Below, in pieces: positions 1 through 64,000 of a stretch of DNA of 64,000 bases (position 1 is the first letter of the stretch; each line of letters begins with the position of its first letter). A model generated the notes under the pieces. That model ran no database searches. It saw only the letters and a list, made by a program, of their open reading frames with translations, and was not told the DNA's origin. Source of the stretch: Pseudanabaenaceae cyanobacterium SKYG29 (GTDB taxonomy: Bacteria; Cyanobacteriota; Cyanobacteriia; Pseudanabaenales; Pseudanabaenaceae). The stretch spans positions 124,001 to 188,000 of the forward strand of contig JANWWT010000002.1 in the NCBI GenBank assembly GCA_025055675.1, given 5' to 3'. Both the position numbers and the translations under genes were made by a program.

Positions 1-683
1 CTATAGGGGACATCCGCTAGGGCAACAATCTCGCCTGTCTCCGTCGCTTCAATGACAAATTGGGGGATAACACGGGTGATAGTTTTAGTGAACCGCGGAG
101 AGTTCTCATAGCTGTAAGCCTCCGGCAGCAGTTGGGACAGAGGCAGGGTATTGAGGGGAAAAGCACCTGGAGCAGGGGTGTGGGTGATGACAATTGCCGA
201 TCGGATTTGTCTGTCTTTAATTTCCAAGTCCTTCACTACGGAGGAGAGGAGAAGATGAAGTTTCCCCTTGCCCTTTTGTTCTGCCTCTTGCAGCATAGCG
301 AGAATAATTTCATGGCCATCCTTGGGCAAAAAGCAAGCAGCACTTACCCAGCAGCCGCCAGGATTCTGTCTGCCATACCTTTGCACAATCCGATCCCGTA
401 GTTCCCGATAACCCCGATCGAAAAATAATAGCTCCCTTTGGGTCGGTCGTTCATCTAGGGCTGCAGTACCCTGGGCGGAAATCTGTCCCCCTACCCAGTC
501 TGTGATCTCCGTTAGGCAAACCGTCCTACCGGCAAGGAGCGCTTCATAGGCAGCCCCCGACCCCGCTAACCCACCCCCTACAATCAAAATATCGCAGCGC
601 AACTCCCGATCGATTCTCTGCCCCCAGGCAAACAACGGACAAACTGCCACCAGGAACCCTAGCCCTAACCAACGCTGTAACAA
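1..683 (-). CDS. FAD-dependent oxidoreductase, exported, C-terminus cut off by window edge
   Basis: Read on the minus strand, the frame stays open from 683 to the window edge (about 227 residues visible). I chose the TTG at 683 because GGGAGGAG lies just upstream and no ATG or GTG occurs in frame nearby. Residues 1-21 form a signal-like hydrophobic stretch (LLQRWLGLGFLVAVCPLFAW). It is followed by a Rossmann dinucleotide-binding motif, DILIVGGGLAGSGAA, at about residues 31-45, then DWVGGQISAQG, typical of FAD-binding oxidoreductases of this type. The substrate is unknown. A 120-base gap separates it from the Hsp70-like gene upstream. The family call rests on the GxGxxG fold and the GGQ loop, so it is good at superfamily level only. 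Confidence 0.75.
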   Translation of the reverse strand, partial: MLQRWLGLGFLVAVCPLFAWGQRIDRELRCDILIVGGGLAGSGAAYEALLAGRTVCLTEITDWVGGQISAQGTAALDERPTQRELLFFDRGYRELRDRIVQRYGRQNPGGCWVSAACFLPKDGHEIILAMLQEAEQKGKGKLHLLLSSVVKDLEIKDRQIRSAIVITHTPAPGAFPLNTLPLSQLLPEAYSYENSPRFTKTITRVIPQFVIEATETGEIVALADVPY

Positions 684-803
684 TTCCTTGCTCCTCCCTA
701 GCCCAAAATCGGGTCTATGATACAACAGACCTTACATCCTGTCCCAGCCTTCAACCAGGCTCACACAAGCTGACAGTCTTAGTATTAGTAGCTAAGCGGA
801 GTG

Positions 804-2249
804 TCAAAGCAGTTTGACGAGGGGCTGCTCTGCCAGGAGTGTTTTACCTGTCTGTAAGTCCACCACTGTTAAACGGAGGTTTCTCTGATTGTCCACATAG
901 AATGTCAATTTGACCCGATCGATACCTGGCTGGCCTGGGGGATCAAGTTGGGCAATTTGCGGTTGGCTTTCGTTGAGAGGCACAGCCCGAAAATAGGGTT
1001 GGTCTAACAGGCGGTTAATCAGTTGTCCCCGTTCAAAAATAATTTCCGTCGTGGCTTCCCCCAGTTCGCCAATGATTAGTTCTATGCCAGTTTGATCGGG
1101 ACTAGAGGCACCCAAAATCAGTTCGTAGGTGAGGGGATAGGTCTGTCCTTTCTTGATGATGGGATGCCAACTGTGCTGTTTTAATCGCTTGTCCCAATAC
1201 CGTATGCCGTAGTCATGGTACAGCCGGTCTTCCAGTTCCCATTCCCCTGCTTTGAGTGCCCCTAAAGCAATCGCTTCTAACGGTCTGTCGCATTCTACTT
1301 TCTCAGCTGAAAATTTCTGCTTGACCCATGCCTGCACTGCTGGCAGTAGAGATGTGCCCCCCACTAATAAAACCCGATCGATTTTCTCTAGGGGGATTTT
1401 GCCCACTGCCTGTTCTAACCGCTGGAAAAAGTGCTTTTCTGTGAGTATCTGTTGCAAACCAGCACGATCGAGTTCTAATTCTCTATCTTGCCAGGGAACG
1501 GCAGCACTCTCCTGCTGGGAGAGAGTAATTTTTAACTGTTCTGCTAGCTGTAGGGTCTCATTGGTGCAGGGCAGGTCGGGAAAATGTTGCACAATCCACC
1601 GATCGATGTCTAGCCCCCCCAAATTCTGTCCTACTTTGGCTATTATTCTGGCACTGGGCTTGAGTTTGGTCTCTTTTCTGTGATACCAACGGAGAATATT
1701 TCCCCAGCCTAAATCCCGATCGGGGGGTTGCCTTTCTACCAAAACTATATCCAAGGTGCCACCACCAAAATCTATCACTAACAGACGGGACTGCTCCTCC
1801 GGCACACCATAACCCAGAGCTGCTGCTGTCGGCTCATCTAAAATCCGCACCTGGTCAGTATTTGCTACACTCGCCAGCCAAGCCCCATAGGTTTCATAAC
1901 TATCGATCGGGACGGTGAAGACTAACCGGGAACAATCGATCAACTGTTCTAAAATCCGTTGTAAAAAGCGCTGTCCCAACCACTCAAAGCTAATTTCCCG
2001 TCCCTCAATCTGGGGTAAAAAACCAAACTTCTGTCCAATCCCCCGCTTAATGCCAGCAAAACAGTGGGGATGCTTCTCCCAACCCCTTGCCTTTACTTCC
2101 TGACCGATGTAACAACGCTCGACCGTTTCTACATAAATCAAACTGGGAATCAGAGGGGCATCAGGAAGGGATAGACCTGGTAAAGATAGACAAGTATTGT
2201 TGCAGGCAACGACGGTGTTGCTGGTACCAAAATCGATGGCGTAGAGCAT
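804..2249 (-). CDS. Hsp70-like actin-fold ATPase, short form
   Basis: A 481-residue protein with the Hsp70/actin ATPase signature: phosphate-1 motif DFGTSNTVV near the N-terminus, phosphate-2 motif DFGGGTLDI at about residue 160, and adenosine motif LVGGTSLLPAVQ at about 295. It is clearly shorter than DnaK (about 630 residues). After the ATPase domain there is only a short beta-rich segment, and no acidic DnaK-like tail or full lid can be seen. It is therefore probably a specialised Hsp70 relative rather than the main chaperone. It is the last gene of a leftward run, starting 1 base after the nadC stop, so it is likely co-transcribed with nadC. The client protein is unknown. Confidence 0.85.
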   Translation of the reverse strand: MLYAIDFGTSNTVVACNNTCLSLPGLSLPDAPLIPSLIYVETVERCYIGQEVKARGWEKHPHCFAGIKRGIGQKFGFLPQIEGREISFEWLGQRFLQRILEQLIDCSRLVFTVPIDSYETYGAWLASVANTDQVRILDEPTAAALGYGVPEEQSRLLVIDFGGGTLDIVLVERQPPDRDLGWGNILRWYHRKETKLKPSARIIAKVGQNLGGLDIDRWIVQHFPDLPCTNETLQLAEQLKITLSQQESAAVPWQDRELELDRAGLQQILTEKHFFQRLEQAVGKIPLEKIDRVLLVGGTSLLPAVQAWVKQKFSAEKVECDRPLEAIALGALKAGEWELEDRLYHDYGIRYWDKRLKQHSWHPIIKKGQTYPLTYELILGASSPDQTGIELIIGELGEATTEIIFERGQLINRLLDQPYFRAVPLNESQPQIAQLDPPGQPGIDRVKLTFYVDNQRNLRLTVVDLQTGKTLLAEQPLVKLL

Positions 2250-2250
2250 C

Positions 2251-3096
2251 CTACAAAAACTTCATACTAATATCCAACCAATGGGAACGACTCATCATGG
2301 CACTGGTGGAAATATAGTCTACACCCAGTTCTGCCACCGATCGGATGTTGTCTAGGGTGATATTACCCGACACTTCAATTTTAGTGTGGGGAGCAGCACG
2401 GCGAATCATCTCCACTGCTGTCCGCATACTGGCGAGATTCATATTGTCCAGCATGATAATGTCTACTTCCAGGGCGAGGGCTTCTTCCACCTGGTCAAGG
2501 GTTTCCGTTTCCACTTCAATCACCGTCGTAATTGGTAGCTTTTGCCGCACCTGATAGACCGCCTGGGTAATAGAACCAACAGCCCGAATGTGGTTGTCTT
2601 TGATAATTACAGCTTCATCCAGACGACTGCGATGGTTTTTGCCACCTCCCACTAAAACGGCGTATTTCTCCAATGCCCGTAGACCAGGGGTCGTTTTGCG
2701 GGTATCTACTAGTTGCGCGGAAAAATCTCTAATCTCCTGTGCCAACAAATAAGTAGTAGTGCTAATCCCTGACAGACGCATGACGCAATTGAGAGCTACC
2801 CTCTCCCCCATCAACAAAGCAGCGGTTTTGCCTTCAATTGTGCATAAAATTTTCCCCTGTTCTAACCACTGCCCTTCCTGACAGGCAATAATAAAGCGAG
2901 AATTGGGGTCAAGGAGTTGAAACACCCGCTGGGCAATCCCTAAACCACAGACTACCCCTTCCCCTTTAAGTAGCCACTTGGCGACATGCACTGCCTCAGG
3001 GAACTTCAGCGCCTGAGTCGTGCGATCGGCAAAGCCTATGTCCTCTGCCAGCCATTCCAAAATTAAACGATCGAGTAATGGTGGGGGGGGTAGCAT
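2251..3096 (-). CDS. nadC: Nicotinate-nucleotide pyrophosphorylase (carboxylating)
   Basis: QPRTase converts quinolinate and PRPP to nicotinate mononucleotide, CO2 and pyrophosphate, in de novo NAD synthesis in the cytoplasm. The 281-residue length is normal. Family motifs are intact: DTRKTTPGLR at 131-140, GGGKNHR at 150-156 and KDNH at 166-169, which contribute the basic substrate-binding residues. EVSGNITLDNI near the C-terminus is the phosphate-binding end of the barrel. The gene starts 1 base after the stop of the small gene upstream and ends 1 base before the Hsp70-like gene, so it sits inside a compact leftward operon. Confidence 0.95.
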   Translation of the reverse strand: MLPPPPLLDRLILEWLAEDIGFADRTTQALKFPEAVHVAKWLLKGEGVVCGLGIAQRVFQLLDPNSRFIIACQEGQWLEQGKILCTIEGKTAALLMGERVALNCVMRLSGISTTTYLLAQEIRDFSAQLVDTRKTTPGLRALEKYAVLVGGGKNHRSRLDEAVIIKDNHIRAVGSITQAVYQVRQKLPITTVIEVETETLDQVEEALALEVDIIMLDNMNLASMRTAVEMIRRAAPHTKIEVSGNITLDNIRSVAELGVDYISTSAMMSRSHWLDISMKFL

Positions 3097-3097
3097 C

Positions 3098-3382
3098 TTA
3101 CCTCTCCGTCAAGGACTGCCAGTCTTGCCAGGTTAAACCCCGTTGTAGATAGACAGGGGCAGCAGGATTGTAGGGTGCTCTTACCCGATCGATCGTTTTC
3201 AGTTCTGCACCAGGGGGAATGACAGGTTCCTCGGGATTAGCAGGCGTGGGATTGGTCAAAGAGCTAGTAAAACCTCGAAAGACAATTAGTTGTTGCTCTT
3301 CGTCATCTACCACGATCGTGACCAGCAGGGCTTCGTCTTTGTGCTTGGTTGTGTATTCTTCCAGTTGTCTTTCCAGCATCAT
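3098..3382 (-). CDS. Small conserved cyanobacterial protein
   Basis: A 94-residue soluble protein with no catalytic motif I recognise. The N-terminal half (residues 5-40) is charged and predicted alpha/beta (KHKDEALLVTIVVDDEEQQLIVFRG). The C-terminal half is proline-rich and ends in a segment with YLQRGLTWQDWQSL. It resembles short cyanobacterial/plastid proteins of unknown function. Its start codon overlaps the plsY stop by one base, so translation is probably coupled to plsY. A function in lipid or NAD metabolism would be a guess from the neighbours only. Confidence 0.7.
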   Translation of the reverse strand: MMLERQLEEYTTKHKDEALLVTIVVDDEEQQLIVFRGFTSSLTNPTPANPEEPVIPPGAELKTIDRVRAPYNPAAPVYLQRGLTWQDWQSLTER

Positions 3383-4017
3383 TATTCGCCTGTCCCTGTT
3401 GATACTTTACCCCAAATCTGGGGTTCCGTGCCCGCGAGGATGCGTTGGATGTTGCTACTGTGCCGCCAGATGACAAACAAACCTGCTACCGTTGTTAACA
3501 GCAAGTAGGGCAAACGACCATCAAGGAAATAAAACAGAACAGGGGTGGCAAAGGCTGCCAAGATGGAACTGATAGAGACCGTCCGCCAAATCAACAAACT
3601 CACACCCCATACCCCAAAGGCAACAAGGGCTACCTTTGGATTTAAGGCAAACAGGACTCCCAAGCCACTGGCTACCGACTTGCCTCCCTGGAAACCCAAC
3701 CACACCGATCGGCTATGCCCCAGCACCACCATTAGAGCACTGCCCACCACCCACCAAGAATGCAAAGGGTAGTTAGGAAAAAGCTGACCCCAGTGCAGAG
3801 CCAGCCATACGGCACCATAGCCCTTGAGGGAATCAACTAGCCAAACAAATACCCCTTCTTTTTTGCCAATCACTCGCCAGACATTGGTTGCCCCTGTCGA
3901 ACCAGAACCGTGTTCGCGAATATCAATCCCCTTGACTTTTCCTACTAGATAGCCTGTCGGAATTGAGCCTAACAAATAGGCAACCACTAAGCAGATCAGA
4001 CCACTGGTATATTCCAT
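3382..4017 (-). CDS. plsY: Acyl-phosphate:glycerol-3-phosphate acyltransferase PlsY
   Basis: PlsY transfers the acyl group from acyl-phosphate (made by PlsX, encoded at 26793) to glycerol-3-phosphate, the first committed step of phosphatidic acid synthesis, at the inner membrane. The 211 residues contain several hydrophobic helices. The family motifs are present: GSIPTGYL near residue 17, GSGSTGATNVWR at about 37-48, GHSRSVWLGFQGGK at about 99-112 and the late WRHSSNIQR segment. It lies in the leftward run between the DUF3086 gene (2-base gap) and the small gene that overlaps its stop. Confidence 0.95.
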   Translation of the reverse strand: MEYTSGLICLVVAYLLGSIPTGYLVGKVKGIDIREHGSGSTGATNVWRVIGKKEGVFVWLVDSLKGYGAVWLALHWGQLFPNYPLHSWWVVGSALMVVLGHSRSVWLGFQGGKSVASGLGVLFALNPKVALVAFGVWGVSLLIWRTVSISSILAAFATPVLFYFLDGRLPYLLLTTVAGLFVIWRHSSNIQRILAGTEPQIWGKVSTGTGE

Positions 4018-4019
4018 AG

Positions 4020-4988
4020 CTAAAAGTCAAAATCGCGGAAGGCAGGCTTGGCATTTCTATCTCTAGCAAAGCACATCAGCAGGGGAAATTTCAACATCTC
4101 CACCGCAATAAATTCCTCCGACTCGTCCACAATCACGAAGGGCATGAGGTTTTCCTTGAGCATCTTCTCCCCTTTATCTACCAGGGGTTCAGCATCTTCA
4201 AACAGAGTTACACCCCGATCGGGACCAAAGGCATCACGGTTAATCCCCAAGCAATCCTGTAGACCCCGTCGCCATTCCCCCAATCGCTCTGGTGATGTAG
4301 CTAGAATCAACAACTTGACCTTATTGCCATAGAGTACCCGTAACACCGAAGTTGCTGCTGATGCCACTAGCACATTTTGTAACCGCGTCCCCAGGGAGGG
4401 CACCGCTCCCCGCCCTGCTAGCTTAAAGAACCAATCCGCTACCCGATCGCTATGGACTTTTTCAAAGGTGCGGCGCAATTTCCAGGCAGGACCATAGTAA
4501 TCAGGCATGGTGCGGTAACGATCGAGGAGTTGGGTAATCTTTTCTTTATAGTCGGCAAAGACCTCTTCCGTAAGGGGTGGTGTTTCGGGTGGTTTGGGTG
4601 CAGGGGTTTCCACCACAGTGGGGGCAGGGGCTGGTAGGAGGGGCAACTTTTCTACACTAGTGACTAAATCTTGCAAGCTACCCACTAAATAGTCCCGAAA
4701 TCCTTGCACCCGCACAGCAATATCCTGGGACACGCCTGCATAGGTAGTTTTCATCTCCTGTTGGATACGCTCTAACTTGCGCTGCAGCACAGTAATTTGG
4801 TCTTGCAGTTCCTGCTTACGCTGTTCGTAGACACCCAGGCTATCCTGTAACACCCTAGGCAAATCCTCTAGGAGCTGAGCTTTTTGGGTCTGCAAATGGG
4901 CAATTTCCCCTCTCAGGTTGGCAATCGTTCTTTGCAGTTCTTCCAGTTCAGGGTTTTCCCCTAAGGGAACATCTTGACTCATGGACAT
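4020..4988 (-). CDS. DUF3086-type coiled-coil protein
   Basis: A 322-residue protein that begins with a long predicted coiled coil (about residues 12-100, rich in L, E, Q and K heptads such as LRGEIAHLQTQKAQLLEDL). A Pro-rich linker follows at about 121-145 and then a conserved globular C-terminal half with YYGPAWKLRRTFEKVHSDRV. The arrangement fits the cyanobacterial DUF3086 family; no biochemical role is known to me. It is the first gene of the leftward run ending with the Hsp70-like gene, and its promoter must lie in the 141-base divergent gap shared with the kinase gene at 5130. Confidence 0.75.
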   Translation of the reverse strand: MSMSQDVPLGENPELEELQRTIANLRGEIAHLQTQKAQLLEDLPRVLQDSLGVYEQRKQELQDQITVLQRKLERIQQEMKTTYAGVSQDIAVRVQGFRDYLVGSLQDLVTSVEKLPLLPAPAPTVVETPAPKPPETPPLTEEVFADYKEKITQLLDRYRTMPDYYGPAWKLRRTFEKVHSDRVADWFFKLAGRGAVPSLGTRLQNVLVASAATSVLRVLYGNKVKLLILATSPERLGEWRRGLQDCLGINRDAFGPDRGVTLFEDAEPLVDKGEKMLKENLMPFVIVDESEEFIAVEMLKFPLLMCFARDRNAKPAFRDFDF

Positions 4989-5129
4989 CTGTAGCGCCTT
5001 TTGTTTATATTAAACCCGATCGGTAGATTTATGCAGATTAAGGACAAGCCTTGAAATTAGCAGCTTTTGCTACCATGGTCTAGGGACTAATAGGTAACAT
5101 CTTTTGCTGTAGAGGAACTAGGGGGCGTA

Positions 5130-6227
5130 ATGGGCAAGCATAAAGTCCTGATAGTAGAGGATGAACGCCTAGTAGCGCGGGATATTGCCCTTGCCTTAGA
5201 GGAAGCCAACTACGAGATAGTGGGGATTTTGAGTTACGGCAATGAGGTCATAGAAAAAGTACCCCAATTAAAACCCGACCTTGTGCTCCTGGATATTAAA
5301 ATTGCAGGACCGATCGATGGCATCCAAGTTGCGGAATATTTGTACAGATATTGGCAAACAGCAGTAGTATTTTTAACTGCTAACTCTGACCAGGAGACGA
5401 TTGAGCGTGCTAAGAAGGCTTCCCCCTACGGATTTTTAATTAAGCCCTTTCAAGACCGCCAACTACTAACTGCTGTTGAGTTTGCCATTGAAAACCATCA
5501 GCGGCATCAGGAGCGCTTAGAACACCTACGGCGCAATATCACTACGGCTCTGCCCCATGAACTGAACACTGCCTTAAATAGTATTCTGGGACTATCAGAA
5601 ATCATCATCACTGAGTTTACTAACCTGGAACGAACAGAGATTTTGGAATTTGTTACTGATATTAGAAATTCTGCCCAACGACTGCACTTCTTCACCCAGC
5701 GCTATCTATTCTTTACCCAACTAGAGCTACTATTGTCTCGCCCCGATCGGTTACAAATTTTAACCAAAATGGAGCCGACCTTACATCCTGCTGCCCAAAT
5801 TGAGCTGGTTGTGCAAGAGTTAAATCGGGAACAGCAGCGGGAATTTAGTCTGGAATTGTTCGATCAACAGTTGAGCATACCCTTGGAATTTTTTACCAAG
5901 TTAATCAAGGAACTGATCGATAATGCCCTACGCTACAGTATCCCCCATACACCTATCGCTATTGTTACCGCCTTGGAAAATAGTTACTATCGTCTGTTGG
6001 TTAGGAATGAGGCAGCTAAATTTGAGTTAGATAGCATTGCCGATAGTGGTGCCTACGTTCTCTCCAGTTCTGTATTCCATGACTACCATGGCTCTGGTTT
6101 AGGTCTCGCCATTGTGCATAGAATTTTGCGTCTAGTGGAAGGTATTATTAATTTCAACTTTACTCCCCCCCACGTAGAAGCTATAGTTCAGTTGCCTGCT
6201 ATTCCCAATGCCCTACAGTTGGATTGA
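5130..6227 (+). CDS. Hybrid response regulator-histidine kinase (receiver first)
   Basis: The 365 residues hold an N-terminal receiver domain (1-120; acidic pocket E10/D11, phospho-acceptor Asp55 in LVLLDIKIAG, Lys105 in FLIKPF). A HisKA-like dimerisation segment follows with the H-box LPHELNTALNSILG (His143). The C-terminal HATPase domain has ELIDNALRYS at about 265 and GSGLGLAIV near 322. There are no membrane segments and no PAS or GAF domain, so input probably comes by phosphotransfer to the receiver rather than by ligand binding. The last 20 bases overlap bioF in another frame. SD-like AGGGGG precedes the ATG. The signal is unknown. Confidence 0.85.
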   Translation: MGKHKVLIVEDERLVARDIALALEEANYEIVGILSYGNEVIEKVPQLKPDLVLLDIKIAGPIDGIQVAEYLYRYWQTAVVFLTANSDQETIERAKKASPYGFLIKPFQDRQLLTAVEFAIENHQRHQERLEHLRRNITTALPHELNTALNSILGLSEIIITEFTNLERTEILEFVTDIRNSAQRLHFFTQRYLFFTQLELLLSRPDRLQILTKMEPTLHPAAQIELVVQELNREQQREFSLELFDQQLSIPLEFFTKLIKELIDNALRYSIPHTPIAIVTALENSYYRLLVRNEAAKFELDSIADSGAYVLSSSVFHDYHGSGLGLAIVHRILRLVEGIINFNFTPPHVEAIVQLPAIPNALQLD

Positions 6228-7317
6228 CCACGATCTACAGGTACTAAAGCGCGCTAAGTGGTTGCGATCGGTTACAGAAATTCCCCCCCATTTCCTCAAT
6301 TTCGGCAGTAATGATTATTTGGGTCTAGCCCAGGACGATCGGTTAAAAACGGCAGCCATAGAGGCAATTCAGCAATACGGTACGGGAGCCACGGGTTCCC
6401 GCTTGTTGTCAGGGCATCGGGATTTGCATCAAGCTTTGGAAACTAAAATTGCCCACCTCAAGGGGACAGAAGCAGCCTTGGTATTTAGCTCAGGATATTT
6501 AGCCAATTTGGGGACAATTTGTGCCTTAGTGGGCAAACGGGATTTAATCCTTGCTGATGCCTATAATCACAGTTGTTTGGTACAGGGGTGCCGTCTTAGT
6601 GGCGCTTTAGTCCTAAACTATGACCATTTGGACTGTAATCATCTGCAGCATTTGTTGCAAAGTAATCGATCGTCTTTCCCGCGCTGTTTAATTGTCACTA
6701 ATACAGTCTTTAGTATGGACGGGGATATTGCCCCCTTACCTGATATTGTGCAGCTTGCCGATCGGTTTGGTTGCATGGTGATGGTGGATGAAGCCCATGG
6801 GACAGGTGTATTTGGGGCACGGGGGAGTGGTATCGTGGAACTGCAATCCATTGACTATCCCTTGGTGCAGGCGGGCACGCTGAGTAAGGCGATCGGGAGT
6901 CTGGGGGGGTACGTAGCGGGGTCAGCTAAGTTAATTGAATACCTCAAAAGTCGCACCAGCACTTGGATTTACACTACTGCCCTTTCCCCTGCTGATACTG
7001 CAGCTGCCCTCAAAGCCGTAGAAATCATCATGACCGAGCCAGAACGTCGTTATAAACTATGGGACAATGTTTTCTACCTGCGCAAGTTGCTGGGGGATGA
7101 GCAAAAATATGTCTCTCCCATTTTTCCCCTCATCGGCAAAGATATAGACACTGTCCTGGCCCTGTCCCAACTCTGCTGGCAAGAGGGTATCTATGCCCCT
7201 GCCATCCGCCCCCCTACTGTCCCCACAGCCCGCATCCGCCTCAGTATCACTGCCCAACACTCCCTAGCAGACCTCGATCGGGTTTGGCAACTCCTCCGTA
7301 GACATTTAGCAAAATAG
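6208..7317 (+). CDS. bioF: 8-amino-7-oxononanoate synthase (biotin synthesis)
   Basis: A PLP-dependent alpha-oxoamine synthase that condenses pimeloyl-ACP or pimeloyl-CoA with L-alanine to give KAPA in biotin synthesis. The 369-residue length is close to the family norm of about 385. Visible motifs are FGSNDYLGL (32-40), GTGATGSRLLSGH (58-70), the PLP-stacking/binding segment DEAHGTG (194-200) and the Schiff-base lysine Lys227 in GTLSKAIGSLGG. Closely related oxoamine synthases (KBL, ALAS) are less likely given the length and context-free match. It starts inside the 3' end of the preceding kinase gene, which suggests coupled translation. Confidence 0.9.
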   Translation: MPYSWIDHDLQVLKRAKWLRSVTEIPPHFLNFGSNDYLGLAQDDRLKTAAIEAIQQYGTGATGSRLLSGHRDLHQALETKIAHLKGTEAALVFSSGYLANLGTICALVGKRDLILADAYNHSCLVQGCRLSGALVLNYDHLDCNHLQHLLQSNRSSFPRCLIVTNTVFSMDGDIAPLPDIVQLADRFGCMVMVDEAHGTGVFGARGSGIVELQSIDYPLVQAGTLSKAIGSLGGYVAGSAKLIEYLKSRTSTWIYTTALSPADTAAALKAVEIIMTEPERRYKLWDNVFYLRKLLGDEQKYVSPIFPLIGKDIDTVLALSQLCWQEGIYAPAIRPPTVPTARIRLSITAQHSLADLDRVWQLLRRHLAK

Positions 7318-7319
7318 AC

Positions 7320-7401
7320 GGTGGTTCGACAAGCTCACCACACCTAGGCACAGGGAGAGAGTTTTGGGTGAAAAAATGGGAAGAGAACAACTCACCACAC
7401 C
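7320..7401. repeat. REP-like element between bioF and glcD
   Basis: The convergent bioF/glcD gap carries GGTGGTTCGACAAGCTCACC, whose ends (GGTG/CACC) form a hairpin around the core TTCGACAAGCTC. A partial second copy, CTCACCACACC, starts at 7391 and supplies the glcD stop codon. The core is the one found in the arrays at 13471-14131. On the minus strand, translation of such elements gives the artefactual peptide motif GELVEP. It may act as a bidirectional transcription end between convergent genes. Confidence 0.6.
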
Positions 7402-8882
7402 TTGTCTGCCAGAGTCTCCTTCGCGGCGGGATTAGACAGCAAGAATTTGGCACTTTCACTACAGGTACGGGGTGTAGGGAAGATTTTACTAGGGTTAGCT
7501 AACTGCTGAGGATCGAACACCTGGCGTACCCATTGCATCGTCTCTAGGTCAGCAGCAGTAAACATAGTGGGCATATAACAGCGTTTGTCTGCCCCAATCC
7601 CATGTTCCCCCGAAATACTACCCCCCACCTGCACGCACAGCCTGAGGATTTCTCCCCCTAGATGCTCCACCCGTTCTAACTGCCCTGGAATAGACTGGTC
7701 ATACAGGATGAGGGGATGTAAATTGCCGTCCCCTGCATGAAAGACATTTGCCACGCGGAAGCCATATTCTGCCCCTAGGCGCTCGATCTCTGCCAAAACG
7801 TAGGGTAATTGGGTACGGGGAATTACACCATCCTGGACGTAGTAGTTGGGACTGAGTTTACCCATCGCCGCAAAGGCTGCCTTGCGTCCCTGCCATAGCT
7901 GCAATCTCTCAGTAGGAGTGGTGGCAACCTTGACTTGCTTGGCTCCGTTCTTAAAACAAAGTTCTCTGACCGCCTCTGTATACACTGCCACTTCAGGGGT
8001 CATGCCGTCCACTTCTACTAGCAAAATCGCCTCTGCGCCCTCTGGGTAGTAACTACCTGCCCCCGCTGTCTTTACCGCTTCCAGGCTCAACCTATCCATG
8101 ATTTCCATGCCCGCTGGCACAATTCCTGCTGCAATGATGTCGGATACAGTTGCCCCTGCCGCCTCTACTCGATCGAAATCCGCTAACAGCACTTGTACTG
8201 CTTCGGGACTTTTTAACAACCTCAGGGTAATTTCTGTAGCCATCCCCAAAGTCCCCTCCGAGCCTACAAACAACCCGCAGAAGTCATAGCCTGGCATTTC
8301 TGGGATTGTGCCCCCCACTTCTACCACGGTGCCATCCGGTAAAACCCACTTCATCCCCAGGACATGGTTAGTTGTCACACCGTATTTGAGACAATGCACA
8401 CCCCCTGAGTTTTCGGCAATATTTCCCCCAATGGTGCAGACGCTCTGACTGGAGGGATCGGGCGCATAGTAGAAACCCGCCCCGCTCACTGCCTGGGTCA
8501 CCCAATTGTTTACCACCCCTGGCTGTACAACTACTCGCTGATTTTCATAGTCAATACTGAGAATTTGCCGCATCAGGGAGGTGACCACTAACACACAACC
8601 TTCTACAGGTAGCGCTCCCCCTGATAGCCCCGTCCCCGCTCCCCTAGGGACAAAAGGTACACCCTCTTGATAACATAATCGCAGTATCTGAGAAACTTCC
8701 TCTGTCGATCGGGGCAAAACCACCAAGCCCGGCTTCTGTTTGTAGCTGGTTAGTCCGTCACACTCGTAGGGCAACAGGTCTGCGGGGGCACGAATTACTC
8801 TGTCCTGGCCTAGGAACCGCTGGAATTGGGCATACAGACGATCGAGGGGAGTTCGTTTACCAATTAGGTTCATCTTTACCAA
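7392..8882 (-). CDS. glcD: Glycolate oxidase/dehydrogenase subunit GlcD
   Basis: An FAD-linked 2-hydroxyacid dehydrogenase that oxidises glycolate to glyoxylate in photorespiration. The 496 residues show the PCMH-type FAD domain, with VPRGAGTGLSGGALP at about residue 76, YAPDPSSQSVCTIGGNIAENSGG split over residues 138-160, and GSEGTLGMATEITLRL at about 208. The C-terminal FAD-linked oxidase domain has the metal/active-site segment NVFHAGDGNLHP and SGEHGIG. The ATG at 8882 overlaps the hmpF 3' end by 26 bases; the ATG three codons later is equally possible. The last residues (DKVW and stop) are read from a REP-like element. Confidence 0.9.
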   Translation of the reverse strand: MVKMNLIGKRTPLDRLYAQFQRFLGQDRVIRAPADLLPYECDGLTSYKQKPGLVVLPRSTEEVSQILRLCYQEGVPFVPRGAGTGLSGGALPVEGCVLVVTSLMRQILSIDYENQRVVVQPGVVNNWVTQAVSGAGFYYAPDPSSQSVCTIGGNIAENSGGVHCLKYGVTTNHVLGMKWVLPDGTVVEVGGTIPEMPGYDFCGLFVGSEGTLGMATEITLRLLKSPEAVQVLLADFDRVEAAGATVSDIIAAGIVPAGMEIMDRLSLEAVKTAGAGSYYPEGAEAILLVEVDGMTPEVAVYTEAVRELCFKNGAKQVKVATTPTERLQLWQGRKAAFAAMGKLSPNYYVQDGVIPRTQLPYVLAEIERLGAEYGFRVANVFHAGDGNLHPLILYDQSIPGQLERVEHLGGEILRLCVQVGGSISGEHGIGADKRCYMPTMFTAADLETMQWVRQVFDPQQLANPSKIFPTPRTCSESAKFLLSNPAAKETLADKVW

Positions 8883-10551
8883 GCAGGGCGTTAATCTTCT
8901 GTTCTAGTTTAGCTAAAACTTGCTGGTTGCCTTGGGCGCTGACTCCCCGCTCTAATTCTGCTTTGGTCTCCTCTAGGATGGGACGAATAGTGTCAATGAT
9001 GTCCTGCACAGGTCTGAGGATTCTCTCTAGGGATTTCAATGTCCCCTCTGCCTCTGCTTGTAAACGCAACTTTTCTGCCAATTGTTCTTCCAGCTCGCGT
9101 AACTCCTGCTGCTTCCTTTGCTGATTAAGCTTCTGTTCGTTTACCACCAACTCCTGCTGCTTGATGATGGCTCGATCCTGTTCAATCTGCCGCTCCAATG
9201 CTTCTAGGGATTCCTTTGCCTGCTGTTGCATTGACTCCAGTTCCGTCACGATCGGACGCAGCACTTCCAAGGGATCGACAACATCCGAACCTAAGCGTTT
9301 CTCCAGAATCCGCCGCTGTTGCTCTAGGATAGATTTGCGCTCCTCTACCGATCGTCTCTGCCCGGCGAGGGAATTTTCCTGGTTGCGGTATTCCTCCTCT
9401 AGGGATTCCTTCTCTGCTTCTAGCTCTAGCTTTTCAAATTCATTGACCGTGGCAATCTTTGCCACAATTTCGGCAATTTCCCCCTCGATTGCTGCTAACT
9501 CATCTTCCTGCAAGCTGACAAAATTCTGGGCTTTTTCTAGCTCCGCCTCCGAGTTTTTGATAATTTCTTCTAGTTCTGCCACGGGAATCTCCTGTAGGCG
9601 CTTTACCTCTTCTGGGGATAGCAAACCCGTAGAACCACTCAACTGAATCAGGGCTTCGTTAGAATTTTGGTAGAGTTCCTGCTGGGACTGGTAAGCAGTG
9701 CGGAGCAGTTGAGCAATATTTTCCTTGGGTTGCAACTGTTCCTTGCGTAGTTTCAATTCTGTCTGAGCTTCCTGCAAAATGGCTTGAATCTTGCCCCATT
9801 CCTGCAGAAACTTGTCAAGGCTGCGCTTAGCTGCCTCTGCTTCCTGCTGTGCCTGCTGCACTTTGCCTCGTTGCCCTTCTAGCTCCCGCCAAAACTGGTT
9901 GAGAGTCTCCTGCCGCGTGTAAATCGTCTCCAAGCATTGGCTCACTTTTTGCTCGATCGTGGGCAGACTAAAGTTAGTGTGGGACAGTTGCTGCACCAAA
10001 TCCCGCAGTTCCTGGACTTGTTCTGCCGTGAGGGCAGAGGCTCTCTGGGCAAACTCTTCCTCCTTGCGCCGAATCTCTTCCCGTAAGCGCCTTACTTCCT
10101 CCTTCTCCCGCTCAAATTGCTCTAGTTGGGCTTCCATTTCTTCCTTGCGGGCTTCTAATTGCTCTAACTCCCGCTCCCGTTCTTCTACTTCAATTTCCCG
10201 CCGCTGTACTTCTTGGGTTTGAAATGTTAAAGATTGTTTCCATTGTTCAATTTCTTGCTCCCCTTGTTTGAATTTCTCCTGCAGTTTGCCAAAATTTTGT
10301 AAAAGCTGTACCAGGCGGCGGGAAGCTTCCTGCAAGGATTTCACGTCGTTATTGCTACCGACTAAATCGGCGATCGCTAGCTGTCCATCCTTAAGGTCCT
10401 TTGCCATGTTGGGGTCAGGCACGGGGACTATCTGTTCTGTGTTGATGGCTAACCAGATATTTTCGGCAGTATTTTTTGCTAGTAGTTTTAGCTCTACCTT
10501 GTCACCGCCTACAAAGGCTTTGGTTCTGCGCACTTCCGTCAAATACTGCAT
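8857..10551 (-). CDS. hmpF: Pilus motility/taxis coiled-coil protein HmpF
   Basis: A 564-residue protein with a short conserved N-terminal head (MQYLTEVRR, ELKLLAKN, then LQEASRRLVQLLQNFGKLQEKF at 74-95). Almost continuous coiled coil follows to the C-terminus (Glu/Gln/Lys/Leu heptads from about 96 to 540). This head-plus-coil layout and the head sequence match what I recall of cyanobacterial HmpF, which is needed for type IV pilus activation and phototactic motility. The start lies 9 bases after the permease stop. A generic SMC/myosin-like coil is the alternative, but the N-terminal head argues against it. Confidence 0.75.
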   Translation of the reverse strand: MQYLTEVRRTKAFVGGDKVELKLLAKNTAENIWLAINTEQIVPVPDPNMAKDLKDGQLAIADLVGSNNDVKSLQEASRRLVQLLQNFGKLQEKFKQGEQEIEQWKQSLTFQTQEVQRREIEVEERERELEQLEARKEEMEAQLEQFEREKEEVRRLREEIRRKEEEFAQRASALTAEQVQELRDLVQQLSHTNFSLPTIEQKVSQCLETIYTRQETLNQFWRELEGQRGKVQQAQQEAEAAKRSLDKFLQEWGKIQAILQEAQTELKLRKEQLQPKENIAQLLRTAYQSQQELYQNSNEALIQLSGSTGLLSPEEVKRLQEIPVAELEEIIKNSEAELEKAQNFVSLQEDELAAIEGEIAEIVAKIATVNEFEKLELEAEKESLEEEYRNQENSLAGQRRSVEERKSILEQQRRILEKRLGSDVVDPLEVLRPIVTELESMQQQAKESLEALERQIEQDRAIIKQQELVVNEQKLNQQRKQQELRELEEQLAEKLRLQAEAEGTLKSLERILRPVQDIIDTIRPILEETKAELERGVSAQGNQQVLAKLEQKINALLGKDEPNW

Positions 10552-10560
10552 GGTTTCTTC

Positions 10561-11577
10561 TCAGCTAGACAGGGGTTTACTATCAAATATATCCCTAAGT
10601 GTGTCTCCCACCACATTAAAAGCCAGGGTGGTGATAATGATTAGGGCTACTGGTGACCAAATTAACCAGGGCTGGAGCACAATCACTGAGGGGTTAGTGG
10701 CAATAGATAACATATTACCCCATGAAGGGTCAGGTGGTTGGATACCCAAGCCAATTAAACTCAAAACTGATTCCGCTTCAATCAAGCCAGGGATTTCCAA
10801 GGTTGCCAGAATAAGCAGGTCAGTGCTGAGTTGGGGAACGAGGTGGTAAACGATCGTGCGCAGGGTACTTGCCCCCATGACTTGGGTTGCTAGGACGTAG
10901 GGACGTTCTCGGAGGGAGAGGACTTTGCCTCTAATCAAACGGGCTAGACCTGCCCAGCCGACGCTGGATAAAACACAGACTACTAGCAAAAAGCGTTGGG
11001 TACTGGAGAGTTGGGGGGGAAGAATAGCAGCTAAACCTACCAAAAGGTAGATTTTAGGGATGGACATGAGGACTTCTGCCAAACGCATAAGGAGTTGATC
11101 AACCCAACCGCCGAAGTAGCCAGAAATTGTGCCTACCAGTGTTCCGATGGTGAAGGAAATGCCGGTGGCAATTACGCCTATAAATAGACTGATTCTGCCT
11201 CCGTAAAGTAAGCGACTGAGTTGGTCTCTGCCCTGTTCGTCTGTGCCTAAAAGGTGGACTTTCCCTGCCCCCGTAGTTGTGAATAACTTGCCCTTGGTAA
11301 AAAATTGGATAGGTGTGGGATTATCTCTGTCTATGATTAGCTTCCGCTCCCCTGTTTCAATGTCAACTGCTCCCTGCTGGGTGGGATAGACATAAAAGCC
11401 AGATTGCTTATCTACCGTGAGCCAGTAGATGGGGGTAGGGGGAAGGAGGGAAGCATTGGGGTCGGTTTCGTTGTAGCCGTAGGGGGCAAAAAAGTCAGCA
11501 AAAATGACTAGAAGGTAAAGGATAGCAAGGGTGACTACCCCCAGGACAAACAGGAAACTACGCCTCAGGTTTGCCAT
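10561..11577 (-). CDS. ABC transporter permease, DppC/OppC type
   Basis: A 338-residue inner-membrane permease of peptide/nickel-type ABC importers. An N-terminal helix (about 9-29) is followed by a periplasmic insert of about 90 residues. LGTDEQGRDQLSRLLYGGRISL, the characteristic DppC segment, spans residues 109-130. The remaining helices carry the EAA loop region near GASTLRTIVYHLVPQ. No ATPase, DppB-like permease or binding-protein gene is adjacent, so its partners must be elsewhere. The N-terminus overlaps the SPFH gene by 20 bases; the next gene, hmpF, starts 9 bases after its stop. Confidence 0.88.
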   Translation of the reverse strand: MANLRRSFLFVLGVVTLAILYLLVIFADFFAPYGYNETDPNASLLPPTPIYWLTVDKQSGFYVYPTQQGAVDIETGERKLIIDRDNPTPIQFFTKGKLFTTTGAGKVHLLGTDEQGRDQLSRLLYGGRISLFIGVIATGISFTIGTLVGTISGYFGGWVDQLLMRLAEVLMSIPKIYLLVGLAAILPPQLSSTQRFLLVVCVLSSVGWAGLARLIRGKVLSLRERPYVLATQVMGASTLRTIVYHLVPQLSTDLLILATLEIPGLIEAESVLSLIGLGIQPPDPSWGNMLSIATNPSVIVLQPWLIWSPVALIIITTLAFNVVGDTLRDIFDSKPLSS

Positions 11578-12421
11578 TTGCAGTGGTGGGGGTGGGGTTA
11601 GTGGGGGGTTGCTTTAGTCCTAGTAGGTCAATATTGATAAAGGGCAGGGGTTGTCCACCATAGACCATCGGTAGTCTACCGTCCCAGGCTTCTAGGGCCT
11701 TGTTTTGCAGGACTTCGGGGGTAAGAGTCATTTGCAGCAATCTTTGGGCTTCTGCTTTACCCCTGGCGCGATTGACTTCGGCTTCTGCTTCCCTTTGAGC
11801 TTTCTGGGCGATGTAGGCAGCTCGTTGGGCTTCCTGTTCGGCAATTTGTTTTTGCTCAATGGCGTTGGAAAATTCTGGTGAAAAATCCACGTCTAGGAGG
11901 GAAACACTGTCTAAAATGATGCCGTAGTTAGCTAATCTTTCATCCAGATTGTCGTCAATTTCTGCCTTGAGTTCTGGTCGTTTGGTGAGGATTTCTTCCG
12001 CATTTTTCTTAGCTGCTGCCGCTTTAACTACTTCCCCCACTGCCGGAATAAGAATGCGATTAACTACCTGGGTTTCATCACCAATGTTTTGATAGACTTT
12101 GTTGACTTTCAGGGGGTCAATATGCCAGTTCACTGCCACATCCAGTTTGACATCCTGTAAATCCCGTGACCCTACCTGGGCTAGGATGTCAGTTTTTTGT
12201 ACGCGCACACTCATCTGTTTAATTTCTGTCATAATCGGAATCCGAAAATGCAATCCCTCATCCAAAATGGTGTCTTGCACTTTGCCAAAATTCATCACCA
12301 CGCCGCGATAACCTGCCCCTACTACGACCAAAGGACCAGCTGAAAAGAGGAGAAATAGAAGGGCAGCCACGAATCCCAACGCAATGATCAGGTTCTGATT
12401 GACTTCTTGAGCGCTACGCAT
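11558..12421 (-). CDS. SPFH/prohibitin-family membrane protein
   Basis: A 287-residue protein with one N-terminal membrane helix (about residues 10-35, LIIALGFVAALLFLLFSAG). A prohibitin-type SPFH domain follows (VVMNFGKVQDTILDEGLHFRIP and similar) and then a charged coiled-coil stretch, AEQEAQRAAYIAQKAQREAE, at about 200. The family forms large membrane-associated ring assemblies that scaffold proteases or microdomains. The tail is Pro/Thr-rich. It begins 29 bases after the GIY-YIG gene and overlaps the permease by 20 bases, so it probably belongs to the same transcript. Confidence 0.88.
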   Translation of the reverse strand: MRSAQEVNQNLIIALGFVAALLFLLFSAGPLVVVGAGYRGVVMNFGKVQDTILDEGLHFRIPIMTEIKQMSVRVQKTDILAQVGSRDLQDVKLDVAVNWHIDPLKVNKVYQNIGDETQVVNRILIPAVGEVVKAAAAKKNAEEILTKRPELKAEIDDNLDERLANYGIILDSVSLLDVDFSPEFSNAIEQKQIAEQEAQRAAYIAQKAQREAEAEVNRARGKAEAQRLLQMTLTPEVLQNKALEAWDGRLPMVYGGQPLPFINIDLLGLKQPPTNPTPTTANGKPEA

Positions 12422-12450
12422 AGTTTGTCCAGTTTGCCTTCTTATTCACT

Positions 12451-12837
12451 TTAGCGCAACGGCACGGTAATTACACTCAAGAAGGCTACGCCTACTAAAC
12501 TAACAAAACTGGCCATCCGCAGTCCGATCGTTATCTGGAGCCTGGTTTTTTCCCAGTCGGTTAGGTTAGGTCGATAGTTCCAGGGTGGGCACAGTCGCTT
12601 GATTTCTCTTTGTTCCCAGATAGTCAGTTGGTGGGGGGGCAGGAGGCGATAGTGAATTCTGCCAAAGGGGGCTAGGCTGTGAAATTCCCGGCGACGATGA
12701 TGGGTGCGCCACCGCTGGCGTAAGTTTTGGGATTTGCCTACGTAGAATATCAACCAGGCGGCGGTAATGTAGTAAAGTCCCGATCGGGGGGGCAAGTAGT
12801 GGGGTTGGGGTACAGAGGGTAGCAAAAAGACACGCAT
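12451..12837 (-). CDS. GIY-YIG domain protein with hydrophobic tail
   Basis: A 128-residue protein with a GIY-YIG nuclease-like core: GLYYITAA at about residues 20-27, FYVGKSQNLRQRWRTHHR at about 31-48 (the conserved Arg and following His are present) and WEQREIKRLCPPWN at about 73-86 with a Glu in the family position. The last 25 residues are hydrophobic (MASFVSLVGVAFLSVITV) and could anchor it in the membrane. The combination is unusual for a small GIY-YIG protein. Its role in DNA metabolism is unknown. It heads the leftward run that includes the SPFH gene. Confidence 0.7.
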   Translation of the reverse strand: MRVFLLPSVPQPHYLPPRSGLYYITAAWLIFYVGKSQNLRQRWRTHHRRREFHSLAPFGRIHYRLLPPHQLTIWEQREIKRLCPPWNYRPNLTDWEKTRLQITIGLRMASFVSLVGVAFLSVITVPLR

Positions 12838-12904
12838 AAACCCACCAGCAACTATATATGGTGTCTGGTATCATAGTTTCTAGCATCTAAACACTATATC
12901 TACA

Positions 12905-13432
12905 ATGGTTGCCCAAGTTGAACCCCAGCTTTTGTCCCCGCGCTCAACCCGCAAGTTGCCTAGAGGGATGGTACAGGTCTTTTCTACTTCCGATCGGTGT
13001 TTCCCTGCGGATGTGATGGTGAATGCTTGGCGGGCAGCAGGTCAAGGTACAGCAGTTTTGATTGTGCAGTTTTTGCAGGGGGGAATTGGTCAGGGGGTAG
13101 GTTATCCCCGCCGCCTCTTGCAAAGTTTGGACTGGGTGAGAGCTAATTTACACCGCCGCCTCGATCTGAATCAGCCCCATCTTACGGAGGAGGAGCAGGA
13201 AAGTATTCTTTCTCTTTGGCGCTTCACTAAAGGGTGTCTCCAGGGCTATCCCTATCAGATGCTGGTTTTGGATGAAGTTTGTGCTCTAGTGGAATTGGGG
13301 TTGGTCAGGGAAGGGGAATTGATTGAAACCATTGCCAACCGTGCCGCTACCCTTGATGTGGTGATTACAGGGGTAAATGTCCCCTCAGGATTGCTAGAAA
13401 TTGCTGACCAGGTAACCCACCGCCGCATCTAA
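12905..13432 (+). CDS. CobO/BtuR-like protein with degenerate P-loop
   Basis: The 175 residues align along their length with ATP:corrinoid adenosyltransferase CobA/CobO. GMVQVF, then GQGTAVLIVQFLQGG (about 47-61), then MLVLDEVCALVELGLV (Walker B-like, about 120-135), then ANRAATLDVVITGVNVPSGLLEIADQVT match family blocks. The Walker A motif (GNGKGKT in CobA) is replaced by STSDRCFPADV at about 27-37, with no Gly-Lys-Thr. ATP binding in the usual way therefore looks impossible. Similar short proteins are labelled P-loop NTPase family in other cyanobacteria, to my recollection. True corrinoid adenosylation is doubtful; the actual role is unknown. Confidence 0.75.
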   Translation: MVAQVEPQLLSPRSTRKLPRGMVQVFSTSDRCFPADVMVNAWRAAGQGTAVLIVQFLQGGIGQGVGYPRRLLQSLDWVRANLHRRLDLNQPHLTEEEQESILSLWRFTKGCLQGYPYQMLVLDEVCALVELGLVREGELIETIANRAATLDVVITGVNVPSGLLEIADQVTHRRI

Positions 13433-13470
13433 TTGCACTTGTTGAACTGTCCTAAAGGTGAGACAAGCTC

Positions 13471-13520
13471 CCTTCGACAAGCTCCCTTCGACAAGCTCCC
13501 TTCGACAAGCTCAGGGAGCT
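13471..13520. repeat. Tandem 14-bp repeat array ending in a palindrome
   Basis: Three perfect head-to-tail copies of CCTTCGACAAGCTC start at 13471, 13485 and 13499, followed by AGGGAGCT. The last copy plus this tail makes the inverted repeat GCTCCCT/AGGGAGC around TTCGACAAGCTC. The unit matches the common bacterial intergenic palindrome family built on TTCGACAAGCTCAGGG. Confidence 0.85.
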
Positions 13521-13558
13521 AGCTATCTCTAAGTCGATCGGGCGATCAGGAATGTAGC

Positions 13559-13593
13559 GTTCGACAAGCTCCCTTCGACAAGCTCAGGGAGCT
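13559..13593. repeat. REP-like element, dispersed copy
   Basis: A copy of the same element: TTCGACAAGCTC followed by CCTTCGACAAGCTC and AGGGAGCT. It can fold as GCTCCCT/AGGGAGC. It is separated from the first array by about 38 bases that include a CGATCG site. Confidence 0.8.
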
Positions 13594-13952
13594 AGAGTAG
13601 CTCTATAGGGGTAATTTGAGTTTGTTCACCGTTCTTAGGGAGCAACGGAGGTAGGGAACCTGCTCTGAGCTGGTTGCAGCGGCTTTAGACTATGATAGGC
13701 TTCGTAGTAGGTTCATGTTGTTTTCGAGGAGGGCTTCCTCTTTCCTGCGGCTCCAACCCCGCAGCTGTTCTTCTCATTGATAAGCGTCAGCAACCCAGGC
13801 AATACACCAATTCACTGCTAACCTTCTGGCTGTGTAATTTGCTCAGTGGTCGGCTGGTCGTCTCTCCAAATCGATCGGGCTTCCTGTGTAGTAACTTCCG
13901 TCACAACATCCCACAATGTGCATCTGCTCCCAAACTCTGAACTTGGCTTATT

Positions 13953-14009
13953 CCGAGGGCTGAGCTTGCCGCCGAGGGCTGAGCTTGCCGCCGAGGGCTG
14001 AGCTTGCCG
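13953..14009. repeat. Three perfect 19-bp tandem repeats
   Basis: CCGAGGGCTGAGCTTGCCG occurs three times head to tail (13953, 13972, 13991) without mismatch. The unit contains GCTGAGCTTG, related to the complement of the CAAGCTCAG core of the other arrays, so it looks like a diverged, inverted member of the same family. Confidence 0.85.
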
Positions 14010-14030
14010 AAGCCCGACATTCATAGAAAG

Positions 14031-14131
14031 GCTCCCTTCGACAGGCTCAGGGAGCTTCGACAGGCTCAGGGAGCTTCGACAGGCTCAGGGAGCTTCGACA
14101 GGCTCAGGGAGCTTCGACAGGCTCGGGGAGC
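14031..14131. repeat. Five 19-bp tandem repeats beside clpB
   Basis: TTCGACAGGCTCAGGGAGC is repeated at 14037, 14056, 14075, 14094 and 14113, the last copy with one A-to-G change. A leading GCTCCC at 14031 lets the first copy pair as a hairpin. The array ends 9 bases before the clpB stop codon at 14141, so it forms the 3' UTR of clpB and may act in transcript ending or stability. Confidence 0.9.
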
Positions 14132-14140
14132 ATGGAGGTT

Positions 14141-16762
14141 TTAGGTGGTTATTAGTTCTGCTTCTACAAGGCGATGGAAGACGGGACGTTCGTTTTCAAT
14201 TTCTACCAGGATTGTGTCTCCTTCAGTAAATTCGCCCCGCAGAATGGCTTTGGCAATCTGACTTTCCAGTTGCCGCTGGATGACTCGCTTCAGGGGACGT
14301 GCGCCATAGACGGGGTCATAGCCTACTTCTGCTAGGAAGTCGAGGGCAGCATCGCTCAGCTCTAGCTTGATCTTCTTCTCGGCTAAGCGCTGTCTCAGTC
14401 TGTCCACTTGCAGGTTGACAATTTGCTTAAGCTCCGATCGGTTGAGGCTGTGGAAGATAATGATTTCATCGATGCGGTTGAGAAATTCTGGGCGGAAGTT
14501 ACTGCGGAGGGCTTCCATAACCCGATCGCGCATTTCTTCATAGCGGTCTTCGTTGCCTGCCACATCTAAGATGTATTGGGAACCAATGTTGCTAGTCATA
14601 ATGATGATGGTGTTTTTGAAGTCCACTGTCCGCCCCTGTCCGTCGGTCAATCTACCATCGTCGAGAATTTGCAGCATGACGTTGAAAACATCGGGATGGG
14701 CTTTTTCAATCTCATCAAAGAGAATGACGGCGTAGGGTCTGCGTCTGACTGCCTCTGTTAATTGCCCCCCTTCGTCATAGCCCACATAACCTGGGGGTGC
14801 CCCCAGTAGACGGGAAACAGTATGCTTTTCCATGTACTCCGACATATCGATGCGCACAAGGGCGTTTTCTGTATCGAATAAAAAGGCAGCCAGGGCTTTG
14901 GCTAACTCGGTTTTACCCACACCCGTGGGTCCCAGGAAGATAAAACTAGCGATCGGTCGATTGGGGTCAGCCAACCCTGCCCGCGATCGTTGAATTGCCT
15001 CTGCTACTGCCTGCACTGCCTCTGTTTGTCCAATCACTCGCTTGTGCAGTTCATCTTCCAGGTGTAACAGGCGTTCTTTTTCTGATTCAACCAGTTTGCT
15101 GACAGGAATACCTGTCCACTTGGAGATGATTTCGGCAATGTCTTCTTCTGTCACTTCTTCCCGCAATAGGCTCTTACCCGATGTCTGGGCTTGACGGAGT
15201 TGTTCTTCTGCTTCTTTTAACTGGCGTTGCAGGTTGGTCATTTTGCCGTATTTCAGTTCAGCGGCACGGTTGAGGTCGTAGTCCCGCTCTGCCTGTTGAA
15301 TTTCCACATTTACTTGGTCAATCTGTTCTTTCAGCCGACGGATGTGGTCGATGATCTCTTTTTCCCGTTGCCATTGGGCAGCCAGGGTGGCTTGTTCATT
15401 TTTCAGGCTAGCCAGTTCTCTGCCAATTCTCTCCAGCCGCTCTTTAGAACTGGGGTCGGTTTCCTTTTGCAAGGACAGACGCTCCATCTCCAATTGCAGG
15501 ATTTTCCGATCGATTTCATCCAATTCTTCGGGCTTGGAGGTGATCTCCATCTTCAATTTGGCGGCGGCTTCGTCTACCAGGTCAATGGCTTTGTCGGGAA
15601 GGAAACGATCGCTGATGTAGCGAGTGGAAAGTTGGGCAGCGGCAATCAGAGCACTGTCAGCAATTTTTACGCCATGATGGACTTCATAGCGTTCTTTTAA
15701 GCCCCGCAGGATGGAGATGGTGTCTTCGATGGAAGGTTGGTCGACATAGACCTGTTGGAAACGACGTTCCAGGGCTGCATCCTTCTCGATATATTTGCGG
15801 TATTCGTCTAGGGTGGTAGCGCCAATGCAGCGGAGTTCGCCCCGCGCTAGCATAGGTTTGAGGAGGTTACTAGCGTCCATTGCCCCTTGGGTAGCCCCTG
15901 CCCCCACAACGGTGTGAATTTCATCGATGAAGAGAATTATTCTGCCTGCCGATTCGGTGACTTCCTTCAAGACAGCTTTTAGGCGTTCTTCAAATTCCCC
16001 CCGATACTTCGCCCCTGCAATCAATGCCCCCATATCCAGGGCAATTAGTTTCCTGTCCCGCAAGGATTCTGGTACATCCCCTGCCACAATTCGTTGTGCC
16101 AAACCTTCCACGATCGCTGTTTTACCGACACCAGGTTCCCCGATCAATACAGGGTTGTTTTTGGTACGACGGGAGAGAATCTGAATGGTGCGCCGAATTT
16201 CATCGTCCCGACCAATAACGGGGTCTAATTTGCCCTGGCGGGCTAGCTCGGTCAGGTCCCTGCCGTATTTACTCAAAGCATCATATTTACTTTCCGGTGT
16301 TTGGTCTGTCACTTTTTGGCTCCCCCTTATTTTCTCAATTGTTTCTCTCAATGCTTTCTCAGTTATGCCCAACTCGCGGTACAGTTCTTTGCCAAAGCGA
16401 TCGTCTTGACAGAATGCTAGCACCATGTGTTCGATGGAAATATAGTCATCCCCCATGGCTTTGCGGTTAGCTTCTGCTCGATCGAGGAGGGCATCTAAAC
16501 TGCGTCCTAAGTATACGGCGCTTTGTTCCGTGTGTACTTTGGGTTGACGACGGATGAAGTCTTCGGTACGGTCTCTGAGGCGTTGGACACTCACCCCCAT
16601 CTTGTTAAAAATAGCCGTGGCTAAGCCCTCTTCCTCCAACAAAGCCTTCATCAGGTGCTCACTTTCTATCTGCTGGTGTTGAGCAGCCTTTGCCAGTTCA
16701 GGCGTACGCACGATCGCGCTCCAGGCTTTTTCTGTAAATTGATTGGGGCTAGTGGGTTGCAT
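14141..16762 (-). CDS. clpB: ATP-dependent disaggregase ClpB
   Basis: A Hsp100 chaperone that pulls proteins out of aggregates together with DnaK. The 873 residues have the standard layout: Clp-N repeats (about 1-150), AAA-1 with Walker A GEPGVGKT near 207 and [13 protein letters not shown], a coiled-coil middle domain (about 410-530, the hallmark that separates ClpB from ClpA/ClpC), and AAA-2 with [12 protein letters not shown] near 610. The C-terminal domain follows, with [12 protein letters not shown]. Full length, no damage seen. It is a single-gene unit flanked by the repeat array downstream and an AT-rich gap upstream. Confidence 0.97.
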
Positions 16763-17163
16763 CGGCTTTCTCCAACTCTCAGTGTCTCTATTTTAGTTGG
16801 CTGTATCTAGGAGAGTAGGTTAGGAAAACCGTTGGGCTGGGGGTGGTTTACCCGACAGTGAATTATGCTGGCGAAAAGCAACTGTTGTTCGCCATGCAAG
16901 CAACACCTTGTTTTATTAAATCTGCCAGACTATCCCCCCTCCCTGGACACACCTTCACATGTGGAGTTAAGCCAAAGTCGTTGTGTTGTGACAGTGCCTT
17001 CGTTCCAGCTCCAGTTACCAGTAGACCGCTGGTGTTGTTATTGGAAACAGCTATCAAAGTTAGTAAATCTGCCACACAATCCTGTAAAATTATAATAACT
17101 AAAACAACTCACTGATGCAGAGTTCAAAGAATATTGCGGTGTTGACAAAATTATTTTTATAAC

Positions 17164-17271
17164 ATGAATGACATTGTCCAGCAAGCTAGAATTAGTAATC
17201 CCAAACCAGCAACTCAACTCCTCATCTCTCTCACTTTTATACTAGCAAGAATATTGTATCTTATTTACTAA
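17164..17271 (+). CDS. Possible 35-aa small membrane peptide
   Basis: The frame begins at the ATG at 17164 (MNDIVQQAR) and ends with a strongly hydrophobic segment (LLISLTFILARILYLIY) before TAA. One polar head and one helix fit a small membrane peptide, but there is no clear ribosome site and no homologue I know. Its stop codon overlaps a strong Shine-Dalgarno, AAGGAGGAG. This could easily be chance in AT-rich DNA. Confidence 0.2.
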   Translation: MNDIVQQARISNPKPATQLLISLTFILARILYLIY

Positions 17272-17286
17272 GGAGGAGACATGTAG
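17270..17286 (+). promoter_or_regulatory. Strong ribosome site followed by ATG-TAG start-stop
   Basis: AAGGAGGAG (17270-17278) is a near-perfect Shine-Dalgarno, and the ATG at 17281 is immediately followed by TAG at 17284. It is either a minimal start-stop frame that captures ribosomes or the surviving start of a decayed gene. Confidence 0.35.
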
Positions 17287-17915
17287 CAGGGCAAGTAATT
17301 AGGAAGCAACAGAAAAGAGATAGGGGTTAATAGATAACATCTGTGAGTGGGAATTAAGACTAAAATAACTTGTTCTACTATGTTAAATGTACCAGATTTC
17401 AGTTCATGGTCAGACCCAAAACTAAAAAATTAAGAAGGGATGTGGATAGTCCTGTAGCTTGTTTTTTCTATATAGTCGTTATGTGGTAATAATTTGAGAA
17501 TCAGTTTGAAAGCTCTTTTAATTGAGCTAGCATAAGATATTGCTTTTGGATTTATAGCGGCTAGATTAGCGTTTTCTGGTCTTTGATCTCACTTTAAGCT
17601 GCCTTGGAAAATAACTGATGAGGATGATGACCGAAAGCATATTTACAATTCACTACAAAAGCATTAAGTTTTCATTTAGGAGCTTTGGGTAGAAGCATGT
17701 TAAATTTCGTATCAAGATTCAACACTACCAGGATTAACCAAATTTGAACAGACCTTTGAGTTTAAGATAATTATTGGCAGGCAAAGTTAGGAATAACCCC
17801 TTAGGAATTTTAGTGAGATGTGTTAGCATGGAGTATCAGTGTTACCCGTTCTTCTTTTGGAGTTCCACTATAATTCAGCACGATTGCTATCCAACTTATA
17901 GGAGGATAAGCTCAA

Positions 17916-18478
17916 ATGATTAGCACATCATCCCAGACAATAACTTTGCTAGAGTTTTTGCAACTACCAGAAACAAAACCTGCCCGTGAATACATAGATG
18001 GTCAAATTATTCTGAAACCAATGTCCCAAGGAAAACACAGTGCGCTACAAGGAGGAATTGTATCGGTTATCAATGCTGACCTTAAATCAAAGCAAATTGC
18101 CCGCGCCTTCCCTGAATTGCGTATCACCTTCAGTGCAGTATCGATCGTGCCTGATATTTCTATATTCCTGTGGCAGAGAATTCCCCGCGATGAAAACGGT
18201 GAGATTGCTAACACTTTTTCCCTGGCTCCTGATTGGATAATTGAGATTCTTTCCCCTGACCAAAGTCAAACTAAAGTAATGAAAAAATTCTATACTGTTT
18301 GCACCATGGCACAGCTATGGGCTGGTTAATAGACCCGACAGAGAAAGTGGTGTTTGTTTTCTGTCCCCGCCAAGAACTACTAGTACTAGATGACCCTGAT
18401 GCTCTCATCCCTGTACCAGCCTTCGCTGACTCACTCGAATTGCCAGTTAAAGATTTATTTAGTTGGTTGCCAGAATAG
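17916..18478 (+). pseudogene. Uma2-family nuclease-like gene with a frameshift
   Basis: The first frame (17916-18329) gives an Uma2/DUF820 protein: TLLEFLQLPETKPAREYIDG, VPDISIF (the PD of the PD-(D/E)XK-like core) and PDWIIEILSP. At the A6 run 18282-18287 the family sequence jumps frame. The continuation ILYCLHHGTAMGWLIDPTEK to LFSWLPE is read in the next frame up to TAG at 18476. One missing A (A6 instead of A7) explains it. A ribosome site, TAGGAGGAT, precedes the ATG and a TATAAT lies about 45 bases upstream. It may be a true pseudogene, a sequencing error at a homopolymer, or a slippage-corrected gene. Confidence 0.8.
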
Positions 18479-18519
18479 AGACTTTGCTATAGTGAAATCA
18501 GAGATAGCTATTACCTGGT

Positions 18520-19803
18520 ATGCTCCCTAACCCCAGAGTTATTGAGGCGGTAGAAAAACTTAACTACCAAGTCACGATCGCTGATGTGGCAGCACAAACG
18601 GGCTTAGCTTTGGGTATTGTCAACCGTGAAATTGCTAATCTCGCTAGTTTGACAGCGGGAAATTTATTGGTCACAGAGACAGGGGAAATCTGCTATAAAT
18701 TCAGTCCTAACCTGCGAAATATATTGTTACAACGATCGTTGCGTGCGCGCCTGCAAGCCTTTCTAAAACAGGTGTGGGGGGTTTTATTCTATTTAATTCG
18801 TATTTCCTTCGGGATTGTCTTAATTATCTCGATCGTTTTGGTGGTTCTCGCTATTTTTGCCGCGGTCATAATCATCAGTAGTAGTTCTGCCAGCGATCGG
18901 GAGCGGGAGGATGAAAGACGATCGGGTAGTTCTGGGGGTGGTATTGGCTTTTTCCCTTGGTACTGGCTGGATTTTAGCCCAATCTTTACACCTGCACCCT
19001 ACAGCAGATCTGCTCCTACCCCTACTAGAGATGAAGAGATAAAAGATAGAGGTTTTTTGGAGAACGTGTTTGCGTTTTTGTTTGGGGATGGTAACCCTAA
19101 CTTTGACTTAGAAGAGAGACGCTATCGTCTAATTGCTAATGTCATTCGTAACAGTGATGGAGTGATTGTCGGTGAACAGGTGCTGCCCTACCTGGATGAG
19201 TTGCCTGCCCATATGTTAGAAAGTGAAGACTATATCCTGCCTATCCTAGCCAAGTTCAATGGCTATCCTGAAGTTACCCCCACAGGTTCTCTTGTTTATC
19301 GTTTCCCCGATTTGCAAAAAGTGGCTTCCCGTCGCCCTAAACAGTCTGTGCCTGATTATTTGGAAGAAAAACTCTGGCACTTTAACTACTCTGGCGAGGG
19401 AGCTAATCTGCTCTCGGCTGGTCTGGGCATCTTCTACCTGGTAGCATCCCTTGTCCTGGGAGGACTGTTGCAAGACCCGATCGTTAAACGTAACCTGACA
19501 GGGCTTTTGGGCTTTGTCAATAGTATCTTTGTCTTTTTACTGGGCTATGCTATTTTGTTTGTCACTATACCCACGGTGCGCTTTTTCTGGTTACAGTGGC
19601 TAAATCAAGGCATCAGATACCGCAATGACTTGCGCCGTTGCCGCCTACAACTGTTATCCCAAGCCCAGGTCAAACAAAAGCTGCAATACGCCCAAACACT
19701 AGCTATTAGCCAGAGCGCGATCGACGAACAAAAACTCGCCTATTCCACCGAACAGGACCTCTTGCCCCAAGAGTTAGAACGACTCCTCTCTACCCCTGAC
19801 TGA
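18520..19803 (+). CDS. Conserved cyanobacterial membrane protein
   Basis: A 427-residue protein. The N-terminus (about 1-55) looks like a winged-helix or DeoR-like fold (IADVAAQTGLALGIVNREIANLA). A first membrane segment follows (about 90-125, FGIVLIISIVLVVLAIFAAVII), then a Ser/Arg-rich and aromatic linker, a middle domain repeating the N-terminal theme (LIANVIRNSDGVIVGEQVLPYLDE), and two more hydrophobic stretches near 305-325 and 335-360. It resembles a conserved cyanobacterial/plastid protein family of unknown function (plant homologues exist, to my recollection). It is not obviously in an operon; thrB follows after 88 bases. Confidence 0.7.
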   Translation: MLPNPRVIEAVEKLNYQVTIADVAAQTGLALGIVNREIANLASLTAGNLLVTETGEICYKFSPNLRNILLQRSLRARLQAFLKQVWGVLFYLIRISFGIVLIISIVLVVLAIFAAVIIISSSSASDREREDERRSGSSGGGIGFFPWYWLDFSPIFTPAPYSRSAPTPTRDEEIKDRGFLENVFAFLFGDGNPNFDLEERRYRLIANVIRNSDGVIVGEQVLPYLDELPAHMLESEDYILPILAKFNGYPEVTPTGSLVYRFPDLQKVASRRPKQSVPDYLEEKLWHFNYSGEGANLLSAGLGIFYLVASLVLGGLLQDPIVKRNLTGLLGFVNSIFVFLLGYAILFVTIPTVRFFWLQWLNQGIRYRNDLRRCRLQLLSQAQVKQKLQYAQTLAISQSAIDEQKLAYSTEQDLLPQELERLLSTPD

Positions 19804-19891
19804 GTATATTTACGTTAATTTTTGTGTGCGGTAGTGGTGCTTTGGTAGTACTCTAGTCTATCTATTTATCTGTTGTTTTTTACAAGACCAG

Positions 19892-20803
19892 ATGAAGGGC
19901 TATAAAATCACTGTACCCGCTACCTGTGGCAATGTCGGTCCTGGCTTTGACTGCTTTGGCTGCGCTCTCACTCTCTACAATCACTTTGAAGTGCGTCCAT
20001 CGGAGGAGCTGAAGATCACTGCCAGTGGAGCTTACGCCGATCGGGTGGCGAAAAACAAGCACAATCTGGTCTATCAAAGTTTTGAACAGGTCTTCACCCA
20101 CTTGGGGATGACCAAACCGATCGTTTCCCTCCACATCGATGTGCATATTCCTCTGTCGCGGGGCTTGGGCAGTTCGGCAACAGCAGCTATTGGCGGGTTG
20201 ATGGCAGGTAACGCTTTGGCAGGTAGTCCCCTCAGTGCCCTGGAAATTCTGCAGCTGGCGACGAATATAGAAGGTCATCCTGATAATGTGGCGCCGGCGG
20301 TATTGGGGGGATGTCAGCTGGTGGCAAGCAGTAAGCCTGGGGAGTGGCAGTTTTGCTCTGTGCCTTGGCACGAAAGTTTGGTGACGGTGGTGGCTATTCC
20401 TGAGTTTGAACTTTCTACGGCGAAGGCGCGGCAAATTTTGCCCAAAGAAGTCCCCTTGGGAGATGCTGTCTTCAACTGTGCCCACCTGGGAATTTTGTTG
20501 CAGGGATTAAGTCACGGTCAGGCAGAGTGGGTACGCCTAGGATTAAAAGACCGTCTGCATCAGCCCTATCGCCAAAGTTTGATTCCTGGTATGGAGAGGG
20601 TGCAAACTCAAGCCTTGGAGGCAGGAGCCTTGGGGGTTGTTATTAGCGGTGCCGGTCCTACCCTGCTAGCAGTAGCTACGCCTGCTGTTGCACCTACGAT
20701 CGGGGAAGCCATGGTCAAAGCCTGGCAACAGGAAGGCATCAAGTCTGTTTATCTTGTCCTAGATATAGACCGAGTGGGGACAGTAGTGACAGAGATAGAT
20801 TAG
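19892..20803 (+). CDS. thrB: Homoserine kinase
   Basis: A GHMP kinase that phosphorylates homoserine for threonine synthesis. The 303 residues are standard. PATCGNVGPGFDCFG near the N-terminus and the ATP-binding glycine-rich loop RGLGSSATAAIGGLMAGN at about 91-108 are clear. HPDNVAPAVLGG at about 129 and the C-terminal SGAGPTLLA complete the GHMP signature. The TAG stop at 20801 overlaps the TAA stop of the opposite-strand DUF1614 gene by three bases. Confidence 0.95.
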   Translation: MKGYKITVPATCGNVGPGFDCFGCALTLYNHFEVRPSEELKITASGAYADRVAKNKHNLVYQSFEQVFTHLGMTKPIVSLHIDVHIPLSRGLGSSATAAIGGLMAGNALAGSPLSALEILQLATNIEGHPDNVAPAVLGGCQLVASSKPGEWQFCSVPWHESLVTVVAIPEFELSTAKARQILPKEVPLGDAVFNCAHLGILLQGLSHGQAEWVRLGLKDRLHQPYRQSLIPGMERVQTQALEAGALGVVISGAGPTLLAVATPAVAPTIGEAMVKAWQQEGIKSVYLVLDIDRVGTVVTEID

Positions 20804-21474
20804 GTGAGCAGGACAGCAAACACCCCGCACAGAGCAATACCATCAAAGACCCCCGCCCCCCCAATACTCAAAATCCCTGGGGTCATCCGTTCAATTTGGG
20901 GGAGATGGAGTAGGTCAGCCCCAATCAAAGTGCCAAGGACTCCCCCCGCAAACGCAATAGGAGGTGCGTTCACACCCCCTGTTACCAAAATGGCTGCCAT
21001 AGCTGCTGTGAGAGGAGCCACCAAAGCATTCATTTGAATACCGATCCCTGGCACAATCTGGGCAGAATAGTAGCTGACAATAGTAACGATCGCTGTCACT
21101 GCCAGGATTAGCAACGGGTTGGCACGACTGAATTGATACAGAGCTAAGACCGTGGGAATAAGACCACCCCCTACATTCACAGCCACGATCGTTTTTTGCT
21201 CAATCCGCCGCAGAGGAATTCCCCAAAAGAAGCGCATACTCCACAGTTCTAGCCAGTCGGGGATGAGTTCTACCCGCGAAACCCGTTCATAGAGAGGGAT
21301 GTTGATCGTACTGCCTACAATTACTGCCAAAATAATCAGCAAGGAGACATCAGGGGTAAACCCCAACTTACTGACAGCAATGCGCACAGCTTCTAAGGTG
21401 ATGACCAACCACAGAAAAGGAAAAGTCAACAGCAGGATAAGAAAGAGAAAAAGAGTAACAGGTAGATAGATCAT
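20800..21474 (-). CDS. DUF1614 family membrane protein
   Basis: A 224-residue protein, almost wholly hydrophobic, with about six to seven membrane segments. VGGGLIPTVLALY in the middle and IGGAGVFDGIALCGVFAVLL at the end fit the DUF1614 family; its function is unknown. I start at the ATG at 21474, preceded by AAGGAAGTG, rather than at the longer upstream frame, which would run into the stress-protein gene. The start follows within a few bases of that gene's end, so the two are likely co-transcribed. Confidence 0.8.
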   Translation of the reverse strand: MIYLPVTLFLFLILLLTFPFLWLVITLEAVRIAVSKLGFTPDVSLLIILAVIVGSTINIPLYERVSRVELIPDWLELWSMRFFWGIPLRRIEQKTIVAVNVGGGLIPTVLALYQFSRANPLLILAVTAIVTIVSYYSAQIVPGIGIQMNALVAPLTAAMAAILVTGGVNAPPIAFAGGVLGTLIGADLLHLPQIERMTPGILSIGGAGVFDGIALCGVFAVLLT

Positions 21475-21475
21475 T

Positions 21476-22222
21476 TCACTTCCTTTGGGAGAAAATACCC
21501 CGATCGTCACGATTGAACAATTGTTTGACTTTTTCCCACGCCCTGAGGAGAGCGTTATTGGGTTCAGGGGATTCCTGGAGGGCTTGGTTGTAGCTCTGTA
21601 CAAATTCTTTTTGTGCCTCTTCGGAAAGGTCAGCCTTCATTTCGGGAGAAAGACAGCCTTCCGTTGTGCAGGGAATTTGCATATCTGTCGTTGCCACCTC
21701 TTCTCCCCCCAGCCCCTGCAGCAGCAAGAAAATCTGTCCTGCTTTGTCCGCCTCTACTTCCACCACCAACAAAAACTCCCCTGCCTGTACGCGCGTTTGA
21801 TAGATAGCTGCCTTATCTTGGGGCATCCCAAAGGACATCAACACTGACCCCAATCCCGCTCCCAATGAACCGTAAATTGCCCCACTTGTTGCTCCCAACA
21901 AAGCCGCTGCCAAGGGACCCGCTGCCACCACCGTACCAATAAAAGGGATAAAGAGGACTCCTACCCCTGTCAGCAAACTGAGCACTGAGCCAAATAGCGC
22001 CCCGTAGAGAGCACCCGTAGTAAAGCCATCCAAAATCACATCTTTTTTGGTCAGAAAACCCGTAATCCGTGCTTCCGTCTGAAAATTGCGCCCTATGATA
22101 GAAATTTTGTCCCTGGCAATACCCCGATCGATTAGTCGTTGCACCGCTTCTTGTAGCTTTTCTTGCTGCTTAAACGTTGCCGAGACACACTTAGCTGCAC
22201 TGACAGCAGAAACATCTGTCAT
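21476..22222 (-). CDS. YflT/general stress-like protein with glycine-rich membrane core and ChaB-like tail
   Basis: A 248-residue protein. Residues 1-55 match the heat-induced stress protein YflT type (QEKLQEAVQRLIDRGIARDKISIIG). Residues about 68-135 form Gly/Ala-rich hydrophobic helices (GALYGALFGSVLSLLTGVG, GPLAAALLGATSGAIYGSLG). A small alpha/beta segment, FLLVVEVEADKAGQIFLLL, follows. The end, LSEEAQKEFVQSYNQALQE, resembles ChaB. It is divergent from gyrB over a 239-base gap. A role in stress or osmotic response is inferred only from the domain types. Confidence 0.7.
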   Translation of the reverse strand: MTDVSAVSAAKCVSATFKQQEKLQEAVQRLIDRGIARDKISIIGRNFQTEARITGFLTKKDVILDGFTTGALYGALFGSVLSLLTGVGVLFIPFIGTVVAAGPLAAALLGATSGAIYGSLGAGLGSVLMSFGMPQDKAAIYQTRVQAGEFLLVVEVEADKAGQIFLLLQGLGGEEVATTDMQIPCTTEGCLSPEMKADLSEEAQKEFVQSYNQALQESPEPNNALLRAWEKVKQLFNRDDRGIFSQRK

Positions 22223-22399
22223 AATTTTGTGACAATACTTACTCTGTACTTTACCTACTATAGCACAATATTTAGTGTTAAGTTTGGGGCTAATTTCGTT
22301 ACACTTGCCCTAGAATTGATAGAGGAGCCGATTTGTTTTACTAATAGCATTTTCTGTGGCAGCCCTAAATTCCTGCAGACTAGTTTTGTTGAGGGGAAA

Positions 22400-22429
22400 T
22401 TCACCGATGGGAGCCAGAGAGGGTATAAT
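22400..22429 (+). promoter_or_regulatory. Predicted sigma-70-type promoter of gyrB
   Basis: TTCACC (22400-22405), 18 bases, then a perfect TATAAT (22424-22429). This places a start near 22436 and a leader of about 25 bases before the gyrB ATG at 22462. It was found by eye; the -35 box matches 4 of 6. Confidence 0.5.
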
Positions 22430-22461
22430 TTAAGCCTGTCCCATTGCGCGCGTCTTTAACT

Positions 22462-25011
22462 ATGGCAAAAGCAAGCTCTGTTACCTCCCAAGCAGCGCCA
22501 GACAACTACAGTGCTGACAAAATTCAAGTCCTAGAAGGGATCGAGCACGTCCGCAAACGCCCAGGGATGTACATTGGCTCTACGGGGGCAAAGGGCTTGC
22601 ACCACCTCGTCTTTGAAGTGGTCGATAACAGTGTCGATGAGTCCCTAGCGGGCTATTGCGACCACATTATTGTGGAGGTGCACCCCGATAATTCTGTCTC
22701 TGTCACTGATAACGGGCGCGGTATTCCTACAGACATCCACCCCAAAACGGGGAAATCAGCCCTGGAAACGGTAATGACAGTCCTAGGGGCAGGGGGTAAA
22801 TTCGGCGGCGGTGGCTACAAGGTGTCGGGGGGCTTGCACGGCGTGGGCGTGTCTGTGGTCAATGCTTTGTCAGAGTGGGTGGAAGTGACGGTATGGCGGC
22901 AAGGCAAGTGTTTTCAGCAACGCTATGAACGGGGTGTACCCCAAACGGAAGTTACAGTTGCCCCCGAATCCACCGATCGGCGCGGTACCAAGGTGCATTT
23001 CAAACCCGATGCCCAGATTTTCACCACTACTACTGCTTTTGACAATGCTATTTTGATGGGCAGACTGCGGGAATTAGCCTATCTAAACGGTGGATTGAAG
23101 ATTGAATATATTGATCATCGGGAAACACCTGCTATAAGGGAACTGTTTTTATATCACGGTGGCATCAAAGAGTATGTCTCTTACATGAACAGAGAAAAAG
23201 AACCCTTGCACAATGACATCATCTATGTGCAGGGGGAAAAGGATAACGTCCAACTGGAAGTGGCTCTACAATGGTGTGCTGATTCCTACAATGAGAATAT
23301 CTTGGGATTTGCTAATAATATCAGAACGATCGATGGGGGGACACACCTAGAAGGTCTCAAAGCGGTTCTCACTCGCACGATCAACAACACTGCTAGAAAG
23401 CTAAAAAAGCTGAAAGAGAGTGATAGTAACTTAGCAGGGGAAAATGTCAGGGAAGGATTGACAGCGGTTATCTCTGTGAAGGTACCAGAGCCTGAATTTG
23501 AGGGACAGACAAAGACAAAGCTGGGCAACCCTGAGGTAAGAGGTATTGTGGAGTCTTATGTCGGGGAAGTTTTAAGTGAATATTTGGAATTTCATCCCAC
23601 AGTAGCCCAGACAATCATAGAAAAAGCGATTCAATCCTTCCAGGCGGCAGAAGCAGCAAGAAAAGCCAGGGAATTAGTGCGGCGCAAATCGGCATTAGAG
23701 TCGTCCACTCTGCCGGGGAAATTAGCAGATTGTAGTTGCCGTGACCCCAGGGAGTCAGAGATATTCATTGTAGAAGGGGACAGCGCTGGTGGTTGCTTTG
23801 CCGGGGAGACCTTAGTTGCCCTGGCAGATGGCAGAAATATCAGTTTCAAGGCATTAGTAGAGGAAGAGAAAGCGGGTAAGCAGAACTTTTGTTACACTAT
23901 CCGCACGGATGGCACGATCGGTGTGGAAAGAATCCTGCACGCTCGGGTTACCCAGAGAAAGGCAGAGGTAGTTAAAGTTACCCTTGACAAGGATGAGCAG
24001 ATTATCTGTACTCCCGATCACCTGTTTATGCTATGGGACGGCAGTTACAAACCTGCTAGCTTACTCACCTGCAGAGATGTACTGATGCCTTTCCACCCTG
24101 ATTTGACTGTTAGTGAACAGAAGAAGTCCAACTACTACCACAATGTGATAGGCATAAAGATGCCGAAAAAGGTAGCAGTTTTAGCAGGTGATCTGGAAGT
24201 GACAGACAGGTCTGTCCTCAGCCTGGCAACATCCTGTGACCTTTACGCTAGTGATGACCAAGGACTGGCTCTCCAAACACGCCGGGTCGTCAATGTAGAA
24301 AGAATGACGGAGAGGATGGATGTATATGATATAGAAGTACCCCATACCCATAACTTTGCCCTTAGTTGCGGTGTCTTTGTTCACAATAGCGCCAAGCAAG
24401 GACGCGATCGCCATTTTCAAGCAGTTCTCCCGATCAAGGGTAAGATTCTCAATATCGAGAAGGCAGAGGATAGCAAAATCTACAAAAGTACGGAAATTCA
24501 ATCTTTAATTACTGGTCTAGGTTTAGGGATTAAAGGGGAAGAATTCAACATCAACCAGTTGCGCTATCACAAGATTATTCTCCTGGCTGATGCAGATGTG
24601 GATGGTGCTCATATTCGCACGTTGTTACTGACATTCTTCTATCGTTATCAGCGGGAATTAGTGGATCAAGGCTTTATCTACATTGCCTGCCCCCCCCTCT
24701 ACAAGGTGGAGAGAGGTAAACAAATTCAATACTGCTACAGCGATCGGGAACTGCAACAACTCCTCAGCACCTTCCCGCCCAACGCCAACTACACCATCCA
24801 AAGATTCAAGGGATTGGGGGAAATGATGCCGCAACAACTGTGGGAAACAACGATGAATCCTGCTACCAGAAAATTAAAACAGATAACTATTGAGGATGCA
24901 GCGGAAGCCGATCGTATCTTTACAATTTTGATGGGGGATAAGGTGGGACCGAGACGGGAATTTATCGAGACCTATGGACCGAAGTTGAGTTTAGCGGAGT
25001 TAGATATTTAG
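22462..25011 (+). CDS. gyrB: DNA gyrase subunit B interrupted by a mini-intein
   Basis: The ATPase subunit of DNA gyrase. The 849-residue precursor contains about 651 residues of GyrB: the GHKL ATPase ([43 protein letters not shown]), the transducer and the Toprim domain ([26 protein letters not shown]), and a C-terminal end with [14 protein letters not shown]. The frame is open through an in-frame intein at 23794-24387, so splicing is required. I start at the ATG at 22462; a TTG 18 bases earlier is less likely. The argS ATG follows 2 bases after the stop. Confidence 0.97.
23794..24387 (+). mobile_element. GyrB mini-intein (198 aa, no homing endonuclease)
   Basis: The insertion lies between EGDSAGG and SAKQGRDR, the conserved Toprim motif of GyrB. 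Block A is [14 protein letters not shown] with catalytic Cys1; block B TPDHLFML carries the Thr-x-x-His; block F reads [17 protein letters not shown]; block G ends FVHN with the terminal His-Asn, and Ser is the +1 extein residue. All splicing residues are present. With 198 residues there is no room for a LAGLIDADG endonuclease, so this is a mini-intein that has lost its homing domain. Synechocystis carries an intein in GyrB; the same site is likely. Confidence 0.93.
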
Positions 25012-25013
25012 CT

Positions 25014-26738
25014 ATGTCAGTTTTAGTGGAACTAAAGGCACGGTTTCGCGCAGCTATCAGTAAGGGATTACAGTTAGAAATTGACCCCCAGGTGACTGCA
25101 GCCAAGGAACCGAAGTTTGGTGATTACCAGTGCAATGATGCTATGCCTTTAGCAAAGCAATTGGGGGCTAAACCCCGGGATATTGCCCAAACTATTGTGG
25201 ACAATTTAGACATTGCCGATATAGCAGAAACACCCACGATCGAGGGCCCTGGTTTTATCAACTTACGTTTGCAAGTAGACTATATCAATCGCAAATTGTT
25301 TGCCGCCTGGCAAGACGATCGGTTAGGAGTGCCTCTGGCAGAGCCGCCGCAGCGGGTAGTAGTGGATTTTTCCAGTCCCAATATTGCTAAAGAAATGCAT
25401 GTCGGTCATTTGCGTTCTACCATTATCGGGGATTGTATTGCCCGCATTTTAGAGTTTTTGGGGCATCAGGTGTTACGGCTGAACCACGTAGGGGATTGGG
25501 GGACACAGTTTGGCATGTTGATCACCCATCTCAAGGAGGCGTTTCCCCAGGCACTGGTGGAATCCGATGTTTTAGCATTGGGGGATTTGGTCAATTTCTA
25601 TCGGGAAGCGAAAAAACGGTTTGACGAGGATGAAGACTTCAGAGAAAGGGCACGTTTAGCAGTAGTTGATTTACAGTCAGGCGAACCAACTGCCAGAAAG
25701 GCCTGGCAATTACTGTGTGAACAGTCGCGGCGGGAATTTCAAAAAATATACGAAATCCTGGACATAAAGTTAGAAGAGAGGGGGGAGTCGTTTTACAATC
25801 CTTTTTTGCCTGAGGTGATCAAGGACTTAGCTGACAAAGGACTGTTACAAGAAGACGAGGGGGCTAAATGTGTCTTTTTAGAGGGATTTCAGAATAAAGA
25901 GGGAAAGCCATTACCTCTGATTGTGCAAAAGTCTGACGGTGGATACAACTATGCCACAACGGACCTAGCGGCACTGCGCTACCGCGTTAATGTGGACAAA
26001 GCCGATCGGATCATCTATGTTACAGATAGTGGACAGGCGGATCATTTTGCCCAGGTCTTTCAGGTAGCCAAACGGGCAGGATGGTTGCCTGCCCATGTCA
26101 AGGTGGAACACGTCCCCTTTGGTTTGGTCTTGGGTGAAGATGGGAAAAAATTTAAGACCCGATCGGGAGATACCGTTGCCCTCAAGGAGTTACTCAGTGA
26201 AGCAGTAGAACGTGCTTTTGCTGACATCAATAGTCGCAATCCCGATGCACCCTTGGAATTCAAGCAAGCAGTAGCACAAGTCATAGGCATTGCTGCCGTC
26301 AAATATGCCGATCTCTGCCAAAATCGCAACAGTAACTATGTCTTTAGTTTTGACAAGATGTTGTCTTTGCAGGGGAATACCGCTCCCTATCTCCTCTATG
26401 CCTATGTCAGAATTCAGGGAATTGGCAGAAAAGCAACAAAACCCATCGATCGTTCTTTACCCATCCACATCAGGCATGGTAGCGAAATTGTCTTAGCCAA
26501 ACATCTGTTGCAATTTGCCGAAGTGATCGATGCCGTAGCAATAGACCTCATGCCCAATCGTCTCTGTCAGTATTTATTTGAACTGAGCCAAAAATTCAAT
26601 CAATTCTATGACCAATGCCCCATTCTCCAGGCAGAAGACCTAGAGCGTAACTCCCGTCTTGCTCTCTGTGACATTACCGCCCGTACTCTGCAACTTGGTT
26701 TAAGTCTCTTAGGTATTCCTGTATTGGAAAGGATGTAA
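25014..26738 (+). CDS. argS: Arginine-tRNA ligase
   Basis: A class I aminoacyl-tRNA synthetase that charges tRNA-Arg. The 574-residue length is normal. The N-terminal additional domain (1-110) is followed by [17 protein letters not shown] with the HIGH-equivalent HVGH at 129-132. The KMSKS region is degenerate ([11 protein letters not shown]), as is usual in many ArgS. The C-terminal anticodon-binding helical domain ends with [14 protein letters not shown]. It starts 2 bases after the gyrB stop, so the two genes are almost certainly on one mRNA. Confidence 0.96.
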
Positions 26739-26792
26739 AAATTTGGGTGCACAGCGTGATACAATGCCAGGGGCAGTTCAAGAAAAGTCTCA

Positions 26793-27776
26793 GTGCGGAT
26801 TGCAGTCGACGGCATGGGGGGCGATCACGCTCCCAAAGAAATAGTGGCGGGGGCAGTGCTGGCAGCCGATCGTTTGGGTGTGGAGATTCTCCTAGTGGGG
26901 GAGGAAGGGCAAATCAAGCAGTATCTACCTCCCAAGGTCAGAGGCATCACGATCGTGCCTGCCCAGGAACAAGTTGGTATGGCGGAGGAGCCCCTCGAAG
27001 CGCTGCGCAAAAAGCCCCAAGCCTCCATCAATGTAGTCATGGACTTAGTGAAACAGGGGGAAGCCCAGGCAGTGGTCTCAGCGGGGCATACAGGGGCAGC
27101 AATGGCAGCAGCTTTGCTGAAATTAGGTAGGTTGAAGGGAGTTGATCGACCGGCGATCGGGGCATTACTACCGACACTAGTTCCCCACAAACCTGTGTTG
27201 TTATTGGATGTGGGAGCAAATGTGGATTGCCGTCCTAAGTTTCTTTATCAGTTCGCCACGATGGGAGTGTTGTTTAGCCGTTTAGCCTTGGGGGTGCAGT
27301 CCCCCAGATTGGGTTTACTGAACATTGGGGAAGAAGCAGTCAAAGGCAATGATTTAGCAGTGCAAGTCTACCAGATGTTGCGGGAGAGTGATTTACCCTT
27401 TGCGGGCAACGCTGAAGGCAGGGATGTGATGTCGGGTAAGTTTGATGTGATTGTCTGCGATGGTTTTACGGGGAATGTGCTCCTTAAGTTTGCCGAGGGA
27501 GTGGGCTTGGTGGCAATGCAAATTCTCAAAGAAGAGCTACCTAGGGGTTGGCACGGTCAGTTAGGTTGCGCCCTCCTCCAACCCAATCTAGCGAAAGTAA
27601 AAGAAAGAATGGATTACGACGAATATGGCGGCGGCTTGCTGTTGGGGGTAGCGGGGATTTGTGTGATTGGGCATGGCAGTTCCAAAGCCACGGGTCTCTA
27701 TCACTCCGTGCGGGTAGCACGGGATGCGGTACAAAACCGACTCCTGGAACAACTAAAAGAAGCCCTTGATCAATGA
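26793..27776 (+). CDS. plsX: Phosphate acyltransferase PlsX
   Basis: PlsX makes acyl-phosphate from acyl-ACP, the donor used by PlsY (encoded at 3382). The family opens with MRIAVDGMGGDHAP, here starting from GTG at 26793. An ATG later in the same motif (MGGDHAP) would cut the fold, so GTG is preferred although the ribosome site is weak. Other motifs are SAGHTGAAMA, KGNDLAVQVYQML and FDVIVCDGFTGNVLLK. Its 327 residues are close to the norm. The stop overlaps the fabH start in ATGA, so the two are translationally coupled. Confidence 0.94.
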   Translation: MRIAVDGMGGDHAPKEIVAGAVLAADRLGVEILLVGEEGQIKQYLPPKVRGITIVPAQEQVGMAEEPLEALRKKPQASINVVMDLVKQGEAQAVVSAGHTGAAMAAALLKLGRLKGVDRPAIGALLPTLVPHKPVLLLDVGANVDCRPKFLYQFATMGVLFSRLALGVQSPRLGLLNIGEEAVKGNDLAVQVYQMLRESDLPFAGNAEGRDVMSGKFDVIVCDGFTGNVLLKFAEGVGLVAMQILKEELPRGWHGQLGCALLQPNLAKVKERMDYDEYGGGLLLGVAGICVIGHGSSKATGLYHSVRVARDAVQNRLLEQLKEALDQ

Positions 27777-28726
27777 GGGGGGTAAGAATTTGGGGACATG
27801 GGGCAGCGCTTCCCCAGCGGGTAATTACCAATGATGAGATAGCGCAACAAGTGGAAACATCCGATGAGTGGATTTTCACGCGCACGGGCATCAAGGAACG
27901 GCGAATTGCAGCTAAGTCTCCCGATGCTCTGGTGCAACTAGCGGTAGAAGCGGGGATGCAGACCTTGACTAGCACTGGTATCGCTCCCCAGGAGCTGGAT
28001 TTGATTTTGCTCACTTCTTCTACTCCCGACGATCTATTTGGTTCAGCCGCCCAGGTGCAACAAAGGTTGGGGGCAAACCGATCGGTAGCCTTTGATCTAA
28101 CAGCCGCTTGTTCGGGATTTGTTTTTGGGCTGATTACAGCAGCACAATTTGTGCGGGCGGGGACATATCGCCATATTTTGGTAATTGGGGCAGATGTACT
28201 CTCGCGGTGGGTGGACTGGCAAGACCGCCGTACTTGTATTTTGTTTGGGGATGGGGCGGGGGCAGCTTTGGTCAGTCAGGGGGCAGGGGAGAGTCTCCTA
28301 GGCTTTGCGATGGCAACGGATGGCAAGGGCTATGAACTGTTGAATTTGCCCTATGACCCCGATCGGGCTTGTTTTGCTCCTATTTACATGAACGGCAGGG
28401 AAGTCTATCGTTTTGCCGTGACAAAGGTGCCAGAAACGATCGAGGCAATTCTCCAGGCAGCCAACCATCAACCCCAAGAGATTGACTGGTACATCTTACA
28501 TCAGGCAAACCAGCGCATCATTGATGCCGTAGCAGAGCGGTTGGGGGTGGAACCCCGCCGGATGGTCAGTAACATTGCCCAGGTGGGGAATACTTCAGCG
28601 GCTTCTATTCCCATTGCCTTGGCTGAGTATGTGCGGGCAGGACAAATTAAACCGGGGGATAAGATTATGGCAGTAGGGTTTGGGGCGGGCTTGAGTTGGG
28701 GGGGGATATTATTTCAGTGGGGATAG
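27773..28726 (+). CDS. fabH: Beta-ketoacyl-ACP synthase III
   Basis: Starts fatty-acid synthesis by condensing acetyl-CoA with malonyl-ACP. The Cys-His-Asn triad is visible: DLTAACSGF (Cys), LHQANQRIIDA (His) and VGNTSAAS (Asn). The DEWIFTRTGIKERRI segment is typical of the N-terminus. Its 317 residues are slightly short of the usual 325-330 but complete. It overlaps plsX by 4 bases. The plsX-fabH order is common in bacteria; fabD does not follow here. Confidence 0.95.
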   Translation: MRGVRIWGHGAALPQRVITNDEIAQQVETSDEWIFTRTGIKERRIAAKSPDALVQLAVEAGMQTLTSTGIAPQELDLILLTSSTPDDLFGSAAQVQQRLGANRSVAFDLTAACSGFVFGLITAAQFVRAGTYRHILVIGADVLSRWVDWQDRRTCILFGDGAGAALVSQGAGESLLGFAMATDGKGYELLNLPYDPDRACFAPIYMNGREVYRFAVTKVPETIEAILQAANHQPQEIDWYILHQANQRIIDAVAERLGVEPRRMVSNIAQVGNTSAASIPIALAEYVRAGQIKPGDKIMAVGFGAGLSWGGILFQWG

Positions 28727-28792
28727 CCTGTGTTATCCTATACTACGGATTTGGGGGTAGTGGTAGAGCCTTGATTGAGTCCAGTTCAGCTG

Positions 28793-29071
28793 ATGAGTGA
28801 CCGCGTTGTCTATCAAGTGTGGATCAGTGGCAAAGTCCAGGGAGTGGGCTATCGCTACGCTACCCAACGCATGGCACAGAAATTAGGGGTAACGGGTTGG
28901 GTACAAAATTTACCCGATGGCAGGGTAGAAGCTATGTTTGCCGGCAGTCGCGCCCAGGTGGAAGCGATGATCCAGTGGTGCTATCAGGGCACTAGGGAGT
29001 CTAAGGTCGAAAAAGTGGAATATGTCCCTGTCCCCGATCGGGTCTTTTATCGTTTTGAAATTCGCCGATGA
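28793..29071 (+). CDS. acyP: Acylphosphatase
   Basis: A 92-residue acylphosphatase that hydrolyses acyl-phosphates. VQGVGYRYATQRMA carries the catalytic Arg in the phosphate loop, and GWVQNLPDGRVEAMFAG contains the catalytic Asn. I start at the ATG at 28793 (MSDRVVYQV); an in-frame TTG 18 bases upstream is possible. Its last codons overlap lpxB by 4 bases. Lying behind plsX, whose product is an acyl-phosphate, the context is suggestive but the enzyme is generic. Confidence 0.92.
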   Translation: MSDRVVYQVWISGKVQGVGYRYATQRMAQKLGVTGWVQNLPDGRVEAMFAGSRAQVEAMIQWCYQGTRESKVEKVEYVPVPDRVFYRFEIRR

Positions 29072-30219
29072 CCTATCGGATTTTTATTAGTACAGGGGAA
29101 GTGTCGGGGGACTTACAGGGAGCGGCACTAGCCCAAGCACTGTATCGGGAAGCCCAGGCAAAAAATATGCCGTTGACGATCTCAGGGTTAGGGGGGGAAA
29201 AGATGGCTAGGGCGGGCGTAACCCTGTGGGGTAATACGGCAACGATCGGTTCCATTGGCTTACTAGAAGCGCTCCCATTTATTGTTCCTTCATTTCAAAT
29301 ACAACAGCAAGTCAGACAGAAACTGTGGGAAAACCCTCCCCACTTAGCAGTCTTCATTGATTATGTCACCCCCAACCTCGCGATGGGGAAATTCCTCAAA
29401 CGTAATTTTGCTGTCCCCATTGTGTACTACATTGCCCCCCAGGAATGGGTGTGGGAGTTTGGCAACAATACCCAGCTAATTACGCAGTTTACCGATCGCA
29501 TCCTGGCTGTCTTCCCCGCTGAAGCAGAGTATTACCGCCGCAAGGGGGTAAATGTAACTTGGGTGGGGCACCCCCTGGTGGAGATGATGGCACAGGTACC
29601 CGATCGGGGTGTTTGTCGTAGGGAATTGGGCATTGCCTCTGATGCCCTGGTCGTGACCCTCTTACCCGCCTCCCGCCGCCAGGAGATTTACTTTCTACTC
29701 CCCGTGATGCTAGAGGTAGCCCGCCTGTTGCGCCAACAATTAGCTTCGGTGCAATTTTTACTGCCCCTTTCCCTCCCCCGCTACCGCCCCCAAGTGGAAG
29801 GTCTAATTGCTGCCTTTGGACTGCCCATCCAAGTAGTGGAGAATGCCCATCACGCTATTCGGGCTGCCGACCTCGCTCTGTCCAAATCTGGTACGGTGAA
29901 CCTAGAAACTGCTTTGCTGGGTGTACCCCAAGTTGTCCTCTACCGTGTCAGTGCCCTGACCGCCTGGGTAGCCCGCCGCATTTTCCGCTTCCAGATTCCC
30001 TTCATGTCTCCTGTCAACCTGGTCTTGATGACAGAAGTAGTGCCCGAATTTTTCCAGGAACAAGTAGAGCCCCAAGGAATTGCTCACACCTGCCTGGCAT
30101 TACTGCAGGACGAGCAGCGACGGGGGGAGATGCTAAAACAATACGCAGTCGTGAAAAGCAAATTAGGCGATGGCACTGCCACCACCCAAGCCGCTCAAGC
30201 GATTTTGTCTATGCTCTAG
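29068..30219 (+). CDS. lpxB: Lipid-A-disaccharide synthase
   Basis: A glycosyltransferase (GT19) that joins UDP-2,3-diacylglucosamine and lipid X in lipid A synthesis at the inner membrane. The 383 residues show STGEVSGDLQGAALAQAL at the start, APQEWVWEFG and VGHPLVEMM in the middle, TLLPASRRQEI at about 193, and AADLALSKSGTVNLETALLGVP at about 269-290. It begins 4 bases before the end of acyP. No damage was seen. Confidence 0.95.
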   Translation: MTYRIFISTGEVSGDLQGAALAQALYREAQAKNMPLTISGLGGEKMARAGVTLWGNTATIGSIGLLEALPFIVPSFQIQQQVRQKLWENPPHLAVFIDYVTPNLAMGKFLKRNFAVPIVYYIAPQEWVWEFGNNTQLITQFTDRILAVFPAEAEYYRRKGVNVTWVGHPLVEMMAQVPDRGVCRRELGIASDALVVTLLPASRRQEIYFLLPVMLEVARLLRQQLASVQFLLPLSLPRYRPQVEGLIAAFGLPIQVVENAHHAIRAADLALSKSGTVNLETALLGVPQVVLYRVSALTAWVARRIFRFQIPFMSPVNLVLMTEVVPEFFQEQVEPQGIAHTCLALLQDEQRRGEMLKQYAVVKSKLGDGTATTQAAQAILSML

Positions 30220-30297
30220 TACCCCCTGGGGGAGATTTCGCCTAAACCCATCGGCAGGACAGGCAAGTTCTTTTACAATTGGTATGAAGATATGTAA

Positions 30298-31287
30298 ATG
30301 GCTATGGGTTCTAGAACTGTAACGATCGCTGACCTCCTCGCACCTGTGCAGGACGATCTACAGCTATTGACCCAGAACCTCAAAGACCTAGTGGGAGCTA
30401 GCCATCCCATTTTACGTGCCGCAGCCGAGCATTTATTTGAAGCAAAGGGGAAGGGATTACGACCTGCCCTAGTGCTGTTGACTTCCAGGGCAACTATGGA
30501 AGCAGGGGATATTACTCCCCGTCACCGCCGTTTGGCAGAAATTACCGAGATGATTCATACTGCTAGCCTTGTTCACGATGATGTCATCGATGAGTCGGAA
30601 GTGAGGCGGGGCATTCCTACTGTTAATTCTTATTTTGGCAATCGGATTGCGGTTTTAGCGGGGGATTTTCTGTTTGCCCAATCTTCTTGGTATCTAGCAA
30701 ATCTCGACAATTTAGAAGTTGTCAAACTGTTATCGAAAGTCATCAAAGATTTTGCGGAAGGGGAAATTCGCCAGAGTTTGACTGCTTTTGATGTGACCAT
30801 CACCCTCAACGACTATTTAGAAAAAAGTTTTTACAAAACAGCCTCCCTTATGGCGGGGAGTTGTAAGGCAGCAGCGGTACTGAGCGATCGTTCCCCTGGG
30901 GAATGTGAACAGTTTTATTTGTTTGGCAAGCATTTTGGCATTGCCTTTCAGATCATGGACGATATTTTAGATTTCACCAGCTCCACGGAAACTTTAGGCA
31001 AACCCGCTGGCTCTGACCTTAAGGATGGCAACCTCACTGCCCCCGTCATTTTTGCCTTGGAAGAAAAGCCCCAGCTCCATACTCTCATTGCCCGCGAGCT
31101 CAAAGAAGAACTCGACCTCACTGCTGCTCTAGCTTTAGTTGAACAAAGCTCTGGGATTGAACGCGCCAAAGAACTGGCAAAGCAGCATACCAAACTAGCC
31201 GTGCAAGCGCTGGAGTTTTTGCCCCAGTCCCCCTACAAAAAATCTCTAATTGGCTTGGCAGAATTTAATCTCGATCGGATTTTTTAA
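30298..31287 (+). CDS. sds: Solanesyl (all-trans polyprenyl) diphosphate synthase
   Basis: Adds isopentenyl units to make the long prenyl chain of plastoquinone. The 329 residues carry both aspartate-rich motifs: LVHDDVIDESEVRRG at about 97-111 and FQIMDDILDFTSS at about 220-232. GKGLRPALVLL lies near residue 53. Length and sequence fit the cyanobacterial solanesyl synthase better than FPP or GGPP synthase, but chain length cannot be read directly. A 78-base gap separates it from lpxB. Confidence 0.88.
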   Translation: MAMGSRTVTIADLLAPVQDDLQLLTQNLKDLVGASHPILRAAAEHLFEAKGKGLRPALVLLTSRATMEAGDITPRHRRLAEITEMIHTASLVHDDVIDESEVRRGIPTVNSYFGNRIAVLAGDFLFAQSSWYLANLDNLEVVKLLSKVIKDFAEGEIRQSLTAFDVTITLNDYLEKSFYKTASLMAGSCKAAAVLSDRSPGECEQFYLFGKHFGIAFQIMDDILDFTSSTETLGKPAGSDLKDGNLTAPVIFALEEKPQLHTLIARELKEELDLTAALALVEQSSGIERAKELAKQHTKLAVQALEFLPQSPYKKSLIGLAEFNLDRIF

Positions 31288-31486
31288 TCTTTTCTTTAGA
31301 ATTGCGTGATTACTTACGTAGAGTAGCATTTACCACTAGCGAGCGGGTTTCAAGGCATAGAGCCTATACCTGGAGAAGGAAAAATAACGTAATTGCATAA
31401 ACTATAATACGGCTACTATAGTTGTTCTAAATAACTGTTTAGAAACGTTGCTTTTTAATAAAAATTTTTAAGCGGGGAGGTGGATT

Positions 31487-31735
31487 ATGGCTTTGGTAGA
31501 GATGGTGCGTTGTCCGAATTGTGGTGCCTATGCCGAGCGGCATCATTTACCTTTAGCAGGTCAGGTCAAGACGGAGTGTGAGGTGTGTGACTACTTGCTG
31601 ATCCTGGATACTAAGACGGGACAGGTGGTAGAATTCCATGCCCCTGGTACGGATGCTGATTACCTCTACATGCGCAAAAAGCGCTTATTTGTCAAGATGA
31701 GGGACGCGATCGCTCACAAAGTTCTAAGTCATTGA
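31487..31735 (+). CDS. Small zinc-ribbon protein
   Basis: An 82-residue protein with two CxxC knuckles: RCPNCGAYAERHHL (residues 8-21) and CEVCDYLLI (residues 31-39), a rubredoxin-like zinc ribbon. A basic tail, MRKKRLFVKMRDAIAHK, follows. Similar cyanobacterial proteins are sometimes mislabelled PriA helicase; there is no helicase domain here. A good ribosome site, GGGGAGG, precedes the ATG, and TATAAT occurs at 31403-31408 without a convincing -35. The last 44 bases overlap the 3' end of dacB on the other strand. Confidence 0.8.
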   Translation: MALVEMVRCPNCGAYAERHHLPLAGQVKTECEVCDYLLILDTKTGQVVEFHAPGTDADYLYMRKKRLFVKMRDAIAHKVLSH

Positions 31736-32978
31736 TCGTGGTAACTAGTTGATCGACTTTCTGGCGCAGTTGCTCCCTAGGGAGTAGACTCTGGTTAACC
31801 ATGACGACAAACACCAAAGGAGGATGGCGGGGGGGAGCAAGATAGCCTGCCAGAGCGCTGATGCCCCGTAAGGTACCTGTTTTAGCTTGGAGAGAGAGGT
31901 GGGATAGGCGGTGGGCGAGGGTGCCATCTTTACCTGCCTGGGACAGGCTGTTACGGAAGTGGGGATTGGGGGTCATCTGGAGCAAGAGGGCAGCAATTTG
32001 GTGGGGCGTGGCCTGGTTGTGGCGGGATAAGCCTGATCCATCGGCAATATAGAAACCCTCTGTGGTTACAAATTGTTTAACGATTTCTCTCCCCGTAGTT
32101 TCGTAGTCCTGGTCTGGCTGACGAAATTGTCTGCCCAGTAGTCTGAGAACCTGCTCAGCGTAGAGATTGTCACTCTCCTTGTTAATAGTTTTAATCAGTT
32201 CTGTGAGGGGAGGAGAAAAAAGGATTGCCGTCCCTGGCTCCACCTTTGTTAAACCCTGTTTCTGTAATTCTGCGTGCAACAAATTGACAAATTGTTGTTG
32301 GGGGTCAGGAATAGGTGTGGCGTACTCGATCGCTTTGGGAATTGTCCCCTCTAGGATTAACTTTTGCCCTTGCACTTTTATTTGCAGAGTATCTGTTGTG
32401 CCCAGTTGCACGCGATTCTCCACCTGCCAATTGAGGGCTCGATCGGGGTATTGCCAACTAAAACTAGGGTCTAACCGCCAGGGCAAAATGTTGCCATCGA
32501 TAACGAGACCACCGATAGGGGGGGCATAGGGGGCACTGAGGTCAGACCATTCCCAACCATAGCCGTGGGGTGGTCCCCAGGGTTCCCCTGCTATCTCGAT
32601 TTTGGTTATGGGTATATTGCCTGGCTTGATCTGGGCAACGAGAGCAGGTAGAGCATGGGGGGAACTAAAACTAGGGTCTCCACCGCCTCTAACTTGTAAA
32701 CTACCGTCAGGCTGAACAGTGAGAGTAGTATTGGTGCGAAATTCTGGCCCCAATTTGCGGAGAGCTACGGCAGTGGTAAACAATTTTTGCAGGGAAGCAG
32801 GAATAAAAGCTTGTTCCCCATTGAGGTCAACGATTATTTGATCTTTAGTGCGCACTACTATCCCTAATCGGGCACTCGATTCTGACCACTGTCGTTGCAA
32901 TTCGGCTGATAGCTGATGGGGACATATACTCCAACTGGGACAACTGAGCAGTAACCATAGCCAGAAGTATTTCAGCAT
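31692..32978 (-). CDS. dacB: D-alanyl-D-alanine carboxypeptidase/endopeptidase (PBP4 type)
   Basis: A class C penicillin-binding protein that trims peptidoglycan in the periplasm. The 428 residues start with a signal peptide (MLKYFWLWLLLSCPSWS). The active-site SxxK motif is SLQK at 62-65, followed by the SxN motif (ESDNLYAE) and the KTG motif in LQAKTGTLRG. A large insert between SxxK and SxN is typical of PBP4/DacB. The gene converges with the zinc-ribbon gene, sharing 44 bases at the 3' ends. Confidence 0.93.
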   Translation of the reverse strand: MLKYFWLWLLLSCPSWSICPHQLSAELQRQWSESSARLGIVVRTKDQIIVDLNGEQAFIPASLQKLFTTAVALRKLGPEFRTNTTLTVQPDGSLQVRGGGDPSFSSPHALPALVAQIKPGNIPITKIEIAGEPWGPPHGYGWEWSDLSAPYAPPIGGLVIDGNILPWRLDPSFSWQYPDRALNWQVENRVQLGTTDTLQIKVQGQKLILEGTIPKAIEYATPIPDPQQQFVNLLHAELQKQGLTKVEPGTAILFSPPLTELIKTINKESDNLYAEQVLRLLGRQFRQPDQDYETTGREIVKQFVTTEGFYIADGSGLSRHNQATPHQIAALLLQMTPNPHFRNSLSQAGKDGTLAHRLSHLSLQAKTGTLRGISALAGYLAPPRHPPLVFVVMVNQSLLPREQLRQKVDQLVTTINDLELCERSRPSS

Positions 32979-33044
32979 CGGCAGTAGTTAGATATTAGAG
33001 AAATTTATGATAAATTATCAGCAAGTTTTTGCCAAGTTACGCTA

Positions 33045-33072
33045 TTGAATGGTGTGATATACAAATTATAGA
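33045..33072 (+). promoter_or_regulatory. Possible promoter of the diguanylate cyclase gene
   Basis: TTGAAT (33045-33050), 16 bases, then TATAGA (33067-33072), 18 bases before the ATG at 33091. The implied leader would be only about 11 bases. It is a by-eye match with modest consensus fit. Confidence 0.35.
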
Positions 33073-33090
33073 CATGGGTAGTATCGGGGT

Positions 33091-34176
33091 ATGCTGACCT
33101 TTAGCCCTGCTATAGAAGCAGAGTATGTTTATGCTCAAAGCCAAAGGAATCTTTTGGTCGCACGTTTTCTTTGCCTAGCTAACTGTTGTTTCCTCCTCAG
33201 CTTTGTTTTTTGGGATTATTATATCGACCCGCAGTCAGCTAATTCTACCCTATTTAAGCGCGGGATAGCCGCTAGTTTTTCCCTGGCAATATTTTTTCTA
33301 TCCTTCCTACCGCGCCTGCATAGATTTACTTTTTTGCTGAGCTATACTAGTGCCTTAATTAGCCATCTCGCCCAATCTATTATTCTGATTTCCCTCAACT
33401 CTGGTCTTCTCTATGGCACAACCGCCTTGACTTTTTTCCCGCTAGTTTTAGCGGTAATTCCTCCCCCCTCATCAGCAACTTTAAGTATCAGTGCCTTTGG
33501 TTTCTTTGTAATTCCCAATGTGGTGATGTGGCTAAATCGCACCGATCGGTTTCTCTGGCTGAATGCTAACATTTTCCTGCTAGCCACTTGTCTCTTGTTT
33601 TGTGTGTTGGGACTACTGACCGATCGGGCGCGACGGCAGCGCTTTCTCTTGGAGAAGAGTTTAGAAAAGCAGGCAAATCAGGATGTCTTAACGGGACTGG
33701 CTAACCGCCGTCATTTCTTGGATTGTGCTAACAGGGTCCTAGCTCTTGCCCAACGTCATCATAGACCTCTAAGCTTACTACTAGTCGACATTGACCACTT
33801 CAAACGGATCAACGACAATTACGGGCATCCGATCGGTGACCAAGCCATCATTGCCCTGGCGGAATTGATTGTACGGGTTGTGCGCCATACGGATATTATG
33901 GCTAGATTTGGCGGGGAAGAATTTGCCATCCTATTACCGGAAACCGATCGGTTGGGGGCAGAGTGTGTGGCCGAGCGTCTCCGCAAAGCGGTAGAGGAGA
34001 TGGTGATCCCGCTGGGGGACAGCATCATCAAATACACAGTCAGTGTGGGGGTAGCAGCGAGGGATAGTGATACTATTAGCATCGATCAACTAATTCAGCG
34101 GGCAGACAGCGCCCTCTATCAAGCCAAACACCGGGGGAGAAACTGTGTTGTAATTGCCAAAAACGGGTATGATTAG
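33091..34176 (+). CDS. Membrane-bound diguanylate cyclase
   Basis: Makes cyclic di-GMP. The 361 residues comprise five to six membrane helices (about 20-185) and a C-terminal GGDEF domain (about 190-358). The active-site signature is GGEEF in MARFGGEEFAILLPE, a functional variant, with the conserved DIDHFKRINDNYGHPIGD upstream. No obvious RxxD inhibitory site precedes it. The membrane half may sense a ligand of unknown nature. The YlqD-like gene follows closely. Confidence 0.92.
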   Translation: MLTFSPAIEAEYVYAQSQRNLLVARFLCLANCCFLLSFVFWDYYIDPQSANSTLFKRGIAASFSLAIFFLSFLPRLHRFTFLLSYTSALISHLAQSIILISLNSGLLYGTTALTFFPLVLAVIPPPSSATLSISAFGFFVIPNVVMWLNRTDRFLWLNANIFLLATCLLFCVLGLLTDRARRQRFLLEKSLEKQANQDVLTGLANRRHFLDCANRVLALAQRHHRPLSLLLVDIDHFKRINDNYGHPIGDQAIIALAELIVRVVRHTDIMARFGGEEFAILLPETDRLGAECVAERLRKAVEEMVIPLGDSIIKYTVSVGVAARDSDTISIDQLIQRADSALYQAKHRGRNCVVIAKNGYD

Positions 34177-34198
34177 CAGGGTGTTTCATGGACTAACT

Positions 34199-34669
34199 AT
34201 GACCTCCATCGATTTTGCGAACCAACTGCTGCTCAAGCGCACTGTCAACATTAAAGTCATTGTCACCCCCCGCTGGAAAGAGGAAATGCAACAGCAATTA
34301 CAGGCAATGATTGCCCAGTGCGATAGCCAAATTCAACAAATCGACAGCCAAGGCAACCGTGCTATTACAGAAATTGAACGGCAGACTATAAAGCCCATCC
34401 CGATCGAAGTGCAGCGCCAGATTGACAGTATTCGTGTGGAAATGAATCAAAAGAAGACAGAGGTACTACAACAAAAAAATCAACTACTGCAACAACTAAA
34501 TCAGGTGCAAGTATTGGAGCTAGAACAGGAAGTTAACCAGGGGCAACTGGAGAGCTTCTTCCCTGTGGGCAAGGGGGATAACTTGATTGCTTTGATGCAA
34601 GTAGATGTGGTACTTAGGGATGGTGTCGTAGAAGATATTAAAGTGGGATTTCCTTCTGTCTTTCAGTAA
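34199..34669 (+). CDS. YlqD-like coiled-coil protein
   Basis: A 156-residue protein (start at ATG 34199, MTSIDFANQLLLKR). A conserved beta N-terminus (TVNIKVIVTPRWKEEM) is followed by a long helical stretch rich in Gln and Glu (about residues 25-110). A C-terminal beta segment, LMQVDVVLRDGVVEDIKVGF, ends it. The pattern fits the YlqD family of unknown function. A start 45 bases upstream at 34154 would overlap the diguanylate cyclase gene. plsC follows after 8 bases. Confidence 0.75.
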   Translation: MTSIDFANQLLLKRTVNIKVIVTPRWKEEMQQQLQAMIAQCDSQIQQIDSQGNRAITEIERQTIKPIPIEVQRQIDSIRVEMNQKKTEVLQQKNQLLQQLNQVQVLELEQEVNQGQLESFFPVGKGDNLIALMQVDVVLRDGVVEDIKVGFPSVFQ

Positions 34670-34677
34670 CTAAAACC

Positions 34678-35328
34678 ATGGCAGAGGAGTTGTCCGATCG
34701 CCGCGAGCCGCCCTTCTATCTGTTTATGTACCACCTGTTCAAGTGGTCAGTGGTAGCACCCACTTTCTACGGTCTATTGCGGGGGCGGGTCTATGGGGCA
34801 GAGCACGTGCCAAAACGGGGAGGGTTTGTGGTAGTAAGCAATCATGCTAGCGATTTTGACCCTCCTTTGCTTTCTAACTGTGTTGGTCGTCCCGTTGCTT
34901 TTATGGCAAAAGAGGAACTGTTCCGTATTCCTGTCCTGCGGGAAGCTATTCGCCTCTATGGTGCCTATCCTGTGCGGCGGGGAGAATCTGACCGTCAAGC
35001 TATTCGTAGGGCACTGCAATTTCTAGCCCAGGGTTGGGCAACAGGAATTTTTCTCCAGGGGACGCGCACCCTCGATGGCAAAATTACAGAACCTAAGCTG
35101 GGAGCAATGTTGATTGCCGCTAAAGCCCAAGTGCCTATCCTGCCTGCCTGTCTCTGGGGTACCCATGCCATCCTGCCCAAGGGAGCCAAGGTACCGCGCC
35201 TTGCCCCCGTCACTGTCCGCTTTGGCGAATTGCTACCTCCCCCTAAAACTACTGATCGGGCGGAACTGGCAGCCCTTGCCCACACCTGTCAACAGATCAT
35301 CAATGGGTTCCATGATCTGGGTAGATGA
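34678..35328 (+). CDS. plsC: 1-acyl-sn-glycerol-3-phosphate acyltransferase
   Basis: Adds the second acyl chain to lysophosphatidic acid, completing the step after PlsX/PlsY. The 216 residues contain the catalytic NHxxxxD motif (SNHASDFDPPLL, about 58-69) and a variant of the EGTR substrate motif, FLQGTRTLDG, at about 125-134. The late PVLPACLWGTHAI-type block is also present. In the EGTR motif, Glu is replaced by Gln, a minor change. It lies 8 bases after the YlqD-like gene. Confidence 0.92.
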   Translation: MAEELSDRREPPFYLFMYHLFKWSVVAPTFYGLLRGRVYGAEHVPKRGGFVVVSNHASDFDPPLLSNCVGRPVAFMAKEELFRIPVLREAIRLYGAYPVRRGESDRQAIRRALQFLAQGWATGIFLQGTRTLDGKITEPKLGAMLIAAKAQVPILPACLWGTHAILPKGAKVPRLAPVTVRFGELLPPPKTTDRAELAALAHTCQQIINGFHDLGR

Positions 35329-35380
35329 TAGGTAATGCTACTATAGGAGGAAGTCTTGGGTATAACTAGTACGCCTGCTC

Positions 35381-37321
35381 ATGGATAACGCCCCAGAGCT
35401 AACAGCAATGATGATAATCACGATCGGTTCTGGGGTACTAGCACAGGTTATTGCTAACTATCTGAAGCTGCCCAGCATTGTTTTTCTGTTAATTTTTGGC
35501 ATTATTGCGGGTAACGATGGGTTGGGGTGGGTGCGCCCCCAGGATTTAGGCACAGGACTGGAAGTGATTGTCTCTCTATCTGTGTCTTTAATTTTGTTTG
35601 AAGGGGGACTAAACCTCAAGTTGCAGGATTTGGGCAGAGTGTCGGGCAGTTTGCGCAATCTAGTTACCATCGGTGCTCTGTTTACCCTAGTGGGGGGGGG
35701 AGTAGCTGCCCATTACTTCAGTGAATTTCCGTGGCAGTTGGCATTCCTCTATGCCTCTTTAGTGGTGGTCACAGGCCCAACGGTCATCAATCCCCTGTTG
35801 AAGAATATTGGTGTTGATAAGCGCTTGAGCACGCTCTTGGAAGGGGAGGGGGTGCTGATTGATGCGGTGGGGGCGATCGTGGCGGTGGCAGTGTTGAATG
35901 TGGTCTTGAATCGGGATGCCAGTGCTATTGAGGTTGTCAAGGGATTGATCTCCCGCTTGGGCATCGGAGGAGCGATCGGGATTGTGGGGGGATACATCCT
36001 GGGGGAGTTTTTGAAACGATCGCAGTTTTTAGCCGATGACCTCAAGAGTTCCGTAGTCCTAGCAGCGGTACTCGGTTTAGCAGGTTTAGCCCAATCGATA
36101 GAAAGTGAGTCAGGTTTAACAACGGCGGTGTTAACAGGGATCATGGTCAGAGCGGCTGCCATTCCCGATGAAAGATTGTTGTTGCGGTTTAAGGGTCAAC
36201 TAACTCTTTTGACTATTTCTGTGGTCTTCATTCTTCTGTCAGCTAATTTGTCGATTCCCAGTTTGTTTGCTCTGGGCTGGGGTGGGGTTTACACGGTTTT
36301 GACCCTCATGTTTATCATTCGTCCTGTGAGTGTCTTGGTCTGTACTTGGAATAGTAATCTGAATTGGCGGCAAAAGGCTTTTTTAGCTTGGTGTGCTCCT
36401 AGGGGGATCGTGGCAGCTTCCGTGGCTTCTCTCTTTTCTTTGTTATTGACCCAAAGGGGCATCAGTGGGGGGGAAGCAGTGAAAGCCCAGGTGTTTTTGA
36501 CGATTTTAATGACTGTATTTTTGCAGGGATTAACGGCGAGTGGGGTGGCAAAGTTGCTACGGTTGAAGGATGACCCTAGTTTGTCCAATTTAGTAATAGT
36601 CGGTGCCAACGATTTAGGTCTCTTTCTTGCCCGTATTTGCAAAGAGCGGGGGAAAAAGGTCGCTGTCATTGATACTAACCCTGACTCCTGCCGCCGCGCC
36701 CAGGAAAATAATATTCCTGCTTTTGTCAGCAGTGGCTTAGATGTCAATACTCTTAATTCCGCTGGTTTGGACGGCGTAGGGACTTTCATTGCCCTGACTG
36801 TCAATACCGATGTCAACCTGGTTCTAGCCCAGCGCGCCCTAGAGGAGTTTCGCCCTTCCCGCGTTTTTGCTGTCTATCCCCCTCAAGTGGAAGAAATGAG
36901 TGATATTATCCCTGCCTTTGGTTACCGTGTACCGATTAAAACCTGGAATCAGTATATCAATCAACAGGAATGCAAATTAGGAGAAGTAGTGCTAGGCAAA
37001 GATATCGATCGCCAGCTCTCCCAATTCAACATTTTTTACACTGCTAATCTCCTCCTGCCCCTGATGTATGAACGGAACGATCGTTTAGAAATCGTCCCCG
37101 CCAATATTACCTGGATGGAGGGCGACCGCATTTTGTATCTTGTGCATCGCCCCAATTTACTGCCCAATGACCGCCGTACGATCAGCACCATCCCTGATAC
37201 CTTCGACCTAGATGCCCCCACGATCGATGTGCAATCGGTCACCATTCCTCGCCTGGAAGGGGAGCAGGACTACCTCAACATGGCGCGGGAAATCCTCAAG
37301 CGTAACCGCAACTCCCAGTAG
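35381..37321 (+). CDS. Na+(K+)/H+ antiporter with TrkA-N domain
   Basis: A 646-residue monovalent cation:proton antiporter of the CPA1/NhaP type. Membrane domain about 1-395, with FEGGLNLKLQDL, VVVTGPTVINPLL and the LEGEGVLIDAVGA segment that contains the ion-binding Asp. Cytoplasmic RCK/TrkA-N domain about 405-530, starting LSNLVIVGANDLGLFLA, a Rossmann nucleotide-binding fold. A C-terminal TrkA-C-like part follows. It should regulate pH or salt, with gating by nucleotide. Which cation cannot be said. Confidence 0.9.
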   Translation: MDNAPELTAMMIITIGSGVLAQVIANYLKLPSIVFLLIFGIIAGNDGLGWVRPQDLGTGLEVIVSLSVSLILFEGGLNLKLQDLGRVSGSLRNLVTIGALFTLVGGGVAAHYFSEFPWQLAFLYASLVVVTGPTVINPLLKNIGVDKRLSTLLEGEGVLIDAVGAIVAVAVLNVVLNRDASAIEVVKGLISRLGIGGAIGIVGGYILGEFLKRSQFLADDLKSSVVLAAVLGLAGLAQSIESESGLTTAVLTGIMVRAAAIPDERLLLRFKGQLTLLTISVVFILLSANLSIPSLFALGWGGVYTVLTLMFIIRPVSVLVCTWNSNLNWRQKAFLAWCAPRGIVAASVASLFSLLLTQRGISGGEAVKAQVFLTILMTVFLQGLTASGVAKLLRLKDDPSLSNLVIVGANDLGLFLARICKERGKKVAVIDTNPDSCRRAQENNIPAFVSSGLDVNTLNSAGLDGVGTFIALTVNTDVNLVLAQRALEEFRPSRVFAVYPPQVEEMSDIIPAFGYRVPIKTWNQYINQQECKLGEVVLGKDIDRQLSQFNIFYTANLLLPLMYERNDRLEIVPANITWMEGDRILYLVHRPNLLPNDRRTISTIPDTFDLDAPTIDVQSVTIPRLEGEQDYLNMAREILKRNRNSQ

Positions 37322-37329
37322 GTGGATAC

Positions 37330-37358
37330 TGGAAATTATCTTCCTGCTAGGATATAAT
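37330..37358 (+). promoter_or_regulatory. Predicted promoter of the 54-aa gene
   Basis: TGGAAA (37330-37335), 17 bases, then a perfect TATAAT (37353-37358). The start would fall near 37365, about 28 bases before the ATG at 37393, which is preceded by the ribosome site AAGGA. Confidence 0.55.
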
Positions 37359-37392
37359 CATAGACCCGCTCACACATTTAAGGACAATCTCT

Positions 37393-37557
37393 ATGCAATA
37401 CCTGATGATGGATACCCATCAGCGCTTTTTGGGTACGGTTGTGCTGGAAACCCCCCTCAAAGTAGGTGCCAAGTTCTCTAGGGATGCCAAAACCTATATG
37501 GTGGTGGGCATTCGCAACACGGGGAATAGACAGGCAGTCACTGTTATCCCTTCCTAA
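37393..37557 (+). CDS. 54-aa conserved small protein
   Basis: This short gene encodes MQYLMMDTHQRFLGTVVLE at its start and ends with TVIPS. It is predicted to be beta-rich, with two repeats of strand-turn-strand and a central VGAKFSRDAKTYMVVGIRN. It has a good promoter (37330-37358), an AAGGA ribosome site and lies between two large genes, so I consider it real. Similar short proteins exist in cyanobacteria, to my recollection; the function is unknown. Its last 14 bases overlap the 3' end of the opposite-strand P-type ATPase. Confidence 0.75.
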   Translation: MQYLMMDTHQRFLGTVVLETPLKVGAKFSRDAKTYMVVGIRNTGNRQAVTVIPS

Positions 37558-40282
37558 GGAGTTTGTCCGCCTCGATCGTGAGGAATATCACTACACTTGC
37601 CCCCAGGCAGAGACCCAACTCTCCTAAACTCAAGACCTCAGTCCCGAAAAATTGCCGTAGGACGGGTACATAGAGGAGCAAAATCTGTAGAGCGGTGGTG
37701 CAGATAACGGCTCCCAGTAAAAACGGATTACCCCAAGGGGAGAGGTGGAAGAGTAAGTAGCGATCGGAGCGGCAGGATAGAGCGTGCCCCATCTGGGCTA
37801 GACACAGGGTGGTAAAGACGATGGTGCGCCAGTGGGCAGAGGGAGTGGCATAGGCCCACAGCATCAAAGCAATTGTAAGGGAGCCAAAGACAATACCAAC
37901 GCGGATGATATAGCTGCCCAGTCCTCTAGCGAAGATACTTTCCTGGGGGTTGATGGGTGGCTGTTTCATTATGTCTGCTTCCCCTGGTTCCACGGCCAAG
38001 GCTAGAGCAGGTAAGCCATCTGTTACCAAATTCATCCACAGGATTTGCAAGGGGGTCAGGGGGACATCAGGTAAGCCTAGGAGGGGGGACATCCCAATTG
38101 TCAAGACCTCACCAATGTTGCTCCCCAGGATGTATTTGATGAATCGCCGAATGTTGGCATAGACTACCCTGCCCTCTTCCGCTGCCGCCAAAATGGTGGC
38201 AAAATTATCATCCCGCAAAATCATGTCACTGGCTTCCTTGGCAATGTCTGTTCCTGCTATGCCCATGCTGATACCAATGTTTGCTTGCTTGAGGGCGGGT
38301 GCGTCGTTGATGCCATCCCCTGTCATTGCTACGAATTCGCCATTTTGTTGTAGGGCTTGCACGATCGCTAGCTTGTGTTCAGGGTTGACGCGGGCAAATA
38401 CCTGGTGGTGGGCAACTACCTGGCGGAGTTGGGTCATATCCATAGTGGCTAGTTCTTTGCCTGTGATGGGGGGCTGGCTTTCTTGGAGGATACCGAGTTC
38501 TAAAGCGATCGCTTGGGCAGTGGTGGGATAGTCTCCCGTGATCATAATGGGGCGAATACCGGCTTGGTAACAGAGGGCAACCGCAGCTTTTGCTTCTGGG
38601 CGGGGGGCATCCCGCATAGCCACTAAACCCAACCAAGTCAACCCCTCCTCCTGCAAATCCTGCCGGTCAGTGGCATAGGCAACCCCCAATACCCGTTTTC
38701 CCTGCCGCGCTAGTAGTTCATTGTGCCAGGAAATTGTTTCCCGATCGTTGAGGGTAATTGCTACATCCCCTTGGTCAGTGTAGAGGAATTGGCAGCAGTC
38801 TAAGACACTCTCCACCGAACCCTTGGTGAAAATATAGGGGGGGCAGAATACGGACATACGTTTGCGTTCAGCAGTGAAGGGAATCTCATGGCGGCGGGGG
38901 AATTGCTGGCGTAAGCGATCGGGGTCAATACCTGCCTTAGCCACTAGGGTCAACAGTGCTCCTTCTGTCGGGTCACCCAGAACCTGCCAATCTTTCTCGA
39001 ACTGTAACCGCGCGTCATTACAGAGGGCACAGGCGTAGAACAGGTAGGTAAAGTGGTCACTGAATTCAGTCAGGGGCAGCCCCTCTACCACAAATTTGCC
39101 CGTCGGTTGGTAGCCTTCCCCCGTCACCAGGGCTGTCGTCTGGGGCAGCACGATCGTGTCCACTACCATCTTGTTTTGGGTTAGTGTTCCTGTTTTATCC
39201 GTACAGATGACCGTGACCGAGCCAAGGGTCTCCACAGCGGGCAATTTGCGGATGAGAGCATTGCGTTTTACCATCCTCTGGGTGCCCAAAGCGAGGGTAA
39301 CCGTAACGACAGCCGGCAAGCCTTCAGGCACAACTGCCACTGCCATACTGAGGGAAGTATTGAGGAGAATTTCTAGGTTGCTCTCCCGCCAAAACCTGCT
39401 CCAGGTCAAGTTTTCTGACCCCAAAACACCGCTTTTCATAACCCCAATTGCAACAACAATTCCCACTAAAATCAATGCCCCTGTGACCAGAGCACGGCTG
39501 AGCTGTTCCATACGGCGTTGCAGGGGGGTGGGTTCTGCTTCTACAGTTTCCAAGGATTGGGCAATCTGTCCTAAAACAGTCTGCTTACCCGTAGCTACCA
39601 CAACTCCCTTCCCGCGCCCCTGGATTACCTCTGTGCCCTGATAGACCATGTTGAGGCGATCGGCAATTGGCGTATCCCAGGGGAAGACTACGTTACTGTC
39701 TTTAGTGATGGGCTGAAATTCTCCTGTGAGGGCAGCTTCCCGCACTTGTAAGTTGACAGCTTCAATGAGTCTGGCATCAGCAGCCACCTGCATACCCGCT
39801 TCCAACAGGATAATGTCTCCAGGGACAACTTCGGGGAACTTGATGTCCTGAACTATGCCCTGCCGCACCACCCGCGCAAGGGGAGCTGAGAGTTGTTTGA
39901 GGGATTGCAAAGCTTTTTCTGCCCGACTCTCCTGCACAAACCCCAAAGCTGCATTGAGGAACACGATCGCCAGAATCGCTAGGGCATCCTTGGGAAATTC
40001 CTGCTCATACCAATCTAAGCCCCCTGACACCACCGCTACTCCCAACAACAGAACCAGCATGACATTGGTAAATTGTTCGTAGAAGATGCGCAGAAGGGAG
40101 CGGGTGCTGCCCTGGGGTAATTCATTTTTACCAAACTCCCTTTGCCGTTGGGGGACAGTCGTGTAATCCAAGCCCCGATCGGGGTCAGTTTGCCAATAGT
40201 GCACAACATCGGAAACGGGGAGGCTAAACCAAGCGGGTTGGGGCATAGGGGGGAGAGGGCTGTTTTTAGCAATTTTAGGCAA
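37544..40282 (-). CDS. P-type Ca2+-ATPase, PacL-like
   Basis: A 912-residue P-type cation pump of the SERCA/PMCA-like P2 class. Phosphorylation motif [13 protein letters not shown] at about 360, hinge [18 protein letters not shown] at about 626. Transmembrane [12 protein letters not shown] (M4) carries the Ca-site Glu, and a C-terminal cation ATPase domain has [18 protein letters not shown]. The N-terminal cation-ATPase segment is [15 protein letters not shown]. The start codon is TTG at 40282, overlapping nurA by 8 bases; an ATG at 40246 is the alternative. It matches PacL of Synechococcus in type. Calcium is inferred, not proven. Confidence 0.87.
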
Positions 40283-41447
40283 TACTGCGGCGCTTGCGGG
40301 TCTCTTTTAGGGAAACACCAATTTGGGTCAGACCTGATTTAATCAACTGCTGCTCCAGGAGGAGGAAGAAACGACGACGATCGCTGCTGGTCACCACTGC
40401 TTGATTGTGGGCTTCCGCCAGGGCGACGGGATAACCATAGCCTTTTTGCACCTGGGCGTAAACTATGCTGAGGGCTTGTTGACGGAGATAGGGGTCAAGG
40501 GCAGTCCAGGCAGGCATTTCCAGACGAGCAATTTCATCACCGATGTTGAGGTACGTCACATAGATGGAATGATCACCATACTCCTCTAGGATGCGGGCTT
40601 GACTGCGCCACAGTCCACAGCTATAGCCAGGGGGCAGACATTTCTGCCAAAGAGTGGCATCCCGCAGGGGGTGGAGTTTACTGCAGGGCGCATCTTCCAA
40701 AGCTAGATGGGAGCAATGTTTGGTGCATTCGGGCACACCGTAGGGACACACTAGCAGGCGGAGAAAATTAGTGATTTCCACCGATCGGGGGGCACTGACA
40801 TAACCCACCAGGGGAACGCGCCGCGCTGCTAATTCATCCCAGCAAGCCAGGATTGGTGTGAGAAACTCCCTTCTCGCTTCAGCGGGATAGGCTTCCAGGT
40901 ACCAGTGGATGAGAGAGCCATCCTCTAGGGCAAGGAGGGGAGTATTTCTGGTGTGGGCAAGACACAGTTCTGTCAAATTCTTCACCTCAGCTACCCGCCG
41001 TTGTAGTCCCATCCACTCTTCTGGGCTGATTCCCCATTGTCTGGCTTTGGCAAGGTCAGTGGCTTTGTAGTAAATCTCAGGCACGCTGTCGAGGGTGGGA
41101 TATTCGCCCGTACCGTAGTGCAAAACCACTCTGCCAATGTTGATCAAATAACAGTAAGCGATCTCATGGCGACTGGGGGCAATCTGGGAACCATCCGTAG
41201 CAATCACTGTGTGGGGGCTAGTCAGAGGTGATACCAAGTGGGGGGAAAGGTCAACAGGTGTGGCGCAGGTGAAAGGGAAACCCGATCGATAACTCTGAAA
41301 CTTGTCTTGTAACTCTGTTTGTTTTTGTTGTAACTCATCTAACAGAGATAAAGCCCAACTACCTTTGCGCGCTAGATGATTGACTTCTTCCGCTAGATGA
41401 GATGACATTCCTGCCATTTGGGCACTGAGTTTGACAAAGTTGAGCAT
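40275..41447 (-). CDS. nurA: NurA-family DNA double-strand break repair nuclease
   Basis: A 390-residue NurA nuclease. ATDGSQIAPSRHE at about 82-94 carries the metal-binding Asp of the RNase H-like active site, and ALEDGSLIHWYLE at about 174-186 the second acidic pair. In archaea NurA acts with the HerA translocase to resect DNA ends. I start at the ATG at 41447 (MLNFVKLSAQMAG), matching the usual family N-terminus, not the longer frame at 41504. A HAS-barrel protein is encoded divergently 74 bases away. The 3' end overlaps the pump gene by 8 bases. Confidence 0.85.
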   Translation of the reverse strand: MLNFVKLSAQMAGMSSHLAEEVNHLARKGSWALSLLDELQQKQTELQDKFQSYRSGFPFTCATPVDLSPHLVSPLTSPHTVIATDGSQIAPSRHEIAYCYLINIGRVVLHYGTGEYPTLDSVPEIYYKATDLAKARQWGISPEEWMGLQRRVAEVKNLTELCLAHTRNTPLLALEDGSLIHWYLEAYPAEARREFLTPILACWDELAARRVPLVGYVSAPRSVEITNFLRLLVCPYGVPECTKHCSHLALEDAPCSKLHPLRDATLWQKCLPPGYSCGLWRSQARILEEYGDHSIYVTYLNIGDEIARLEMPAWTALDPYLRQQALSIVYAQVQKGYGYPVALAEAHNQAVVTSSDRRRFFLLLEQQLIKSGLTQIGVSLKETRKRRSIA

Positions 41448-41521
41448 AGCTGACCGATCGGATATATTCTTGAGTCTAAGACGAACTAAACGACAAGGCA
41501 ACAACTAAGCAGAGGAAATTT

Positions 41522-42136
41522 ATGGTTTTATCTGTAACCGATCGGTTTGCGGAGGTAATCGAAACCAGTACAACAGAATACCTAGCCCAGTGCTTAGAGC
41601 CAGACAACCTGGATTTTGCCGTGATGCCGCCCTTTGCCAGTTGGGTAAAGTCCTTTGATGAAGAGAAAGACAATCCCGTGATTATTTACGGTGTAATTTA
41701 CCATGTGACCACCAGCCCGATCGATTCTGTACACAAGGCGCGGGCCCTGGGTATGGGCTTAAAACAACTACGGGAGGAACAACCCCATATTTTTGCCCTC
41801 TTCAAGACAGAAGTAAAAGTCAAATTACTGGGCTTCAGTCACAAGGGAACCATCTATCAACACCTGCCTAGCCGTCCCCCCCAAATTCACCAGGGCGTTT
41901 ATTTTTGTACTCCCCAGGAAATTGAGCAGTTCACCGCCTCTTTCCACTTTTTGCGCTCCCTCTGGCAGGCAACAGGCATTCCCACTGATGAACTGATTAG
42001 CGCTATTCTGCGGGATGTCTACCAAGTGCGTAAATGCGATCGCAACTGGTTGGTACAGGCAGGTAGATTCTTAAGCAATCTCTTGAAAGACGACTACGAT
42101 CGATTAGCCGCCATTCTCGCCCAAGTCCATCCCTAA
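41522..42136 (+). CDS. Stand-alone HAS-barrel protein (HerA N-terminal domain relative)
   Basis: A 204-residue protein. The segment VIIYGVIYHVTTSPIDSVHKARAL (read in two blocks, residues 53-67 and 68-76) is the HAS-barrel hallmark found at the N-terminus of HerA. Residues about 77-130 form further beta strands, and the C-terminal half is helical (SFHFLRSLWQATGIPTDELI, ILRDVYQVRKCDRNWLV). There is no P-loop or helicase domain, so it is a detached HAS-barrel. It is divergent from nurA over 74 bases, suggesting a shared role. The stop codon overlaps the opposite response regulator by 4 bases. Confidence 0.8.
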   Translation: MVLSVTDRFAEVIETSTTEYLAQCLEPDNLDFAVMPPFASWVKSFDEEKDNPVIIYGVIYHVTTSPIDSVHKARALGMGLKQLREEQPHIFALFKTEVKVKLLGFSHKGTIYQHLPSRPPQIHQGVYFCTPQEIEQFTASFHFLRSLWQATGIPTDELISAILRDVYQVRKCDRNWLVQAGRFLSNLLKDDYDRLAAILAQVHP

Positions 42137-42846
42137 TTTTTACGCCCAAACCAATAACCCTTGCCATAAACTGTGTGGATTAGAGGCTGGTCAGAATTAC
42201 TATCAATTTTACGGCGGAGTAGTTTAATTTGCGCCACCAAGGCATTGCTATTGGGTGTATTTTCCTCCCCCCACAAATAATTAATCAACTCACTATGAGG
42301 GATCAACCGATGGGGATTTTGCAAGAAGAAATGCAACAGCTGTAGTTCTTTATCTGACAGATTGACTACCCGATCGTTCCTTCTACAAATATAGTTGCTG
42401 CAATCAAGGGACAAATCCCCATAACTGAGGAGCGAACCCCTAGGACAACTAACATTCACCCGTCTGAGTAGTGCCCGCACCCGTGCCAACAGTTCCCGCA
42501 GCTCGAAGGGCTTCACTAGATAGTCATCCGCCCCTGATTCCAAACCAGTGACTCGATCGTCGAGGGTATCCTTAGCGGTAAGGAACAAAATGGGCACCGA
42601 GGGGTCAACTTGGCGCAGGCGACGACACAAATCTAACCCCGATAGTCCTGGCATCAACCAATCCAGAATCACCAGCTGGAACTTTTCCCGTTGCCATAAC
42701 TCCCAGCCCTGTTCGCCAGAATCAGCAATCATGACAGAATAGCCCTGTTGTTGTAAAAATGCCTGCAAAGGTCTGGTGAGTTCTATCTCGTCATCAATGA
42801 GCAAGAGGCGTACTAGAATACCAGTGACAGATTGGGGACAAGTCAT
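42133..42846 (-). CDS. OmpR/PhoB-type response regulator
   Basis: A 237-residue two-domain regulator. The receiver (about 12-130) has the acidic pocket DDE at 17-19, phosphoacceptor Asp in LVILDWLMPG and Lys in LVKPFELREL. The C-terminal winged helix of the Trans_reg_C type (about 140-235) has ELIHYLWGEE-like sequence (here ELINYLWGEE), LVAQIKLLRRKID and VYGKGYWFG. There is no kinase next door. The ATG at 42846 overlaps the ATG of the exporter gene on the other strand, and the first 11 residues before RLLLIDD are longer than usual, so a later start remains possible. Confidence 0.88.
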   Translation of the reverse strand: MTCPQSVTGILVRLLLIDDEIELTRPLQAFLQQQGYSVMIADSGEQGWELWQREKFQLVILDWLMPGLSGLDLCRRLRQVDPSVPILFLTAKDTLDDRVTGLESGADDYLVKPFELRELLARVRALLRRVNVSCPRGSLLSYGDLSLDCSNYICRRNDRVVNLSDKELQLLHFFLQNPHRLIPHSELINYLWGEENTPNSNALVAQIKLLRRKIDSNSDQPLIHTVYGKGYWFGRKN

Positions 42847-43969
42847 GCAGCAGGAGAAACTGTGGCGCTACCTGAGATGGGTGGGCATCGGCTTGGGTGT
42901 AGTATTCCTATTATACTTACTGTTCCATTTCATTGGTAAGACCATCAATCTATTGTTGATCAGTGCTTTTTTTGCCGCTTCTATTAGCCCCTTAGTTGAG
43001 GAGTTAGAAAAACACAGAATCCCCCGTTCCTGGGCAATTGCCATCATCTACACAGTGCTTTTGTTTGTAATTATTTTAACAGTTGCCCCTGCCCCTAGCA
43101 TCATTGCTGAATTGAGCCTGTTTTTTACCAAGCTACCTGAGCTGATCAATCAAATTAACATTCCCGATGTCAGCGTGTTTGGCATCACTAGAGAGCAAGT
43201 TTTGAACCTGTTGCAATCTACATTTATCCTCGATCGGGCGCAAGCAATTGGCAGGGAATTAGCTAGTCGTACTGTCAGTATCACTATAGGTTTAATCAAT
43301 GCCCTAGGGATAGCTCTGCTGACCTTAGTATTCACAGCCTATTTTGTTATCAATGCCCCGACGCTTGTGCCGAGGTTGTTATTTCTGCTGCCGCCCAAAT
43401 TACGAGTAGAGGTAGAAGTTTTACTCCCCCCTATTAATCGTTGTTTAGGAGCCTATGTCCTAGGTAAAATCGGCACCTCAGCTCTGCTGGGATTTCTAAC
43501 CTATTTGGCAATTTCCACTGTCAGAGTTCCCTACGCTGCTGCCCTAGGATTGTTGGTTGCTGTTACTAATCTCATCCCCTTTGTTGGTCCTATTTTGGGG
43601 TTAGTTCCCATGGTAATCGCTGCCTGGAAAATGGGCACTACAATTGTTATCACCGTCATCGGTATATCCTTTATTTTGCAACAATTAGAGGCATGGTTCT
43701 TACAACCTTGGTTGGTTGGGCCCTATCTCAATCTTGACCCCTTTGAATTATTATTGTCTCTGCTGGTTGGTGCAGAGGTGGCGGGGGTAGTAGGTGTTTT
43801 AATCGCTCCCCCTATTGCAGGGACTGCTCGCATTATTTTCAATCACATAGCGAAAAAATATAACCTAGTAGAAGATAAGGAAGTCGCTGTAGTTCCGCTC
43901 TCCTCTACCAATGGGGTAGAAGAATTGACAGTAATACCTTCTCCAGATACAGAAATGACCGAAGGGTAA
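42845..43969 (+). CDS. AI-2E/PerM family transporter
   Basis: A 374-residue polytopic membrane protein of the AI-2 exporter/PerM family. The N-terminal helix pair (YLRWVGIGLGVVFLLYLLFHF), a central extracytoplasmic helical segment, and the family-typical C-terminal helices (AALGLLVAVTNLIPFVGPILG, VITVIGISFILQQLEAWFLQP) are all seen. Family members export small molecules or act as Na+/H+ antiporters; the substrate here is unknown. I start at the ATG at 42845 with GGGGA upstream; the longer frame at 42776 runs into the regulator gene. Its start codon overlaps the divergent start. Confidence 0.88.
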   Translation: MQQEKLWRYLRWVGIGLGVVFLLYLLFHFIGKTINLLLISAFFAASISPLVEELEKHRIPRSWAIAIIYTVLLFVIILTVAPAPSIIAELSLFFTKLPELINQINIPDVSVFGITREQVLNLLQSTFILDRAQAIGRELASRTVSITIGLINALGIALLTLVFTAYFVINAPTLVPRLLFLLPPKLRVEVEVLLPPINRCLGAYVLGKIGTSALLGFLTYLAISTVRVPYAAALGLLVAVTNLIPFVGPILGLVPMVIAAWKMGTTIVITVIGISFILQQLEAWFLQPWLVGPYLNLDPFELLLSLLVGAEVAGVVGVLIAPPIAGTARIIFNHIAKKYNLVEDKEVAVVPLSSTNGVEELTVIPSPDTEMTEG

Positions 43970-44284
43970 GACATCCTTGCCAGAACAGGGGTCAACTAGT
44001 AATTCTTTCCTGCTCTGTTGCAAACTAGCTCTAATAAGTCTACTTTTTGTTAACTCAAAGGAGGACGTACGAGCAACAATTTATTCAGGACATAGCACAG
44101 AGAATAACCGAGAAATTGTCTAGCAACAGCGCCTGCGGGGTAAGTATGTGAGAGAGGTTGATTTCTAATTATTGAACTGCAGTTAATTGACAGGCAGCAT
44201 TATGACTCCAGCAACGATCGGTTAACACCACCTGGTTACTGTTTTAGTTGCGCTAACCTAGAATTAGTGACTGGGAGGAGAATT
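43970..44284. other. Intergenic gap, no gene seen
   Basis: 315 bases between the exporter and the peptidase gene. An isolated AAAGGAGGA without a usable start lies near 44058, a TTGACA occurs at about 44190 without a -10, and TAGAAT lies about 20 bases before the peptidase start. No small open frame is convincing. Confidence 0.4.
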
Positions 44285-44968
44285 ATGTTTTTTGATCCCA
44301 TGTATTTCTTGTTTGTTGCTCCTGCTTTGGTGTTGGGGTTAATCGCCCAGGTAATGGTGCAATCCCAATTTAGCCGCTATTCCCAGGTCCCAACTCAGAC
44401 TGGCATGACAGGAGGCAGGGCTGCCCGTGCCATTTTGGATGCCTATGGTTTGTATGACGTAGCGGTGGAACGAGTGGGAGGCTTCTTGAGTGACCATTAT
44501 GACCCCATCAATCGTGTACTGCGTCTCAGTCCTGATGTCTATGACAGGGCAACTCTGGCAGCAGTGGGAGTAGCCGCCCATGAAGCAGGTCACGCTCTCC
44601 AGCATAAAACGGGGTATGCGCCTTTACAGTTCCGATCGGCGATCGTGCCGGGGGTAATTATCGGCAGCAATCTCGCTCCCATTCTGTTCATGATTGGTCT
44701 GTTCATCAATCAGGCACTGGCTTGGTTAGGGATTATTCTCTATGGCTTAGTAGCTGTGTTTACCCTAGTGACTTTGCCCGTGGAATTTGATGCTAGTAAT
44801 CGCGCCAAGAAACTGTTGGTAGCAGAAGGGATCGTTTCCCCCGTAGAAGCAGAGGGAGCAGGGGCAGTGTTAGATGCGGCGGCTTGGACCTATGTGGCAG
44901 CAGCAGTGCAGGCAATTCTAACTCTTCTCTACTACGTCTACATTTTGACTGGCAGTCGGCGGGACTAA
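44285..44968 (+). CDS. Membrane zinc metallopeptidase (YugP type)
   Basis: A 227-residue membrane protein. The zinc-binding HExxH motif is HEAGH within GVAAHEAGHALQHKTGYAP at about 95. Four hydrophobic segments (start MFFDPMYFLFVAPALVLGL; 120-145; 150-170; C-terminal LLYYVYILTG) surround it. The pattern matches the neutral zinc metallopeptidase family YugP. I use the ATG at 44285 with GGGAGGAG just upstream; a GTG 18 bases earlier is unlikely. A perfect hairpin follows the stop. The substrate is unknown. Confidence 0.88.
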   Translation: MFFDPMYFLFVAPALVLGLIAQVMVQSQFSRYSQVPTQTGMTGGRAARAILDAYGLYDVAVERVGGFLSDHYDPINRVLRLSPDVYDRATLAAVGVAAHEAGHALQHKTGYAPLQFRSAIVPGVIIGSNLAPILFMIGLFINQALAWLGIILYGLVAVFTLVTLPVEFDASNRAKKLLVAEGIVSPVEAEGAGAVLDAAAWTYVAAAVQAILTLLYYVYILTGSRRD

Positions 44969-44980
44969 AACTAACCTAGG

Positions 44981-45001
44981 CTAGGGGAGGCATTCCCCTA
45001 G
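44981..45001 (+). terminator. Perfect stem-loop after the peptidase gene
   Basis: CTAGGGGA (44981-44988), loop GGCAT, then TCCCCTAG (44994-45001), 13 bases after the stop. It has no T-run, so it is either a weak or Rho-independent-like terminator or an mRNA end stabiliser. Confidence 0.4.
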
Positions 45002-45056
45002 TCAAAAGGACATCCCTCTTGTATATGTATCTTTGTTTGCTTGCGATAGGTAGTTT

Positions 45057-45716
45057 GTGCCCATAGTCCTTCTCGATCGGGTAAGTAAAATCTATGCCAA
45101 CGGCGCGATCGGTTTACGAGACATCTCCCTTAGCATCCAGGCAGGGGAATTTTGGTTAATTACGGGGCATTCGGGGTCTGGTAAATCTACTCTCCTCAAG
45201 TTGCTCTACGGTGGGGAATTCCCCACCCATGGCACAGTGGAAGTGCAAGGTATGGCAGTTACCCCTGTTAATCTGGTTCCTCTGCGCCGCCGCTTGGGGA
45301 TTGTCTTCCAGGATTACAAGTTGATTAGCAATCGCCCAGTATTTGCCAATATTGCGTTGGTTTTACAATGCCAAGGTTACAGCCCCCTGGAAGTGAAAAA
45401 ACGAGTCAGCTATGCGCTACAGCGGGTGCATCTTACCGATAAAGCCCAGTGTTTACCAGGGGAACTATCCGGGGGCGAACAGCAACGGGTGGGCATAGCT
45501 AGGGCGATCGTGCATAACCCCCCTCTGCTGCTGGCAGACGAACCTACGGGCAATCTTGACCCCGAAAACACGCGCCACATAATCCACATCCTGCAAAAAT
45601 TACATCAAACAGGGATGACAATCCTAGTGACAACCCACGATCGGCAATGGCTGGGTACTGACTACCCCTACAAACGCTTGGAACTCAACCACGGGCGCAT
45701 TCAATCTATTGCCTAG
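45057..45716 (+). CDS. ftsE: ABC transporter ATP-binding protein, FtsE-like
   Basis: The 219-residue ABC ATPase has Walker [11 protein letters not shown]-loop VFQDYKL, signature [15 protein letters not shown], Walker [13 protein letters not shown] and the switch His in VTTHDRQW. Overall length and the [11 protein letters not shown] segment fit FtsE of the FtsEX division complex. No FtsX gene is adjacent, so the partner is elsewhere or the assignment is a related MacB-type subunit. The start is GTG at 45057. It converges with lysS, overlapping by 11 bases. Confidence 0.78.
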
Positions 45717-47229
45717 GACGCATAGTAGGAAACATGACCACATCGCGAATACTAGCCGTGTCCGTCAGGAGCATGATCAAGCGATCGATGCCAATGCCCA
45801 TGCCAGCGCAGGTGGGCATACCGAGGGCAAGGGCTTGAATAAAGTCTTCATCCATGGGGTGGGCTTCCTCATCCCCCGCATACTTTTGGGCTAACTGTTG
45901 TTCAAACCGACGGCGTTGTTCCTGGGGGTCATTCAACTCAGAAAAACCATTGGCGTATTCCATGCCCTGAATAAACAGTTCAAAGCGTTCCACAAACCCC
46001 TCTTTACTGCGATGTTGTTTTGCTAAAGGACTGACTTCCACAGGGAAATCAATGACAAAGGTTGGTTGTTCTAACTGGGGTGCTACACACTTGTCAAACA
46101 CAGCATAGAGTAGATAACCTAAACTCTGTTCCTCTAACTGGGATAAATGAATATTTTTAGCTTTGACCGCTGCCAGTGCCGCCGCTAGGTCAATATTGGT
46201 AAAATCTATACCCACATATTTTTGCACTGCTTCAGTCATAGTTAAAATTCGCCAGTGTTTCTTACCGTTGTACTCGTAAGCGGGAGTTAAGTCGATCGTT
46301 TTCCCCTGGTAAGGAATCTGACTTATATCTGGGTAAACAGTTTTGGCACAGTGGATGATGACATCTTCTACCAAAGTTAAAATGTCAATGTAGTCGGCAT
46401 AGGCCTGGTAGACTTCCAAAGAGGTAAATTCAGGGTTATGGGTACTGTCAATCCCTTCGTTGCGAAAAACCCTGCCCAACTCAAATACCCGCTCAAACCC
46501 CCCGCAGATTGCTCGCTTGAGATAGAGTTCAGGGGCAATCCGCAAATATAAATCTACATCTAGGGCGTTATGATGGGTGACAAAGGGACGAGCCGCTGCC
46601 CCACCATAAATAGATTGTAAGATGGGAGTTTCGATTTCAGCAAAACCGCGCTCAGTTAAAAACGATCGGATTTGAAAGATGATTTGACTACGCAATTTGA
46701 AGCGTTGCAATACGGCGGGATTACTAGCCAGGTGCATTTCCCGGTGACGACGACACACCTCTACATCGTTAACACCGTAATAGACATCCGGAAAAGGAAT
46801 TTGCGCCTTAGCCAGAATAGACATTCTTTCCACCTGGAGGGAGAGTTCCCCCTTGTTTGTGCGGCAGGCAACACCCTCTGCACTGATAAAATCCCCTTCA
46901 TCCAATAGTTTCTTGATTTGCGCAAAGGATAAAACTGAGTCTTCCCTAACTCCTTTTTTCTCAATTTTCAACTGCAGTCTGCCAAATTCATCCCGCAAAT
47001 CGATAAAGACCAGATTACCGCTGTCCCGTTTAGCCGTGATGCGACCGCAGAGTTTAAGCACCTTGCCTTCAGGGTCAACCATGCCATTTGCTAACCGATC
47101 GCCAAACTGCTCAACTACTGCTTGGGTAGTATGGGTGCGCTCTACAGACTGACTGGGGTAGGGATTGATGTGGGCTTGGCGCAGTTCCTCGGCTTTGGCG
47201 ACGCGGACTTCAGCTTCGTTACGGGACAT
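45706..47229 (-). CDS. lysS: Lysine-tRNA ligase (class II)
   Basis: A class IIb aminoacyl-tRNA synthetase. The 507 residues have an N-terminal OB-fold anticodon domain (about 50-160) and class II motifs: motif 2 region RVFELGRVFRNEGIDSTHNPEFT (split around residue 250) and motif 3 GMGIGIDRLIMLLTD at the end. FVIDFPVEVSPLAK is the lysine-site segment. Full length. It ends in the 3' part of the ftsE-like gene on the other strand. Confidence 0.96.
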   Translation of the reverse strand: MSRNEAEVRVAKAEELRQAHINPYPSQSVERTHTTQAVVEQFGDRLANGMVDPEGKVLKLCGRITAKRDSGNLVFIDLRDEFGRLQLKIEKKGVREDSVLSFAQIKKLLDEGDFISAEGVACRTNKGELSLQVERMSILAKAQIPFPDVYYGVNDVEVCRRHREMHLASNPAVLQRFKLRSQIIFQIRSFLTERGFAEIETPILQSIYGGAAARPFVTHHNALDVDLYLRIAPELYLKRAICGGFERVFELGRVFRNEGIDSTHNPEFTSLEVYQAYADYIDILTLVEDVIIHCAKTVYPDISQIPYQGKTIDLTPAYEYNGKKHWRILTMTEAVQKYVGIDFTNIDLAAALAAVKAKNIHLSQLEEQSLGYLLYAVFDKCVAPQLEQPTFVIDFPVEVSPLAKQHRSKEGFVERFELFIQGMEYANGFSELNDPQEQRRRFEQQLAQKYAGDEEAHPMDEDFIQALALGMPTCAGMGIGIDRLIMLLTDTASIRDVVMFPTMRPRQ

Positions 47230-47329
47230 GGATCACGCTGGAGAATTTACTTTACAAATTTTAATCCCTGGGGGTACCCGCGTAAAGCATGGGGCGGTAG
47301 CATAGAGAAATGTTGCAAAAGCATTGGTT

Positions 47330-47710
47330 ATGCTGGAAGTAGTGACAACCGATCGTGCGCCTGTACCTGTAGGTCCCTATAGTCAGGCAATCAAGGTCGA
47401 GGGGAAGTTTTTATTTTTGTCGGGACAGATTCCCCTTGATCCAGCCACAGGCAAGTTGGTAGAAGGGGATATAGGCACCCAAACAGAGCAGGTGATGGCA
47501 AATATTAGAGCAGTCCTGGCAGCGGCGGGGAGTAGTTTGGAGCAGATTGTCAAGACAACCATTTTTCTGGTGGATATGGCGGATTTTGGGCAGGTTAATC
47601 AGGTCTATGGCAAATATTTTAGCGAGCGTCCCCCTGCCCGTTCCTGCATTCAAGTTGCTGCTTTGCCTCTGGGGGCTAGAATTGAGATTGAGTGTATAGC
47701 GATGATCTGA
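47330..47710 (+). CDS. ridA: RidA-family enamine/imine deaminase
   Basis: A 126-residue protein of the YjgF/RidA family that hydrolyses reactive 2-iminoacids formed by PLP enzymes. VPVGPYSQAIKVEG near the N-terminus and the catalytic-Arg segment PARSCIQVAALPLGARIEIECIA (in two blocks, about 103-125) are intact. The start is ATG at 47330; a TTG two codons upstream is possible. trpS begins 6 bases after the stop, so both are probably co-transcribed. Confidence 0.94.
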   Translation: MLEVVTTDRAPVPVGPYSQAIKVEGKFLFLSGQIPLDPATGKLVEGDIGTQTEQVMANIRAVLAAAGSSLEQIVKTTIFLVDMADFGQVNQVYGKYFSERPPARSCIQVAALPLGARIEIECIAMI

Positions 47711-47716
47711 CACACA

Positions 47717-48724
47717 ATGGGCAAACGGGTACTATCTGGCGTACAACCAACGGGCAACCTACACATCGGCAACTATTTAGGCGCAATTCGCAACTGGGTA
47801 GAGTCCCAGGGAGAGTACGAAACTTTTTTTTGTGTCGTTGACCTCCATGCCATCACAGTACCCCATGACCCCCAATTGCTGACGGAGCACACCCGCACCA
47901 CGGCTGCCCTCTACCTGGCCTGCGGTATCGACCCCCAACTGTCTACGATCTTCGTCCAATCCCACATCCCTGCCCATAGCGAACTAGCCTGGTTACTCAA
48001 TTGCATTACCCCCCTCAACTGGCTGGAACGGATGATTCAGTTCAAAGAAAAAGCCATCAAACAGGGGGAAAACGTGGGGGTAGGTCTGTTGGACTATCCT
48101 GTGCTCATGGCAGCGGATATTTTGCTCTATGACACCGATCGCGTCCCTGTGGGAGAAGACCAGAAACAACATTTAGAATTGACACGGGACATTGCTCGCC
48201 GCTTTAATGACCAGTTTGGCGAAACTTTCAAAATTCCGGAACCGTTGATCCGCGCGGAAGGGGCACGGGTGATGAGTTTGCAAGACGGCACAGTGAAGAT
48301 GTCCAAATCCGATCCCTCTGACATGAGTCGCATCAACCTGTTGGATGACCCCGACACCATTGCTAAGAAAATTAAGCGCTGCAAGACTGACTCCATCCGT
48401 GAGATCACCTATGACCCCGATCGACCGGAAGCGATGAACCTTCTTACACTTTACCAAGTGCTGGGCGACAAAACAAAAGAGGAGGTGGAAAAAGATTGCA
48501 GCCAGATGCGGGGCTGGGGGGATTTCAAAGCAGCGTTAACTGAAGTTGTCGTTAGTCATCTTGCCCCCATCCAGCAGAAGTACAAAGCAGTCATCCAGGA
48601 AAAAGACTATCTGGAAGAGATTATCCGTGCTGGCACTGCTAAAGCAGAAGAGGTAGCTAACAGCACTCTCACCAGAGTCAAACAAGCCCTTGGTCTTTGG
48701 CTGAAAAAATCACTAGTTTCCTAG
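47717..48724 (+). CDS. trpS: Tryptophan-tRNA ligase
   Basis: A class I synthetase of 335 residues. The HIGH motif is PTGNLHIGNYLGAI (about 11-24), and the KMSKS motif is seen as VKMSKSDPSD at about 196-205. The cysteine-rich zinc form is absent, as usual for this subgroup. The stop TAG at 48722-48724 shares the CTAG palindrome with the stop of the opposite small gene. Complete. Confidence 0.96.
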   Translation: MGKRVLSGVQPTGNLHIGNYLGAIRNWVESQGEYETFFCVVDLHAITVPHDPQLLTEHTRTTAALYLACGIDPQLSTIFVQSHIPAHSELAWLLNCITPLNWLERMIQFKEKAIKQGENVGVGLLDYPVLMAADILLYDTDRVPVGEDQKQHLELTRDIARRFNDQFGETFKIPEPLIRAEGARVMSLQDGTVKMSKSDPSDMSRINLLDDPDTIAKKIKRCKTDSIREITYDPDRPEAMNLLTLYQVLGDKTKEEVEKDCSQMRGWGDFKAALTEVVVSHLAPIQQKYKAVIQEKDYLEEIIRAGTAKAEEVANSTLTRVKQALGLWLKKSLVS

Positions 48725-48909
48725 ACTTTGATCTTTGTTGTCTCTTCGCAGCCAAAGGGACTCTTGGCTAAACTACAAGCTTCCCAATTACCAGCGACAG
48801 GTACTTGTAATCTACGGCACATACCTCCCCGTGTACCCTGCGGTTCATAGAACCTACATAGATGGCAGTGAGTGACTTTGGGTGTATTTATTTCTTTCCA
48901 GGTTGGCAT
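48721..48909 (-). CDS. Small cysteine-rich cyanobacterial protein
   Basis: A 62-residue protein with a four-cysteine pattern: CHLCRFYEP (residues 15-23), MCRRLQVPV and EACSLAKSPFGC. Spacing suggests a small metal-binding (zinc or Fe-S) fold. The mid segment RFYEPQGTRGGMCRRL appears conserved among cyanobacteria, to my recollection; the role is unknown. It converges with trpS, sharing 4 bases. Confidence 0.65.
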   Translation of the reverse strand: MPTWKEINTPKVTHCHLCRFYEPQGTRGGMCRRLQVPVAGNWEACSLAKSPFGCEETTKIKV

Positions 48910-49102
48910 TGGATAGTGATATGTTATGCAATTTTACCATATTGGCTCATCATAGATAAGTCTTGGCAGGAGATGCATTTTTTTAATAATTTCTTCCGAT
49001 CGGCGTGATTGGGGTCACAATAAGTAATACTAACTAGAACTTACTCCTGTGGTAGAAGGGGGTTTTGTGTGTATCCTGTTAGTTTAGCGTTGAGTTAAGA
49101 CT

Positions 49103-50017
49103 TTGGATTTCCTGCGTTCCCAAGCGATCGGTTTATACCTAGAGCAACCTGTTACCTGGCTGCACAAAATTGATGCCCGAGTAAAGATTCTCTGGGTTTT
49201 GAGTTTATTAATTTCCCCGATTTTGGCAAATAATTACTGGCGGGTAGGGATGGTATTATTACTTATTCTCGTTACCCTATCTACAGGGCTACCAATGCGG
49301 GTATGGAAGCAACAGATGGGGATATTACTGTTACTAGCAGCTCTGACCTACACGATTGCTATTTTCTCGGGTGATGCCCTTTTGCTCAATCCCCAGCCCC
49401 GCCGTCCTACCTCCGAATTTATTACCTATGTCCCCAATCGAGGCAAAAGTTGTCCCCAACCCCAACCAACAAATTATTGTTATACTCTCTTTAAGGTAGG
49501 GCGTTTACAGATTACGCGGCGCTCCCAGGATTTGGCTGTGCGCATTAGCACGGTGATCTTTACTTATACCTATGCCCCAACGCTATTTCTGTTAGTGACT
49601 GCTACAGAAGAGATTACCGCGGCAATTACTTTTTTGGCTGCCCCTCTGCGATTTCTTGGTGTGCCTGTTGCTGAATTGGCTTTAACTTTAACCCTAGCTT
49701 TAAGGTTTATTCCCCTGGTAATTGAAGAGGTACAAAATCTGGCTCGGGCTGTGCGGACCCGTTCCATAAATTGGCGTAAGTTGGGCTACAGGCGATCGGT
49801 GGAAACTCTGATAATTTTAATAGAAAGATTTCTGCGCAATTTGTTTGACCGATCGGACCAGATTGCCAAGGCAATGATTTTACGGGGTTTTACTGATGCC
49901 CATCACCATCAATCTAACTGGATTAAGTTGCAATTGCAATGGGGGGATATTATGTTAATAATTTTAGCCGTTGTATTCTGGGCAATCAGGTTAATGATTT
50001 CCCTCCCTGTTGTTTAA
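49103..50017 (+). CDS. Energy-coupling factor transporter T-component (EcfT/CbiQ type)
   Basis: A 304-residue membrane protein. Helices at about 28-48, 52-68, 73-90, 150-172, 180-205 and the C-terminal segment. The coupling helices contain ARVKILWVLSLL near the start and ARAVRTRSINWRK plus KAMILRGFT, the A-R-G-type motifs of EcfT. It docks ATPases and S-components for vitamin or metal import. No S-component or ATPase is next to it. The start is TTG at 49103; no ATG fits. It converges with the nuclease gene, overlapping by 32 bases. Confidence 0.82.
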   Translation: MDFLRSQAIGLYLEQPVTWLHKIDARVKILWVLSLLISPILANNYWRVGMVLLLILVTLSTGLPMRVWKQQMGILLLLAALTYTIAIFSGDALLLNPQPRRPTSEFITYVPNRGKSCPQPQPTNYCYTLFKVGRLQITRRSQDLAVRISTVIFTYTYAPTLFLLVTATEEITAAITFLAAPLRFLGVPVAELALTLTLALRFIPLVIEEVQNLARAVRTRSINWRKLGYRRSVETLIILIERFLRNLFDRSDQIAKAMILRGFTDAHHHQSNWIKLQLQWGDIMLIILAVVFWAIRLMISLPVV

Positions 50018-50609
50018 GGCGGAAATGTTCGCTGGGAGTGAGGCGCAGGGGATTGCGGGGGTCCCAAATACCTAGACCTAGGATACGGGCACGAGCTTGG
50101 GCATTTTCCAGTAACTTTTGATACCGATTGTTGGGGGGTCTGACATCCGCTAATACGTAGCCCTCTTCTACCAAGATGAGATTGACCAATCTGCCATCTG
50201 CCCAAATGTAACCTAATAAACGATTGCTGTCATCTATCTCTTCTGCATCTTTTTCTAATAAGAAAGGGTCACCCCCCACTAGTTCTTCTAAACGACTGCG
50301 GGCCGCTAAACCCCAGGGGTCTTGATCAAGGGCAGGAGCACTGATGCCAATTAAACGGATGCGCTTTCTCTGATTAGAACCGACCGGCACTGCCTCGATC
50401 GTTTGCCCGCTGATTATCCGTTTTGCCTGCCAGGATTCCTGGTTTTGGGGTTTGGGTTTGCCCAAGACATCGAGGGCTATATTGGTACCACCACAAAGAA
50501 GAAGTCCCCCTGCTAGGAAGACTAAACGGCGAGTTAGTACGGAATCTGTCAACATCCTGCTGCCAAGAGCCAACAACTTGTGTTTATTTTTAGCACTTTC
50601 CCATGTCAC
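49986..50609 (-). CDS. Thermonuclease (SNase)-like protein, membrane-anchored
   Basis: A 207-residue protein with an N-terminal hydrophobic segment (RRLVFLAGGLLLCGGTNIAL, about 27-46) and a staphylococcal-nuclease domain. GQTIEAVPVG and IRLIGISAPALDQD hold the fold. The catalytic Arg/Glu positions are partly changed: the usual VRLxGIDAPE is IRLIGISAPAL, and the later Glu-Arg pair is not clear, so activity is uncertain. The start is GTG at 50609, overlapping the upstream stop in GTGA; an ATG at 50555 is an alternative. Confidence 0.7.
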   Translation of the reverse strand: MTWESAKNKHKLLALGSRMLTDSVLTRRLVFLAGGLLLCGGTNIALDVLGKPKPQNQESWQAKRIISGQTIEAVPVGSNQRKRIRLIGISAPALDQDPWGLAARSRLEELVGGDPFLLEKDAEEIDDSNRLLGYIWADGRLVNLILVEEGYVLADVRPPNNRYQKLLENAQARARILGLGIWDPRNPLRLTPSEHFRLKQQGGKSLT

Positions 50610-51226
50610 AGCGTCTTAGAAGGCAGCAAAAAATGCAGGAGAATAGGAAATACTTGGTCGAGGTCTGCTGGCACACGGTAAAGATTTAAGTCCTGTTGGA
50701 TTAATTTCTGCGGGCGGTCTAAAATGCCAAATTGCCAGATGTTGCCTGTAGTAACTGCACCTAAAATTTGGGGTTGTTGATTTTCTAGCCACTGATCGAG
50801 GGCAATCAGCTCTGCTGTCAGTTGACTAAATCCTCTACTGAGGTCAGCTTGCTTAGCTTCAATAATAACTACAGCCTGCTCTGCCTCTATATGATAATCA
50901 ATAATTCCCTGTAGTTGGTCATTCAATTTAAGGCTGTATTCTACTCTTAATCTTGCTTTGGTGTAGTAAATCAACTCACTGATAATTGGTGCAATCATAA
51001 ATTCGCGCCGAGCTGTTTCATTCTCCAATTCTAGGTAGGGCAATATGTCTTGAATCCTCTGCCGCAAGAGCTCTAATCTGTCTATGTCAACAGCGTACGC
51101 TGGTAAGCAGAGATGTAGTTTTTGAAAATTATAACCAAATTCTTGGGCAAGCTCCCGTGGAATTATGCCCATCTCAAAGTAATTGCTAAAGGTGTAAGAA
51201 CGATCGAGTAGTAGCTTTCTCGCCAT
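50606..51226 (-). CDS. PD-(D/E)XK nuclease-like protein
   Basis: A 206-residue protein. The core has GIIDYHIEAEQAVVIIEAKQ (residues 108-127), where Asp111 and Glu124-x-Lys126 form the D...ExK nuclease motif. Helices upstream (LELLRQRIQDILPYLELEN) and the late QILGAVTTGNIWQFG complete an alpha/beta fold of the restriction-endonuclease type. Similar genes are common in cyanobacteria and usually solitary. There is no methylase next to it. The stop overlaps the GTG of the next gene. The target is unknown. Confidence 0.65.
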   Translation of the reverse strand: MARKLLLDRSYTFSNYFEMGIIPRELAQEFGYNFQKLHLCLPAYAVDIDRLELLRQRIQDILPYLELENETARREFMIAPIISELIYYTKARLRVEYSLKLNDQLQGIIDYHIEAEQAVVIIEAKQADLSRGFSQLTAELIALDQWLENQQPQILGAVTTGNIWQFGILDRPQKLIQQDLNLYRVPADLDQVFPILLHFLLPSKTL

Positions 51227-51232
51227 AGTTTA

Positions 51233-52417
51233 CTACCCATGAAACCCAATACCTGCTGCTGCCCACCGATCGATCGCCTCTCCTAATCTATCGGGATTAG
51301 CAATCAAACTAATGCGCACATAACCTTCGCCGCCGGAGCCAAAAGCATTACCTGGTGTCACTACTACGCCAGTAGTTTTTAAGCTATGCAGGGCAAAATC
51401 CGTGGAAGAAAAACCGCTAGGACAGGGAACCCATAGATACATAGTGGCTTTAGTTTTTTCCAGTTGCCAGCCCAATTTGTTGAGGCGTTCAATTAAAAAG
51501 TCCCGCCGTGTTTGATAGCGCTTTCTTACCTCCTCTAGGTAGGATTCTGGTAAATTTAGGGCAGTCTCCGCCGCGGCTTGAATGGCAGCAAAAATACCAT
51601 AGTCTAGGTTAGTTTTTAGGGACCTTAATTGCTGAATGACATGGCTATTCCCCACGACAAAGCCCACACGCCACCCTGCCATATTGTAGGTTTTGGACAT
51701 AGTGTGAAACTCTACCCCCACTTCCTTAGCCCCAGGAATTTCTAACAGGCTAGTGGGACGATACCCATCAAAGGACAACTCGGCATAACAGAGGTCATGG
51801 ACTAATAAAATTCTGTGCCTATGGGCAAATTCAACTGCATCAACAAATAAAGACCGGGGAGCCACAGCCGCCGTGGGATTGTGGGGATAGTTGAAGTAGA
51901 GTAATTTAGCCCGATCGGCAATTTCTGCAGGAATACTGTGCAGGTCAATGAGCCAATTATTGGGGGCAGTGAGTAACATTTCATAAATTTGGGCACCAGC
52001 AATGAGAGGACCGCGAAAGTGGGCAGGATAGGCAGGACTGGGTACTAATACCAAATCCCCCGGATTGACAAAGGCTAACGCCAAATGGGTAAGACCTTCT
52101 TTGGAACCAATCAGCGGCAAAATCTCACTGTCTGGGTCAAGCTGGACACCGTAGTGGCGATAATACCAACGGGCAATGGATTGGCGGAAATTTGCCGTGC
52201 CCTCGAAGGGGGGATAACCGTGATTCTGTCTGTCTTGGATGGCTTGCACCGCTCGATCGATAATCGGCTGGGGTGGTGGTCCATCAGGGTTGCCCATGCC
52301 CAAGTCAATTAAATCCAAACCCTCCTCCCGCGCCCGTAGTTTCAATTCCTCTAAGCGGGCAAAGACATAGGTAGGTAAGCTCGCCAACCGATCGGCAGGT
52401 TTTAGCCAAGTTTGCAT
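51233..52417 (-). CDS. Class I PLP aminotransferase (aspartate/alanine/diaminopimelate type)
   Basis: A fold-type I aminotransferase of 394 residues (start ATG 52417, MQTWLKPADRLASLPTY). LIDLGMGNPDGPPP near residue 36, YPPFEGTANFRQSIA, NYPHNPTAAV with the cofactor Asn and the PLP-lysine in HTMSKTYNMAGWRVGF (about 246) are all present. The C-terminal substrate Arg is in YVRISLIA. Substrate choice (Asp, Ala, LL-DAP or Glu) cannot be decided by eye. The longer frame reaching 52489 overlaps sppA and is rejected. Confidence 0.85.
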   Translation of the reverse strand: MQTWLKPADRLASLPTYVFARLEELKLRAREEGLDLIDLGMGNPDGPPPQPIIDRAVQAIQDRQNHGYPPFEGTANFRQSIARWYYRHYGVQLDPDSEILPLIGSKEGLTHLALAFVNPGDLVLVPSPAYPAHFRGPLIAGAQIYEMLLTAPNNWLIDLHSIPAEIADRAKLLYFNYPHNPTAAVAPRSLFVDAVEFAHRHRILLVHDLCYAELSFDGYRPTSLLEIPGAKEVGVEFHTMSKTYNMAGWRVGFVVGNSHVIQQLRSLKTNLDYGIFAAIQAAAETALNLPESYLEEVRKRYQTRRDFLIERLNKLGWQLEKTKATMYLWVPCPSGFSSTDFALHSLKTTGVVVTPGNAFGSGGEGYVRISLIANPDRLGEAIDRWAAAGIGFHG

Positions 52418-52430
52418 TAACGCTCCATCC

Positions 52431-53234
52431 TCAACAACTGCCCCAACCCCGCCACAACCACAGAGGCATACCGCTGGTTTCCAGTTCAAACCGTAACCGC
52501 TGCCAGACTTCCGCGCTCCCCGGTAGGAAACGATTCAGCAAAGGCTTGGGAGGCTTTATAGTATAAAACTTTGCTGTTTTGGGGTCTAGTCCCGCTAACT
52601 CCGCCGCCCATAATCTGGCATCCTCCTCTGAACCCAGGCGATCGACTAAACCTAACTCTAACCCCTGCTGTCCTGTAAACACTCTGCCATCAGCAAAAGC
52701 CCGCACCGCTTCCTCTGTCATCTTTCTGGCTTCCGCCACTACTCGCACAAACTGCTGGAAACTGCTGTCAATTAACTGCTGCAAAATAGCAATCTCTTCC
52801 GGTGTCGCAGGACGATCGAAGGCCAAAATATCTTTGTAGGGGCCCGATTTCACGACTTTGAAAGAAACTCCCACCTTATCCAGCAGTCGCTCCAGATTGT
52901 TCCCCCGCAAAATCACGCCAATGCTGCCCGTAATCGAGCCGGGGTTGGCCATGATGTACTGTGCTCCCATAGCTACATAAACTCCCCCGGAGGCAGAAAT
53001 ATTGCCAAAGCTGGCAACCACCTTCATCTTGGACTGTAACCGCCGCAGCGCTTCGTATATCTCATGGGAGTCAACTACCGTCCCTCCAGGGCTATCAATG
53101 CGTACGACCAAGGCGGGGAATTTTTGTTTCTCTACCTTCTCTAAGGACTCTAGGGTGCGATCGCGCATGTTCCGATCGATCGGTCCAATGATTTCAATCC
53201 GCGCTATCTGCTTGTTTTTGAACCATCCCAACAT
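52431..53234 (-). CDS. sppA: Signal peptide peptidase SppA, short form
   Basis: A serine-lysine membrane protease that degrades cleaved signal peptides. The 267 residues show LVVRIDSPGGTVVDSHEIY, ASGGVYVAMGAQYIMANPGS, the nucleophile Ser in GSITGSIGVI and the catalytic Lys in KSGPYKDI. There is no strong N-terminal membrane helix. I start at the ATG at 53234 (MLGWFKNK); the longer frame upstream overlaps gatA and is a shadow. Spacing of 13 bases to the aminotransferase suggests co-transcription. Confidence 0.92.
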   Translation of the reverse strand: MLGWFKNKQIARIEIIGPIDRNMRDRTLESLEKVEKQKFPALVVRIDSPGGTVVDSHEIYEALRRLQSKMKVVASFGNISASGGVYVAMGAQYIMANPGSITGSIGVILRGNNLERLLDKVGVSFKVVKSGPYKDILAFDRPATPEEIAILQQLIDSSFQQFVRVVAEARKMTEEAVRAFADGRVFTGQQGLELGLVDRLGSEEDARLWAAELAGLDPKTAKFYTIKPPKPLLNRFLPGSAEVWQRLRFELETSGMPLWLWRGWGSC

Positions 53235-53239
53235 AAGAA

Positions 53240-54703
53240 TTAACCTAGCACAGGGAAGGGCTGTTTGTGCCAAGGCGTGGACTGTTCGTAGGCATAAGCC
53301 ACCTGTAAAAGTAGGTCCTCTCGCAGGACGTTGGCAATAATTTGTAAACCGATCGGTAACCCTTCTTTGCTGAAGCCACAGGGCAAACTGAGGGCAGGTA
53401 GACCCGCTAAATTGACAGGAATAGTCATCAAATCTGAGAGGTACATACTGAGGGGGTCGTTGGTTTTGCTGCCCGCGGGGAAGGCAGGGGAAGGAGTTGT
53501 AGGACAAATGAGCACATCCACTTGACTAAACGCCCGCTCAAAGTCCTGTTTAATCAATGTCCGCACCTTTTGCGCCTTTAGGTAGTAGGCATCATAGTAG
53601 CCCGCCGATAGGACATAGGTGCCAATCATGATCCGTCGTTTCACCTCTGCCCCAAAGCCCTCATCCCGCGTTTTACCGTACATTTCCAGAAGATTTTTGG
53701 CTTCTGCCCTGAGACCGTATTTCACACCGTCATAGCGCGCCAGGTTAGCCGAAGCTTCCGAAGGAGCAATGATGTAGTAAGTGGCAATCCCGTACTGAAA
53801 GCGCGGGCAAGAAACTTCTTCTACCACTGCCCCCATACTCTCTAGGTGTTTGATGGCTGCCCCGATCGCTTCTGCCACTTCTGGATCGAGGCCCGCCCCC
53901 ATCGTTTCCTTGATCACACCGATTTTTTTCCCTGGCAAAGATTGGGTTAAATCAGGAGTCAACAGACTGGTGTAATCAGGAATAGGCACGTTTAGACTAG
54001 TGGAGTCTTTGGGGTCATGCCCCGCTATCGCCTGCAACAAAAGGGCACAGTCTTCTACGGTACGGGCAAAAGGTCCCACCTGGTCGAGAGAGGAAGCAAA
54101 GGCAATCAGGCCAAATCGGGATACTAGTCCATAGGTAGGTTTTAGCCCAACGACACCGCAAAAGGCGGCGGGTTGACGGATTGACCCCCCCGTGTCGGAA
54201 CCGATGGCAAGGGGAGCTTGGTTACCTCCCACTGCTGCTGCTGATCCCCCCGACGAACCACCAGGCACACATTCTAATTTCCACGGGTTAGCTGTAATGT
54301 GGAAGGCAGAATTTTCCGTGGAACTGCCCATAGCAAATTCATCCAGATTGGTCTTGCCCACCATGACTGTTCCTGCCTGCTGTAATCTAGCTGTCACCGT
54401 GGACTCAAAAGGAGGGACGAAATTTGCCAAAATGCGGGAAGCGCAGGTAGTGGCTATGCCCTGGGTACACAGATTGTCCTTGATGGCGATCGGTACACCC
54501 GCTAGGGGGGAAAGAGTTTCACCTTTGCTGATTTTGCGGTCTACCTGCTGCGCTTGCTCTAGGGCTACTTCTGGCGTAAGGCGGATAAAACTGCGCAACT
54601 GGGGTTCTGAGCGCTGGATATAGTCCAAATACTCTTGGGTGATTTCCACCGCCGATCGTTCTTTCTTATGCAGCCAGGATTGAATTTGCCGAACAGTATA
54701 CAT
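53240..54703 (-). CDS. gatA: Asp-tRNA(Asn)/Glu-tRNA(Gln) amidotransferase subunit A
   Basis: Converts misacylated Glu-tRNA(Gln) or Asp-tRNA(Asn) to the correct amide. The 487 residues have the amidase Ser-cisSer-Lys triad: Lys75 (VPIAIKDN), Ser150 ([12 protein letters not shown]) and Ser174 ([12 protein letters not shown]). The start is ATG at 54703 (MYTVRQIQ); the upstream extension to 54736 is unlikely. The start lies 80 bases from the divergent AsnB-like gene, so both may share a control region. sppA begins 5 bases after its stop. Confidence 0.95.
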
Positions 54704-54782
54704 AGCCCTTTTGTCGCTGGGTTTTAATCTTAGCACGGTTCTTAGAATTTATACTGATGCTTACCCGCAGGCAGAGAAATCT

Positions 54783-56399
54783 ATGGCTATTACACATCCA
54801 GGAAAAAGTTGGTTAGTGGGTTTCGGTCAGGTTAAACCAGAAAATTGTCTATGGCACGATCGGGGGAAGGTGGCTATTTGGGGGTCAGGAAAGGAGATAG
54901 TTTTTTCACCCAATCGTCGTTTTGTGCTAGTGGGAGAGACAACAGGGGAAGTAGGCATTGATGAGATTATCAGGCAGTGGGAAGAGAGAGGGATAGACAG
55001 TTTTAGTAGCAGTAAATCTTTTTTCGCCTTGGTGATTTGGGATTGTCAGGAACAGGTACTTTACTTATGTCGGGATGGCGTAGGCGGCAAAACTTTATAC
55101 TACACTGATGACGGCAAAACCCTGTGGATTGCCCCCCGTCTAAAAACACTATTGCCCTATCACAAACGGGAAATTAATGTAGTGGCATTGAGGGATTACT
55201 TATGTTGTGCTTTTGTCCCTGGTACCCAAACAATGTGGCAGCATGTACAGGAACTATCCCCTGGCACTGTTTTATGTTTACCTAAGCAGGAAATTAAAAT
55301 ATTCTGGCAACCTATCTCTCAAGTTAGCACCAATAAATACCAAGACTTAAACTCCTGTGCTACAGAGTTACTGGAATTACTAACTCAAATAGTCCAGGAA
55401 AAACTACCTAGTCAGACTCCAGTTGGTGTGTTTTTGTCAGGGGGAATAGATTCCAGTGCTGTCACTGCTCTGGCTGCTAAACTGCATAGGGAAAAAGTTA
55501 TCTGCTATTCTATCCATTTCGGCAAGGATTTACCCAATGAGTTGTATTTTTCCAGTCTAGTGGCTAAACATTATGGGTTAGAACATAGGTTACTAGAAAT
55601 TAGTTTTCAGGATATGTGGCAGTATTTGCCAGAGACTATGGCATTACTAGACAACCCGATCGGTGATCCTCTCACTGTCCCCAATCTTTTATTGGCAAAA
55701 CTAGCCCAACAATCTGTCAGTGTGGTATTGAATGGTGAGGGGGGAGACCCCTGTTTTGGTGGACCTAAAAACCAACCTATGCTTCTCAGTCAGGTTTACG
55801 GTGGGAGTTTAGTTAGTTGTTATGCCCGATCGTTTCAAAAATGCTTTGACGATTTACCCCATTTATTGCGACCAGAGATTTGGGCACTGGTAAAAGATGC
55901 TCCCTTCTTTTTTGGGCCCGACCTCAACACAGATATAGAGCTTTTACAGAGATTATTTTTAATCAATATCAAATACAAAGGGGCTAATCATATCCTGACT
56001 AAGGTCAACAATTTACTCAGTGCTGTGGGACTGCAAGGGCGATCACCCATGTTTGACCCACGTATAGTAGATTTTAGTTTGAGTATTCCCGTTGAGTACA
56101 AAGTTTCTGGAGCAGAAGAAAAAACTGTCCTCAAACAAGCTATGGTCAATTTGTTACCACAGGCGATAATTCATCGTCCCAAGAGTGGCATGATGGTACC
56201 AGTCCAACTAGGCTTCCAAAAATACTGGCACAGACAAGCGAAAGATTTGTTGCTGAGAAAAAATGCCGCTATTGCCGAGTATCTAAGACCAGAAGTTATC
56301 CGATCGTGGTTAGACTATAAGGGCGATCCCTGGCGACGCTATGGTATTAAACTATGGCTATTAGTCAGTTTAGAAATCTGGCTACAACAAAATCGCTAA
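54783..56399 (+). CDS. Asparagine-synthetase-like amide ligase without glutaminase Cys (second copy)
   Basis: A 538-residue protein. The C-terminal synthetase domain has the ATP-pyrophosphatase loop SGGIDS (219-224), VVLNGEGGD (317-322) and the late RSPMFDPRIVDFSLSIP block of AsnB. The N-terminal half keeps a degenerate Ntn glutaminase fold (FFALVIWD, DGVGGKTLYYTDDG, LSPGT), but the protein starts MAITHP, so the catalytic Cys2 is missing and Gln hydrolysis is not possible. The start is ATG at 54783; an upstream start at 54711 would not restore Cys2. Its stop directly abuts the stop of the membrane gene on the other strand. Probably a ligase joining a carboxylate to an amine, like beta-lactam synthetase. 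Confidence 0.85.
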   Translation: MAITHPGKSWLVGFGQVKPENCLWHDRGKVAIWGSGKEIVFSPNRRFVLVGETTGEVGIDEIIRQWEERGIDSFSSSKSFFALVIWDCQEQVLYLCRDGVGGKTLYYTDDGKTLWIAPRLKTLLPYHKREINVVALRDYLCCAFVPGTQTMWQHVQELSPGTVLCLPKQEIKIFWQPISQVSTNKYQDLNSCATELLELLTQIVQEKLPSQTPVGVFLSGGIDSSAVTALAAKLHREKVICYSIHFGKDLPNELYFSSLVAKHYGLEHRLLEISFQDMWQYLPETMALLDNPIGDPLTVPNLLLAKLAQQSVSVVLNGEGGDPCFGGPKNQPMLLSQVYGGSLVSCYARSFQKCFDDLPHLLRPEIWALVKDAPFFFGPDLNTDIELLQRLFLINIKYKGANHILTKVNNLLSAVGLQGRSPMFDPRIVDFSLSIPVEYKVSGAEEKTVLKQAMVNLLPQAIIHRPKSGMMVPVQLGFQKYWHRQAKDLLLRKNAAIAEYLRPEVIRSWLDYKGDPWRRYGIKLWLLVSLEIWLQQNR

Positions 56400-57734
56400 T
56401 TAACCAAAAGTTTCGATACCATAAAAATCATCATCCCCGACAATAACTAAATTGCTCTCCCTATCCTCAATACTACCTAACTGGGCACCTAAGTAAATAC
56501 TACGGCTGAGGGTTTGGATAATTCTTTGTGGTGGGAAAAATTCCAACAAAACGTAATTACCTACATCTAACCATTGCAACTCTGCGGGTGACAAACTAGC
56601 CCGAATAGCGGATTCCAAGCGCAACGCTGACCGCATAGATTCCTCACTACTTTGTACCAGAACCGATCGTTTAGCCCCTAAAACCTGCCGCGGGGAAATG
56701 CCCACATCTATGATGAGGTAATCCTGTCCACCAAACCAGTTGGGATCGCGCTTGACTGTGTGGAGAGTCCGCACTCCCTCAGGACTACAATCATGTAAAA
56801 CATACACACCCAATCTGGGGTTGCGCTTCGCCATTGTCATTATTGTTGCAAACAGACTATTGGGATACCCTCCTATACTAACTATGCCGCTGTTGTATTC
56901 AAAATGGAAATTGTTGGCAATCAACATCTTGGCAATATCACTGCTTTGGCAAATCACTAAACGATCGAAGCTATAGTCAGTTACATCAGCTCCTGGTAGG
57001 GGGAAAAAATCATTAAAACTAGCTTTTTCTAATAGTTTTTGCGGGAAGCCATGGGCGTTAGTCCATTTTTCTAACAAAGAATCTAGCAAGTCAGGGGTGA
57101 TAGGCAGAGATGCTTCTATCATGTTAGGTATTCGTCGCACCTGCCAAACTCCTAATCCCACTGCACTCATGCCTACTAGCCAAAATAAAATGGCAAGCAA
57201 AAATTGCTGGAACCAAACGCAAGCTAAACCAAAGAGCATTGAAATTATGCCCAAGTTTTGCAGTGACCGTGCTTGTACAATGCGCTCCCGCCGCAACAGA
57301 TTGAGATTCTGACTCTGCAACCACAAAGATATAAACCAAATTATATTGTAAATCAGTAAAGGTATGAATGGTGCTGCGTTAGACGCATTAGACTCAAAGT
57401 CAGACAAATTGAACAAATTGACTAAAAAAAATGCAAGTAAAACAATAGGAATTAAAAGAAAAATGTAATTAACCCAAAATTGTCCTACATTTCTGATTCC
57501 CACTTTCCTTGCTCTTCTAGCTAAGGTGTAAAATAGCTGTTTCTTTGTAAAATAGAGGGTATTGTTAACTGACAACTCATCTAATAGTTTTTGAAAGGCA
57601 GCATCAGTAAATCGCTGGTTATAAGGCATTGTAGTTGGTTCAAAGGCAAAGGGAGTGCCACAGTTTTTACACCGCCCCTGATGTTCTGTTCTATCTCGTA
57701 AATTATTGTCGGTACCACAGCTAATACATTTCAT
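56400..57734 (-). CDS. Zinc-ribbon multi-pass membrane protein of unknown function
   Basis: A 444-residue protein. The N-terminus is a zinc ribbon (CISCGTDNN at 3-11 and CKNCGTPFAFE at 22-32). Four hydrophobic helices follow (about 92-110, 120-140, 158-175, 178-197). The soluble C-terminal half has two blocks that resemble a Toprim-like alpha/beta fold: YSFDRLVICQSSDIAKMLI, later GVYVLHDCSPEGVRTLH. The Toprim resemblance is weak. The start overlaps the decarboxylase-like stop by 14 bases, so it is the last gene of the leftward operon. I do not recognise it. Confidence 0.75.
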   Translation of the reverse strand: MKCISCGTDNNLRDRTEHQGRCKNCGTPFAFEPTTMPYNQRFTDAAFQKLLDELSVNNTLYFTKKQLFYTLARRARKVGIRNVGQFWVNYIFLLIPIVLLAFFLVNLFNLSDFESNASNAAPFIPLLIYNIIWFISLWLQSQNLNLLRRERIVQARSLQNLGIISMLFGLACVWFQQFLLAILFWLVGMSAVGLGVWQVRRIPNMIEASLPITPDLLDSLLEKWTNAHGFPQKLLEKASFNDFFPLPGADVTDYSFDRLVICQSSDIAKMLIANNFHFEYNSGIVSIGGYPNSLFATIMTMAKRNPRLGVYVLHDCSPEGVRTLHTVKRDPNWFGGQDYLIIDVGISPRQVLGAKRSVLVQSSEESMRSALRLESAIRASLSPAELQWLDVGNYVLLEFFPPQRIIQTLSRSIYLGAQLGSIEDRESNLVIVGDDDFYGIETFG

Positions 57735-58902
57735 AGATTTGCTCCATGTTTTGTTGGTGGGATAACAATACGCTGTAGTCTTCTCGCGATCGCACTAAAA
57801 CATGATCAGTACCTTTGATTAGTACTTCTGCGGGTTTAGGACGATGCAAAAAGTGAGAAGACATAGCATAACCGTAAGCTCCCACATCTAGGATCGCCAA
57901 TCTATCACCAATTTGTAAAGGGGGTAAAGGCATGTTTTTGCCTAAATAATCACGGGAATAGGTGGTGTTGCCGCATACATCTGTAGGTATTTTATAGTCA
58001 CTATCTTTGAGGGCAATAATTTCCCGATAGTCACCATAGACACTAGGAGCTGTTAAGTTGGCGATCGTGGTGTCTACCCCCACAATTTGTTTCTCTCCCT
58101 GATACTTAACTGACACAACTGTAGTTAGTAAAACCCCACAGCCAGCTACTACGTTCCTTCCTGGCTCTAATATTAGTTGTATACCAGTACCTGCTAGAGA
58201 TTGTGTTAGTGCTTCGCCAAACTCTTGCCAGTCAAATTCTACTTTGCCATGGCGATAGGGGTAACCAAATCCGCCGCCAAAATCCAAGTATTGCCAGTCA
58301 GGAAGTGTTCTGCCAATTGCTAATAGCTGATCAATAACTGCTGTAAAGGCTTTAGTAGCGTTTGTCCCTGTACCGCGATAAAAATGTAAGCCCTGAATTT
58401 GGCGGTTGTATTTATTAGCAACTGCTATAGCGTGCGGAAATTCCTGGGGTTGGATACCAATACGACTTTCCCCAGTGATTTGGGGTTCATTTAATCGCAA
58501 CCCTAGTTTTAGGTGGCTAATACCTTTAGCAATTTCACACAATTGTTGTACTTGAGTTATGCTATCTAGGTTGAAAGTAGTGACCCCCCAAGCTAGGACC
58601 TGTTCCATATCATTTATGCTCAGATTGCTGCCACTGTAAACTATTTGGCAGGGCGGAAAACCAGCTTTTAGGGCTAGATAAATGTCCCCTGGTGTATTGG
58701 CGTGAATGTGCCAACCTGCTCGTCTTACTATCTGTAAAAGAGCTAAATTACCATTGGTCACAACGGCAAAACAAAAAGTGGTGGGTCTGTACTTAACTTG
58801 TTGGGGAATCTGTTGCAAGGCTTGCCAAAACCGATCGGCATCATAGACATACAAAGGGGAACCATAAACTTCTAAGAGTTTGTCCCACAGTTTAATACTC
58901 AT
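57721..58902 (-). CDS. Alanine-racemase-fold decarboxylase homologue lacking the PLP lysine
   Basis: A 393-residue protein of the LysA/ornithine-decarboxylase (fold-type III) family. The start is ATG at 58902 with GGAGGAAT just upstream. The fold is clear: GGGFGYPY (209-216), EPGR (246-249), GAYGYAMSS (341-349) and RPKPAEVLI (354-362). But where the family has the Schiff-base Lys (consensus AxKxN) it reads FAVVTN with Val48, the PLP-contacting His is Tyr175 (GLHFYRG) and the partner-subunit Cys is replaced by Thr at about 314 (TTYSRD). It is thus unlikely to use PLP as relatives do. It overlaps the AsnB-like gene upstream by 11 bases and the membrane gene by 14. Confidence 0.88.
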   Translation of the reverse strand: MSIKLWDKLLEVYGSPLYVYDADRFWQALQQIPQQVKYRPTTFCFAVVTNGNLALLQIVRRAGWHIHANTPGDIYLALKAGFPPCQIVYSGSNLSINDMEQVLAWGVTTFNLDSITQVQQLCEIAKGISHLKLGLRLNEPQITGESRIGIQPQEFPHAIAVANKYNRQIQGLHFYRGTGTNATKAFTAVIDQLLAIGRTLPDWQYLDFGGGFGYPYRHGKVEFDWQEFGEALTQSLAGTGIQLILEPGRNVVAGCGVLLTTVVSVKYQGEKQIVGVDTTIANLTAPSVYGDYREIIALKDSDYKIPTDVCGNTTYSRDYLGKNMPLPPLQIGDRLAILDVGAYGYAMSSHFLHRPKPAEVLIKGTDHVLVRSREDYSVLLSHQQNMEQIYEMY

Positions 58903-60556
58903 TTCTATTCCTCCAGTAGGAATACAAACCTGTTTTCGTCCAAAACCAATAGGGTAATAAAAATGGATGTCGCCAGGATGTTTCACAGGGGTAATTCTGC
59001 AGTTGGGAACGCCAAAATTGCCATGCCAGTAACAGCCACAAAATTTCTCCCACGCGGCGCTTGCGTAATACACTCCCCAACCTACCAAATGCTACTTTGG
59101 CTGCTAAATCTGCTTGCCATAGGCCCTCTCTGGCTAGAACTTGCGGATTTAACCATTTGCCGAGGTCGTGCCACAAAGGTTGTAAACACCACTGGGTTAA
59201 TGGTACGCCCATGCCCCGTTTGTCCCGCCACACTACTTCTGGGGGTAGCCACAGTTCCACCGCCCGCTTCAAAATATACTTCTCACAGGCTCCCCTGAGA
59301 AAGAGGTCAGAGTGGACAGTAAATGTCCATCTAGCTAGGTTTTCATCGCAAAAGGGTGATCTGAGCTTGATTCCTTGGTATAAGGCTAAATTGCTGGCGC
59401 GGGGATGGATGTTTTGTGCCCCCTTGAGCATGAGGGTCGCCCGCCGTAGCCTTGCTAGTAGTGAACCCCTCCCTGCCAAAGCTGCTGTCAACCAAGTACC
59501 TGGCTGCCAATCCTGCACACATTGCCAAAACTGCGGTGTGAACACTTCTGCCTCATACCCCCATAGGCGATGAAAGGTCTGTAGGTATTGCGCTGTAAAA
59601 TCGATCGCGGGTTGTCGATAGAGGGAAGCAGCGATTATGGGTTTGTTTGTCCAGCCGGCAAATAGTTGATCTCCTCCCTCACCATTGAATATGACATCAC
59701 ACTCTTGTCTCGCTGCTTGATAGAGCAACCATAACGGCACACATACGCCATCACCGAAGGGCAGGTCTAAAGCTAGGGCTGTCTCTAAGACCGATCGTTT
59801 TACTCTCTGGGGGGAACACTCCACTTTCACTAGGGGAATGTCCAAATGTCGTGCCACCAGTTCGGCGTAGGGTAGTTCAGATATGCCGTATTGCCCAAAG
59901 TCGAGGGTGTAAGCACGTACTCGTATGCCCGATCGTTTCAACAAGGCGGCAACAGTGGCAGAATCTAGCCCCCCCGACAAGAATATGCCAACGGTCTGAC
60001 CCTGCAGGTCATCTACTTGCTGGGCAACGGCTGCGGTGAGTAAAAACTGTAGTTTCTGTACGGCTGTCCCTTCATCAGTAAGCAGTTCTGTCTGTTCCTG
60101 CCAGTCCTCGAGGATGGGGTCAGTAGCTTTGGTAATTAAATTTTCCCCCTCCCAGGTGTATCGCCAGCCTGCCTCGATCGCTTTAATGCCTTTGTAAGGG
60201 GTGAGAGGCGTGGGTACATAGGAAAAACAGGCGTAGCCATAAACCGCCAGGGGGTCAATTTCCTGCTCTACTAGGGGTAGCAGCCACCGCCAACGGGTAG
60301 CAAACCATAAACCCTGCTCTGTCTGGCACCAATAGAGCGTTACTCGCCCAAAGGGATGTCTGCCTAAAGTAAGGGTGTCGTCCTTTTCCTCTGCCCAGGC
60401 ATCTCCTCCCTGGTTGACAATGCCTCTGCCTGCCTCTATGCCAACTTGTTGACTAGTGATCTGTTGCCAAGGTACTTGGGAGTTTTGCGAAATTAAGTGT
60501 GTCAAGTCACCCCGCCAACTGCCAATGAAGCCAAACTGGGTAACTGCAATTTGCAT
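58892..60556 (-). CDS. Asparagine-synthetase-like amide ligase without glutaminase Cys (first copy)
   Basis: A 554-residue AsnB-like protein. SGGLDS (194-199) is the ATP-pyrophosphatase loop; NGEGGD (291-296) matches the copy at 54783 and differs from the SGDGGDE of ordinary AsnB. LRSPFCDENLARW and KYILKRAVELWLPPEVVWRDK fit the synthetase end. The N-terminus starts MQIAVTQFG without Cys2 and has only a reduced glutaminase-like part, so it should use a free amine or another nucleophile. The ATG overlaps the upstream stop in TAATG; the stop overlaps the decarboxylase-like start. A cytosolic ligase is likely. Confidence 0.86.
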   Translation of the reverse strand: MQIAVTQFGFIGSWRGDLTHLISQNSQVPWQQITSQQVGIEAGRGIVNQGGDAWAEEKDDTLTLGRHPFGRVTLYWCQTEQGLWFATRWRWLLPLVEQEIDPLAVYGYACFSYVPTPLTPYKGIKAIEAGWRYTWEGENLITKATDPILEDWQEQTELLTDEGTAVQKLQFLLTAAVAQQVDDLQGQTVGIFLSGGLDSATVAALLKRSGIRVRAYTLDFGQYGISELPYAELVARHLDIPLVKVECSPQRVKRSVLETALALDLPFGDGVCVPLWLLYQAARQECDVIFNGEGGDQLFAGWTNKPIIAASLYRQPAIDFTAQYLQTFHRLWGYEAEVFTPQFWQCVQDWQPGTWLTAALAGRGSLLARLRRATLMLKGAQNIHPRASNLALYQGIKLRSPFCDENLARWTFTVHSDLFLRGACEKYILKRAVELWLPPEVVWRDKRGMGVPLTQWCLQPLWHDLGKWLNPQVLAREGLWQADLAAKVAFGRLGSVLRKRRVGEILWLLLAWQFWRSQLQNYPCETSWRHPFLLPYWFWTKTGLYSYWRNRNEY

Positions 60557-61173
60557 TACCTCACTTCAAACGTGGAACTAGATACTTCTCTCCCCTTTAC
60601 GTACATCTTGACTCGCCAGATACCAGGACTATCGGAGGTACTCAGCTGATATTTGCATTGGGTGTTCCAAATACTCTTGTTGACTTCCTTGGTCTGGTAA
60701 CGGTTTTGGTGCACTACTGTCCCCTGGGGATTCAACCAGTCACAGCCCATGGGTAGCTTCTGCCCGATCGGGGCGTTTGTCAAGGTCACTCGATAGACTA
60801 CCTCGTTGGGGCGATTCACTACCTGCACAGCTTGGTCTTTATTACTCCCAATCGTCACCCTACTGGCTTGACTGCTGACGTTAGCAATAGCGGCTTCCTG
60901 CCCTCGACGGAATAAAAACGTACCGCCAATCCCTATTCCCACAACTAATAGGGCACCCACGATTACCAGAAAATTAACTAGGGTCTGGCTCTTTTGGGCT
61001 TCCCTGCGCTTGACTTGTAAAATTGCCTCCTCTAACAGTTCATCGGGTAAGTTCATGTCCCGCAGGATTTCCCTGGCTTGGTCTACGGTGATACTCCCCT
61101 CCCGCTGACTAGAAATTTTTTGAATTTCGGCGATCACCTGGTTGAGCTGCTGGGGGTCAATATATTCCGCCAT
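60556..61173 (-). CDS. DUF3859-like single-pass membrane protein
   Basis: A 205-residue protein. A cytoplasmic helical N-terminus (about 1-60) is followed by one membrane helix (LVNFLVIVGALLVVGIGIGG, about 66-85) and an extracytoplasmic Ig-like beta domain with VVYRVTLTNAPIGQKLPM and GIWRVKMYVKGREV (about 105-205) containing two cysteines that could pair (CDW, QCKYQL). The C-terminal domain resembles DUF3859. It is the first gene of the four-gene operon and shares TAATG with the AsnB-like gene. The acnB stop is 60 bases upstream. Confidence 0.72.
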   Translation of the reverse strand: MAEYIDPQQLNQVIAEIQKISSQREGSITVDQAREILRDMNLPDELLEEAILQVKRREAQKSQTLVNFLVIVGALLVVGIGIGGTFLFRRGQEAAIANVSSQASRVTIGSNKDQAVQVVNRPNEVVYRVTLTNAPIGQKLPMGCDWLNPQGTVVHQNRYQTKEVNKSIWNTQCKYQLSTSDSPGIWRVKMYVKGREVSSSTFEVR

Positions 61174-61232
61174 CCCTCTCTCCTGGAACCCTACCTAAAT
61201 GGTACCAGTTGGCAGCTCCTTCTCACCAAAGT

Positions 61233-63758
61233 TTAGGCATATTGGGGCATCCGATCGAACTGTAGATAGCGATATAACTCCTTGGCAAAGGGATCGATTT
61301 TAGCAGTCACGATCGAGCGATACTCTTCCACAGTAGGAATCCGCCCCAGGAGAGCACAGACTGCCGCTAGTTCTGCCGACCCCAGGTACACCCGGGCATC
61401 TTTCCCCATGCGGTTATTAAAATTGCGGGTAGAGGTGGAAAATACAGTTGTCCCATCCCCCACGCGGGCTTGATTGCCCATACAGAGAGAACAACCTGGC
61501 ATTTCTGTCCTAGCTCCCGCTGCTGCAAAGATGCCGTAGACCCCTTCTTCCCGCAGTTGCTCTTCATCCATCCTGGTGGGGGGGGCAATCCACAGACGCA
61601 CTTTCACCTGCCCTGCTCCCTCTAGCACCTTAGCCGCGGCTCGATAGTGCCCAATGTTGGTCATGCAGGAACCAATAAACACTTCATCAATGCGATCCCC
61701 CGCTACTTCTGAAAGCAATTTCACATTGTCAGGGTCGTTGGGGGCAGCCACGATCGGTTCAGTAATTTCATTTAGATTGATGTCGATCGTTGCCACATAT
61801 TCCGCATCGGGGTCAGGTTGGAGCAGTTGGGGATTTTCCAGCCAGGCTTCCATCTTTTGGATACGACGGAGCAGAGTACGACTATCCTGGTAGCCTTGGG
61901 CAATCATATGTTTGAGCAGGGCAATGTTGGAGCGCAAATACTCACTTACTGTTTCTTTACTCAGCAAAATGGTACAACCAGCACAGGAGCGTTCTGCGGT
62001 GGCATCAGTCAACTCAAAAGCCTGTTCTAACTGTAGATCGGGGAGTCCTTCCATCTCCATAATCCGACCAGCAAAAATATTCTTTTTATTTTGCTTTTCT
62101 ACAGTGAGCAGCCCTTTTTGGATGGCAACGTAGGGAATAGCATGGACAATATCCCGCAGAGTTACCCCTGGTTGCAATTCCCCTATAAACCGCACCCGTA
62201 CGGATTCTGGCATGTTCAAAGGCATAACCCCCAAAGCTGCTGCCAATGCCACCAACCCCGATCCGGCTGGGAAAGAAATCCCCAACGGAAACCGTGTGTG
62301 GGAATCACCCCCTGTGCCCACTGTGTCTGGTAGTAACATCCGATTGAGCCAGGAATGGATAATGCCATCTCCTACCCGTAAAACCACACCGCCTCTGGTA
62401 GCAAAAAAATCAGGTAACTCCTTGTGTACTTTGATGTCAGCAGGTTTGGGATAAGCCGCTGTATGACAGAAAGTTTGCAAAACTAAATCCGCATTGAAGC
62501 CTAGACAAGCTAGTTCCTTCAACTCGTCCCTGGTCATCGGTCCCGTCGTGTCTTGGGAACCAACAGTAGTAATGATCGGCTCACAGTAAGTGCCAGGACG
62601 TACTCCTGGTAAGCCGCAAGCCCTGCCCACCATCTTCTGTGCCAAGGTAAAACCTTTACCTGTATCTTGGGGAGGACGGGGACGGATGAATAATTCACTG
62701 GGGGGTAATCCCATAACCTCCCGCGCCCGATCGGTCAAGCCTCTGCCAATCATCAAATTGATCCTGCCCCCAGCTCTTACTTCATCACTGATAGTTTCTG
62801 GCTTCAACTGAAACCTGCTAATTACTTCCCCCCGATCGTTTTCGATTTCTCCGCGATAGGGATAGATGTGAATGACATCCCCCGTCTGCATTTTAGTTAC
62901 ATCGCACTCAATGGGCAGTGCTCCTGCATCCTCAGCCGTATTGAAGAAAATAGGAGCGATCGTGCCACCTAAAATCACGCCGCCGCTGCGCTTATTGGGG
63001 ATATAGGGAATGTCATTACCAATGTGCCACAGGAGAGAATTAATTGCTGACTTACGCGAGGAGCCTGTACCAACCACGTCTCCCACAAAAGCAACGGGAT
63101 AACCCTTCTGTTTCAACTCCGCAATGGTCTGAAGAGCACCAGGGGCACGGGACTCCAACATGTAAAGAGCGTGCAAGGGAATATCAGGACGGGAAACTGC
63201 CTGGGGAGCAGGAGATAGGTCATCAGTGTTAATTTCCCCTGCTACTTTGAATACCGTTACCGTCAGTTTCTCTGCTAGGGGAGGACGATCGGTAAACCAC
63301 TCTCCCTCTGCCCAGGACTGCAAAACAGCACGGGCATTGGTATTGGTCTGTGCTAACTCCACCACTTGGTGAAAACTATCAAATACCAGCAGAATCCTGG
63401 ATAGGGCACGTGCCGCTCTTGTCCCCAAATGGACATCCTCCAGCAACTCAATCAAGGGCTGGACATTGTAACCGCCTACCATCGTGCCCAGCAAATCTAC
63501 TGCCAACTCTGGGGAAACGATCGGGGAGACCACTTCTCCCTTAGCCACTGCCGCCAAAAAACCCGCCTTCACATAGGCTGCCTGATCCACACCAGGTGGT
63601 ACACGCTCTTGCAACAGATAGAGGAGATATTCTGCTTCCCCAGGAGGAGGGCTTTGCAGTAATTCACACAACTGGGACGTTTGTTCTGGTGTTAGGGGCA
63701 GGGGCGGAATACCCAAGAGCGATCGTTGGGCAACCTGTTCGCGGTAGGCAGTTAACAT
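61233..63758 (-). CDS. acnB: Aconitate hydratase B / 2-methylisocitrate dehydratase
   Basis: A TCA-cycle enzyme interconverting citrate and isocitrate with a 4Fe-4S cluster. The 841 residues start with the HEAT-like domain ([22 protein letters not shown]), typical of AcnB rather than AcnA. The swivel domain comes before the cluster domain, with [14 protein letters not shown]; cluster cysteines are in the SCMTNIG and [11 protein letters not shown] blocks. Complete. A palindrome (63796-63817) lies 38 bases upstream of the start and may be an operator. Confidence 0.95.
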
Positions 63759-63795
63759 GGCTTTATTGGCAAGTCAGTCAAGAACATTTTAAGTA

Positions 63796-63817
63796 TTACA
63801 CACTATTGACAGTGTAA
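63796..63817. promoter_or_regulatory. Palindrome upstream of acnB
   Basis: The outer arms TTACAC (63796) and GTGTAA (63812) are perfect inverted repeats. Nested within, ACACT and AGTGT also pair. It lies between the divergent acnB start (63758) and the possible gene at 63922, so a dimeric regulator could control both. No known cyanobacterial site (such as NtcA GTA-N8-TAC) fits. Confidence 0.45.
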
Positions 63818-63921
63818 CAAACGCAACTAGTTTTTAACGTTCTCTTAAGTTAGAGTTACTACAGTGGGTACAAACCCTGCCCTGTTACAGGCATAAAGCC
63901 CAGTGACATATCCCAAAAAAG

Positions 63922-64000
63922 ATGCTAACTGATTGGCGTAGAGCAGCTGACGTAAAAATTTCCAGTAAGTTTGGAGAGTGGTTGGACCCTATGCTTGATC
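63922..64000 (+). CDS. Start of an unknown protein, cut off by window end
   Basis: From the ATG at 63922 the frame stays open to the window edge (26 codons, MLTDWRRAADVKISSKF, then GEWLDPMLD). The ribosome site is weak (AAAAAAG). It is divergent from acnB over 163 bases. The peptide is too short to name; W, charged helices and the GEWLDP turn look protein-like rather than random. Confidence 0.45.
   Translation, partial: MLTDWRRAADVKISSKFGEWLDPMLD

Follow-up and report, generated by a model that had tools for sequence, protein, structure and literature searches.

Five neighboring genes in a cyanobacterial genome form a self-contained, horizontally mobile module that is near certain to act as a functional unit, and that is under purifying selection and retained or lost jointly in about 12% of the cyanobacterial species sampled. 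The genes lie in the window, the whole stretch of 64,000 nucleotides that was analyzed, and were delineated by ORF calls as follows:

61173-60556, minus strand: Mem205 (205 aa), with a predicted cytosolic helical N-terminus, one transmembrane helix, and a periplasmic Ig-like (MG2/DUF3859-like) domain that has two conserved Cys
60556-58892, minus strand: A2 (554 aa), AsnB-like, a predicted AsnB-family ATP-dependent amide ligase without Cys2; SGGLDS, GEGGD, KRGMGVP and KGA motifs
58902 (ATG) to 57721, minus strand: LysL (393 aa), LysA-like fold with the PLP lysine replaced by V, the PLP-stacking His by Y and the catalytic Cys by T; GGGFG, EPGR and GAYG kept
57734-56400, minus strand: ZnT (444 aa), zinc-ribbon/Toprim membrane protein with an N-terminal CxxC..CxxC zinc ribbon, about four transmembrane helices, a Top6A/Spo11-like Toprim domain (approximately residues 250-330), a variable acidic linker and a C-terminal -FG
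56400-56423, minus strand: tail codons of ZnT, Y-G-I-E-T-F-G-stop, the sole match to TAYNNNNNNGANNNNTTYGGNTRR in the whole genome
54783 (ATG) to 56399, plus strand: A1 (538 aa), AsnB-like, a predicted AsnB-family ATP-dependent amide ligase without Cys2; SGGIDSS loop, GEGGD, the catalytic-Lys motif RPKSGM and the shared KGA motif

As read from the ORFs and the DNA, Mem205 and A2 overlap by 1 base, A2 and LysL by 11 bases and LysL and ZnT by 14 bases, and as A1 ends at 56399 and ZnT at 56400, these convergent genes abut stop to stop with zero gap, exactly as claimed in a first-pass annotation of this DNA. Current annotation of the five genes offers only 'asparagine synthetase', 'decarboxylase' and 'hypothetical'. 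The order Mem205-A2-LysL-ZnT (one to three copies)-A1, the latter convergent, is the same in about 40 other cyanobacterial loci. The LysL gene was detected in 48 of 390 species sampled of the class (about one in eight), with a patchy distribution inside genera. In a co-occurrence panel of 76 genomes, comprising 22 carriers and 54 non-carriers, ZnT and A2 were each present in 22/22 carriers versus 0/54 non-carriers, Mem205 in 21/22 versus 0/54, and A1 in 21/22 versus a single broken copy among the 54. Genera that include both carriers and non-carriers display the five genes all-or-none, and A1 is kept in carriers even when remote from the cluster, where its neighbors have only lineage-specific genes in common. 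Comparison of the window genome with a congener gave a dN/dS of 0.09-0.13 across all five genes, and the inter-protein distances of the five proteins correlate with r of 0.78-0.93, to which shared species history contributes. Together, the recurring order, the near-perfect co-occurrence and a dN/dS of about 0.1 indicate that the locus arrangement reflects more than chance. The cross-genome search thus bears out the earlier proposal of a single system through its conserved order, co-occurrence and retention of unlinked A1: the genes are scattered in some genomes, yet they are kept or lost together rather than varying individually. In Gloeothece verrucosa PCC 7822 the entire set is moreover located on a plasmid, Cy782202, which is conjugative. 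Neighbor clustering of ORFs of at least 50 aa recovered no further gene conserved beside the set, a precursor ORF included, and viral contigs yielded no match to the set. The literature searched yielded nothing relevant to this gene combination, neither it nor the family libraries contained a matching described system, and an expression paper on Cyanothece 7822 does not discuss the five genes by name.

Both ligases match PF00733 (A1, E 9e-68; A2, E 2e-53). The Met-Cys start present in five canonical AsnB-family comparators with annotated starts is absent from A1 and A2, and only the second half of GATase_7 is matched, congruent with a reduced glutaminase half. The PP-loop SGGxDS and the catalytic Lys of the RxK motif are on the other hand kept with almost no exceptions, which argues for turnover. 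Judged from these motifs, A1 and A2 have retained the machinery for ATP-dependent carboxylate activation and lack the glutaminase nucleophile; an identity as glutamine-hydrolysing AsnB was rejected on the latter ground. The first-pass annotation had likened the pair to beta-lactam synthetase and lasso-peptide cyclases, and while the absence of glutaminase function stands, the closer resemblance does not. In beta-lactam and carbapenam synthetases, the Tyr of GYGSD is part of a Tyr-Glu dyad. This residue is Glu in both ligases, with LTGYGSD of CarA aligning with LNGEGGD of A1, and with FNGEGGD in A2; clavam and carbapenam genes are also absent, despite the shared AsnB fold, lack of a working glutaminase and ATP-dependent amide formation of the known enzymes (1jgt, 1q15). 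A lasso-cyclase identity was rejected as well, since NF033535 scored A1 and A2 at 148 and 42 bits against a cut-off of 525, and no conserved B1/B2 partner or precursor was found beside the set among ORFs of at least 50 aa.

LysL is matched by Orn/DAP/Arg decarboxylase domains, and the cradle for the PLP phosphate and ring is kept (EPGR and GAYG in 45/45 sequences, GGGFG invariant in 35). However, the PLP lysine, the PLP-stacking histidine and the catalytic cysteine are lost in all 45 sequences, with Val invariably replacing the lysine, strongly supporting the earlier notion of a probably non-catalytic decarboxylase homologue. Such a sequence rules out that LysL works as a normal PLP decarboxylase, and an identity as LysA (diaminopimelate decarboxylase) was rejected, the score against TIGR01048 being 254.6 bits for a cut-off of 297.9. 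A separate normal LysA, with its PLP lysine present, is encoded in the same genome. LysL resembles BtrK of butirosin biosynthesis (2j66, 7ru7) in that a LysA-fold protein is paired with an ATP-dependent ligase in one pathway, which may operate on a carrier; BtrK is however a PLP decarboxylase whose substrate is an amino acid attached to a carrier, whereas LysL has no PLP lysine and the set no acyl carrier protein. For Mem205, the DUF3859-like assignment of the first-pass annotation holds at the family level, with 11 of the 31 members reaching E<0.1 and the best of them 8.8e-6, although the match is weak.

The Toprim domain of ZnT, its invariant tail and the mobility of the set are new relative to that annotation. 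All 48 complete ZnT proteins end exactly in -Phe-Gly, and positions -13 to -45 display approximately 10-25% pairwise identity. The acidic residue at -4 is missing in 4/48, making side-chain chemistry at this position less likely. Unlinked ZnT copies of two more genomes likewise terminate in ESFG, and no other protein with a ZnT-type tail was detected in the window's genome; an apparent case near A1 in genome G171 is out of frame within an NADH dehydrogenase subunit gene. Transmembrane counts from rough hydropathy, a crude method, are mostly even (4 or 2; odd in 14/48), placing the tail on the zinc-ribbon side of the membrane. The Toprim domain of Topo VI-A/Spo11 (PF21180) is matched weakly by 36/37 ZnT proteins, that of the window being under the curated cut-off, and the GYP and HDxxPxG motifs are shared. 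ZnT is however membrane-anchored, and by-eye alignment of the cyanobacterial motifs suggests Glu replaced by Cys or Gln and DxD by DxS, i.e. an apparent loss of the metal-binding Glu and the second Asp. A PDB profile search with ZnT gave no match and the AlphaFold models of three sequences were poor, leaving the domain claims to rest on sequence. The LysW/ArgW amino-group carriers combine a zinc ribbon with an invariant C-terminal tail, -EDWGE, that bears amide chemistry performed with an ATP-grasp ligase. ZnT is similar in having a zinc ribbon and an invariant tail, but the tail is -FG, the ligases are of the AsnB type, the protein is large and membrane-bound, and the LysW profile gave no match. 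On a Streptomyces plasmid an A1 relative is located beside three ZnT relatives, tying A1 to ZnT. These relatives have other C-termini (GFLSWPAS, and two with longer extensions), hence not all ZnT-type proteins have a free Gly at the C-terminus, and two of them retain the DxD of the Toprim domain in the by-eye alignment.

We tentatively favor the reading that A1 and A2 are ATP-dependent amide ligases acting at the ZnT tail, with LysL as a non-catalytic ligand binder. A1 and A2 would adenylate a carboxylate and then couple it with ammonia or an amine, the dedicated substrate being the tail, most likely its C-terminal Gly carboxylate, in the cytosol near the membrane. ZnT may serve as carrier for the assembly of a small product, or be a protein amidated or conjugated at its end. 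For LysL, we propose binding of a ligand that resembles PLP or an amino acid and a role as binding partner or regulator of the translationally coupled A2, and Mem205 may connect the complex with the periplasm. RiPP pathways offer precedents for AsnB-type action at peptide C-termini, namely TsrC, ScdTA and PesC (PMC13060819), which share with the proposed scheme an AS-family enzyme, ATP-driven carboxylate activation and a dedicated peptide tail. Here, in contrast, no short precursor peptide or protease is present, the proposed substrate is a membrane protein, there are two ligases and a LysA-fold partner, and Cys2 is lost. The invariant -FG could alternatively be a docking peptide, a degron or a structural end.

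Small-molecule or peptide modification, the earlier idea, is possible. As a biosynthetic pathway, a serious if not a probable contender, A1 and A2 would form a pair of amide bonds within a free metabolite such as a NAGGN-like amidated dipeptide osmolyte, with LysL as accessory subunit and -FG solely a membrane dock for the enzymes. Two ligases suit two successive bonds, the nearest solved relative is a natural-product hydroxyamidotransferase (7ylz), and A1 scores 187 bits with the NAGGN amidotransferase model and 234 bits with TIGR03108, the XrtA-associated amidotransferase and its best NCBIfam score. Yet the set has no conserved transporter, acetyltransferase, peptide precursor or tailoring enzyme as a neighbor, and the most strictly conserved part of ZnT, the tail, is left unexplained. 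NAGGN clusters moreover require Gln-dependent Cys2 enzymes and ngg, as in Azospirillum, where a Cys2 amidotransferase adjoins the ngg synthetase; with neither Cys2 nor an ngg-type neighbor, identity with this cluster was rejected. The best NCBIfam scores also led us to consider exosortase, whose associated amidotransferase and decarboxylase (TIGR03108, TIGR03099) likewise place an AsnB-family and a LysA-family gene in one cluster. The scores are however far under cut-off (234 of 817 and 108 of 478), and the exosortase of the XrtA/PEP-CTERM system showed no association in 62 genomes, being absent from three carriers (G000, G002 and G017) and common among non-carriers.

A regulatory or sensory membrane complex of former enzymes is unlikely. 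LysL would then sense an amino acid or B6 vitamer, and A1 and A2 would sense or signal via ATP without forming a product, around a Toprim-like domain without a metal site; the lost catalytic residues of LysL, the apparent Toprim replacements and the reduced glutaminase half agree with this, but the nearly always kept ATP loop and catalytic Lys do not, and the set contains no DNA-binding or signaling domain. Cell-envelope modification, with an amide bond related to diaminopimelate formed in peptidoglycan or in its lipid precursor, appears more improbable still. It would account for a LysA-fold protein with AsnB-type enzymes and two membrane proteins, AsnB and LtsA amidate meso-DAP elsewhere, and amidated peptidoglycan is reported for cyanobacteria (PMC11189452), but mDAP amidotransferases are Gln-dependent, LysL has changed at the positions aligned with the substrate site of LysA, with Tyr for Glu and a small residue in place of Arg, and such a patchy distribution would be surprising for a core modification of the wall. 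Domains of the Toprim and Topo VI-A-like kinds are found in defense systems, and the set is patchy, mobile and plasmid-borne; anti-phage or plasmid-related defense encoded by a mobile island, in which the Toprim domain of Top6A type would be the effector, is nonetheless very improbable considering that PADLOC models match no component apart from QueC-like PP-loop similarity, that cyanobacterial ZnT appears to retain no nuclease site, and that conserved defense neighbors and viral-contig matches are lacking.

Returning to chemistry at the ZnT tail, the wider proposal is possible though somewhat doubtful: a new carrier/conjugation-type system, in which paired glutaminase-less AsnB enzymes would either attach an amine to the -Phe-Gly end of a membrane-anchored zinc-ribbon/Toprim protein or conjugate that end, with a lysine-less PLP-fold protein as ligand carrier or chaperone. 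The plasmid-borne set of Gloeothece verrucosa makes the question testable. The set is well-bounded, mobile and strongly conserved in a well-studied phylum. If A1 and A2 act on the ZnT tail, AsnB-family enzymes would be performing C-terminal protein chemistry of a new kind; if they do not, the set would still constitute a new pathway, one where a PLP fold operates with no PLP-lysine chemistry.

Re-reading of the open reading frames and the DNA recovered the five genes that the first-pass annotation had described as a coupled locus, including their overlaps of 1, 11 and 14 bases and the stop-to-stop contact of ZnT and A1:

54783..56399, + strand, A1, AsnB-family ligase without Cys2
56400..57734, - strand, ZnT, zinc-ribbon membrane protein with a Toprim-like domain and a C-terminal -FG
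57721..58902, - strand, LysL, LysA-fold protein
58892..60556, - strand, A2, AsnB-family ligase without Cys2
60556..61173, - strand, Mem205, one-TM membrane protein

Profile matches placed A1 and A2 in the AsnB family and two decarboxylase domains in LysL, as proposed, and the membrane proteins ZnT and Mem205 match no curated family. Against the nearest LysL carrier, genome G002 of the same genus, each of the five has a dN/dS within 0.09-0.13, so the genes are functioning.

LysL was found in 48 of 390 searched species of the class, in 29 of 160 genera, with orthologues 55-83% identical over the aligned parts only and clearly separate from ordinary LysA (~30%). Across 44 LysL loci, the order Mem205-A2-LysL-ZnT-A1, with A1 convergent, is repeated in many families with one to three ZnT copies per locus, and clustering of all other ORFs of at least 50 aa around them yielded no further common gene. 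Tandem ZnT genes (2-3 copies; loci L075, L076, L085, L091 and L101) each preserve the -FG end, even where the remainder has diverged. In a panel of 76 genomes, 22 with LysL and 54 without, ZnT and A2 were each found in 22/22 carriers vs 0/54 non-carriers, Mem205 in 21/22 vs 0/54 and A1 in 21/22 vs 1/54. The search for the five genes as a set, suggested by the first-pass annotation, hence returned conserved order in the 44 loci and near-perfect co-occurrence in the panel. The single non-carrier A1 is a broken copy in G057 (L186, G057:C1:4004000-4012000), in two pieces ~1 kb apart that are 81% and 94% identical to A1 of G246, with the other four genes absent, probably a recent loss. The sole panel carrier in which A1 and Mem205 were not found, G331 (L187/L100, G331:C191), has a deletion fusing A2 and LysL in one frame, representing a decaying copy or an assembly artefact. 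Both states occur within several genera, among them the window's own (G001 without the set, G002 with it) and those of G017, G125, G067, G044, G194 and G212; in all of these, the non-carriers tested lack all five genes. A1 is unlinked from the cluster in many genomes yet retained (18 such regions retrieved); in G002 its neighbour is gatA, just as in the window, and the remaining four lie next to acnB on a separate contig. Thus, the five genes are one unit rather than a chance neighbourhood. Relative to positions 54700-61240 of the window, a rearrangement breakpoint in G002 falls exactly at the A1/ZnT junction.

The full set is also carried by plasmid Cy782202 (typed conjugative) of Gloeothece verrucosa PCC 7822 (CYAN7822_RS31775, 31770, 31765, 31760, 31755). 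Although it belongs to another family, G125 has a LysL 79% identical to that of the window, vs 74% for G017 of the window's own family, whereas in the neighbouring aconitase gene G125 (76%) is no closer than other cyanobacteria at 72-78%. These observations support horizontal transfer. Outside cyanobacteria, A1 is likewise linked to ZnT, since on Streptomyces sp. NBC_01237 plasmid NZ_CP108509.1 an A1 relative (~41-43% identity) directly follows three overlapping ZnT relatives:

L189:18946-24624 (NZ_CP108509.1 ~1088945-1094623), three ZnT relatives, then the A1 relative

These ZnT relatives carry HDAD or HDAS motifs and have GF(L/M)(T/S)WP in common in their tails in place of -FG, and the locus is flanked by cupin and aldehyde dehydrogenase genes. 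Neither LysL, Mem205 nor a second AsnB-like gene was detected in 45 kb of the plasmid. The locus is an actinobacterial form of the system, distinct from the cyanobacterial one and unannotated.

Unlike canonical AsnB, A1 and A2 have neither Cys2 nor the first half of a glutaminase domain; both retain SGGxDS together with the RxK lysine, and at the position of GYGSD in CarA both show GEGGD. A KGA motif is common to A1, A2 and the Streptomyces A1 relative and absent from the AsnB and NAGGN comparators. A tree built from 34 sequences puts A1 and the Streptomyces protein in one well-supported group and A2 in another, and how the two groups relate depends on a root that the tree does not fix. Apart from A1 and A2, the whole genome encodes no full-length AsnB-family (PF00733) protein, and canonical asparagine synthetase B was not found in it.

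In HMMER alignments with solved LysA structures, LysL has Val in place of the PLP lysine (FAVVTN, YAVKAN in LysA), Tyr in place of the PLP-stacking His (HFYRGT, HCHIGS in LysA) and Thr-Tyr in place of the catalytic Cys-Glu (GNTTYSRD, GPICETGD in LysA). All are present in 45/45 orthologues, congruent with the earlier designation as a probably non-catalytic decarboxylase homologue. The phosphate loop GGGFG, EPGR and GAYG are retained, and the new pocket residues are almost invariant (VTNGN, HANTPGD, RGTGTNAT, CGNTTYSRD). The lost PLP residues and this near-invariance point to a pocket that is strongly selected but unable to run normal PLP-lysine chemistry. A separate normal LysA, with the YASKAW lysine and CESGD motif, is encoded in the same genome.

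Mem205 has one transmembrane helix in 40/40 members and two invariant Cys. Its model is good only in the periplasmic beta-sandwich (pLDDT mostly 74-91), which resembles Ig-like folds including PA1606, in agreement with the MG2/DUF3859 profile matches. ZnT comprises a four-Cys zinc ribbon, 2-4 hydrophobic helices, a Toprim-like domain, a variable Asp/Ser/Gly-rich linker nearly without Lys, and a tail. The Toprim domain of Top6A/Spo11 is matched by 36/37 members (best E 7e-7; window ZnT alone, E 0.05 only), with the Toprim Glu replaced and DxD changed to DxS in the cyanobacterial proteins, in alignments judged by eye. The observed -FG terminus is invariant (48/48 complete proteins), with position -4 acidic in 44/48 and position -7 aromatic in 41/48; the same ending is found on the unlinked ZnT of G206 and G235 and on the Gloeothece plasmid copy, and the pattern has no second site in the window's genome. 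By its pattern, the tail looks like a recognition, carrier or modification tail.

Full membership was found in none of AsnB, beta-lactam synthetase, lasso cyclase, LysA, the exosortase cluster or NAGGN, nor was a description of the five-gene combination found in the open-access literature. Known AsnB-like enzymes act on peptide C-termini (PMC13060819). BtrK exemplifies known LysA-fold enzymes whose substrate is a carrier-bound amino acid. The best-supported reading is that the set encodes a membrane complex in which A1 and A2 form amides at the expense of ATP. Biosynthesis of a free metabolite, in which the ZnT tail would act as a docking peptide, comes close to it in likelihood. The analysis shows joint inheritance of the genes, which residues are lost or kept, and an unchanging tail, whereas substrate, product and the use of LysL are inferred. 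In such a complex, A1 and A2 would be the catalysts, and the tail of ZnT would either be their dedicated substrate or form the end of a carrier.
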